Origin: Rhodobiaceae bacterium
Lineage (GTDB): Bacteria > Pseudomonadota > Alphaproteobacteria > Rhizobiales > TMED25
Length of the DNA stretch: 43,223 bases
Direction of reading: 5' to 3'
Assembly (NCBI GenBank): GCA_018651345.1
Contig: JABIEF010000012.1
Coordinates: 1 to 43,223, forward strand
A model generated the notes under the pieces. That model was not told the DNA's origin, did not search any database, and saw nothing but the letters and a program-made list of their open reading frames with translations. Position 1 is the first letter of the stretch. Each line of letters begins with the position of its first letter. Shown here one piece after another: positions 1-43,223 of this stretch. The position numbers and the translations under genes were made by a program.

Positions 1-2
1 CT

Positions 3-509
3 GTACATGTTCATGTGGGCGATCCAAGGAATAGAAATACCAGACGGTACTCACCGCATAAACTTATATGGCCAGTTGTAGGTGCTAAAGGTTTAGAGTG
101 CGTGCATCAGTATGTTAAAGCCGATGGTATTGATAATCCTCCTATGGTTTTCAATGTTTCAGGAAGCCCTGTAATGATAAATGAGTGCGGCAAAACTGCA
201 GTTCATGGATTTCATGGGACCGGTGAAGATGATGGTGGATTCATGTATGAAAGACTGCAATTAGTTCAAGCTCAAAAACAATGGGCTTACAATCAAATTA
301 AGGAATGGACTGGCCGAGATGAAATATTAGATGCATGCAGTGAGAGTGGCTATAGAAGCTTCACAAGTACTGAGGATTTTGATGTTACACAAAGAAGTTG
401 TATACCAGAAAATTCTGACGATGAAGTGTTATATAGGTGTGGGGAGCAAGAAGGTGCTCTAACATATAAATTTGACGATGATCTGATGAATGAATTTATA
501 CGAGAATAG
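3..509 (+). CDS. Unrecognised protein, 3' part of a gene cut by the window edge
   Basis: The reading frame is open to the left edge: codons before the first possible start (GTG at 15) read V-H-V-H-V. The gene therefore probably begins outside the window and only its last 169 or so codons are seen. The visible part is soluble and acidic, with no signal peptide or membrane segment. It is fairly rich in Cys (five) and in aromatic residues near its start (SPHKLIWPVVGAKG). I see no family motif I can name, so no function is given. It converges on the pirin gene, with only 10 bp between the two stop codons. Confidence 0.75.
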   Translation, partial: VHVHVGDPRNRNTRRYSPHKLIWPVVGAKGLECVHQYVKADGIDNPPMVFNVSGSPVMINECGKTAVHGFHGTGEDDGGFMYERLQLVQAQKQWAYNQIKEWTGRDEILDACSESGYRSFTSTEDFDVTQRSCIPENSDDEVLYRCGEQEGALTYKFDDDLMNEFIRE

Positions 510-519
510 ATTAAAAAAA

Positions 520-1422
520 TTATTTTATAAAATTACCAGAATTTAATTCATTAATAGCTGTGACCAGCTCCTGCCTGGTATTCATAACAATGGGTCCATG
601 CCATGCTACAGGTTCTTGTATTGGTTTTCCTGTAACCAGAAGAAACTTTACACCTTTTTCTCGCGTAATAACTTTTATTTCATCACCTTTATCAAAGTGA
701 ACTAGGGTCCTATTTCCAGACATATCTCTTATATTAAATTCCTGACCATTCACTTCTTTTTCAACTTTAATGCCAACTGGGGTAGAGGCATCTTTAAAAG
801 AACATGATCCGTCATATATATAAGCAAAAGCATTCCTGTAAGCATCAATAGAAAATGTTTTCTCTCTATTGGGAGGAACATAAATATCCAAATATTGAGG
901 ATCCGAAGCGATACCATCAACAGGGCCTCTTTTGCCCCAAAATTCACCAATAATAATTTTTACACTGGTTCCGTCATCATCAATAACCTCAGGTATCTCT
1001 TTTCCCTTCACGTCTTGATATCTTGGTTCCGTCATCTTTAAAGAAGACGGTAAATTAGCCCACAATTGAAAACCATGCATCTGACCTGACGTATTACCTT
1101 TTGGCATTTCCTGATGCAATATACCAGAACCTGCAGTCATCCATTGTATATCTCCAGCAGATAATAACCCTTTATTTCCAAGGCTATCTTGATGTGTTAC
1201 ATCACCAGCGAGCACATAAGTAATTGTTTCTATGCCTCTGTGCGGGTGCCAAGGAAAACCTTTTACATAAGAATCTGGATCATCGTTTCTAAAGTCATCA
1301 AATAACAAAAAAGGATCAAACATCTCAGGTTCATGGAACCCAAATGCTCTGTGCAAAGATACACCAGCACCCTCCATTGTTGGTTTTGCTAAAGTTTCTG
1401 ATTTTATAGGTCTAAATGTCAT
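520..1422 (-). CDS. Pirin family cupin protein
   Basis: This is a 300-residue bicupin of the pirin family. The metal-binding set is complete: His59 and His61 in FPWHPHRGIETITYVL, and His103 and Glu105 in GSGILHQEMP, matching human pirin His56/His58/His101/Glu103. Bacterial pirins bind iron, and some (for example YhhW) have quercetin 2,3-dioxygenase activity; others act by binding proteins such as pyruvate dehydrogenase or acyl-CoA dehydrogenase partners. It is the last gene of a minus-strand set behind a small membrane protein (21 bp away) and an acyl-CoA dehydrogenase. The family call is firm; the substrate is unknown. No good ribosome binding site is seen before the ATG. Confidence 0.93.
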   Translation of the reverse strand: MTFRPIKSETLAKPTMEGAGVSLHRAFGFHEPEMFDPFLLFDDFRNDDPDSYVKGFPWHPHRGIETITYVLAGDVTHQDSLGNKGLLSAGDIQWMTAGSGILHQEMPKGNTSGQMHGFQLWANLPSSLKMTEPRYQDVKGKEIPEVIDDDGTSVKIIIGEFWGKRGPVDGIASDPQYLDIYVPPNREKTFSIDAYRNAFAYIYDGSCSFKDASTPVGIKVEKEVNGQEFNIRDMSGNRTLVHFDKGDEIKVITREKGVKFLLVTGKPIQEPVAWHGPIVMNTRQELVTAINELNSGNFIK

Positions 1423-1443
1423 TTACAACAATGTAACTATTAT

Positions 1444-1752
1444 TCAATTATCATCATTATCATTTTTTTGACCAGTGCTCCGAATAAATAATTTAGGTTT
1501 TATTGAAGCGGTTGTCCAAGTTGCAACAGTAATTGCAGCAGCTGCTATTAAAACAGTATGTCCAACTATACTAATAGCCATAAAAGTGTAACTTCCTATT
1601 GCTATTGAAAAACTAACAGCCCACATGACCCCTAATACCTGTAAAACATAATGTCGGATTGCTACATCTGGAATATGACGAAGTGGACTAACTTCATGAT
1701 TAAATAAAAAACTCCATGCGTGTACTACAAATTTTTGAGTAGATGTAATCAT
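1444..1752 (-). CDS. Small hydrophobic membrane protein of unknown function
   Basis: This is a 102-residue protein I do not recognise. The N-terminal third is polar (AWSFLFNHEVSPLRHIPD at about 13-30). Residues about 36-82 are almost all hydrophobic or small and could form two membrane helices, and a short charged tail ends in NDNDDN. The start is supported by AAAGG eight bases before the ATG on the minus strand. It lies between the acyl-CoA dehydrogenase (53 bp upstream) and pirin (21 bp downstream) on the same strand, so it is probably co-transcribed. It is likely a real gene given its strand, spacing and ribosome binding site. Confidence 0.7.
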   Translation of the reverse strand: MITSTQKFVVHAWSFLFNHEVSPLRHIPDVAIRHYVLQVLGVMWAVSFSIAIGSYTFMAISIVGHTVLIAAAAITVATWTTASIKPKLFIRSTGQKNDNDDN

Positions 1753-1805
1753 AATTATTACCTTTCTATATAATATGGTATCAAATCATATTTTAATAAT
1801 ATTTC

Positions 1806-3047
1806 TTAATTCTCTGGCCCTGCGTAAATACCAGCATTTTCAGGCCAAAGTGCTTTAACTATTTTAAAATGAGATATATCTACAGTTGCATCCATATGCA
1901 GAAAAATACTTGCATCTCTCATTAACTTTTCTATGCCAACATCCAACATGGCGCCCATACCGCCATGCAATTCCATTGCATTTTGACATACATGTAATAT
2001 TTCTTGAGATGCAAAAACCTTTGACATATTGCATAACGCCTCAGCATCTTCACTTTTCATATCAACAGCCTGCGCTGCCTTCATCACTAAACTTCTTACT
2101 GCTGTAACCTTTGTAGCCATATCTGCTAAACGACTAGCAACAACTTGGTGCTTTATAAGCAACCTACCACCTCTGCTATAGGTTTGTACATATTCTGCTG
2201 TTTTTTCCAAAGCTGATTGTCCCACTCCAAGATTCTTAGCAGCTTGGATAATTTTTCCTGGTCTAAAATAAATACCAGCTTTGTTTAATGCAGTTCCCTC
2301 ACAAAGAAGATTCTCATCAGGAACAAAACAATCTATAAGCTCTAACTCACCATTATTCATAAACCTACAACCAACAGTTTCATTGCACCTTGCAACTCTA
2401 AAGCCTTCAGTATCCCTTGGCACAATAAAAGAAGAAGTACCTTGCATCATACCAAGACCAGGTGATGTATTTGCATAAATTACATATAACCCAGCATCAT
2501 AACCATTACTTATATAATGTTTTCTTCCGTTTATGACCCATCCACCATCTACTTTAACAGCCTTTGTATCCATAGCAGCTTCAGGAGCATTATATCCAAG
2601 CCATCTGTCAGATGCACCTTTTGGCTCTGTTAAGGCGTGTGCAAATAAAAAACTTGGGTCTGACATTAGTTTCTCAAACCATTTTTTTTGATGATCTTTG
2701 TTAGCTAATTCCCTTAATAGAACAGAAACCTTCCAATTTTGTACTAGCTTATCAGCAAGCCCAGAGTCACCTCTTGCAATCTCTTCTGATATAATTGCAA
2801 ATGTTCTTACTTCTTGGTTTTTTTCTAATGGAGTTCCTCCATATTCTTCAGGAACACCAAGAGTTCTAATTCCAATTTTATCCGATTCTTCAAGAATATG
2901 AGAAGGCATTCTATCTTCCGGAGACATTTGCCATTCAACTTCCCAGTTATCTTTTAAAAAAGGTGCAATCGTATTATCTACAAATTTGCGACATACATCC
3001 CTCATCATTATTTGACTATCTGTTAAATCTAAATCAAAAATACTCAT
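1806..3047 (-). CDS. Acyl-CoA dehydrogenase family flavoprotein with Asp at the catalytic-base position
   Basis: This is a 413-residue protein of the usual acyl-CoA dehydrogenase length. It has an N-terminal helical domain (about 1-130), a middle beta domain with ALTEPKGASD (FAD/substrate loop) and WVINGRKHYISNG, and a C-terminal helical domain with the FAD-contact motif MELHGGMGAM. Aligning the end with medium-chain acyl-CoA dehydrogenase without gaps (HGG through KLMRDA to the base) puts Asp386 (HMDAT) where that enzyme has its catalytic Glu (YEGT). Family members normally take the alpha proton of an acyl-CoA and pass electrons to ETF. Asp at this place is known in nitroalkane oxidase, a relative that works on nitroalkanes. 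Acyl-CoA oxidation remains likely, but another substrate is possible. It is first in the set with the small membrane protein and pirin, and GGGGA precedes the ATG. Confidence 0.9.
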   Translation of the reverse strand: MSIFDLDLTDSQIMMRDVCRKFVDNTIAPFLKDNWEVEWQMSPEDRMPSHILEESDKIGIRTLGVPEEYGGTPLEKNQEVRTFAIISEEIARGDSGLADKLVQNWKVSVLLRELANKDHQKKWFEKLMSDPSFLFAHALTEPKGASDRWLGYNAPEAAMDTKAVKVDGGWVINGRKHYISNGYDAGLYVIYANTSPGLGMMQGTSSFIVPRDTEGFRVARCNETVGCRFMNNGELELIDCFVPDENLLCEGTALNKAGIYFRPGKIIQAAKNLGVGQSALEKTAEYVQTYSRGGRLLIKHQVVASRLADMATKVTAVRSLVMKAAQAVDMKSEDAEALCNMSKVFASQEILHVCQNAMELHGGMGAMLDVGIEKLMRDASIFLHMDATVDISHFKIVKALWPENAGIYAGPEN

Positions 3048-3171
3048 TACATTCCCCGCAAAAATTTCATTATATAAAATAGTTTGATATTAATTTATAT
3101 ACTAAGGTAGTTTACTTTGTTTTATAAATCTATAAAATAAAACGAAATTAATTAAAATTCGGATCACCGTT

Positions 3172-3990
3172 ATGCCCCTAATAAATAAGTTTAATGACAC
3201 AAAAATTATCAAACTTTCTCCAGGAATAGAGTTTCGTGAATTATTATCAAAAAATTCTTTACAGGATGAAAGACTGCAGATCAATTATATAAAAATAAAT
3301 AGTGATGTCACACATACAATCAAGAATGAGGCTGATGAAGTATCCTGGATTCAAATTATAGATGGTAATATTTCTGTTAAGGATAGTGAGCTGGATAGGT
3401 CTCAAATAATATTTCTCTCTACTGAACAAGAAATAAAAATATATTCAAATCAAAACTCAGTAATTATACATACAGTAATTCAAGATTTTCATAGGTTTGA
3501 TCCTCGCATAAAAGAAAAAAATTTATCAAATATGCAGATTGTTGATTGGGGTGAAGAGCCTGTATTAAAATCTGAGCACGATGATAGGACAAGAGTTTAT
3601 ATGCTTTCAGAAAGCTTAATTAATACTGATGGTGTTAAAGGTGAACTTATTATCTATCCAAAAAATACATCGTGCCCTGAGCATTATCATACTGGTGGCG
3701 AACACTATCAACTTATTGTATCTGGTGAAATAATTGCTGTTTTAGATGGAGTTGAATGTGAATTAAAAGCCTTAGATATTTTGTATAATTTTGAAAATGA
3801 AAATCATTGGTTTTATACAAATGACAAAGAATGTCATTTCGTTGAGTTTTTTGTTCCCGGAGAAGCAAAAACTATCTGGACCCAAACAACAAATGTTTGT
3901 ACCTGGTCTCCAATAGGCAAAAATATTAAAGGCGGAAAGCCATCAAGGACCATTGAAAAACATGTTCATGGCGAAGGAAAAGGAATTTAG
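3172..3990 (+). CDS. Cupin-domain protein
   Basis: This is a 272-residue protein with a clear metal-binding cupin in the second half: His171, His173 and Glu177 in PEHYHTGGEHY, and His212 in ENENHWFY. That is the H-x-H, E, H pattern of mononuclear cupins. Residues about 20-110 also look beta-rich and may be a degenerate first cupin, making it a bicupin of the ChrR-like kind. Possible roles are a dioxygenase, an isomerase or a small-molecule sensor; the substrate cannot be read from the sequence. It is divergent from the acyl-CoA dehydrogenase across 124 bp and stands alone on the plus strand. Confidence 0.8.
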   Translation: MPLINKFNDTKIIKLSPGIEFRELLSKNSLQDERLQINYIKINSDVTHTIKNEADEVSWIQIIDGNISVKDSELDRSQIIFLSTEQEIKIYSNQNSVIIHTVIQDFHRFDPRIKEKNLSNMQIVDWGEEPVLKSEHDDRTRVYMLSESLINTDGVKGELIIYPKNTSCPEHYHTGGEHYQLIVSGEIIAVLDGVECELKALDILYNFENENHWFYTNDKECHFVEFFVPGEAKTIWTQTTNVCTWSPIGKNIKGGKPSRTIEKHVHGEGKGI

Positions 3991-4306
3991 TTAATTAGCT
4001 AAATATATTCTGGTTTCTATTCAAAATTTTAGATTTCTCTCATAACAAGAGCTTCGCCTATTAATGTAAATGTCTCTTGCTTTTCCATAGATTGATATAA
4101 TCTTATTTAACAAATCAAGAAATTCAAATTATTTTCGCCAACTTAGGATAGTTAATGATCCAAGCGAGAATTAGAAACGTATTAAATATAGTTGCGTGAT
4201 TAGTAAGTTATAAGTTTTTTAAATTATGTGTTTTTTAAAATTTAAAACTTGTAAAAATATATCCCTAATCCCCTGAATTTACTGTCACGTAACTACTATT
4301 ATATTA
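3991..4306. other. 316 bp non-coding gap between two convergent genes
   Basis: The cupin gene (plus) and the NTF2-like gene (minus) point towards each other across this stretch. I see no convincing gene. The only structure is a weak inverted repeat, CAAGAG at 4046-4051 and CTCTTG at 4074-4079, with a 22-base loop followed by CTTTT, which could help termination of the plus-strand gene. Two short minus-strand frames around 4030-4140 (about 20-40 codons) have no recognisable content and are blocked by upstream stops. Confidence 0.5.
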
Positions 4307-4639
4307 TTAAAGAGGAGTTGCGCCAGTTTCCATGCGTATTATTTGTCCATCTTTTTTCATAGCAACCAACATAACTGCTTCTTTAGTATCGTCAGGGTAA
4401 GACATGAATTCATGTGAAACCAAGATGTCATCATTCTCATAAACACAACGAGAACGAGATAGATCGTTAAAGAACTTTGGGTTCCCCATCATATCAACGA
4501 CCATAGTAGTCCATTCACTTTTTGTGAATTTGCTGCCTGATTTATGAAATATAATCTCTGCATCTTCGTGAAAAAGCGCAGCATAACTCTCGACATCCCG
4601 ATCAGTCATGACTTTTGTGAGTTTTTGGTATAAAGACAT
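4307..4639 (-). CDS. Small SnoaL/NTF2-like protein
   Basis: This is a 110-residue protein with the pattern of the NTF2-like/SnoaL fold: an N-terminal helix (MSLYQKLTKVMTDRDVESYA), the typical ALFHEDAEIIFHKSG turn and strand, then alternating strands ending in GQIIRMETGATPL. The fold serves polyketide cyclases, ketosteroid isomerases and many small stress or binding proteins, so no reaction is assigned. A longer frame reaches 4696, but the ATG at 4639 is preferred because AAGGA (4647-4651 on the minus strand) lies seven bases before it. The extra 19 residues would be hydrophobic and unlike the family. It is divergent from the aminotransferase. Confidence 0.75.
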   Translation of the reverse strand: MSLYQKLTKVMTDRDVESYAALFHEDAEIIFHKSGSKFTKSEWTTMVVDMMGNPKFFNDLSRSRCVYENDDILVSHEFMSYPDDTKEAVMLVAMKKDGQIIRMETGATPL

Positions 4640-4742
4640 TTTAATTTCCTTTCTGATGATTATTATTGCATAAGTATGTAGTAATACTATATTCAATAAA
4701 CAATGCTTTTGTTAAATATTTTTATAATTTAATAGGATTATT

Positions 4743-6113
4743 ATGATAGAAAATAAAAATTTAAAAAAGTCGGATCGTGATAATTTTATTCATCCAATGA
4801 CTGATCTTGAAAAATTTGAAAGAGGAGAATTACCTCAAAAAATTATGCATAGCGGTTATGGGTCTTATATCAAAGATATTGAAAATAACGAATATTTAGA
4901 TGCTTTTGCTGGTCTATATTGCGTAAATATTGGTTACGGACGAACAGAAGTTGCAGATGCTATATCCAAGCAAGCGCACAAGTTATCATATTATCATTCT
5001 TATTTAGGACATAGCACCGAAGCCTCTATTGAGTTATCAGAAATGGTACTGGATAGATCTCCAAAAAATATGAGTAAAATTTTCTTTGGTCTAACAGGAT
5101 CTGATGCAAACGAGCTTAATGTCAAATTAGTGTGGTATTATAATAATATAATAGGAAAAACTAAAAAGAAAAAAATTATCTCTAGAATGAGAGGATATCA
5201 TGGTGCCGGTATTCTATCTGGAAGTTTGACTGGATTAAAAAATTATCATGTGAATTTTGATTTACCAATTGATCGTGTTTTGCATACAGAGCAAGCTTTT
5301 TATTACCACCGAACAAACCTTGATCAGACAGAAGAACAGTATAGTAAGTATTGCGCCGATCAATTAGAAAAACTTATTTTATCACAAGAACCCGATAGTA
5401 TTGCAGCTTTTATTGCCGAACCAATTATGGGTAATGGAGGTATTGTTCCTCCACCCAATAAATATTGGGAAGAAATATCAGTAATTTTAAAAAGATACGA
5501 CATCATGCTAATAGCAGATGAAGTCGTAACTGGTTTTGGAAGACTTGGATCAATGTTTGGATCAGATCATTATAATATAGTACCTGATTTTATCACAATA
5601 GCCAAAGGTCTTACTTCAGCATATGCGCCTTTATCTGGATCGATAATTTCTAATAAAGTATGGGGTGTTATAAAAAAAGGTACAGATCAATATGCATCTC
5701 TAAACCATGGGTCAACATACTCAGGCCATCCCATATCATGTGCAGCCGGTGTTGCTAATCTGAAATTATTGGATAAATTAAACCTTATTAATAATGCATC
5801 AGAGACTGGGAAGTATCTAAATGAAAGATTATTAGGAGCGCTATCCTCTCATGAAAAAATTGGTGATGTAAGGGGGGCTGGAATGCTTGCTGCAGTAGAA
5901 ATTGTAAAAGAAAAAAAAGAAAGAAAATTTTATAGTAAGCCAGGATTAATAGCGGCGGATATAATAAAAGCTATGAAAAACTATGGTGTCTTGGCGAGAG
6001 CAATGCCAGAAGGGGATATAATAGGGTTTGCACCTCCATTATGCGCATCAAAGAAAGAAATTGATAAGATTGTAGATGTTACAAAAAAAGCAATTATTGA
6101 AGTAATATCATAA
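4743..6113 (+). CDS. Class III (omega) aminotransferase, PLP-dependent
   Basis: This is a 456-residue fold-type I enzyme. Asp259 (LIADEVVTGFGR) should hold the pyridine nitrogen of PLP and Lys288 (ITIAKGLTSAYAPLSG) should form the Schiff base. FFGLTGSDANELNVKLV and YHGAGILSGSLTG are the phosphate and ring contacts, and HGSTYSGHPISCAAG is the characteristic later motif. Length and motifs fit the omega-amino-acid/diamine:pyruvate group (putrescine-, taurine- or beta-alanine-pyruvate transaminases). These move a terminal amino group to pyruvate or a similar acceptor. The exact donor cannot be decided. AGGA precedes the ATG at good spacing. It stands alone on the plus strand and its stop is 7 bp from the convergent CoA-transferase subunit. 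Confidence 0.92.
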   Translation: MIENKNLKKSDRDNFIHPMTDLEKFERGELPQKIMHSGYGSYIKDIENNEYLDAFAGLYCVNIGYGRTEVADAISKQAHKLSYYHSYLGHSTEASIELSEMVLDRSPKNMSKIFFGLTGSDANELNVKLVWYYNNIIGKTKKKKIISRMRGYHGAGILSGSLTGLKNYHVNFDLPIDRVLHTEQAFYYHRTNLDQTEEQYSKYCADQLEKLILSQEPDSIAAFIAEPIMGNGGIVPPPNKYWEEISVILKRYDIMLIADEVVTGFGRLGSMFGSDHYNIVPDFITIAKGLTSAYAPLSGSIISNKVWGVIKKGTDQYASLNHGSTYSGHPISCAAGVANLKLLDKLNLINNASETGKYLNERLLGALSSHEKIGDVRGAGMLAAVEIVKEKKERKFYSKPGLIAADIIKAMKNYGVLARAMPEGDIIGFAPPLCASKKEIDKIVDVTKKAIIEVIS

Positions 6114-6120
6114 AAATAAA

Positions 6121-6876
6121 TTAATTTTTAGCTTCTAGGTATGGTAAATATCTAATTGCATTAAACAAATCATCACTAATAGTGATACTGTTATTTATTC
6201 CCTTACCTACATCCCATGGCAGATCTTCTGTTGCTTCGTCGTATGAATAACCAGCTAATGGAGCATCAAGCTTCCAACCATCTTTTGACATATAAAATCT
6301 TGCTCTGTCTGTTATTAAAGACACAGGGCCTGATCCTAGTTTATTTTTTAACCTTGTTTCAGCAAATTCTTTATTTGCACCCGGGCTCGTTATAAAATCG
6401 ACATCATTTACGAATCTCCGGCTATCGTGAGGCATCAATATAATTAATTCAGGAACCAGACATGCAATATCATGCGCGCCGCCTGACCCTACCATTCTTA
6501 TTTTCGGATTCTCATAGGGTCCAATAACAGTTGAATTTAAATTACCAAAAGCATCTACCTGAGCCGCAGATAATAAACCAATGTCTATTCTCCCTGCTTG
6601 CAATTCTCCAAATACCGTAAAACTATCTGTAATCATATCAGAATTATATGCTATTGAAGGGCTACCAGTTGACATCGCAGGAGAGTAAGGAAGCGTTCCT
6701 ATAACACCCGATTCATAAATCATGCTTAAATTTGGTGCATGGGATAATTTTGCTAAACAAGCTGCGTCTGAAGGAATTCCAATACCTACAAAACAAGATT
6801 TCTCATCTTGTAAATCTCTTGCAGCAAGAACGGCAATTCGTGCATTTTGAGATAATGTTCTACAATCATTCATCAT
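6121..6876 (-). CDS. Family I CoA-transferase, beta subunit (GctB/IpdB type)
   Basis: This is a 251-residue beta subunit of a two-subunit CoA-transferase. Glu55 in MIYESGVIG sits where glutaconate CoA-transferase beta has its catalytic Glu54, so a thioester-exchange mechanism is possible. Other family stretches are CFVGIGIPSDAACLAKL at the start, DIGLLSAAQVDAFGNLNST, and GSGGAHDIACLVPELIILMP. The family includes glutaconate and 3-oxoacid CoA-transferases and also the IpdAB ring-opening hydrolase of steroid catabolism. Its ATG overlaps the end of the alpha-subunit gene by 11 bp, so the two are translationally coupled. It is the last gene of the five-gene CoA operon. Confidence 0.9.
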   Translation of the reverse strand: MMNDCRTLSQNARIAVLAARDLQDEKSCFVGIGIPSDAACLAKLSHAPNLSMIYESGVIGTLPYSPAMSTGSPSIAYNSDMITDSFTVFGELQAGRIDIGLLSAAQVDAFGNLNSTVIGPYENPKIRMVGSGGAHDIACLVPELIILMPHDSRRFVNDVDFITSPGANKEFAETRLKNKLGSGPVSLITDRARFYMSKDGWKLDAPLAGYSYDEATEDLPWDVGKGINNSITISDDLFNAIRYLPYLEAKN

Positions 6877-7786
6877 TTGATTTTAACCCACACATACCAT
6901 TTTGTAATTCTTTTAGATTTTTTTTGCCTATTAATTTCATATATTCCTCTATTGATTGGATATTTCTTATCCACTCATCAATATAATAATTTAAAAGATC
7001 TGGATCTCTACTAATTTTATCATATTCAATGTAATGTTTATCATCTCTGGAATAAAAATCTGTTACATAAGAAGGGTACGCTCCCCACGGCAGCTCTACA
7101 ACAGCGCTTACTCTGTGCGCTGGAATTACAGTCCGATCTGGGAATTTTTTGATCTCTGAATTATCTACAATCCTTTCAACACTAACTATAATTTTATTTG
7201 ACGCCAAAGCACCTTCAATTGTATCTCCATCAACTCCCCACATTTGAATATTACCAAACTCATCCGCTTGTTGAGCGTGAATAACAGCAACATCTGGAAC
7301 AAGCGCTGGGATTGCAGACATATCGATATCCGTATATGGGCATTTAATAGTTTTCATATATTTAATATTATCGGGCATATCACCAATTTGTAGAATTTTA
7401 GATGGAATGAATGGCAAACCCATACGTCCGGCATGTAATCTAAGAATTAATGAATAATTGGTCCATTCTTCTAGTAATATTTTATGATCCTTTACGGCTT
7501 TTCTGAAAGAATGAGACAAACCAACTCCTGGATTGCCTATATATCCAAATATTACCTTACTAACAATTCCTGATGCTATCATTTGGTCAAATAAAATATC
7601 AGCGCCTGATCGGCAAATTGTTAGATCTTTTATATTTTGCCTAATTATCTCATGCGAACTATAAAACGGGATTGCATGACCAAACCCTCCAAGAAATACT
7701 ATATTTCCTGGCTTAATATTATCTGTAATTGCACTTTCTAATGATACTATTTTAGTTTTTTTAGATATTTTAAAATTATTATCCAC
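6866..7786 (-). CDS. Family I CoA-transferase, alpha subunit (GctA/IpdA type)
   Basis: This 306-residue partner of the beta subunit is recognised by the CoA-binding region IVFLGGFGHAIPFYSSHEII, GADILFDQMIASG, and the strongly conserved VAVIHAQQADEFGNIQMWG with a following G-D. It is closer to the glutaconate/IpdA branch than to SCOT or acetate CoA-transferase, judging by the long C-terminal part (about 220-306). It begins with GTG; AGGA lies eight bases upstream, and no ATG fits. It sits 30 bp after the CaiB-type gene. Two unlike CoA-transferase systems side by side suggest activation of an imported acid by one and a later step by the other (inference). Confidence 0.9.
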   Translation of the reverse strand: MDNNFKISKKTKIVSLESAITDNIKPGNIVFLGGFGHAIPFYSSHEIIRQNIKDLTICRSGADILFDQMIASGIVSKVIFGYIGNPGVGLSHSFRKAVKDHKILLEEWTNYSLILRLHAGRMGLPFIPSKILQIGDMPDNIKYMKTIKCPYTDIDMSAIPALVPDVAVIHAQQADEFGNIQMWGVDGDTIEGALASNKIIVSVERIVDNSEIKKFPDRTVIPAHRVSAVVELPWGAYPSYVTDFYSRDDKHYIEYDKISRDPDLLNYYIDEWIRNIQSIEEYMKLIGKKNLKELQNGMCGLKSNDE

Positions 7787-7816
7787 AAACTTTTTCCTAC
7801 TTCCTACTAAATGATA

Positions 7817-9016
7817 TTAAACAATTCCTCTGTTTTTATAATCATCTAAAGTATTATCATCTATACCAATGCTTTCTAGTATTTCTTTTGTATCTGCACC
7901 TAAAAGAGGCGGTGCAAGATCTACTGTTGCTGGCGTATCTGAAAATCTATATGGAACACCCAGCATTTTTAAAGTCCCAGCGACAGGATGCTCAATCTCA
8001 ACAACCATATCGTTTGCCAATGTCTGCTCGTCTTTTAAAGCATTCTCTACTGTATTAACCATACTGGCAGGGATATCAGATTCTAATAGCTTTTTGATCC
8101 ACTCTTCAGAAGTTTTTGTGCCAATGACGTCCTGTATTTCTTGATCGATAATATCTCTATTTACAACTCTATCTGCATTCTTAATAAACCTATCGTCTTG
8201 CGCCCACTCAGGTCTACCTAAACAAATGGATAGTCTAACAAATTGTGTATCATTACCAACGGCGACAGCTATGCTGCCATCAGACGCTTCAAATGTTCTG
8301 TAAGGAACAATATTCGGATGTCCATTGCCGAATCTTCGAGCAGGCTTTCCGCTAACTAAATTATTTGCAGCCACGTTGATTAACATAGATATACTGGTTG
8401 CATAAAGACTAGTTTCAACTTTTTGACCTTTCCCAGTATCATTTCTTGCATTAAGTGCACCTAATATTCCGATAGTCGCATTCATTCCAGTACAAACATC
8501 AACAAGAGCCACGCCTACCTTAGTTGGAGCTCCATTTTGATCCCCGGTTATACTCATCAAACCACTTTCTGCTTGAAGAAGAAAATCATAGCCGGGTCTT
8601 GCCCCTCTTGGCCCCTTGCCACCATACCCTGTAATCTGACAATGAACCAGTTGTGGAGATTCTTTCTCTCGCCATTCTTTTGTAATTCCAAATTTTTCTA
8701 ATGTTCCAAATTTAAAATTCTCTATTAATACATCAGATTGGGTTAGAAGTTTTTTTAAAATTTCTTGCCCTTCTTTTGATTTTAAATCCAGTGTTATGCT
8801 TTTCTTGTTTCTGTTAATACCTAAAAAATAAGCTGCTTCACTCCCTGCAAAAGGAGGGCCCCATGATCGTGTATCGTCACCTTTTCCAGGTTGCTCAACT
8901 TTAATAACCTCAGCACCCATATCTCCTAAATTCATAGTACAATATGGTCCTGCTAAAATTCTGCTTAAATCAAGAACCTTTATTCCAGATAAAGGGCCCG
9001 TCCTATTATTTTTCAT
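7817..9016 (-). CDS. Family III (CaiB/BaiF-type) CoA-transferase
   Basis: This is a 399-residue enzyme with the opening GIKVLDLSRILAGPYCTM, GDMGAEVIKVEQPGKGD, and the catalytic aspartate Asp173 in GVALVDVCTGMNA, equivalent to Asp169 of formyl-CoA transferase. The FNxRHPxxxPY-like contact is present as RRFGNGHPNIVPYRTF. The family moves CoA between acids such as formate/oxalate, carnitine/crotonobetaine, succinate/mesaconate or itaconate. The succinyl-CoA:mesaconate or itaconate type would match this length. The substrate is unassigned. It lies 13 bp after the crotonase gene and 30 bp before the alpha subunit. Confidence 0.93.
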   Translation of the reverse strand: MKNNRTGPLSGIKVLDLSRILAGPYCTMNLGDMGAEVIKVEQPGKGDDTRSWGPPFAGSEAAYFLGINRNKKSITLDLKSKEGQEILKKLLTQSDVLIENFKFGTLEKFGITKEWREKESPQLVHCQITGYGGKGPRGARPGYDFLLQAESGLMSITGDQNGAPTKVGVALVDVCTGMNATIGILGALNARNDTGKGQKVETSLYATSISMLINVAANNLVSGKPARRFGNGHPNIVPYRTFEASDGSIAVAVGNDTQFVRLSICLGRPEWAQDDRFIKNADRVVNRDIIDQEIQDVIGTKTSEEWIKKLLESDIPASMVNTVENALKDEQTLANDMVVEIEHPVAGTLKMLGVPYRFSDTPATVDLAPPLLGADTKEILESIGIDDNTLDDYKNRGIV

Positions 9017-9029
9017 ACTAACAGTCTTT

Positions 9030-9899
9030 CTATTTTACTGGTCTCTCATTTTCATTATTGTCGATACCATCTAGATAGTTTTCAACATTCTCTTTGTTCA
9101 TTTCACGGAATTTTTGGAAATCTGGTTTTCTTTTTTCTAAAAATGCATTCATACCTTCCATGCATTCGTCAGTACCCCAAACATGTGCAAGTAATTCCAT
9201 TCCATGCTGCCATGAAGCATATAATGCATCTGAATCATGATTTAATGACTTTTTAACCATTCTAATAGTTTGTCCACTTCTCTCGATCATGCCTTCACAC
9301 CATTTTTGTGTTTCTGACTCTAAATCTGCCTTAGGAACAACTCTATTGATTAAACCAATATTAACAGCTTCTTGAGCTGTAAATCTTCTTGCCATAAAAA
9401 TCATCTCTTTTGCTAATCTTGATCCAATAAGCTGTGGCAAGTATTGTGTTGCTCCTACAGTTGGGCAAGCACCTACAACTGCGCCACTTTGTCCAAATAC
9501 TGCATCATCAGCCGCAATCACTAAATCACACCATAAAGCTAATTCATGGCCACCACCCATGCAATATCCGTGTACCATCGCAACAACAGGAATTGGTATT
9601 CCTCTACAAGCCATTGCTAAGCCCAACATACGGTCATTCCAGTGTGCTGCATTTTGCCAATCGATTCTCATCATTGCATGGAAATCTCCACCCGCAGAGA
9701 AAGCTTTATCACCTGCACCACGAATAACGACACAAACAATTGAAGGATCGTTTCTTGTAGACAGAACTGCATCACGCATTTCATCTAATGTTTGTTCTCT
9801 AAAAGCATTCCTTACTTCTGGTCTGTTAATAGATATCCATGCAACTTTATTTTTAATTTCAAATAATATTTCTTTATATTCTCCACCGGCTTTCGTCAT
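9030..9899 (-). CDS. Crotonase-fold enzyme of the MenB/BadI-like branch
   Basis: This is a 289-residue crotonase. Oxyanion-hole segments are FSAGGDFHAM (about 67-76) and HGYCMGGGHELALWCD (110-125). Glu119 is at the place of Glu144 of rat enoyl-CoA hydratase, but the second catalytic glutamate (Glu164) is replaced by Gly139 in VFGQSG. That FGQ(S/T)G pattern, the ADLESETQKWCEGM tail and the LARRFTAQEA-like region are typical of MenB (dihydroxynaphthoyl-CoA synthase) and BadI (2-ketocyclohexanecarboxyl-CoA hydrolase). The Ser/Asp pair of MenB (GSFDGG) is changed to GACPTV. It may be a C-C bond-cleaving or ring-opening hydrolase, or a hydratase of unusual type. AAAGGA precedes the ATG by six bases. 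Confidence 0.87.
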   Translation of the reverse strand: MTKAGGEYKEILFEIKNKVAWISINRPEVRNAFREQTLDEMRDAVLSTRNDPSIVCVVIRGAGDKAFSAGGDFHAMMRIDWQNAAHWNDRMLGLAMACRGIPIPVVAMVHGYCMGGGHELALWCDLVIAADDAVFGQSGAVVGACPTVGATQYLPQLIGSRLAKEMIFMARRFTAQEAVNIGLINRVVPKADLESETQKWCEGMIERSGQTIRMVKKSLNHDSDALYASWQHGMELLAHVWGTDECMEGMNAFLEKRKPDFQKFREMNKENVENYLDGIDNNENERPVK

Positions 9900-9959
9900 T
9901 TCATTTCCTTTAGTGTTTATGTTAATTATATAATTTTAATAAATTCATCCAAAATATTT

Positions 9960-10403
9960 TTATTGTTTTTTAGCAGGCTCTTCTATTTCAATCAAGGCTC
10001 CATTTGTTTCAGATGGATGTATGAAATATAAATTTCTTCCATGATGTCCTTTCGTTGGTTTGTTTAGCACATTTAATTGATTAGAAACCGATCTGTCGTA
10101 AGAAGAGTTAATATCATTTGTAACTATACAATAGTGATGGATGCCGCCTTTAGGGTTCCTCGCAAGAAATTTATTTATTGGCGATTTATCATTTAATGGC
10201 TCCATCAGCTCTATTTTAACATTTCCCAAAGATAAATATGCAATTCTAATTCCTTGCTGTTCAACAACTTTAATATCCGAAGCCAGCATTCCAAATATGC
10301 GTTGATAATTATTTATGGCAATTTCAAGATTTGGCACAGCATGACCTATGTGATCAATCTCTATTGCCGGTATTAAAGATTCTTCTTTTAATTCTTCGTT
10401 CAT
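9960..10403 (-). CDS. VOC-family protein similar to methylmalonyl-CoA epimerase
   Basis: This is a 147-residue protein with two glyoxalase-type beta-alpha-beta modules. Likely metal ligands are His18 (EIDHIGHAV), Glu65 (VKIELMEPL), His90 (GGIHHYCIV) and Glu139 (ALIEIEEP), the arrangement seen in methylmalonyl-CoA epimerase, where the second ligand is usually Gln. The enzyme would flip the configuration at an alpha carbon of a 2-substituted malonyl-CoA. It is first in the CoA operon rather than beside methylmalonyl-CoA mutase, so another VOC activity such as a lyase or isomerase on a related CoA ester cannot be excluded. AGAGGA is found upstream at long spacing. Confidence 0.83.
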   Translation of the reverse strand: MNEELKEESLIPAIEIDHIGHAVPNLEIAINNYQRIFGMLASDIKVVEQQGIRIAYLSLGNVKIELMEPLNDKSPINKFLARNPKGGIHHYCIVTNDINSSYDRSVSNQLNVLNKPTKGHHGRNLYFIHPSETNGALIEIEEPAKKQ

Positions 10404-10540
10404 TCTAAATTATTCCTCTAAATATAAATTTAAAACCTTATTTAATTGTATGTTCATAAGTCTAAAATATTTAAATATAAACCGAAAATATATAAAAAAC
10501 ATTTTACATATTATTAATTAATGATAATTATACAAAAAAA

Positions 10541-10555
10541 GTATATATTATATAC
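10541..10555. promoter_or_regulatory. 15 bp palindrome in a divergent promoter region, candidate operator
   Basis: GTATATA-T-TATATAC is a perfect inverted repeat around one central base. It lies 34 bp before the SMP-30 start and 138 bp before the CoA-operon start. Its TATA-like content means it may also hold the -10 region of the plus-strand promoter. GTATAC-type palindromes are common for GntR-family operators, but no regulator gene lies nearby, so this is a weak inference. Confidence 0.35.
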
Positions 10556-10578
10556 AGTTAGTAATAAGATAAATGCCT

Positions 10579-10583
10579 AGGAG
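10579..10583 (+). promoter_or_regulatory. Strong Shine-Dalgarno site of the SMP-30 gene
   Basis: AGGAG stands five bases before the ATG at 10589. Most genes in this window have weak or no such site, so strong initiation is likely here and the start is well fixed. Confidence 0.75.
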
Positions 10584-10588
10584 ATCCA

Positions 10589-11509
10589 ATGTTGAACCCT
10601 TTTAAACACCCTGAACTAATAAAAGCAGAGATATTTACAGAATTACCAGAAAAATATAGAAATACAACACAGACAGCTTGGTCAAATCCAAATAGACAAG
10701 GTGCAACGGTAAATCAATTCCTTGAAGGTCCATCATTCGATAGAAAAGGTAATTTATATGTAACAGATATTCCCTTTGGTAGAATTTTTAAAATCACACC
10801 GGACGGAGAATGGGATATTGTTTGTGAATATGACGGTTGGCCAAATGGTTTAAAATTTCATAAAGATGGATCAGCTTATATTGCTTGCTACAAACAGGGT
10901 CTAATGAAATTAGATGTTAATTCTGGAAAAATAGAGCCTTTGATAGATACAATGTACTCAGAGGGATTTAAAGGTTTAAATGATCTTCATTTTACATCAA
11001 ACGGGGACTTGTATTTTACTGATCAAGGCCAAACTGGCATAATTGATCCAACTGGTAGAGTCTTTAGATTAACAAAAGATGGTCAACTACATAAGTTAGT
11101 AACAAATGCTCCAAGTCCAAATGGAATTACAGTTAATAACGCCGAGAATCAGGTTTACGTTGCGATTACAAGATCACAACAAATATGGCGTTTACCTCTT
11201 ATGGCAGATAATAGCGTTAGTAAAAGTGGTGTAGCTATTCAATTGTCAGGGGGGCATGCAGGTCCTGATGGTCTTGAGATGGATTCTGAAGATGGAATGA
11301 TTGTTAATCATCTTGGTGTTGGTGTGTGGAGATTCGATAACAACTGTCTTCCAACTCATCTAATTTATACCGATGGACATAGCTTAATGACTAACACTGC
11401 CTTTGGTGGGCCAGATAAAAAAACATTGTATATTACGGACTCTATGAACGGTAGAATTATGAAAGCAAATCTTCCTGTGGCAGGCAAAACATTGTATGGA
11501 TTATCTTAA
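10589..11509 (+). CDS. SMP-30/gluconolactonase-family beta-propeller protein
   Basis: This is a 306-residue six-bladed propeller of the SMP-30/regucalcin/gluconolactonase family. Repeated blade motifs are GPSFDRKGNLYVTD, GWPNGLKFHKDGSAYIA, GLNDLHFTSNGDLYFTDQG, PSPNGITVNNAENQVYVA and GPDGLEMDSEDGMIV. Likely divalent-metal ligands are Glu46 (EGPSF), the Asn in PSPNGIT and the Asp in GPDGLEM. Such enzymes open sugar lactones or hydrolyse related esters. It has no obvious signal peptide, so it is probably cytoplasmic. It is followed after 18 bp by an M24-fold gene on the same strand, and is divergent from the CoA operon, so the two sets may share control. Confidence 0.9.
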   Translation: MLNPFKHPELIKAEIFTELPEKYRNTTQTAWSNPNRQGATVNQFLEGPSFDRKGNLYVTDIPFGRIFKITPDGEWDIVCEYDGWPNGLKFHKDGSAYIACYKQGLMKLDVNSGKIEPLIDTMYSEGFKGLNDLHFTSNGDLYFTDQGQTGIIDPTGRVFRLTKDGQLHKLVTNAPSPNGITVNNAENQVYVAITRSQQIWRLPLMADNSVSKSGVAIQLSGGHAGPDGLEMDSEDGMIVNHLGVGVWRFDNNCLPTHLIYTDGHSLMTNTAFGGPDKKTLYITDSMNGRIMKANLPVAGKTLYGLS

Positions 11510-11527
11510 AAAGAAACATAGAAATAC

Positions 11528-12733
11528 ATGAACAATATTAACTATTTAAATAAAATTGGAGAAAGAGAACTTCAACTATTAAATAGTGACTATCCAAAAT
11601 TTTCATCAACAGAGTATGAAAATAGACGTACTTTATTTGAAAGCGCCATGTTGAAAAATGGTACGGATGAAATTTCTGATGCAATTATATATGAGGCAGG
11701 AAATTCTGGATCTGCTATACAATGGTTAACAGGATGGCCAGTCACGCAAGAAGCTTTATTACATATCAGACGTGGTGAAAAACTAAAGTTATATATTGAA
11801 CATTATAATCATCTTCCAATGGCTGAAATCCTTGTCCATAAAAATGTAGAGGTTATTTGGGGGGAAAGAAGCCTATCAAATAAAATCATATCTAATATAA
11901 TTTCAACTACACCAAGAATAAAATCAACTCTTGGTGTAGTTGGAAGGCTAAGTATTAATATGCATAATCTTATAAATGCTGTCCCTATACAAATATTAGA
12001 TATGAATAAAAATTATACATCAATGAGATTAATTAAAAGCGAAGAAGAGCTGTCTTGGATTAAAATTGGTGCAGCTATGACAGATAATGGAATTTCTTCG
12101 ATGGTTAACAATATTAAACCTGGACTAACACAGCATGAACTTTCTCATGCTACCCAAAGCGCATACATTCCTTTAGGAGGGCATAAAGTTATAAATTTCT
12201 TTGGGATTACCTCAATGGATAATCCAAATAATTGTGTGCCTTCACAGTTCACTTCAAATCAAAAACTTAAGAAAAATGATGTTATTTCAACTGAGATAAG
12301 CGCTCACTACTGGAATTATCCAGGACAAATCTTAAGAACTATTTCAATTGGACCAATGACAAATATCTACAAAGATCTTCATACAATTGCCGATGAAGTC
12401 TTTTCAAATATTAGAAATTTACTAAAAGACGGAACACATGCTTCTGAAATCATAGAGGCTTCAAAAATTATTGAAAAAAATGGATATAGTATTTGGGATG
12501 ATTTAATCCATGGCTATGGTGGTGGTTATCTTCCTCCAGTTTTAGGCACGACCAGCAGACCAGCAGATAACAATATAGATTTTGTATTGAAAGAAGGGAT
12601 GACTGTTGTTTTGCAGCCAAATATAATTACACAAGACCATAAATCTGGGGTACAAACTGGTGAATTACTGCTAATAAAAAAAGATTCGTGTGAACGATTA
12701 CACAATTATCCGACCGGAGCTATTGAGCTATAA
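11528..12733 (+). CDS. M24-fold (creatinase/aminopeptidase P-like) protein lacking metal ligands
   Basis: This 401-residue protein has an N-terminal creatinase-like domain (about 1-165) followed by the pita-bread domain. At the sites where metallopeptidases of this fold carry Asp, Asp, His, Glu, Glu, it reads ISTEISAHYW (Glu instead of the first Asp), YPGQILRT (Gln at the second), LIHGYGGGY (His328 kept), VVLQPN (Gln instead of Glu) and VQTGELLL (the last Glu shifted or lost). Creatinase has the same fold without metal, so this may be a metal-free amidinohydrolase-like enzyme rather than a peptidase. It is 18 bp after the SMP-30 gene and its stop is only 3 bp from the convergent gyrB stop. 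Confidence 0.8.
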   Translation: MNNINYLNKIGERELQLLNSDYPKFSSTEYENRRTLFESAMLKNGTDEISDAIIYEAGNSGSAIQWLTGWPVTQEALLHIRRGEKLKLYIEHYNHLPMAEILVHKNVEVIWGERSLSNKIISNIISTTPRIKSTLGVVGRLSINMHNLINAVPIQILDMNKNYTSMRLIKSEEELSWIKIGAAMTDNGISSMVNNIKPGLTQHELSHATQSAYIPLGGHKVINFFGITSMDNPNNCVPSQFTSNQKLKKNDVISTEISAHYWNYPGQILRTISIGPMTNIYKDLHTIADEVFSNIRNLLKDGTHASEIIEASKIIEKNGYSIWDDLIHGYGGGYLPPVLGTTSRPADNNIDFVLKEGMTVVLQPNIITQDHKSGVQTGELLLIKKDSCERLHNYPTGAIEL

Positions 12734-12736
12734 TTT

Positions 12737-15196
<2,460 letters not shown>

Positions 15197-15260
15197 TCAT
15201 TTTAGTACTATCATGATTTATTATTGATTCTACAAGAATATAATGAGAAAACAATACTTA

Positions 15261-16430
15261 TTACAAAGATTTTATCGATCCGTCTGTAACCAGCTTAAAG
15301 GCAGCATGATCAGATATATAATTAAATAATTCTGCTTCAATTCCCGTGAACCAAACTTGAGCGTTTAAAGCAATTATCTCTTCATAAAGGTTATTAAGTC
15401 TCTTTGAATCTAAATGAGCCCCTATTTCATCTAGTAGCATAATTGGTGCGATACCATTATTTTTTTTCTTTGATATTCTTGCTTCCGCTAAGACTATTGA
15501 AATAAGAAGGTTTTTTTGCTCACCTGTAGAACAATTCTCTGCTTCAATTCCTGTTGTACCGTGAAATAAAGTAAAGTCGGTGCGATGAGGACCGTTTGTT
15601 GTTCTTCCAACCCTTCTATCGCTATTCCTCGACTCGAATAACTCACTTATAAAAACCTTTTCAAGATCTGTAGCAGATATTTCATTAAGAGCAGATTCAT
15701 ATTTTCCATTTATAGAAATAATCGCAGGTGGAAATACACTGTGTTGCTTTCTTGAAATAATTTCTTCATTCAATATTTTAATAGCTACCACCCTTGCAGA
15801 AGCAATTGCCACTCCATACTCAGACATCTGCATCTCTATTGAATCTATCCACTTATCATTATTATTCGAACTAAATAATAGGCTATTTCTTTGAGCCATT
15901 GCTTTTTCATATTTACCTAAATTTATCCTATGATGAGGATCTATTGATATTACGAGTCTGTCTAGAAATTTTCTCCTATCGCTTGAAGACCCTATAAATA
16001 AGCGATCCATTACTGGTGTAAGAGAAATAAATTGTACATGACTAGAAAAAAACGAAGGGCTTCCAACAAACGATCCGTCCAATCTACATTGTCTTCTTTT
16101 TCCATCTGTAATTTGTTCTTTTGTTATACCAGTACCAACTCTTACCATACCATTAATCCCATTTAATTCAGAGAATACAGACCACCCCCCTTGCCCATCT
16201 TTTCTTGCATAATCTGATGTTGAGGCAGCTCTGATACCCCTTCCTGGACTAAGTAATGAGATTGCTTCTAAGATATTTGTTTTCCCTGCACCGTTGTTTC
16301 CAATGAGCACAATAAATTTTTTATTTATCTCAATAGACGTATATTTATAATTTCGGAAATCTGTTAAAATAAGCTTTTTGATATCTGCGCCAATAAATTT
16401 GGGGTGTTTATTTTGATCACTAGAAATCAT
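15261..16430 (-). CDS. recF: DNA replication and repair protein RecF
   Basis: This is an ABC-type ATPase that loads RecA at gaps with RecO and RecR. From the ATG at 16430 it has 389 residues. Walker A is IGNNGAGKTNILEA (44-51 for the core), the ABC signature is STGEQKNLL (starting at about 301), and Walker B is IMLLDEIGAHLD (330-335 for the core). The N-terminal LILTDFRNY motif is typical. A frame extending to a TTG at 16466 exists, but those 12 residues do not belong to the family and AAGGA would then lie inside the gene. It is placed between grpE and gyrB without dnaN, which is unusual. Confidence 0.95.
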   Translation of the reverse strand: MISSDQNKHPKFIGADIKKLILTDFRNYKYTSIEINKKFIVLIGNNGAGKTNILEAISLLSPGRGIRAASTSDYARKDGQGGWSVFSELNGINGMVRVGTGITKEQITDGKRRQCRLDGSFVGSPSFFSSHVQFISLTPVMDRLFIGSSSDRRKFLDRLVISIDPHHRINLGKYEKAMAQRNSLLFSSNNNDKWIDSIEMQMSEYGVAIASARVVAIKILNEEIISRKQHSVFPPAIISINGKYESALNEISATDLEKVFISELFESRNSDRRVGRTTNGPHRTDFTLFHGTTGIEAENCSTGEQKNLLISIVLAEARISKKKNNGIAPIMLLDEIGAHLDSKRLNNLYEEIIALNAQVWFTGIEAELFNYISDHAAFKLVTDGSIKSL

Positions 16431-16514
16431 TCTTTTACGATATATTATATATATCCTTAGGAGCAAATTAAATTAATATAAATAGAAAAAATAGCCTTAA
16501 TAAATCAATTAAAT

Positions 16515-17132
16515 TTATTTACCTTTACTAACACCAACCCTAGCAGGCCTTAATATCCTATCTTTTATTTTGTATCCAGGCTCAAGAACCTGAACAACTA
16601 TTCCAGTTTCAGCAGTTTCATCTGGAATTTCAAACATAGCCTCGTGATATACTGGGTCAAACTTTTCACCACTTGGATCAAATCTTTCAATACCGTGCCT
16701 TGTAAAGACTTGCTGAAGTTCCCTAGATGTAATTTCAATACCTGTTATGAGGTTACTTATAGCTTCGTTCTCTGGCAACTCAATGCCTTGGATAGAATTT
16801 AATGCTCGTTCAATATTATCACTAACGATTATAATCTCTCTTGAAAACTTTGAGATAGAGTATTTGCTAGCATCTTCTTTCTCTTTAAGGGCTCTTTTAC
16901 GAAGATTTTCCATCTCTGCTGCCATTCTTAAAATTCTATCGTTAGCCTCATCTAGCTCAACCTTTAATTCATCAAATATATTTACAAAATCTTTAACGTC
17001 TGTATCTAAATTTTCATCAGAGGAATCCTGTGTTTCAATATAAACCTCATCTTTTTCTATGAAATCTTCTGACAAAATTTCTTCGTTATTAGATTTATTA
17101 GATTTATTAGATTTATTTTTAGATGTGTCCAT
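16515..17132 (-). CDS. grpE: Nucleotide exchange factor GrpE
   Basis: This is a 205-residue cochaperone that releases ADP from DnaK. It has a disordered N-terminus (about 1-45), a long helical coiled-coil segment (about 50-105, with RILRMAAEMENLRKRALKE), and the C-terminal beta domain with HGIERFDPSGEKFDPVYHEA and the family end DRILRPARVGVSKGK. The N-terminus contains a Ser-Asn-Lys repeat made by a 9 bp DNA repeat. It is downstream of hrcA (81 bp), the usual heat-shock pair, but followed by recF rather than dnaK. Confidence 0.97.
   Translation of the reverse strand: MDTSKNKSNKSNKSNNEEILSEDFIEKDEVYIETQDSSDENLDTDVKDFVNIFDELKVELDEANDRILRMAAEMENLRKRALKEKEDASKYSISKFSREIIIVSDNIERALNSIQGIELPENEAISNLITGIEITSRELQQVFTRHGIERFDPSGEKFDPVYHEAMFEIPDETAETGIVVQVLEPGYKIKDRILRPARVGVSKGK
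17091..17117. repeat. Three tandem copies of a 9 bp unit inside grpE
   Basis: The unit AGATTTATT (plus strand) is repeated three times without change. It stays in frame and encodes Ser-Asn-Lys repeats near the GrpE N-terminus, a region likely to be unstructured. Gain or loss of a unit would not shift the frame. Confidence 0.9.
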
Positions 17133-17213
17133 GTCTACCTTTAATATAAATAAATTAACTAATTACAAAATGAGATATAATTATCTAATACATAAATGCA
17201 AATTTTAAAAGAG

Positions 17214-18272
17214 TTATCTGAGTATTTTTTCCATCATTTGAGCCGTATAATTAACCATTGGAATTACTCTAGCATAATTTAACCTAGTTGGACCAATTAC
17301 ACCAAGAACTCCAACGACCTTTTGGCTATTGTCTTTATATGGGGAAATTATGAGAGATGAACCTGAGAGCGAAAACAATTTGTTTTCAGATCCAATAAAA
17401 ATTCTTACTCCGTCGGCTTCTTCCGCCAAACCTAATAATTGAATAATGTCTTGTTTGTTTTCCAAATCATCAAATAAAACTTTAATTCTATCGATATTCT
17501 TTACATCTTCGGTATCCGAAATTAGATTAGATGCACCTCTAACTATTAATTGTTTTTCATTCAGATTATTACCATTACTCCAAACAGCCAGTCCGGCTGA
17601 TACTATTTCTGAGGTTGCCTTATCTATTTCTGATTTTTTGACGTTTAATTCTTTTTCTACACGACCCTTATATTCTTCTATTGTATATCCCCCAATATAA
17701 TGATTAAGATAATTAGTTGCTTCAGTGAGCGCTGACTGAGTTAAACCATCTGGTTTCTCTATAATTCTGTTTTCAACATTACCCTCAACATCAACCGTAA
17801 CAACTAAAGCTCTTTCTTTATCCAAAGAAACAAATTCAATGTGTTTGATAGCCTTAGTTATTTTTTTAGCTAGTACTATTCCTGCACAATTAGTGAGCCC
17901 AGACAACATTTCACTTGCCCTACCCAAAGCATCTTGAACACTTATATTTTTTAATTTAGCTTGTTCTTTTATTGCAGCTTGATCTATATCATTCAAATTT
18001 CCTATTTCAAGCATAGCATCTACAAAAAGCCTTAAACCTCCTTCAGTTGGTATCCTTCCGGCGCTTGTATGAGGTGAATAAATTAAACCCAGACCCTCTA
18101 AATCTTGCATAACATTTCTAATTGTTGCTGCAGACAACCCCATTTCATCAATTAATGATAGCGTCCTTGATCCTATTGGGTTACCCGTAGATAAATAAGT
18201 TTCAACAATTTTCTTAAAAATATCTCTGGACCTTAAATCCAAATTAATAATTTTAGATGCATTTGATTTCAT
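17214..18272 (-). CDS. hrcA: Heat-inducible transcription repressor HrcA
   Basis: This is a 352-residue repressor that binds CIRCE operators and depends on GroE for folding. The N-terminal winged helix (LDLRSRDIFKKIVETYLSTG, then IGSRTLS and GLSAATIRNVMQDLE) is followed by SPHTSAGRIPTEGGLRLFVD, the strongest family motif, and a GAF-like ligand domain to the end (VVGVLGVIGPTRLNYARVIP). It is divergent from rph over 143 bp and is the first gene of hrcA-grpE-recF-gyrB. I looked for a CIRCE repeat before it and found none, so it may not repress itself through that element. Confidence 0.97.
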   Translation of the reverse strand: MKSNASKIINLDLRSRDIFKKIVETYLSTGNPIGSRTLSLIDEMGLSAATIRNVMQDLEGLGLIYSPHTSAGRIPTEGGLRLFVDAMLEIGNLNDIDQAAIKEQAKLKNISVQDALGRASEMLSGLTNCAGIVLAKKITKAIKHIEFVSLDKERALVVTVDVEGNVENRIIEKPDGLTQSALTEATNYLNHYIGGYTIEEYKGRVEKELNVKKSEIDKATSEIVSAGLAVWSNGNNLNEKQLIVRGASNLISDTEDVKNIDRIKVLFDDLENKQDIIQLLGLAEEADGVRIFIGSENKLFSLSGSSLIISPYKDNSQKVVGVLGVIGPTRLNYARVIPMVNYTAQMMEKILR

Positions 18273-18415
18273 GATTACCAGTTATTGATATTTTTTTTAA
18301 TAATTTATCTTTTAAAAATAAATATTATCTATAGCCCTATTTTTATAGTATTCTACAATAAAATAAATATGATTATTCAACAGTATACAATTTAATATAA
18401 TTTTAAGGTTATAAA

Positions 18416-19129
18416 ATGAGATCCGAAGACAGAAAACCAAACGAATTAAGAAGTTTTACAATTGAGACAGGAATTTTAAAAAATTCTGATGGTTCATGTC
18501 TTGTAAAATTTGGAAACACTCATGTAATATGTAGTGCTAACCTCAATGACAAATGTCCACCTTGGCTCCGTGGCTCTGGATCAGGTTGGCTGACTGCAGA
18601 ATATGGTATGCTTCCTGGATCAACTAATGAAAGAATGAGGAGAGAATCTGTCATAGGACGTCAATCAGGGAGAACGCAAGAAATACAAAGATTAATTGGC
18701 AGAAGCTTAAGAGCATCTATAGATCTTAATAAAATAGGAGAAAGGCAAATATTAATTGATTGTGATGTAATTCAAGCAGACGGAGGAACAAGAACAGCTA
18801 GTGTAACCGGTGGATGGATTGCAATGAAACTTTGTATTGATTTAATGTTAAAGAAAAAAATAATTAGAATTAATCCTATAATTGAGCAGGTAGCAGCAAT
18901 ATCCTGCGGAATTGTAAGCAATAATACACTTCTTGATCTTGACTATAATGAAGACTCAAATGCTAGTACTGATGCTAATTTTGTACTTACAAAATCAGGA
19001 AAAATTATAGAAATACAATCAACCGCAGAAGGTAAAACTTTCTCAAAAGAAGAGTTTGATTCTATGTTTAATTTTGCAAGAAATGGTATCGATGAAATTA
19101 TTAAATTCCAATCTGAAATCTTAAAATAA
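18416..19129 (+). CDS. rph: Ribonuclease PH
   Basis: This is a 237-residue phosphorolytic 3' exoribonuclease that trims tRNA precursors. It has the phosphate-binding Arg86 (GRQSGRTQEIQRLIGRSLRA), CDVIQADGGTRTASVTGGWIA, and catalytic aspartates in DLDYNEDSNASTDANFV (Asp180, Asp186). The length is as usual, and the C-terminal STAEGKTFSKEE region is intact. AAGG is near the ATG. It starts the long plus-strand run and is followed after 14 bp by rdgB, the common alphaproteobacterial order. Confidence 0.97.
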   Translation: MRSEDRKPNELRSFTIETGILKNSDGSCLVKFGNTHVICSANLNDKCPPWLRGSGSGWLTAEYGMLPGSTNERMRRESVIGRQSGRTQEIQRLIGRSLRASIDLNKIGERQILIDCDVIQADGGTRTASVTGGWIAMKLCIDLMLKKKIIRINPIIEQVAAISCGIVSNNTLLDLDYNEDSNASTDANFVLTKSGKIIEIQSTAEGKTFSKEEFDSMFNFARNGIDEIIKFQSEILK

Positions 19130-19143
19130 CCCCTAAATACATC

Positions 19144-19776
19144 ATGAGAAAATTAAATAAAAAAGAACTTATTATAGCTAGTCATAACGATGGCAAGATA
19201 TCTGAAATTAGAGAATTGCTCAATTTTTTTGATATCAAAACAGTTTCTTCTAAAGAGCTAAATCTAATTGAACCAGAAGAAAACGGTTCTACTTTTATAG
19301 AAAATGCTATAATAAAAGCTAGATCTGCAGCAAAACTATCAAACTATATAGCCCTATCTGATGATTCTGGGCTTGAAGTTCATTCTTTAAATAATGATCC
19401 AGGGATATACTCTGCAAGATGGGCCGGCGAGAGCAAGGACTTTAATGGAGCTATGAAAAAAATAAACAAATTACTAAACCAAAAAGGTGCAATAACTCCT
19501 GATCTAAGAAAAGCAAGCTTTGTTTGCTCGCTTTGTATTTGTTGGCCTGATAATCACATTGAGTATGTTGAAGAAAAAATTGATGGTACAATTGTCTGGC
19601 CTCCTAGAGGAAGCTTAGGGTTTGGCTATGATAGTATATTCCTGCCAGACAATCATAATAAAACATTTGGAGAAATGAGTTCAGAAGAAAAACACTCTTG
19701 GTCTCCAACTAAAATAGGCCTATCCCATAGAGCCAAAGCTTTTAGTAAATTAGTCGAGCTACACATTGAACAATAA
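19144..19776 (+). CDS. rdgB: dITP/XTP pyrophosphatase
   Basis: This is a 210-residue Ham1/RdgB nucleotide sanitiser that hydrolyses non-canonical purine triphosphates to monophosphates. Motifs are ASHNDGKISEIRELL at the start, ALSDDSGLEVHSLNNDPGIYSARWAG with the metal-binding aspartates, GFGYDSIFLPD, and the closing SHRAKAFSKL. It lies between rph and hemW; its last codons overlap the hemW start by 11 bp, suggesting coupled translation. Confidence 0.96.
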   Translation: MRKLNKKELIIASHNDGKISEIRELLNFFDIKTVSSKELNLIEPEENGSTFIENAIIKARSAAKLSNYIALSDDSGLEVHSLNNDPGIYSARWAGESKDFNGAMKKINKLLNQKGAITPDLRKASFVCSLCICWPDNHIEYVEEKIDGTIVWPPRGSLGFGYDSIFLPDNHNKTFGEMSSEEKHSWSPTKIGLSHRAKAFSKLVELHIEQ

Positions 19777-20941
19777 TTCTTCACCCAACGAACAAATTGA
19801 TAGATTTGGAATCTATATTCATTGGCCATTCTGCTTATCCAAATGCCCCTATTGCGATTTTAATAGCCATGTTAGAAAAAAAGAAATTGACCAAAATGAT
19901 TACTGTAATGCTATTTTTAAAGAATTGGATTGGTTTTCAGAAAATTCAAATGCAAAAAATGTTTCTTCCGTTTTTTTTGGTGGAGGTACTCCATCTTTAA
20001 TGTCAATAGAGACAGTTGATAAAATTATAAATAAAATATACAAAACATGGTCATGCAATAGTAATTTAGAAATAACCCTAGAAGCAAATCCAACAAGTGT
20101 GGAAGCAGAAAAATTTTTAGAATATTCAAAAAGTGGCGTCAATAGAGTATCATTAGGTATACAATCTCTAATTGATGATGATTTAAAAAAATTGGGTAGA
20201 CAACATACTGCTATCGAGGCATTAAATGCATTACACATTGCTAAGAATAACTTTTCAAGAGTATCGTTTGATTTAATTTATGCCAGACCTCACCAAGATT
20301 GCAAAAGCTGGGAAAGAGAATTAAAGGAAGCTATATCTTATAATAATCAGCATCTTTCTCTCTACCAACTAACTATTGAACCAGGAACAAGATATGCTGA
20401 GCTTTATAAAAAAGGTAAACTTCAAATACCAAAAGATGAACTGTCTTCTGATCTTTATAATTTAACAAATGAAATATGTAAAAATAATGGACTTATGCGT
20501 TATGAAGTTTCAAACTTCTCTTCTGAAGGACAGGAATCTGTGCATAATTTGATTTATTGGCAATCTGGGCAATGGGCTGGAATTGGTCCAGGAGCTCATT
20601 CACGGATTAACGATTCAGATGGATATAGACATTCTATAATAACTGAGCACAACCCAGAGAAATGGTTAGATTTGGTAAATAAACTTGATAATGGAATTAT
20701 AAAAAATGAAATTCTATTAAAAGAAGAAATAGCAGACGAATATTTACTTATGTCTTTACGAACAAGACAAGGATTAAACATAGAAAGATACAAATCAATG
20801 GGGAGAACTATCAATAATAAAATATTTGATACCTTTAAGGAAGATAACTTTATTAAAAAAAGCATGGACAATGCATATTTGCAATTAACAGAAAAAGGAT
20901 TTCTTTTTACAAATAAAATTATAACCGAATTAAGCAATTAA
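19766..20941 (+). CDS. hemW: Radical SAM heme chaperone HemW (formerly coproporphyrinogen III oxidase-like)
   Basis: This is a 391-residue radical SAM protein. The 4Fe-4S site is Cys23, Cys27 and Cys30 in FCLSKCPYCDFNSH, with the spacing C-x3-C-x2-C, and without the extra cysteine of true HemN. GGGTPSLM and NRVSLGIQS are also present, and a C-terminal HemN_C domain follows. HemW binds heme and passes it to target proteins. The only usable start is a TTG inside the end of rdgB; the frame is closed by a TAG at 19751, and no ATG precedes the conserved IYIHWPFC. Start confidence is therefore lower than gene confidence. Confidence 0.94.
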   Translation: MNNNSSPNEQIDRFGIYIHWPFCLSKCPYCDFNSHVRKKEIDQNDYCNAIFKELDWFSENSNAKNVSSVFFGGGTPSLMSIETVDKIINKIYKTWSCNSNLEITLEANPTSVEAEKFLEYSKSGVNRVSLGIQSLIDDDLKKLGRQHTAIEALNALHIAKNNFSRVSFDLIYARPHQDCKSWERELKEAISYNNQHLSLYQLTIEPGTRYAELYKKGKLQIPKDELSSDLYNLTNEICKNNGLMRYEVSNFSSEGQESVHNLIYWQSGQWAGIGPGAHSRINDSDGYRHSIITEHNPEKWLDLVNKLDNGIIKNEILLKEEIADEYLLMSLRTRQGLNIERYKSMGRTINNKIFDTFKEDNFIKKSMDNAYLQLTEKGFLFTNKIITELSN

Positions 20942-20965
20942 TAAACAATCACTTACGAGAAATTA

Positions 20966-21823
20966 ATGCTAAATAAAGATCAAAAATTAATATCTGGACT
21001 CTATATAGTATCCACTCCTATTGGAAACCTTGAGGATATAACATTAAGAGCAATTAGGATTCTTAAAGAGAGTGATAAAATTTATTGTGAGGATACAAGG
21101 ATAACTAAAAGACTATTAAAACAATATGACATAATAACAAAACTAACGATATACAACGATATTAATGGGGAACGTATTAGACCAAAAATTATCAAAGAAC
21201 TATCAGAAGGAATGAAAATTGCATTAGTATCAGATGCAGGAACACCTCTCATATCAGACCCTGGGTACAAATTAGTTAAGCTATGCAGAGATAAAAATCT
21301 AGAAATATATACCGTACCAGGCCCTTCCGCTCTCATTTCATCCCTATCTATATCAGGGCTTCCTACCGATAAGTTTTATTTTACTGGCTTCTTGCCAAAA
21401 AAGAATAGCGCGCGAGTAAAAGAATTTAATAAATTTAATACAGTTAATTGTACTGTTATAATCTACGAAACAGCTAAAAGAATTAAAAAGACACTATTAG
21501 AAATAAAAAATATTTATCCGTCATTTAATGTAGTTATTGCGAGAGAATTAACTAAAATCCATGAAGAAGTAATCAGCGGTGATATAAATTTTATGCTAAA
21601 TTATTTATCAAATCACAACCTAAGAGGTGAATTAGTTATTTTAATTAATTCCCTAGTAAATGATGAGATAACATCTGAAATTATTGACATTGAAATCAAC
21701 AAATATATAGGGAAAATTGCCATAAAAGAAATTACAAACATATTGGCTAACAAAACAAATATTCCTAAGAATATTATATACAAAAGATGCCTTGAAATAA
21801 AAAAGAAAACCATTTCCAATTAA
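20966..21823 (+). CDS. rsmI: 16S rRNA 2'-O-methyltransferase RsmI
   Basis: This is a 285-residue tetrapyrrole-methylase-fold enzyme that methylates the ribose of C1402 in 16S rRNA. Family motifs are LYIVSTPIGNLEDITLRA, YCEDTRITKRLL, LVSDAGTPLISDPGYKLV, VPGPSALISSLSISGLPTDKF, FTGFLPKK and IYETAKRIKKTL. Length is typical. It stands 24 bp after hemW. In many relatives a yraN nuclease-like gene follows; here gshB comes next after 51 bp. Confidence 0.97.
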   Translation: MLNKDQKLISGLYIVSTPIGNLEDITLRAIRILKESDKIYCEDTRITKRLLKQYDIITKLTIYNDINGERIRPKIIKELSEGMKIALVSDAGTPLISDPGYKLVKLCRDKNLEIYTVPGPSALISSLSISGLPTDKFYFTGFLPKKNSARVKEFNKFNTVNCTVIIYETAKRIKKTLLEIKNIYPSFNVVIARELTKIHEEVISGDINFMLNYLSNHNLRGELVILINSLVNDEITSEIIDIEINKYIGKIAIKEITNILANKTNIPKNIIYKRCLEIKKKTISN

Positions 21824-21874
21824 TTAGAAATTATATTAGTTTGATATATAAATATAAATATATGTAAGTTAAAA

Positions 21875-22813
21875 ATGAATAAAAAAATCGCAGTACAAAT
21901 GGATCCAATAGAAAACCTAAATCTTTCAGGAGATTCAACTTTCTCTATATTGTTAGAAGCTCAAGATAGAAATTATAGTATTTTCTTTTATATGCCTGAA
22001 AATCTTTCAATGAGAGAAAATATTTTATATGCTAAAGGGCATTATATAAAAATTCATCAGAAACCTATAGATTCAATAATACAAGGAAACCAGGAAAGCA
22101 TTAGACTTGATGAATTTGATGTTATTTTGATGCGACAGGACCCCCCATTTGACATGTCATATATTACTGCGACACATTTATTGGAAACAATAACAGATAA
22201 AACAATGATAATAAATAATCCAATAAGCGTAAGAAATAATCCTGAAAAAATTTTTGCACACAAATATTCTCAATACATGCCGCCAACATTAATAACAAGA
22301 GACATGGATGAAATTATAAAATTTAAAGATGAATATAGGGATATAATTATTAAGCCATTATATGGAAATGGTGGCGATGGTATTTTTTACCTTAAAGAAA
22401 GTGATCAAAACCTTGAATCCCTAATTGAAATGTTTAAGTCAATTAATAAGGAACAGTTTATAGTACAAAAATATTTACCATCGGTAGTAGCTGGTGACAA
22501 AAGAATTATACTTGTTGATGGCAAAATTGCAGGTGCAATAAATAGAATACCAAAAAAAGGTGAGATTAGATCAAATATGCACGTTGGCGGCACAGCAACA
22601 AAAACAATAATTACCAAAAAAGAAAAAGAAATATGCGAAGCTATGGAAGCTGACTTAAAAAGCTTGGGTCTAATGTTTGTTGGAATTGACGTTATAGATG
22701 GATTCCTGACTGAAATTAATGTTACATCTCCTACCGGAATAAGAGAAATCCAAAGATTTGATAATGTTAATATTGCTTCAATACTATGGGATTCAATTGA
22801 AAGTTATTTATAA
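21875..22813 (+). CDS. gshB: Glutathione synthetase
   Basis: This is a 312-residue ATP-grasp ligase joining gamma-glutamylcysteine and glycine. Seen are the N-terminal VQMDPIENLNLSGDSTF (substrate domain), the ATP-grasp lysine and glycine-rich loop IIKPLYGNGGDGIFYLK, GEIRSNMHVGGTATKT, and the metal site GIDVIDGFLTEINVTSPTG. The length matches the bacterial family. gshA is not in the window. It follows rsmI as in other Alphaproteobacteria. Confidence 0.97.
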   Translation: MNKKIAVQMDPIENLNLSGDSTFSILLEAQDRNYSIFFYMPENLSMRENILYAKGHYIKIHQKPIDSIIQGNQESIRLDEFDVILMRQDPPFDMSYITATHLLETITDKTMIINNPISVRNNPEKIFAHKYSQYMPPTLITRDMDEIIKFKDEYRDIIIKPLYGNGGDGIFYLKESDQNLESLIEMFKSINKEQFIVQKYLPSVVAGDKRIILVDGKIAGAINRIPKKGEIRSNMHVGGTATKTIITKKEKEICEAMEADLKSLGLMFVGIDVIDGFLTEINVTSPTGIREIQRFDNVNIASILWDSIESYL

Positions 22814-22830
22814 AAATTAAAATAGGCGTA

Positions 22831-22866
22831 CAATGTGTTTTCAATCAAACATTGATACTGTATAAT
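22831..22866 (+). promoter_or_regulatory. Candidate promoter with overlapping inverted repeat before the olsB-like gene
   Basis: TATAAT at 22861-22866 is a perfect -10, with TTTTCA (22838-22843) 17 bp upstream as a weak -35. An imperfect inverted repeat (CAAT-GT-GTTT, loop TCAATC, AAAC-ATTG; 22831-22854) covers the -35, so a repressor site or an RNA hairpin at the gshB end are both possible. The gap is 78 bp, longer than most here. Confidence 0.45.
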
Positions 22867-22891
22867 CTATATTATATACGGAAAACTATAG

Positions 22892-23749
22892 ATGAAAGAA
22901 ACTATAAAGACAAAAATTGCTAAGCATATGCAATTTAAATCTCAGAAAAATTCTAAGAAAATAGATCTATGTGTAAGGTTATCTGAAAATAAAAATGATA
23001 TTCATGCTGCGCAATCTCTAAGATTTAAGGTTTTTTATAAAGAGATGTCAGCTCATCCAAATGCTTTAACACGAGTTATTAGGAGAGACAGAGATTCTTA
23101 CGATAAAATATGCAACCATATGCTAGTAATTGACCAATCTTCTCAAAAAAGAGGGGTTCCTTTAATAGGGAAAAAAAGAGGTCGTGTTGTTGGAACATAT
23201 AGACTTACTCCACAAATTGCTGCTGAAAAGAATTATGGATTTTATAGTCAACATGAATATGAACTTACTCATTTACTTGAAAAACATAAAAATAAAAAAT
23301 TTTTAGAACTCGGCAGATCTTGTGTTTTAAAAGAATATAGAAATAAATCAACAATAGAGCTTCTATGGCAAGGTGTTTGGAAATATCTTAATGATAATAA
23401 CATTGATGTTATGATTGGTTGTGCAAGTTTTCAGGGAACTGATCCTAATGAGCTAGCTTTACCTTTAAGTTTTTTATATCATAATTCACTCGCTCCTGAC
23501 GAATGGCTAGTAAGAGCCCAACCGGATAGATTTGTTGATATGAATATAATAAAAAAAGAAGACATTGATACTAAAGAAGCCTTAAAAGCACTGCCACCAT
23601 TAATAAAAGGTTATCTAAGATTAGGTGCCTACGTTGGAAATGGCGCGGTAATTGACCACCAATTTGGAACCACAGATGTTTTTATCATAATGCCAAGAAA
23701 ATTAATTGAAGATAGATTTGTTACAAAATTTAATAAAGCTAAACCATAG
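22892..23749 (+). CDS. GNAT-fold N-acyltransferase, ornithine-acyl-ACP acyltransferase (OlsB-like)
   Basis: This is a 285-residue protein of the OlsB/hemolysin-like acyltransferase family, which attaches a 3-hydroxyacyl chain to the amino group of ornithine to make lyso-ornithine lipid. Markers are AAQSLRFKVFYKEM, GRVVGTYRLTPQIAA, the core FLELGRSCVLKEYRNKSTIELLWQG, IGCASFQGTDPNE and the C-terminal KGYLRLGAYVGNGAVIDHQFGTTDVFIIM. The basic, amphipathic N-terminus may help membrane contact. No olsA is adjacent; the plsC-like gene at 32022 might serve. Its own promoter is likely just upstream; glnD follows after 29 bp. Confidence 0.85.
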   Translation: MKETIKTKIAKHMQFKSQKNSKKIDLCVRLSENKNDIHAAQSLRFKVFYKEMSAHPNALTRVIRRDRDSYDKICNHMLVIDQSSQKRGVPLIGKKRGRVVGTYRLTPQIAAEKNYGFYSQHEYELTHLLEKHKNKKFLELGRSCVLKEYRNKSTIELLWQGVWKYLNDNNIDVMIGCASFQGTDPNELALPLSFLYHNSLAPDEWLVRAQPDRFVDMNIIKKEDIDTKEALKALPPLIKGYLRLGAYVGNGAVIDHQFGTTDVFIIMPRKLIEDRFVTKFNKAKP

Positions 23750-23778
23750 TATAATATAATTTTAAATTAGTAAATATA

Positions 23779-26535
23779 GTGAAAAAAAACAACAATATTG
23801 ATATTTTATTTGATTCAGATCTCATAAGAGAAAATATCAAAGATATAACAAAAAATAAAAAACTAAAAACTGAAGAACTGAGGAATAGCGTTCTAGTTCT
23901 CTTAAAAACTGTTATCTTAAATTCAAAAAAAGAATCCGAAAAATACCTTTTCAGCCATGGGAGTGGAACAAGGTGTGCCAGAAGCTTTTCTAGCTTTCAA
24001 GACGAAATAATAAAAATAATTAATGATTTTGCTATATTCTGTATTCATAAATCTCAAAATCCTAAAAAAAACGAGCGTATCGCATTTGTAGCAGTAGGAG
24101 GTTATGGAAGAGGAACCTTGGCTCCATATTCTGACATTGATTTATTATTTTTATACCCAGATAAACTAACACCTTGGGGAGAAAATATAATTGAATTTAC
24201 ATTGTATATGTTGTGGGACCTTGGTTTTAAAGTTGGACATGCAACAAGAAATGTTGACCAATCAATACATCATGCAAAATCTGACTTTACAATTAGAACT
24301 TCAATCTTAGAAGCACGTTTTATTTGGGGTGACGAAGAGTTATTTAATAGATTAATTGATAAATTTAATACTGAGATTGTTGCAAAAACAGCTGATGAAT
24401 TTATAGAGATGAAATTAATCGAAAGGGACAAAAGGCATGAAGTATTCGGTTCTTCAAGATATTTGATAGAACCAAATATAAAGGAAAGTAAGGGTGGTCT
24501 CAGAGACTTACATACTTTATTTTGGATTGGTAAGTATCTATATAGACAGGATAAAAGAATAGATCTTATAGAAAAAGGTCTTCTTACCAAAAATGAATCT
24601 AGAAGATTTGAGAAAGCTGAAGATTTTTTATGGGCTATCAGATGTCATTTACATTTTATTGCAAATAGAGACGATGAATTATTATCTTTCGATAGGCAGC
24701 CGGCTCTAGCTATCAGACTAGGTTATTCAGAAAGACCTGGACAAAAACATGTAGAAAGATTTATGAAACATTATTTTCTGATTGCTAAAGAAGTTGGAGA
24801 TCTAACTAGAATTGTTTGTTCAGTTCTTGAGGAAAATTCAATAAAAAAAGAACCTGTATTTAAAAGAATGCTTGAAACGTTTAATATAAAAAAAGAATCA
24901 AAAAATCTAAATAATGGCTTTTCAATAGAAAAAAATAGATTGCGAGTTGAATCTCATCTTGTTTTTAAAAATGATCCTATCAATTTAATAAAATTATTTC
25001 ATATAGCCGATACACATAATGTTCTATTAAGCCCAGAACTAGTGCAAAATATATCCCGATCACTTTATTTGATAAACAGAGACTTAATAAAAAATAAAGA
25101 GGCAAATAAATTATTTCTAGAAATACTAACCTCACCAAGAGACCCTGAAAGCATTCTCAGGAAGATGAATGAGACTGGAGTTCTTGGTAAATTTATACCG
25201 GAATTTGGAAAAATTGTATGTATGACACAATTCAACCTCTACCATCAATATACTGTAGATGAACATCTTTTAAGAACTACTGGTTTTGTTTCTGATATGA
25301 AAAATAATAAATTAAAAGATCCTCATCCAATATCTAATAGTTTGATAAAGAAAATGGATAATTTAAAAATATTATATGTTGCAGCATTTTTACATGACAT
25401 AGCAAAAGGTGGCAAACAAGACCATTCAATTAAGGGTGCTGTTATAGCAAATCAAATATGTAAAAGATTTGGAATGAACCAAAATGAAATTGAAATAGTT
25501 TCATGGCTTATAAAAAATCATTTAGTAATGAGTGATATGGCACAAAAAAGAGATTTATATGACCAAAAAACAATATCAGATTTTGTAAATATTGTTGAAA
25601 ATACGGAAAAACTTAGATACCTATTAGCATTAACAGTTGCAGACATTATGGCTGTCGGTCCTACGGTTTGGAATGGCTGGAAAAATGGATTACTAATTAC
25701 GTTATACCAACATACAGAAATAAAAATAAATGAAAGTAACAGTTTATATAAAAACCAAAGAGAGAAAATATTGATTGCAAAAGAACTGTTTATGAGAAGC
25801 GTAGGTAATTGGGGAAAAGAAAAAATAAACAAATATATAAATAGATTTAATGAATCTTATTGGATTTCTAATAGTTTAGAAATACAATTAGAACACGCGT
25901 CTTTAGTAAACAATACTTACAATAAAAAATTTCCTGTAAATATTTCTTCAAAAATTAATGCAAATAATACATCAACCCAAATTACGCTTATTGCACCAGA
26001 TTATCCAAATCTTCTATCTACTTTAGCTGGGGCTTGTTCACTTTCAGATGCAAATATAGTTGATGCTCATATAGAAACAACTACCGATGGTTTGGCAATT
26101 GATACTATATTCATTAATAGAGATTTTGGTGAGAATGATGAAAATAGAAGAGCTAAAAAAATAGCAAACACAATAGAAAAAAGTTTAAAAGGTAAATTAT
26201 CTCTAGAAAAAGATATTGCTCTAAAAAAAAATACTTGGAAAGTACATGCCGCTTTTGATGTAAAAACAAATGTTATTGTAACCAATGAGCTTTCCAATCA
26301 TTCAACTGTTATAGAAGTAGAAGGAAGGGATAGATCTGGATTGCTTTATGATATTACAAAAATTCTACAAAAGGCCAATATTAATATTAAGTCAGCACAT
26401 ATTGCAACATTTGGCGAAAGAGCAATTGATGTTTTTTACGTATGTAACTTATTTGGTGACAGAATTAACAGTAAAGAAAAAAGAAAAAGAATAGAATATA
26501 TGATTAGAAATATGCTTGAGGCCAACAATTCATAA
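23779..26535 (+). CDS. glnD: Bifunctional uridylyltransferase/uridylyl-removing enzyme GlnD
   Basis: This is a 918-residue nitrogen sensor that adds UMP to PII proteins when glutamine is low and removes it when glutamine is high. The nucleotidyltransferase site is VGGYGRGTLAPYSDIDLLF (GGYGRG 107-112, Asp119, Asp121). The HD hydrolase domain has His539-Asp540 (AAFLHDIAKGGKQDHS), with the earlier YHQYTVDEHLLRT. Two C-terminal ACT domains start near residues 735 (ITLIAPDYPNLLSTLAG) and 841 (STVIEVEGRDRSGLLYDIT). It begins with GTG; no ATG fits. It is followed by murJ after 17 bp. Confidence 0.97.
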   Translation: MKKNNNIDILFDSDLIRENIKDITKNKKLKTEELRNSVLVLLKTVILNSKKESEKYLFSHGSGTRCARSFSSFQDEIIKIINDFAIFCIHKSQNPKKNERIAFVAVGGYGRGTLAPYSDIDLLFLYPDKLTPWGENIIEFTLYMLWDLGFKVGHATRNVDQSIHHAKSDFTIRTSILEARFIWGDEELFNRLIDKFNTEIVAKTADEFIEMKLIERDKRHEVFGSSRYLIEPNIKESKGGLRDLHTLFWIGKYLYRQDKRIDLIEKGLLTKNESRRFEKAEDFLWAIRCHLHFIANRDDELLSFDRQPALAIRLGYSERPGQKHVERFMKHYFLIAKEVGDLTRIVCSVLEENSIKKEPVFKRMLETFNIKKESKNLNNGFSIEKNRLRVESHLVFKNDPINLIKLFHIADTHNVLLSPELVQNISRSLYLINRDLIKNKEANKLFLEILTSPRDPESILRKMNETGVLGKFIPEFGKIVCMTQFNLYHQYTVDEHLLRTTGFVSDMKNNKLKDPHPISNSLIKKMDNLKILYVAAFLHDIAKGGKQDHSIKGAVIANQICKRFGMNQNEIEIVSWLIKNHLVMSDMAQKRDLYDQKTISDFVNIVENTEKLRYLLALTVADIMAVGPTVWNGWKNGLLITLYQHTEIKINESNSLYKNQREKILIAKELFMRSVGNWGKEKINKYINRFNESYWISNSLEIQLEHASLVNNTYNKKFPVNISSKINANNTSTQITLIAPDYPNLLSTLAGACSLSDANIVDAHIETTTDGLAIDTIFINRDFGENDENRRAKKIANTIEKSLKGKLSLEKDIALKKNTWKVHAAFDVKTNVIVTNELSNHSTVIEVEGRDRSGLLYDITKILQKANINIKSAHIATFGERAIDVFYVCNLFGDRINSKEKRKRIEYMIRNMLEANNS

Positions 26536-26552
26536 ACACAGAATAATCAAAA

Positions 26553-28091
26553 ATGAATATATTTAAAACTAGTTTTAATATTGCAATTGTGACTCTAATT
26601 AGTAGATTACTAGGTTTTTTTCGTGATATATTAATTGCTGCTATACTAGGAACAGGGATTATAGCAGATGCTTTTTTTATGGCATTTAAATTTCCAAATA
26701 TATTTAGAAGATTATTTGCAGAAGGAGCATTTAGTGCGGCATTTATACCAATTTTTTCAAAAAAACTCACTGTGAATAAATTAGATGCTAAAAAATTTGC
26801 TTCAGAAACTGCTAGTGCATTATTTTGGTTTCTGCTGCTATTGATAACCATTGCAGAACTTTTTATGCCATTTATAGTCTATGTGATAGCGCCCGGTTTT
26901 ATAGAAGATACAGAAAAGTTTAATCTAACAATAACCTTAACTCGAATTGCTTTTCCTTATTTATTATTTATGTCGCTTGTAGCCCTTATCTCGGGAATAT
27001 TAAATTCTATTGGAAAATTTACTGCTGCCGCTTCCCTACCTATAGTTTTAAACACAGTTTTAATCTTTTTTTTGATTATCATAAAAGAACTAAATATACC
27101 AAATACACCTGTAGCAGCAAAATATCTAATCTCTGGTGTATTCATATCTGGAGCACTTCAATTATTATTAATTGTCTATGTATGTAAAAAAACAGAATAT
27201 TTACCTAACATAAGAATACCCAAATTAACTCCTGACGTTAAAAAATTTCTTTTTCTTGGTTTTCCTGCTATCATTGCAGGAGGAATCACTCAAATAAATC
27301 TATTAATAGGATCAATTATTGCATCATTTGAAAATGGGGCAATATCGTATTTATATTATGCTGATAGAATATACCAATTACCACTGGCACTCATTGGCAT
27401 AACAATTGGTACAGTATTATTACCTGAGCTATCAAGAAATTATAAAGCAAAAGACTTTGCAAAAGCTTCATTTTCACAAAATAGAGCGATAGAACTATCT
27501 CTTGTACTAGCTATTCCAGCAACGTTTGGTATGATTATTTTATCTTCAGATATCATACACGTATTATTTGAACGTGGGTACTTTACATCTGCTGACACTC
27601 TCGCTACATCACATGCGTTAATTGCTTTTTCTTATGGACTTCCAGCATTTATTTTAATCAAAATCCTTCAATCTAACTTTTTTGCTAAAGAAAATACTAT
27701 AACACCGATGTGGTTTTCTTTAATAAGCGCTATTATCAATATAATATTATCAATAATTCTTTTTAAAAAAATAGGATTTGTTGGAATAGCTATATCAACA
27801 AGTATCTCCGCTTGGGCAAATACAATCTTACTATTGCTCGCTATATCTCGAACAAAAGATATTATCTTTGATTACAGAATTAAAATAAACTTTCTACTTG
27901 CGATAATTTGTAGCTTAATAATGCTTGTTTCTTTGTCTTTCGTCAAAAAAAATATCTTGGTGATTGAAGAATATTTTTATTCTGATTTATATAGTTTCTT
28001 AATTTTATCATTTTATGTATTGATAGGTATTATAATTTATTGGATAATGGCACATATCATGGGTCTTCTAAACACAAAGAAAAATGATTAA
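26553..28091 (+). CDS. murJ: Lipid II flippase MurJ
   Basis: This is a 512-residue integral membrane protein of the MOP superfamily, moving lipid II across the inner membrane for peptidoglycan synthesis. The N-terminus has the conserved [20 protein letters not shown] with charged residues lining the cavity, then [22 protein letters not shown]. About 14 hydrophobic segments follow, including [15 protein letters not shown] and [16 protein letters not shown]. Its placing after glnD and before trpS is common in Alphaproteobacteria. A palindrome, GATTAATTAATC (28086-28097), covers its stop codon, probably by chance in AT-rich DNA. Confidence 0.96.
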
Positions 28092-28159
28092 TTAATCTTA
28101 TAATAATTTTTTTAAATAATAAGTATAAGCTAAAAATATTGACAGGATTGGATATTAAT

Positions 28160-29173
28160 ATGCGAGTTTTTTCTGGAATACAACCCTCTGGTAACCTTCA
28201 TTTAGGTAACTATTTAGGGGCAATTGTAAAGTTTGTTTCGCTACAAGAGATAAGTGAGTGTATTTACTGTGTTGTTGATCTACATGCGATCACAACTTGG
28301 CAAGACCCTGATATATTGAAATCAAATATAAGACAAATTACTGCAGGATTTATAGCATCAGGAATAAATTCAAAGGAACATATTATCTTTAATCAGAGTA
28401 AGGTACCATGTCATGCAGAAATGGGATGGATATTAAACTGCGTAGCGAGAGTTGGTTGGTTAAATAGGATGACGCAATTTAAAGAAAAAGCTGGGAAAAA
28501 TAAAGAAAATGCGTCTGTAGGATTGTATACATATCCAATATTAATGGCTGCAGATATATTAGCCTATAATGCAACACATGTTCCTGTTGGAGAAGATCAA
28601 AAACAACATATAGAACTAGCCAGAGATATTGCAAAAAAATTCAATATGGATTTTAATAAAACAATTATTAAAAATGGATATAAAAATGATTTTTTCAATC
28701 TCCCTGAACCACTAATCAACGGACCTGTTCCAAGAGTAATGTCATTAAGAGATGCTAGTAAAAAAATGTCTAGTAATGATCCCTCAGACTTATCACGAAT
28801 TAATTTAATTGACGATGAAGATCTGATTCAATTAAAAATTAGAAAAGCAAAAACAGATCCTGATTCATTGCCAAGTGAAACTTTAGGATTAGAAAATCGT
28901 AGTGAGTTACGTAATCTAATAGATATATATGCAGGACTCTGCTCCTCTGACAGAGATTCAGTATTACAAAACTTTGGAGGCATCCAATTTTCCAATTTCA
29001 AAAAGGAGTTAACAGACTTAATAATTGAAAAAATATGCCCTATTGGGAAAGAAATGAAAAAATTAATGAATGAAGAGAGTGCTATAGATAAAATACTAAC
29101 AGATGGTGCTAGTAGAGCTTACGAGATATCAAAACCTATCTTAGAAGAAACAAAAAAAATTATAGGTTTCTAA
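28160..29173 (+). CDS. trpS: Tryptophanyl-tRNA synthetase
   Basis: This is a 337-residue class I synthetase charging tRNA-Trp. Motifs include [18 protein letters not shown] (HIGH-type site HLGN), [26 protein letters not shown] (tryptophan site), and [20 protein letters not shown], where the KMSKS loop reads KMSSN (202-206). The ATG at 28160 is chosen over a TTG at 28139 because it fits the family N-terminus and GGAT/AGGA lies upstream. The change of the second lysine of KMSKS is noteworthy, since that residue helps catalysis in other TrpRS. The rest of the protein looks intact. Confidence 0.96.
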
Positions 29174-29180
29174 AAAATAT

Positions 29181-29208
29181 GATAATATAATTATCTTATT
29201 ATATTATC
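29181..29208. repeat. Perfect 11 bp inverted repeat between trpS and usp
   Basis: GATAATATAAT (29181-29191) and ATTATATTATC (29198-29208) are exact reverse complements around the spacer TATCTT. No T-run follows, so it is not a normal terminator. It starts 8 bp after the trpS stop and ends 14 bp before the next start. It may be an operator, a 3' RNA stem, or a chance result of AT richness. Confidence 0.6.
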
Positions 29209-29222
29209 TCTAGAGGCTTCAC

Positions 29223-29696
29223 ATGGTTAATGTTAGAATTAGAAAATTTTTAGTGGTCGTAGATAATACTACAGAATGTCATAGTGCTATTAATTATGCC
29301 AGTCAAAGAGCCGTAAGAACTGGCAGAAAATTAACACTTTTGAGAGTTATAGACCCTTCTGATTTTCATCACTGGCTAGGAGTTGGAAAGCTAATGAAGC
29401 AAGAGGCAGAGGCAGAGGCTAGCATAGTTTTAGAAAGATTGTCATTGTTAGTTAATCAAGAAACTGGTTTGATACCTGAAATAATAATACGTCACGGTCA
29501 ACCTAGTAGCGAAATTATAAATTTAATAAAAGAAGATAAAGCTATCTCTCTTCTTGTTCTTGCCGCTGGCACTGAACTTAATAATCCAGGGCCTTTAGTT
29601 TCAAATTTCACAGGCACAAAATCTGGCATTTTTCCAATACCAATTACTATAGTGCCCGGACATCTATCTGAAAAAACTATAATCGAACTCACTTGA
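29223..29696 (+). CDS. Universal stress protein (UspA) family
   Basis: This is a 157-residue single Usp domain. It has the opening strand KFLVVVDNTTECHSAINYASQRA, the following TLLRVID, the middle EIIIRHGQPSSEIINLI and the late SLLVLAAGTE strand. The usual ATP loop G-2x-G-9x-G(S/T) is not clear (GTELNNPGPLVSNFTG), so it may belong to the non-nucleotide-binding group. Usp proteins help survival in stress and starvation; the specific role is unknown. It is followed after 54 bp by nfuA, a neighbourhood seen in other Alphaproteobacteria. Confidence 0.88.
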   Translation: MVNVRIRKFLVVVDNTTECHSAINYASQRAVRTGRKLTLLRVIDPSDFHHWLGVGKLMKQEAEAEASIVLERLSLLVNQETGLIPEIIIRHGQPSSEIINLIKEDKAISLLVLAAGTELNNPGPLVSNFTGTKSGIFPIPITIVPGHLSEKTIIELT

Positions 29697-29750
29697 TATT
29701 TATCATAACAATGCCTATTATAAAATATAGAGGCAAAGGAAATAAATAAA

Positions 29751-30311
29751 ATGTTTATAGAAACAATATCAACGCCAAACCCAAATACTTTAAAATTTAT
29801 ACCAGGGTGTGATGTTTTACCAAATGACACGCGTGATTATAGAAATATTGAAAATGCTAAAGAGTCACCCTTAGCAGAACGGTTATTAGAAATAGATGGG
29901 ATATCTGGAGTTTTTCTTTCTGGTGATTTTATTGCAGTTACCAAAACTGATAAAGAATGGAATCAATTAAAGCCTATAATACTTGGTGAAATAATGGATC
30001 ATTTTTTATCAAATAATCCAATAATTATTGAGCACGGTATAAAATCGAAAAATACAAAAGAAGAATTTTTTGATAAAGTTGATGCTGTGATTGTAAAAAC
30101 CATAAAAGAATTAATTGAAACTAGAGTGAGACCTGCGGTAGCCCAAGACGGTGGAGATATAACATTTCAAGGCTACGAAAATGGAACTGTGTATCTAAAT
30201 ATGCAAGGTGCTTGTGCAGGGTGCCCAAGTTCAACAATGACTCTTAAAAATGGTATTGAAAATTTATTAAAGCACTATATACCTGAAATTAAAGAAGTCG
30301 AAGCTTTATAA
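29751..30311 (+). CDS. nfuA: NfuA-type Fe-S cluster carrier protein
   Basis: This is a 186-residue protein with an N-terminal Nfu_N domain (about 1-88; TISTPNPNTLKFIPG and LLEIDGISGVFLSGDFIAVTK) and a C-terminal NifU-like domain (about 105-186). The cluster-binding pair Cys155 and Cys158 is in GACAGCPSSTMTLKNGIE, preceded by RPAVAQDGGDITFQGY. Dimers hold a 4Fe-4S cluster between these cysteines and pass it to target enzymes; in this window HemW and MiaB are such Fe-S proteins. It is followed by tsaB after 11 bp. Confidence 0.96.
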   Translation: MFIETISTPNPNTLKFIPGCDVLPNDTRDYRNIENAKESPLAERLLEIDGISGVFLSGDFIAVTKTDKEWNQLKPIILGEIMDHFLSNNPIIIEHGIKSKNTKEEFFDKVDAVIVKTIKELIETRVRPAVAQDGGDITFQGYENGTVYLNMQGACAGCPSSTMTLKNGIENLLKHYIPEIKEVEAL

Positions 30312-30322
30312 AGTATTAAACC

Positions 30323-31009
30323 ATGCTTACACTATCAATAGATGTGATGACAAAAGTGTCTTGTGTAGCTCTATGGGAGTCAGATAAATCAATAAAGAAA
30401 CCTCAAAAATTTATAAAAAAAATATCGGATAATAGGAATAGCGAGACAGTCTTTGAACTTATTGAAGAATTATTTTATAAAAGTAATTATAAAATCAATG
30501 AAATAAGTAGAATTATTACAATTAATGGTCCAGGTAATTATTCTAATATAAGAATAGGGCTTGCAGTTGCTAAAGGTTTTTCAATAGGATTAAATATCCC
30601 ATATTTTGCAATAACATCGCACCAATTAATTGCCAATCTAGCTATAAAGAAAAATATAGTGAACGAGTTATTGATATTAATTGATGCAAAAAATGATTGT
30701 TTTTATACTCAATATTTTGACACAAACCAAAACTCAAAAACAGAAATTACTCTTGAATCATTTGAATCTATAGAGAGAAAAATAAAAGAGAAACAAGTAA
30801 ATATTATAGAAAGAGATATAGCCTTCTTAACCTTATGTATAAAGAATAATTATTCACCAGCGCTTCTAGAAAGCAATGTTGAAATCCCAGGATTTTTATT
30901 AGCAGAAATTGGTTCAAAATTAGAAATAAACCATACTGACGTGGACCCATTGTATATAAGACAACCAAATGCAAAAGTACCCGAAAGCGTCGAGATCTAT
31001 AAAAAATGA
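30323..31009 (+). CDS. tsaB: tRNA t6A biosynthesis protein TsaB
   Basis: This is a 228-residue ASKHA-fold protein that helps TsaD put threonylcarbamoyl on A37 of ANN-decoding tRNAs. The N-terminus TLSIDVMTKVSCVALW is the first ATPase-like strand pair. The motif usually written GPGSFTGLR appears as GPGNYSNIRIGLAVAKG, followed by IPYFAITSHQLIA. The C-terminus DPLYIRQPNA is typical. Its last codons overlap the rimI start by 4 bp (ATGA), so the two are translationally coupled. Confidence 0.93.
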   Translation: MLTLSIDVMTKVSCVALWESDKSIKKPQKFIKKISDNRNSETVFELIEELFYKSNYKINEISRIITINGPGNYSNIRIGLAVAKGFSIGLNIPYFAITSHQLIANLAIKKNIVNELLILIDAKNDCFYTQYFDTNQNSKTEITLESFESIERKIKEKQVNIIERDIAFLTLCIKNNYSPALLESNVEIPGFLLAEIGSKLEINHTDVDPLYIRQPNAKVPESVEIYKK

Positions 31010-31488
31010 ATGATAATTTTTATAATAAAAATATTAGAGAAGTTATAATCATCGAGGAAGCGCAGTATAGAGACTCAAAAAAAATATCAGAAATTCATGA
31101 GTCACGTTTTTTTAAATCATACGAGTTAGAATACATCCAATCCCTCATTAAGAATGATTTATATCTAAACTTAGTGGCAAAAAAAGAAAATACAATTATC
31201 GCTTTTATAATTATACAGAAAGTACTAGATGTATCTGAAATTATAACTATTGCAGTTATAAAGAATTATGAAGGGCTAGGAATTTGTCATAAACTTATTT
31301 TAGATGCAATTGATAGATTAAAAAAATTGAATGTAAAATCAATCACTCTAGAGGTTTCAAATACTAATCTTAGAGCTATAAATCTCTATAGTAAAAATAA
31401 CTTTAAGAAAAAATCTTTAAGGAAAAATTATTACACGGATCGGATTGGTAAAAAGACAGATGCATATTTATATGAACAAAAACTATAG
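31006..31488 (+). CDS. rimI: Ribosomal protein S18 alanine N-acetyltransferase-like (RimI)
   Basis: This is a 160-residue GNAT acetyltransferase. The acetyl-CoA loop is IKNYEGLGICHKLILDAI (form x-x-x-x-G-x-G), followed by VKSITLEVSNTNLRAINLYSKNNF, the classic RimI late motif, and the closing YYTDRIGKKTDAYLYE. RimI acetylates the N-terminus of S18. The tsaB-rimI overlap supports the call. The sequence is more diverged than most RimI, so another N-acetyl target is possible. Confidence 0.9.
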   Translation: MNDNFYNKNIREVIIIEEAQYRDSKKISEIHESRFFKSYELEYIQSLIKNDLYLNLVAKKENTIIAFIIIQKVLDVSEIITIAVIKNYEGLGICHKLILDAIDRLKKLNVKSITLEVSNTNLRAINLYSKNNFKKKSLRKNYYTDRIGKKTDAYLYEQKL

Positions 31489-31489
31489 A

Positions 31490-31538
31490 AATAAGTATTT
31501 ATTCTTGGTATATTAAAATAATTCAGTAAATACTTATT
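31490..31538. promoter_or_regulatory. Long inverted repeat in the rimI-fur gap, candidate operator or stem
   Basis: AATAAGTATTTA (31490-31501) and TAAATACTTATT (31527-31538) are exact reverse complements, 12 bp each, with 25 bases between them. The repeat fills most of the 68 bp between the rimI stop and the fur start. It is unlike the 19 bp GATAAT-type Fur box. No T-run follows. It could be two half-sites for fur autoregulation or an RNA hairpin in the fur leader. Confidence 0.55.
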
Positions 31539-31556
31539 GTTAATTAAGTGTAATTT

Positions 31557-31982
31557 ATGATGGTCGAAAAAAATACGATTGAATTTAGATGTGTGCAGCA
31601 GGGTATGCGCATGACTGAACAAAGAAAAATTATAGCAAAAGTGCTATCATCATCAAAAGATCATCCAGACGTTGAGGAATTGTATAAAAGATCGGCTAGG
31701 ATAGATAAAAATATTTCGTTAGCAACAGTATATAGAACGGTCAAATTATTTGAAGATGCTGGAATTCTTGAGAAACATGAATTTAAAGATGGCAGATCCC
31801 GTTATGAAAAAACACCTGATGGTCATCATGATCATCTAATTGATATAAATACTGGTGATGTTATTGAATTTCAGAGTGAAGAAATAGAGAAATTACAAAA
31901 AAAAATAGCTCAACAATTAGGGTTTGATATTATTGATCATCGTCTTGAAATATATGCTGTAAAAACAAAAAACAATAAGTAA
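31557..31982 (+). CDS. fur: Ferric uptake regulator family repressor (Fur/Mur)
   Basis: This is a 141-residue metal-dependent regulator. The DNA-binding winged helix is GMRMTEQRKIIAKVL plus SLATVYRTVKLFEDAGIL (54-71). The metal site includes DGHHDHLID (His90, His91, His93). The only cysteine is Cys12; the CxxC pairs of the structural zinc site are missing, as in many alphaproteobacterial Fur/Mur proteins, which may respond to manganese or iron. Which metal is sensed cannot be read. Two adjacent ATGs (31557, 31560) are possible starts. It is followed by plsC and miaB. Confidence 0.93.
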   Translation: MMVEKNTIEFRCVQQGMRMTEQRKIIAKVLSSSKDHPDVEELYKRSARIDKNISLATVYRTVKLFEDAGILEKHEFKDGRSRYEKTPDGHHDHLIDINTGDVIEFQSEEIEKLQKKIAQQLGFDIIDHRLEIYAVKTKNNK

Positions 31983-32021
31983 AAAATATTAAATTTTATT
32001 TATTCTTAGAAACACAATAAA

Positions 32022-32807
32022 ATGATCAATAGCATAAGAAGTGTACTTACCTCTTTATTAATATTAGCTTTAACTATAATAGTTATGCCTTACCAATATT
32101 TGTTGAATTTATTGAATTTAAGATACTCATCAAAATTTCCAATATTATATCATAAATTAATACTAAATTTATTAAATATTAAAATAAAAGTTAAAGGTTG
32201 TCTTATGGAGAACCCAGGATTAATTGTCTCTAATCATGGATCGTGGGTCGATATATTTTTGCTAGGCTCATTAGGCGAACTATCATTTATAGCAAAAATG
32301 GAAGTTTCAAAATGGCCGTTTATATCATTTCTAGCTAAACTACAAAAAACAATCTTTGTTAATAGAAAAAGACCAAATCAACTTAAAGCGGTTATTGGCG
32401 AAATAAATAAAAGAATACATAATGAAAAAATTGTATTGTTTCCTGAAGGAACATCGAGCAATGGTAATATTGTCTTACCCTTTAAATCATCATTATTTGG
32501 AATATATAACATAAATAAAAATACTAAAAATTATGATCCTATTCAACCGATATCAATTGCCTATACAAAATTAAATGGACTTCCTATGAGCCGAGCCGAC
32601 AGGCCTATTATCGCTTGGTACGGGGATATGAACTTAATATCTCATCTTTGGGGTATAATTAAATGTGGACCTATTGATGTTGAAATAACAATCCACGAAC
32701 CTATCCATTTTTCAGAAACTATGTCTCGAAAAGAAATTGCATTTAAGTGCGAGTCTAAAATTCGATCTGGTATGATTAATTCTCTTTACGAAAGAAACAT
32801 AGTGTAA
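32022..32807 (+). CDS. plsC: 1-acyl-glycerol-3-phosphate acyltransferase-like protein (PlsC family)
   Basis: This is a 261-residue membrane-bound acyltransferase. A hydrophobic N-terminal anchor (about 8-30) precedes the catalytic motif SNHGSWVDIFLLG (His72-x4-Asp77); FVNRKRPNQLKAV and FPEGTSSNG are the second and third acceptor-binding motifs. It should add the second acyl chain to lysophosphatidic acid. The same family includes OlsA, which finishes ornithine lipids, and the olsB-like gene at 22892 makes that an alternative. The fur-plsC-miaB order is typical of the class and favours the phospholipid role. Confidence 0.9.
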   Translation: MINSIRSVLTSLLILALTIIVMPYQYLLNLLNLRYSSKFPILYHKLILNLLNIKIKVKGCLMENPGLIVSNHGSWVDIFLLGSLGELSFIAKMEVSKWPFISFLAKLQKTIFVNRKRPNQLKAVIGEINKRIHNEKIVLFPEGTSSNGNIVLPFKSSLFGIYNINKNTKNYDPIQPISIAYTKLNGLPMSRADRPIIAWYGDMNLISHLWGIIKCGPIDVEITIHEPIHFSETMSRKEIAFKCESKIRSGMINSLYERNIV

Positions 32808-32893
32808 GGATGATTTATAGAACAAATATAAGTGCATTTATTAAAAAAAAGATATATATATTAAAAATAAACAATAATAAAATATTCTAAATT

Positions 32894-34216
32894 ATGAAAA
32901 AAATATACGCAAAAACATATGGCTGTCAGATGAATGTTTATGATACTGATCGTATGCTAGAAATACTGTCCAACGAAGGTTTTGAGGAAACAAAAAATCT
33001 GCAAGAATCAGATGCCGTATTATTAAACACTTGCCATATAAGAGAGAAAGCTGCTGAGAAATTATATTCAGACATAGGACGTATAAAAAAAATATCAGAT
33101 AAAACATCACAAAAAAAGAAAACTTTAATAGTTTCTGGCTGTGTTGCTCAAGCAGAGGGAAAAGAAATTACAAAGCGGTCGCCATATGTAGATCTTGTGG
33201 TTGGGCCTCAATCATACCATAAACTACCTCATCTAATGCAATCTCTTAAACAAAATAGAAAAATAGTCGATACAGATTTCCCCGTTGAAAGTAAATTTGA
33301 TCACTTAATTAATCAAAAAAATAAAATAAGAAAATCTTCTGCCTTTTTAACAATACAAGAAGGATGTGATAAATTTTGTACATTTTGTGTAGTGCCTTAT
33401 ACAAGAGGATCCGAGTATTCAAGGCCAGTAAATGATATAATCGATGAAGCTAACTTATTGATTGATTCTGGGGTTAAAGAGATCACATTGCTTGGACAAA
33501 ATGTGAATGCTTACCATGGAGTAGATGCCTCTGGTAAAGCATGCAGCTTAGGTGAATTATTATTTAAATTAGCAAAATTAACTGGATTAAAGAGACTAAG
33601 ATATACTACCAATCATCCTAGAGATGTTGATGATATTATGATATCTGCACATAAAGATATAGATATATTAATGCCTTATCTGCATCTTCCAATACAATCT
33701 GGATCAAATAAGATATTAAAATTAATGAATCGCGGACATACCAGTAATGATTATTTAAAAATAATAGAAAAAGTAAGAAATGTACGTCCTGATATTGCAA
33801 TATCGAGTGACTTTATTATTGGCTTTCCTGATGAAGAAGAAAATGATTTCAACGATACATATAAATTGATTGAGGATGTAGAGTATTCTCAAGCATACTC
33901 TTTTGCATATTCTGAAAGACCTGGAACTCCAGCTGCAACTATGGAAAATCAAATATCAAAAGCAATAAAAATGGAAAGGCTTCATAAAGTCCAGGAACTC
34001 ATTAAATCACAACAAAGGTTATTTAACAGTAATATGGTTGGAAGAACCATGGAGATATTGGCCGACAGACTTGGTAAAGATAAAAAACAAATTATTGGAA
34101 GATCCCCATATCTCCAATCCGTGCATTTTGATGGACCAAAAGAACTTATTGGTAAAATTATAAATATAAAAATAATTTCATCTAATACTAATAGCCTGGC
34201 AGGAGAGGTAGTATAA
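32894..34216 (+). CDS. miaB: tRNA-2-methylthio-N6-dimethylallyladenosine synthase MiaB
   Basis: This is a 440-residue radical SAM methylthiotransferase that modifies i6A37 of tRNA. The N-terminal UPF0004 domain holds the auxiliary cluster cysteines Cys11 (KTYGCQMNVYD), Cys47 (LLNTCHIRE) and Cys83 (VSGCVAQAEG). The radical SAM cluster is Cys158, Cys162 and Cys165 (EGCDKFCTFCVVPYTRG). A C-terminal TRAM domain follows from about 375. All key residues are present and the length is usual. It stands before phoH with a 16 bp gap. Confidence 0.98.
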   Translation: MKKIYAKTYGCQMNVYDTDRMLEILSNEGFEETKNLQESDAVLLNTCHIREKAAEKLYSDIGRIKKISDKTSQKKKTLIVSGCVAQAEGKEITKRSPYVDLVVGPQSYHKLPHLMQSLKQNRKIVDTDFPVESKFDHLINQKNKIRKSSAFLTIQEGCDKFCTFCVVPYTRGSEYSRPVNDIIDEANLLIDSGVKEITLLGQNVNAYHGVDASGKACSLGELLFKLAKLTGLKRLRYTTNHPRDVDDIMISAHKDIDILMPYLHLPIQSGSNKILKLMNRGHTSNDYLKIIEKVRNVRPDIAISSDFIIGFPDEEENDFNDTYKLIEDVEYSQAYSFAYSERPGTPAATMENQISKAIKMERLHKVQELIKSQQRLFNSNMVGRTMEILADRLGKDKKQIIGRSPYLQSVHFDGPKELIGKIINIKIISSNTNSLAGEVV

Positions 34217-34232
34217 ATAAAGAAATTAAAAA

Positions 34233-35222
34233 GTGAATAAAATTATGAAATTAGAAGATATAAATATAACTGAAATATCAAATAATTGCATTACCTTAAC
34301 TTTTAATAATATTAACCACCTTGTTGATATATTTGGAAAGAATGATGAAAATCTAAATGTAATTGAAAAACAATTATCCATTGAAACAATTCCTAAGGGA
34401 AATAAAATACAAATATCTGGTAATTCCAGGTCAGTTATAATTGCTAAATACACACTATTTGAATTATATAATCGCCTTAAGGTTGGAATGAACATCAGTT
34501 TGAACGAGGTAAATGCCTCAATAAGACTTGCGCGAGAAAAAATGGAAGAAAATAATAAAGAAATAATATATAAATCTATTATCAGAACACAGAAAAAAAC
34601 TATTCTCCCTCGCTCTATTAACCAAGATGTTTACATTGATTCACTCTATAAAAAATCATTAACTTTTGGAATTGGACCCGCAGGCACTGGTAAAACTTAT
34701 CTTGCTGTTGTTGCTGCTGCATCTTTTCTTGAAACCGGTACTATATCAAAAATTATTCTATCCAGACCCGCAGTTGAAGCTGGAGAAAGACTTGGTTTTT
34801 TGCCAGGTGACATGAAAGAAAAAGTAGATCCCTATCTAAAGCCCCTTTATGATGCTTTATATGATTGTCTTCCAGACATAAAAGTTGAAAGAGGCTTAAA
34901 CAATGGGACTATAGAAATAGCCCCCCTTGCATTTATGAGAGGAAGGACATTAGAAAATGCTTTTATAATACTGGATGAAGCACAAAATTGTAATAAAATG
35001 CAAATGAAAATGTTTTTAACAAGATTAGGAGAAAATAGTAAAATGGCTATTACTGGAGACCCAAGCCAAATAGATTTACCTAATAAGTCTGAATCTGGAT
35101 TAAATCATGCCCTAAAACTGACAAAAGATATAACGGAGATAAATCAAATTAATTTTACATCTAATGATGTCATCAGACATCCTTTGGTATCCAAAATTAT
35201 CAAAGCTTATGAAAATGAATAA
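34233..35222 (+). CDS. PhoH-family ATPase (PhoH-like protein, YbeZ type)
   Basis: This is a 329-residue P-loop ATPase with an N-terminal KH-like or PIN-linked region. Walker A is GIGPAGTGKTYLAV (148-155 for the core, counted from GTG), Walker B is AFIILDEAQN, and SRPAVEAGERLGFLPGDMKEKVDPYLKPLYD is spread across the family signature. YbeZ works with YbeY in rRNA processing and RNA quality control. The start is either this GTG or an ATG at 34245, four codons on; neither has a clear ribosome binding site. Its end overlaps the ybeY start. Confidence 0.94.
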   Translation: MNKIMKLEDINITEISNNCITLTFNNINHLVDIFGKNDENLNVIEKQLSIETIPKGNKIQISGNSRSVIIAKYTLFELYNRLKVGMNISLNEVNASIRLAREKMEENNKEIIYKSIIRTQKKTILPRSINQDVYIDSLYKKSLTFGIGPAGTGKTYLAVVAAASFLETGTISKIILSRPAVEAGERLGFLPGDMKEKVDPYLKPLYDALYDCLPDIKVERGLNNGTIEIAPLAFMRGRTLENAFIILDEAQNCNKMQMKMFLTRLGENSKMAITGDPSQIDLPNKSESGLNHALKLTKDITEINQINFTSNDVIRHPLVSKIIKAYENE

Positions 35223-35679
35223 TAATATAAAACTAACACTAGATATAAAAATTGATGAAAATAAATGGAGAAAAATCAAAAATATTGAAGAATTTACAGA
35301 AAAAATCATTTCACATATTACAAAATTAATTGATATCAAGGAATACCAAGAAATCAGTATCTATTACACAAACAATAATACTATTAGAAACTTGAACAAA
35401 AAATATAGAAATATTCGAAAACCCACTAATGTATTATCTTTTCCAGCAGAATATCCTCTATTAGGCGATATAGTATTATCCTACGAATACATTAATACCG
35501 AATGTAAGAATCAAAACAAAACACTTGAAGCTCACGTTACTCATATGATTTTACACGGTCTACTTCATTTATTAGAATTTAATCACGATACCAATAAAGA
35601 AGCAGATACAATGGAAAATATAGAAATAAATATATTAAAAATATTAGGACATAAAAATCCATATATCATTTATGATTAA
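35209..35679 (+). CDS. ybeY: Endoribonuclease YbeY
   Basis: This is a metal-dependent RNase for 16S rRNA 3' maturation and ribosome quality control. The zinc site lies in ILHGLLHLLEFNHD, the usual H-x3-H-x5-H triad; the common Gly-His/Tyr-Asp part reads Glu-Phe-Asn, a small departure. TNVLSFPAEYPLLGDIVLS is the preceding conserved stretch. A longer frame starts at 35164, but the ATGs at 35209 and 35215, overlapping the phoH stop, give 156 or 154 residues, the family length. In many relatives corC follows; here lnt comes next. Confidence 0.92.
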   Translation: MKMNNNIKLTLDIKIDENKWRKIKNIEEFTEKIISHITKLIDIKEYQEISIYYTNNNTIRNLNKKYRNIRKPTNVLSFPAEYPLLGDIVLSYEYINTECKNQNKTLEAHVTHMILHGLLHLLEFNHDTNKEADTMENIEINILKILGHKNPYIIYD

Positions 35680-35708
35680 ATCATTATAGAAAGTTAAAAT
35701 AGTCTTCA

Positions 35709-37295
35709 ATGTTTAATCTAGTAAAAAAAATATCAAATTTATCATTAAAGAATAAATACTTACTATCATTTTTTTGTGGATCATTTACTTCGCTAGCCTT
35801 AGCGCCAATAAACTTTATATTCGTATTATTTATAACATTCCCATTATTTATTTTAATAATAGATTCTCAAAAGCCATTTAATAAAAAGATTTTATTTAAA
35901 CTTTTTAAAATTGGTTGGTCATTTGGATTTGGATACTCTTTATTTGGACTATATTGGATTAATATTTCTTTTTTAAATGATGTAAATTCCTATTATTTTT
36001 ATCTACCACTAGCTGTAATTATCATGCCCTTAATGCTTGGGCTATTTTATGGATTTATTCCTCTAATAGCGTCATTATTTTATCCGAATAATACTTATAG
36101 ATTATGGTCTATATCTGTTTCATGGACATTTATGGAGTGGGTTAAAAGTGATTTATTTGATTTTCCTTGGAATCAAATTGGCCATGTTTTAATTGATATC
36201 AACCCTATTCTACAAATTACTTCGATATTTGGGGAATTAAGTTTAACTTTACTAGTTGTATATATATGCTCTTTTCCAGTTATTATTTTAAAAAAAAATA
36301 GTAAAAAGTTATATTTATATTGCTTACCTATAATACTATTAATAATAATTTATTTTTTTGGCTACCAGTCTCTAAAATTCAATGAGACATCGTATGAAAA
36401 TATAGATTTATTATTAGTCCAGCCTAATATTGAACAAAAAATAAAATGGCTTCCTTCTTACAAAGAGTCAATTACTAAAAAGTTATTAAACTTATCTAAT
36501 CAAGTAAACGAAGAAGATACTTCATTTAACGAAAAATATATTATATGGCCAGAAACTGCACTACCTACTCTAATTGATGAAGATGATATAGTAATGGATA
36601 AGATAGCATCTTTGTTAAACAAAAATACTTTTCTTTTAACTGGTGCAGTCAGAAGAGAAAAAGATAATAAAAATCACTCCTATAAATATTATAATAGCTT
36701 CTTTATAATTAATGAAAATAAACAAATTATAGATAAATACGATAAACGTATACTCGTACCTTTTGGGGAATATATTCCTTTTTCAAATCTTATTGATAAG
36801 TTTTTTGAATTTGATATAGCTGGTCTTACTGGTTCCTTTTCTAAAGGCACAAAAAAAATACTAAATACATCTAAAAATTTTAGCGTCCTAATATGTTATG
36901 AAATAATATTCTCTGGGAGAGCTTATTCAAAAGAGAAAAGACCCAATTGGATATTAAATATAACAAATGATGCTTGGTTTGGTAAAAGCGCAGGACCTTA
37001 CCAACATCTTGCGATGTCTAAAATTAGGGCGGTTGAGGAAGGTTTGCCTGTCATTAGAGTTGCAAATACTGGAATTAGTGCAATAATTGATCCAAAAGGA
37101 AGAGTTTTAAAAAAATTATCTTTAGGAGAAACTAGTGTTATAAAATCAAAATTGCCAAAAAAAATGGATCCAACATTTTATACACATTATGGCAAGATGA
37201 GCATCACTTTAATTATGGTAGTAATATCATTGATTGTATACTATATCCATATTAGAAGAATAATTATAATTAAAAAAAAAAATAGAAAATTTTAA
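35709..37295 (+). CDS. lnt: Apolipoprotein N-acyltransferase
   Basis: This is a 528-residue inner-membrane enzyme adding the third acyl chain to the N-terminal cysteine of lipoproteins. The N-terminal part (about 15-215) carries five or six hydrophobic helices, and a last one lies near 500-518. The periplasmic nitrilase-like domain has the catalytic triad Glu282 (WPETALP), Lys346 ([16 protein letters not shown]) and Cys396 (LICYEIIF), matching Glu267/Lys335/Cys387 of E. coli. [14 protein letters not shown] is also characteristic. It ends 4 bp before metK. Confidence 0.97.
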
Positions 37296-37299
37296 ACCA

Positions 37300-38463
37300 A
37301 TGAAAAGCCAATATTTATTTACAAGTGAATCTGTTTCTGAAGGGCATCCAGATAAAGTTTGCGATAAAATATCAGATACTCTGCTTGATGCCTACATAAG
37401 AGAAAATCCAGAATCCAGGGTAGCAATCGAAACACTTGTTACAACCAATCTAGTCGTTCTGTCGGGAGAAACAAATAATACAAAAATATCTAAGAATCAG
37501 ATTGAAGAAATCGTACGCAACTGTATTAAAAAAATTGGCTATGAACAGGAGCATTTTGACTGGAAAACCGTTGAAATAATATCAAAAATACATTCACAGT
37601 CAGCTGATATAGCTCAAGGTGTGGATGAGACAGATTATAAAGAAGAAGGGGCTGGGGACCAAGGAATTATGTTTGGTTTTGCTTGTTCAGAGACAGATTC
37701 ATTAATGCCAGCTCCATTATATTATGCAAATAAAATACTTATGCAGATAGCTGAAGCCCGACATAGTGGAGAGATAACAGAGCTTGGGCCAGATGCAAAA
37801 AGTCAAATAACCCTCTTATATGAAAATGGAATACCCATCAAAGCAGAAAAGATTTTAGTTTCCAGCCAGCATAAAGAAAGTATTGATGCTAATAGAGTTC
37901 GTCAAATAATTAGACCTTATATTGAGAGAATACTTCCTAAAAATTGGATGTGCTCTGAAGATGATTTTTTAGTAAATCCTACAGGAAAGTTTGTAATAGG
38001 CGGACCTCATGGTGATACAGGGCTAACAGGAAGAAAAATAATTGTGGACACTTATGGCGGAGCAGCTCCTCATGGTGGTGGGGCTTTTTCAGGAAAGGAT
38101 CCAACTAAAGTAGATAGATCGGCATCTTATGCAGCTAGGTATATTGCAAAAAATATCGTTCATGCTGGTTTATCTAAAAAATGTTTAATACAGGTTTCAT
38201 ATGCAATTGGAGTTTCAGAACCTCTATCACTATATGTTAAATTAGGAGATGATGCAAAAATTAGCGAAGATAAATTAATTAATGTCATTAATAAAATAAT
38301 TGATCTTAGACCTAAAGGAATTAGAAAACATCTACAACTGAATAGACCGATATATAGCAAAACAAGCGCTTATGGGCATTTTGGCAGAATACCTGAAGAT
38401 GACGGAAGCTTCTCTTGGGAAAAAACAGATTTAACAGAAGATATATTAAGTGAACTAACATAA
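37300..38463 (+). CDS. metK: S-adenosylmethionine synthetase
   Basis: This is a 387-residue enzyme making SAM from methionine and ATP. Motifs include [14 protein letters not shown] (His16, Asp18, Lys19), [32 protein letters not shown] and [18 protein letters not shown], all intact. SAM is used by RsmI, MiaB, HemW and TrmB in this window. With only 4 bp after lnt there is no room for a SAM riboswitch directly upstream, so local SAM feedback is unlikely to act at this gene's own leader. trmB follows after 23 bp. Confidence 0.98.
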
Positions 38464-38486
38464 AATTTATATAAATTGCTAATTAA

Positions 38487-39173
38487 ATGGAAGAAAAACA
38501 AAGCGCAAATAGATTACATGGGAGAAAAAAACTATATAAACTAAGTGATGAAAAAACAACTTTATTAGATGATGTCCTTCCTAAATTTATCATAAATATT
38601 GATAATAATAATGAAAATTTATCTAACTTTTCTCAAAAAAAAGAAATATTCCTTGAAATTGGTTTTGGATACGGAGAACATCTAGCTTTTCAGGCTTATA
38701 ATAATCCAAATATTGATATCATTGGTGCAGAACCATTCCTAAATGGCATTACAAACCTACTAAAAATAATTGTAAAAAAAAATATTAAAAATATTAAAAT
38801 ATATAATCACGATGCACTAACTCTAATTAAATCAATAAAACCTGAAACGATTTCAACAATTTATATACTCTTTCCAGATCCTTGGCCTAAAACGAGACAT
38901 AATAAAAGAAGGATTATTAATGAAAGTTCAATTAAAGAATATTCAAGGATTTTAAAAAAAGACGGTAAAATAATAATTGCAACAGATTCAAAGGATTACC
39001 AATATTGGATATTATTACATATGCAAAAAAATAGATTATTTGAATGGTTAGTAAATGATGCCAATGACTGGAGAACCCGTTTAATAAAAGGACCCCTAAC
39101 AAAATACGAAAAAAAATCTATTAAATCTAATAACAAGCCCGTATATTTTATGTTTAAAAAAAATATTATTTAA
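38487..39173 (+). CDS. trmB: tRNA (guanine-N7-)-methyltransferase
   Basis: This is a 228-residue class I SAM methyltransferase forming m7G46 in tRNAs. Motif I is FLEIGFGYGEHLAFQA, followed by IIGAEPFLNGI, IKIYNHDAL and the hallmark TIYILFPDPWPKTRHNKRRI with catalytic-site Asp and the basic tRNA-binding run. The start MEEKQSANRLHGRKKLYKLS has the typical Arg-rich opening. It is probably the last gene of the lnt-metK-trmB unit, with an intrinsic terminator 71 bp after its stop. Confidence 0.96.
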   Translation: MEEKQSANRLHGRKKLYKLSDEKTTLLDDVLPKFIINIDNNNENLSNFSQKKEIFLEIGFGYGEHLAFQAYNNPNIDIIGAEPFLNGITNLLKIIVKKNIKNIKIYNHDALTLIKSIKPETISTIYILFPDPWPKTRHNKRRIINESSIKEYSRILKKDGKIIIATDSKDYQYWILLHMQKNRLFEWLVNDANDWRTRLIKGPLTKYEKKSIKSNNKPVYFMFKKNII

Positions 39174-39179
39174 AATGAC

Positions 39180-39208
39180 TTGTATTTCTTATAATAGAAA
39201 TTTATAAT
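39180..39208 (+). promoter_or_regulatory. Candidate promoter of the rimP-nusA-ylxR-infB operon
   Basis: TTGTAT (39180-39185) and TATAAT (39203-39208) are separated by exactly 17 bp, close to the sigma-70 consensus. Transcription would start near 39215, about 30 bases before the terminator-like hairpin. AT-rich DNA gives many such matches, so the spacing and location, not the boxes alone, support it. Confidence 0.5.
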
Positions 39209-39243
39209 ATATTATTCCTACTTATAGTTTTATATAAATTTTC

Positions 39244-39267
39244 GGGCTCTTTAAAAGCCCTTTTTTT
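39244..39267 (+). terminator. Intrinsic terminator between trmB and rimP, possible attenuator
   Basis: GGGCT (39244-39248) pairs with AGCCC (39256-39260) around a 7-base loop, followed at once by seven T. It is the clearest rho-independent terminator in the window. It may end the lnt-metK-trmB unit; because a promoter candidate lies upstream of it and rimP begins in its T-run, it could also work as a conditional terminator for rimP-nusA. Confidence 0.75.
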
Positions 39268-39832
39268 GTATATAAAACAAAAAAAGAGAAAAAAAATTAA
39301 AGAGAATAATAAGAAAATAAGAATTAATAATGAAACAACAGAAGAAGAAAAAATTTCTTCTCTGGTTGAACCCTTAATAGAAAATATGGGTTACCAACTT
39401 GTCAGGATTAAAATGATAGGCGGAGACCACAATATATTACAGGTTATGGCTGAAAAAGAAGATGGGACTTTAGCTATATCCGATTGCTCAAAAATTAGTA
39501 GAATTCTATCTCCTATTATGGATATTGAAGACCTTATAGAAGATCAATACAGATTGGAAGTCTCTTCTCCTGGGATAGACAGGCCCCTTGTAAGAATTAT
39601 TGACTTTGAAAGAACTATTGGTTTAGAGGCAAAAATAGAATTAAGTGAGATGCTTGCAGACAGAAAACATTTTCGTGGCATGATTGAAGGAACCCAGGAT
39701 AGTGAAGTCTTATTAAAAATGGAAATTGATGGATATGATGAACCTCAAATTATTGGCATACCTTTTAAAAAAATAAGTTCAGCTAAATTAATTATGACTG
39801 ACGATTTAATTGCATTAGCAAATAATAATTAA
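39266..39832 (+). CDS. rimP: Ribosome maturation factor RimP (start uncertain)
   Basis: This protein helps 30S assembly. The family region begins around EEEKISSLVEPLIENMGYQLVRI and continues with DCSKISRILSPIMD, YRLEVSSPGIDRPLVR and IPFKKISSAKLIM at the end. The frame has no ATG before the methionine inside the conserved NMGYQ. The only standard start upstream of the family region is this TTG, which lies in the T-run of a terminator and has no ribosome binding site. It would give a very basic 30-residue extension rich in Lys and Asn. A start at a rarer codon further in (ATT or CTG near 39350-39370) is possible. nusA follows after 31 bp. Confidence 0.88.
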   Translation: MYIKQKKRKKIKENNKKIRINNETTEEEKISSLVEPLIENMGYQLVRIKMIGGDHNILQVMAEKEDGTLAISDCSKISRILSPIMDIEDLIEDQYRLEVSSPGIDRPLVRIIDFERTIGLEAKIELSEMLADRKHFRGMIEGTQDSEVLLKMEIDGYDEPQIIGIPFKKISSAKLIMTDDLIALANNN

Positions 39833-39863
39833 ATAATTATAAGATATAGAATTGGAGATTAAA

Positions 39864-41522
39864 ATGGCTCAAAGTGGTGTAAGTGCAAACCGTTTAGAAT
39901 TATTGCAAATAGCAGATGCTGTCGCACGTGATAAATCTATAGATAAATCAATTGTTATAGAAGCAATGGAGGATGCAATACAAAAAGCTGCAAAATCACG
40001 TTACGGTTCTGAAAATGAGATTCGTGCTGAAATTGATCCTAAAACAGGTCAAACAAACCTTGCGAGGCTTCTTGAAGTAGTTGAAACAGTTGAAAATGAT
40101 TCTACAGAAATTAGCCTTGAGTATGCTAAATTAAAAAATTTAGAAGCAGAATTAGGAGACTATATTTCAGAAGAACTGCCACCAATAGAATTTGGAAGAA
40201 TAGCAGCACAAAACGCAAAGCAAGTAATATTTCAAAAAGTTCGTGATGCTGAAAGAGATCGTCAGTTTGAAGAGTTTAAAAATAGAGTTGGAGAGATAAT
40301 ATCAGGTATTGTCAAAAGAGTTGAGTATGGAAATATTATTGTTGATCTTGGAAAAACAGAAGCTATAGTGCGCAGAGATGAGCTACTACCTCGCGAAGTC
40401 TTTAGAAATGGGGACAGAGTTTTAGCCTATATCCATGAAGTTAAAAGGGAACAAAGAGGACCTCAGATATTTCTTTCTAGAACACACAATCAATTTATGA
40501 CAAAATTGTTTACTCAAGAAGTTCCTGAAATTTATGATGGGATTGTTGAAATAGTTGCTGTTTCAAGAGATGCTGGTAGTAGAGCTAAAATAGCCGTTAG
40601 ATCAAATGATACAAGCATAGACCCTGTTGGTGCTTGCGTAGGGATGAGAGGAAGTCGCGTGCAAGCAGTTGTCAATGAATTGCAGGGTGAAAAAATTGAT
40701 ATTATTAAATGGAACCCAGATATGGCAACCTTCATTATTAATTCTTTAGCTCCTGCGGAAGTATCAAAAGTAGTATTGGATGAAGAAATCGAGAGGATTG
40801 AAGTTGTAGTTCCCGACGAGCATCTTTCGTTGGCAATTGGTAGAAAAGGTCAAAATGTTAGACTAGCTTGCCAATTAACTGGATGGGATATTGATATATT
40901 AACTGAAGCCAGTGAATCTGAGAGAAGACAAAATGAGTTTACTGAAAGAAGTAATATATTTATTGAAGCGCTTGATGTTGACGAAGTCATAGCACAATTA
41001 TTAGTTTCAGAAGGATTTACATCAATTGAAGATTTAACTTATGTAGAAATTAAAGAAATAATTGATATAGAAGGATTTGATGAAGATACTGCAATAGAAA
41101 TTCAACATAGGGCTAAAATTTATCTTGAAGAGAAAAATATAAAACAAGATAAAAAAAGAATTAAAATAGGTGTTTCAGATGACCTACTTGCCATAGATGG
41201 AATAACAACAGACATGTTAGTTAAGCTTGGAGAAAACGATATAAAATCATTAGATGACTTTGCTGGTTCTATAACAGATGATTTAACTGGTTGGGTTGAA
41301 AAAAATGAAGACGGTAATAAGAAGCATCCCGGCATATTCAGTGATTTTAATATTAATGCACCAAAAGCAGAGAAAATGATCATGGACGCGAGAGTAAAAG
41401 CAGGATGGATAACCGAAGAAGATCTTAATCAAAATGAAAGAGTTAATGTAATAATTGATGAAGACAAAGAAAAAGAAAAAGAAAAAGCTGCTAAACTAAG
41501 AAATGCAAGAATATTAAAATAA
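39864..41522 (+). CDS. nusA: Transcription termination/antitermination factor NusA
   Basis: This is a 552-residue RNA polymerase-binding factor. The N-terminal domain (about 1-125) has LELLQIADAVARDKSI and AMEDAIQKAAKSRYG. An S1 domain (about 130-200) includes ISGIVKRVEYGNIIVDLGKTEA. KH1 and KH2 carry GACVGMRGSRVQAVVNELQG and AIGRKGQNVRLACQLTGWDI. Two C-terminal helix-hairpin-helix acidic repeats follow (FTSIEDLTYVEIKEIIDIEG and a second near 450). The ATG at 39864 is chosen over a TTG at 39852 because GGAG (39854-39857) lies six bases before it. The operon place between rimP and ylxR is universal. Confidence 0.98.
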   Translation: MAQSGVSANRLELLQIADAVARDKSIDKSIVIEAMEDAIQKAAKSRYGSENEIRAEIDPKTGQTNLARLLEVVETVENDSTEISLEYAKLKNLEAELGDYISEELPPIEFGRIAAQNAKQVIFQKVRDAERDRQFEEFKNRVGEIISGIVKRVEYGNIIVDLGKTEAIVRRDELLPREVFRNGDRVLAYIHEVKREQRGPQIFLSRTHNQFMTKLFTQEVPEIYDGIVEIVAVSRDAGSRAKIAVRSNDTSIDPVGACVGMRGSRVQAVVNELQGEKIDIIKWNPDMATFIINSLAPAEVSKVVLDEEIERIEVVVPDEHLSLAIGRKGQNVRLACQLTGWDIDILTEASESERRQNEFTERSNIFIEALDVDEVIAQLLVSEGFTSIEDLTYVEIKEIIDIEGFDEDTAIEIQHRAKIYLEEKNIKQDKKRIKIGVSDDLLAIDGITTDMLVKLGENDIKSLDDFAGSITDDLTGWVEKNEDGNKKHPGIFSDFNINAPKAEKMIMDARVKAGWITEEDLNQNERVNVIIDEDKEKEKEKAAKLRNARILK

Positions 41523-41527
41523 AAAAT

Positions 41528-42088
41528 ATGGATTATAAAACCTGTATAGCAACGAAAGAATTTTTATCTATAAATGACCTAGTGCGTTTAGTGATTACAT
41601 CAAATGATAAAATTGTACCTGATTTAAAAAAAAAGTTACCCGGAAATGAACTATGGATTAAAGCAAAGAAAAATATTATAGAATTAGCTATCAAAGAAAA
41701 TATTTTTAACGACCAATTGAACAAAAAAAATATTGAAATAGACGATTTGGCTTTAAAAATAGAAAATTTATACAAAAAAGAAATTTCGAATAATATCAAT
41801 ATTGCAATAAAAGCAGGTGACGTGGTATTGGGATATACAAAAGTTTTAGATTGTATAAAAAATAAATTAACAAAAATACTTTTTACAGCTAGCGATGCTG
41901 GTATTGATGGGAAAAAAAAATTAGTGTCAGCGTGTAGAGAGGATATTTATATATTTAATATATTTAATATCGATGAAATAAGTAAAATTATTGGAAAAGA
42001 AAATACTGTGCATTTATGTGTTAAAACAGGTAACATGGCAAATATAATAATTAACTCTATCGCCCAATATAACAATTATATAAGATAA
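41528..42088 (+). CDS. ylxR: YlxR (DUF448) protein with C-terminal L7Ae-like domain
   Basis: This is a 186-residue RNA-binding protein between nusA and infB. Residues 1-65 fit YlxR: KTCIATKEFLSINDLVRLV and KIVPDLKKKLPGNELWIKA. The normally invariant R-x-C near the start is K-T-C, and the PGRG(A/R)(Y/W) motif reads PGNELW, so the basic surface is reduced. Residues about 90-186 look like a ribosomal L7Ae/L30e-type domain (AIKAGDVVLGYTKVLDCI, KILFTASDAGIDGKKKL), an extension common in Alphaproteobacteria. It starts 5 bp after nusA and infB follows after 6 bp. Confidence 0.9.
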   Translation: MDYKTCIATKEFLSINDLVRLVITSNDKIVPDLKKKLPGNELWIKAKKNIIELAIKENIFNDQLNKKNIEIDDLALKIENLYKKEISNNINIAIKAGDVVLGYTKVLDCIKNKLTKILFTASDAGIDGKKKLVSACREDIYIFNIFNIDEISKIIGKENTVHLCVKTGNMANIIINSIAQYNNYIR

Positions 42089-42094
42089 GAAAAT

Positions 42095-43223
42095 ATGACA
42101 GATACAAAAGATACAGCAGACAATAAACTTACGATAAAAAGCAAGAAAACGCTTAGTCTGAAAGGTTCTATAAGCTCAAATCAGACTAAACCAAGCTTTG
42201 CCCAGGGTCGAGGAAACTCTGTAGTTGTAGAAACAAAAAGAAAAAGAATTATTAGACCTATCGATAATAATAATGAAGTTAATAATGTTTTTAATAACGA
42301 AAAATCTAAAAGTGAAGATCCATTAGATGCGAGTATAAATAATAATATTCTTACATCAAATGAAAAAGACGCACGTACGCAAGCCTTAATTGAATCTAAA
42401 AATAATAAAATAAAAGAATCTAAAAATAATAATAAAACTGCTGACGAAGAAGATAATCTAATATTATCCATAGATTCAGAAACAGATAATCAGAAAAATC
42501 AAGACGACAAAAATAGTATTAATACACCTAAAGAAGTTGTTGTCGATAGTGAGGTGGAATCTTCAAGAAAGAATAAAAGAACACCTGTTAGTGAAGATTT
42601 AACAGACGATGACCAGGAAGGAAGAAAAAAGACAAATTTAAAACAGACTAAAACACTTGGACAAGATGAGCGAAGAAAAACAAAACTAACTATTACGAAG
42701 GCTTTAGATGATACTCCTCGACATCGATCATTAGCATCCATAAGAAGACGACGTGAACGTGAAAAAAGACAATCTCTCGGCTCTGAGATTCAGCAAAAAA
42801 TTAGTAGGGAAGTTATTCTTCCAGAAGCAATAACAATACAAGATCTTGCAAATAGAATGGCAGAAAGATCTGTTGATGTGATAAAGCTTCTGATGAAACA
42901 AGGACAAATGTCCAAAATAACCGATATAATCGATGCAGATACTGCTCAATTAATAGCCGAAGAGATGGGGCATGTAGTTAAAAGGGTTTCTGATGCTGAC
43001 GTTGAAGAAGGTCTACACGGTAGCGATGATTTATTAGAAAATCTTGAATCTAGAGCGCCTGTTGTTACAATAATGGGGCATGTAGATCATGGTAAAACAT
43101 CTTTATTAGATGCCCTGAGACAATCCAATGTTGTTACTGGCGAAGCCGGGGGGATAACTCAACATATAGGTGCCTATCAATTAACTACGGATTCAGGCAA
43201 CATAATTACATTTCTTGATACAC
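42095..43223 (+). CDS. infB: Translation initiation factor IF-2, 5' part, cut by the window edge
   Basis: The frame runs from ATG 42095 to the end without a stop; 376 codons are seen. The start KKTLSLKGS and [17 protein letters not shown] is the usual alphaproteobacterial IF-2 N-terminus. A long low-complexity Asn/Lys/Glu/Asp-rich linker follows (about 60-210). The IF2N domain is at about 245-300 ([20 protein letters not shown]). The GTPase domain begins with G1 GHVDHGKT at 328-335 and continues through [15 protein letters not shown], the switch region. The factor places initiator tRNA on the ribosome. It is the last visible gene of rimP-nusA-ylxR-infB. Confidence 0.97.
42392..42432. repeat. 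Direct repeat inside the infB linker
   Basis: The 17 bp GAATCTAAAAATAATAA occurs at 42392-42408 and again at 42416-42432, in frame with a 24 bp period, giving two Glu-Ser-Lys-Asn-Asn units in the disordered linker. It looks like a small duplication. Confidence 0.8.

Follow-up and report, generated by a model that had tools for sequence, protein, structure and literature searches.

The rimP-nusA locus of this genome raises a simple question: why should an apparent intrinsic terminator stand between a promoter-like sequence and the first gene of an operon? The window (the whole stretch of DNA analyzed, 43,223 nucleotides, contig C42) belongs to a marine-type bacterium with a genome of 1.53 Mb and 31.5% GC whose closest named relatives, as judged by NusA, are Hyphomicrobiales MAGs. 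NCBIfam profiles confirmed the gene order lnt-metK-trmB-rimP-nusA-rnpM/ylxR-infB. We conclude that the leader of rimP-nusA-rnpM-infB is probably a transcription attenuator, an alphaproteobacterial member of a general rimP-leader class, and that NusA is its likeliest regulator.

37300-38463: metK, 5' of trmB
38487-39173, + strand: trmB, the upstream gene (NCBIfam TIGR00091, above cut-off)
39180-39208, + strand: predicted promoter, TTGTAT-17-TATAAT, kept in the congener and the family
39215-39243, + strand: short leader before the hairpin, from a putative transcription start
39244-39260, + strand: predicted terminator hairpin, GGGCTCTTTAAAAGCCC, five pairs (four G-C), -6.3 kcal/mol
39261-39267, + strand: T7 tract of the terminator; the T-run is kept in all family members
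39283-39288, + strand: weak Shine-Dalgarno-like AAAGAG (AAGGAG in the congener)
39296-39832, + strand: rimP, with a proposed ATT start at 39296-39298, from frame and family match
39864-41522, + strand: nusA (TIGR01953)
41528-42088, + strand: rnpM/ylxR-type RNA-binding protein whose C-terminal part is L7Ae-like (NF006622 and NF047356, each below its cut-off)
42095-43222, + strand: 5' part of infB, running off the window (TIGR00487, partial)

The rimP leader pairs a predicted promoter with a compact hairpin

Direct reading of the DNA bore out the promoter-like pair of the original prediction, with TTGTAT at 39180-39185 and TATAAT at 39203-39208 separated by 17 nt. The -35 element is weak, matching the consensus at three of six positions, and the site is absent from the list returned by a consensus scan, which found 55 sites in the window against 47 expected by chance from shuffles of this AT-rich DNA. 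The case for the predicted promoter is its conservation, not its match to consensus. All 35 bases of 39174-39208 are the same in the congener, and CTTGTA(A/T)-N16..18-TATA(A/C)T occurs in 13/13 same-family genomes with a readable leader. The 11 further family members, whose DNA has otherwise diverged, each have CTTGTAA, 16-18 nt, TATAAT or TATACT, a short stretch, the hairpin, a T-run and then rimP. In these 11 further species the -35 abuts or overlaps the stop codon of trmB, and coding constraint could explain part of its conservation there; within the window's own genus it is located 6 nt past that stop. From the position of the promoter, transcription would be expected to start near 39215.

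The hairpin had been called the best terminator in the window. That description holds in the sense that it is the sole compact G-C hairpin followed by an unbroken T-run, and in six shuffled versions of the window none appeared with four or more G-C pairs within 18 nt. It does not hold by free energy alone, by which ten longer foldbacks in the window score lower, although the shuffles also give such foldbacks. Besides the terminator, folding of 39215-39268 yielded just one weak A-U hairpin and no antiterminator, and no leader peptide was found before the terminator hairpin.

Leader elements are conserved in close relatives

Across 39174-39331 the window and the congener (G001) are 94.3% identical, whereas trmB and rimP agree at 72% of their third codon positions (Fisher p 2e-9); the two genes are 87–88% identical overall. 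The stem GGGCT...AGCCC is present in both genomes, and the sole difference between them in hairpin and T-run lies in the loop. In the sister genus the stem reads AGGC...GCCT through a compensating change, the first pair going from G-C to A-U between the two genera. A wider set of genomes added further stem exchanges (G-C/A-U, U-G/C-G, C-G/U-A), in a search that demanded standard first four pairs and left the flanking pairs free. Promoter, hairpin, T-run and rimP follow one another in the same order in 13/13 same-family genomes with a readable leader. An alignment of the leader across relatives, proposed as a check on the attenuator, found both hairpin and promoter kept in the congener and in 11/11 further family members, with compensating stem changes; the hairpin, whose absence from close relatives was to count against the idea, is present there.

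A hairpin that arose by chance in AT-rich intergenic DNA and has no function is very improbable. Promoter-like matches are indeed abundant by chance in the window, but such an origin would not account for conservation beyond neutral expectation, covariation in the stem or recurrence of the hairpin in two orders.

The hairpin is also nearly specific to this locus. GGGC-N-GCCC-TTTTT occurs at two sites in the 1.53-Mb genome, the rimP leader and a leader before ilvB, and in 9/9 sister-genus genomes AGGCTTTC...AAGCCTTTTT has a single occurrence, each time at rimP. The hairpin sequence is thus essentially unique in its genome, which argues against a generic terminator at this site.

A similar hairpin precedes rimP in Hyphomicrobiales and Rhodobacterales

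The hairpin might simply be the 3' terminator of metK-trmB, with rimP transcribed by other means and no regulatory role. Gene-end terminators are ordinary, trmB lies upstream and codirectional with its stop 70 nt before the hairpin, and because this arrangement is invariable in the window's family, a 3'-end role is possible there. Besides the near-uniqueness of the hairpin sequence, three lines of evidence nevertheless make this explanation unlikely as the whole account. First, promoter sequences 5' of the hairpin are kept in 13/13 family members. Second, the gap between the T-run and the rimP start (~28 nt here; roughly 18–40 nt in family members and Rhodobacterales) is too short for a complete promoter, so polymerase would have to read through the hairpin to transcribe rimP-nusA-infB. 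Third, Rhodobacterales keep the hairpin at loci where the upstream gene is divergent.

This third point comes from a survey in which ~83 of 114 distinct alphaproteobacterial loci had a similar hairpin 5' of rimP, a count reached after dropping the hairpins of L024, L070, L077 and L082 by eye and adding L018, L019, L021 and L075 from a second screen. The typical form is GAGAGUGGGYCC...GGNCCGCUCUU in Hyphomicrobiales and GRCGGGCC...GGNCCGYU in Rhodobacterales, where 18 of 18 loci have the hairpin. The upstream gene is divergent at three Rhodobacterales loci, encoding an Omp85-family protein at L097 and L103 and an alcohol dehydrogenase at L090, and the gap at each contains a promoter-like pair (CTTGC-type, 17-nt spacer, TATATG) followed by the hairpin. 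With the upstream gene reading away from rimP, the hairpin at these loci cannot terminate it, and these loci are the best evidence tying the predicted terminator to rimP. The simpler reading offered alongside the attenuator, that the hairpin only ends metK-trmB, is therefore disfavored.

Among the 114 loci, those of Sphingomonadales and of some other lineages have no such hairpin; we saw no convincing hairpin upstream of rimP at the Sphingomonadales-type and Kordiimonas loci (L080-L089, L101, L105 and L077-L079). Lineage loss is a possible explanation. The hairpin is thus not indispensable.

The leader resembles known attenuators of rimP-nusA-infB

The attenuator reading is supported by conservation, by recurrence across Hyphomicrobiales and Rhodobacterales even beside divergent upstream genes, and by an already described class of rimP-nusA-infB attenuation (PMC2965389). 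Leaders of that general class, reported by Naville and Gautheret in 2010, have a GGGc...gCCC hairpin and T-run 4–130 nt before the rimP start of rimP-nusA-infB, no antiterminator and a proposed protein regulator, with NusA the best candidate (PMC2965389). The window has the GGGc...gCCC motif in its GGGCT...AGCCC stem, likewise lacks an antiterminator in its leader fold, and places its terminator 28 nt before the proposed start, within the 4–130 nt range. Transcripts of the class start 5' of the terminator and include it; for such a start the window shows a conserved promoter sequence. It differs in that its family has a shorter, A-U-richer stem, which in the sister genus becomes AGGC...GCCT.

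Membership is in this general class and not in the Rfam family RF01770, which was not matched. RF01770, the gammaproteobacterial rimP leader, shares the position before rimP and the hairpin-plus-U form, but is a model of 102 positions. With its cut-off of 47 bits it gave no match on the + strand of the window (19.4 bits on the - strand elsewhere) and nothing above cut-off in 20 related loci. Rfam as a whole, at gathering and relaxed thresholds, gave no usable match for the leader, and no Rfam model detects the rimP-leader hairpin in Hyphomicrobiales and Rhodobacterales. The main text of Naville and Gautheret does not name Alphaproteobacteria (PMC2965389), and our literature search found no description of an alphaproteobacterial rimP attenuator among the papers it covered. 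We take the leader in the window to be a new member of an already known class.

From the sequence we infer promoter activity, termination in vivo and a role for NusA as sensor. RNA polymerase would start near 39215 and make ~30 nt of RNA before encountering a weak intrinsic terminator at 39244-39267. A fraction of complexes would terminate, yielding a leader RNA of ~50 nt, and the remainder would read into rimP. With a competing antiterminator hairpin absent, a protein probably governs readthrough. NusA, itself encoded in the operon, would be the likeliest candidate, with high NusA causing more termination and hence less NusA. The same hairpin would also halt transcripts arriving from metK-trmB.

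A site of this kind could instead sense RimP, NusG, Rho or translation of the leader. We regard this as possible though not favored: lacking an antiterminator or leader peptide, the leader cannot itself name the factor, and RimP was also named as a candidate by Naville and Gautheret (PMC2965389). NusA, however, is an operon product for which feedback through leader termination is established in B. subtilis (PMC12288461), and the E. coli operon is repressed by NusA according to work cited in PMC2965389. NusA-stimulated termination in the B. subtilis ylxS(rimP)-nusA leader is credited to Mondal 2016 by PMC12288461. That leader and ours both carry an intrinsic terminator upstream of the first gene of a nusA operon, but the B. 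subtilis leader is ~180 nt, compared with ~50 nt to the terminator here, and NusA dependence is shown in B. subtilis and predicted in the window. In the E. coli metY-nusA-infB leader, terminators t1 and t2 lie upstream of rimP, as the hairpin does here, and NusA regulates the operon (PMC6511841); E. coli differs in that RNase III processes the leader and the upstream gene is the tRNA gene metY, where the window has metK-trmB.

Our findings would carry the rimP-leader attenuator into a Hyphomicrobiales family of small, AT-rich genomes and, by our survey, widely into Hyphomicrobiales and Rhodobacterales. This suggests that nusA feedback through leader termination is old and has been retained even in small AT-rich genomes. 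The leader would also make a compact construct for testing NusA feedback.

rimP may begin at an ATT codon

The original prediction opened rimP at a TTG in the T-run, with no ribosome binding site. TTG 39266 indeed falls within the T-run, has no Shine-Dalgarno sequence and is the sole ATG, GTG or TTG before the conserved protein begins. The weak purine-rich AAAGAG lies farther down, with ATT 39296 located 7 nt 3' of it. In relatives rimP begins with ATG followed by EExRINNET or KHYRIHNET, and the window reads NKKIRINNET in frame. These residues match those of the relatives through other codons, so the region is probably translated. RINNET (39320-39337) is conserved at the protein level in relatives, placing the start no later than ~39317, and the best-matching RimP family model begins its alignment at residue 13 of the open frame (model position 5), two codons past the ATT. 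ATT 39296 is the best-placed start and our best guess. The pattern for the 16S 3' end, which would give the anti-Shine-Dalgarno sequence, was not found in the genome assembly.

The infC gene is known for control of its translation start by initiation-factor stringency. If rimP does use an AUU codon, the attenuator might in this genus be coupled to that start, and rimP, the first gene of the operon, would be under two controls, one on termination through NusA and one on translation through initiation-factor stringency; we offer this only tentatively.

We rejected an out-of-frame ATG at 39330, combined with a frameshift, as the rimP start: its short frame differs in length, with 15 codons here and 11 in the congener, and lacks a good slippery site. 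The congener has an in-frame rimP ATG only downstream of the conserved RINNET.

Minor sequence features

A BoxA-like GCTCTTTAA within the hairpin was dismissed as chance, given that the congener has GCTCCTTAA and the sister genus lacks it. An inverted repeat, TTTTTTTGT at 39261-39269 and ACAAAAAAA at 39277-39285, could in readthrough RNA bring the U-tract into pairing with the A-rich region around the start. Both congener changes keep the pairing as G-U, but it is almost all A-U and the sister genus does not clearly retain it, and we make no claim for it. Finally, the GGGC...GCCC-T site before ilvB (L126, G000:C9:19527-19543, minus strand), which encodes acetolactate synthase, follows a short frame, MYFNFITLVVVRSVT, and resembles a classical attenuator of the branched-chain amino acid type.
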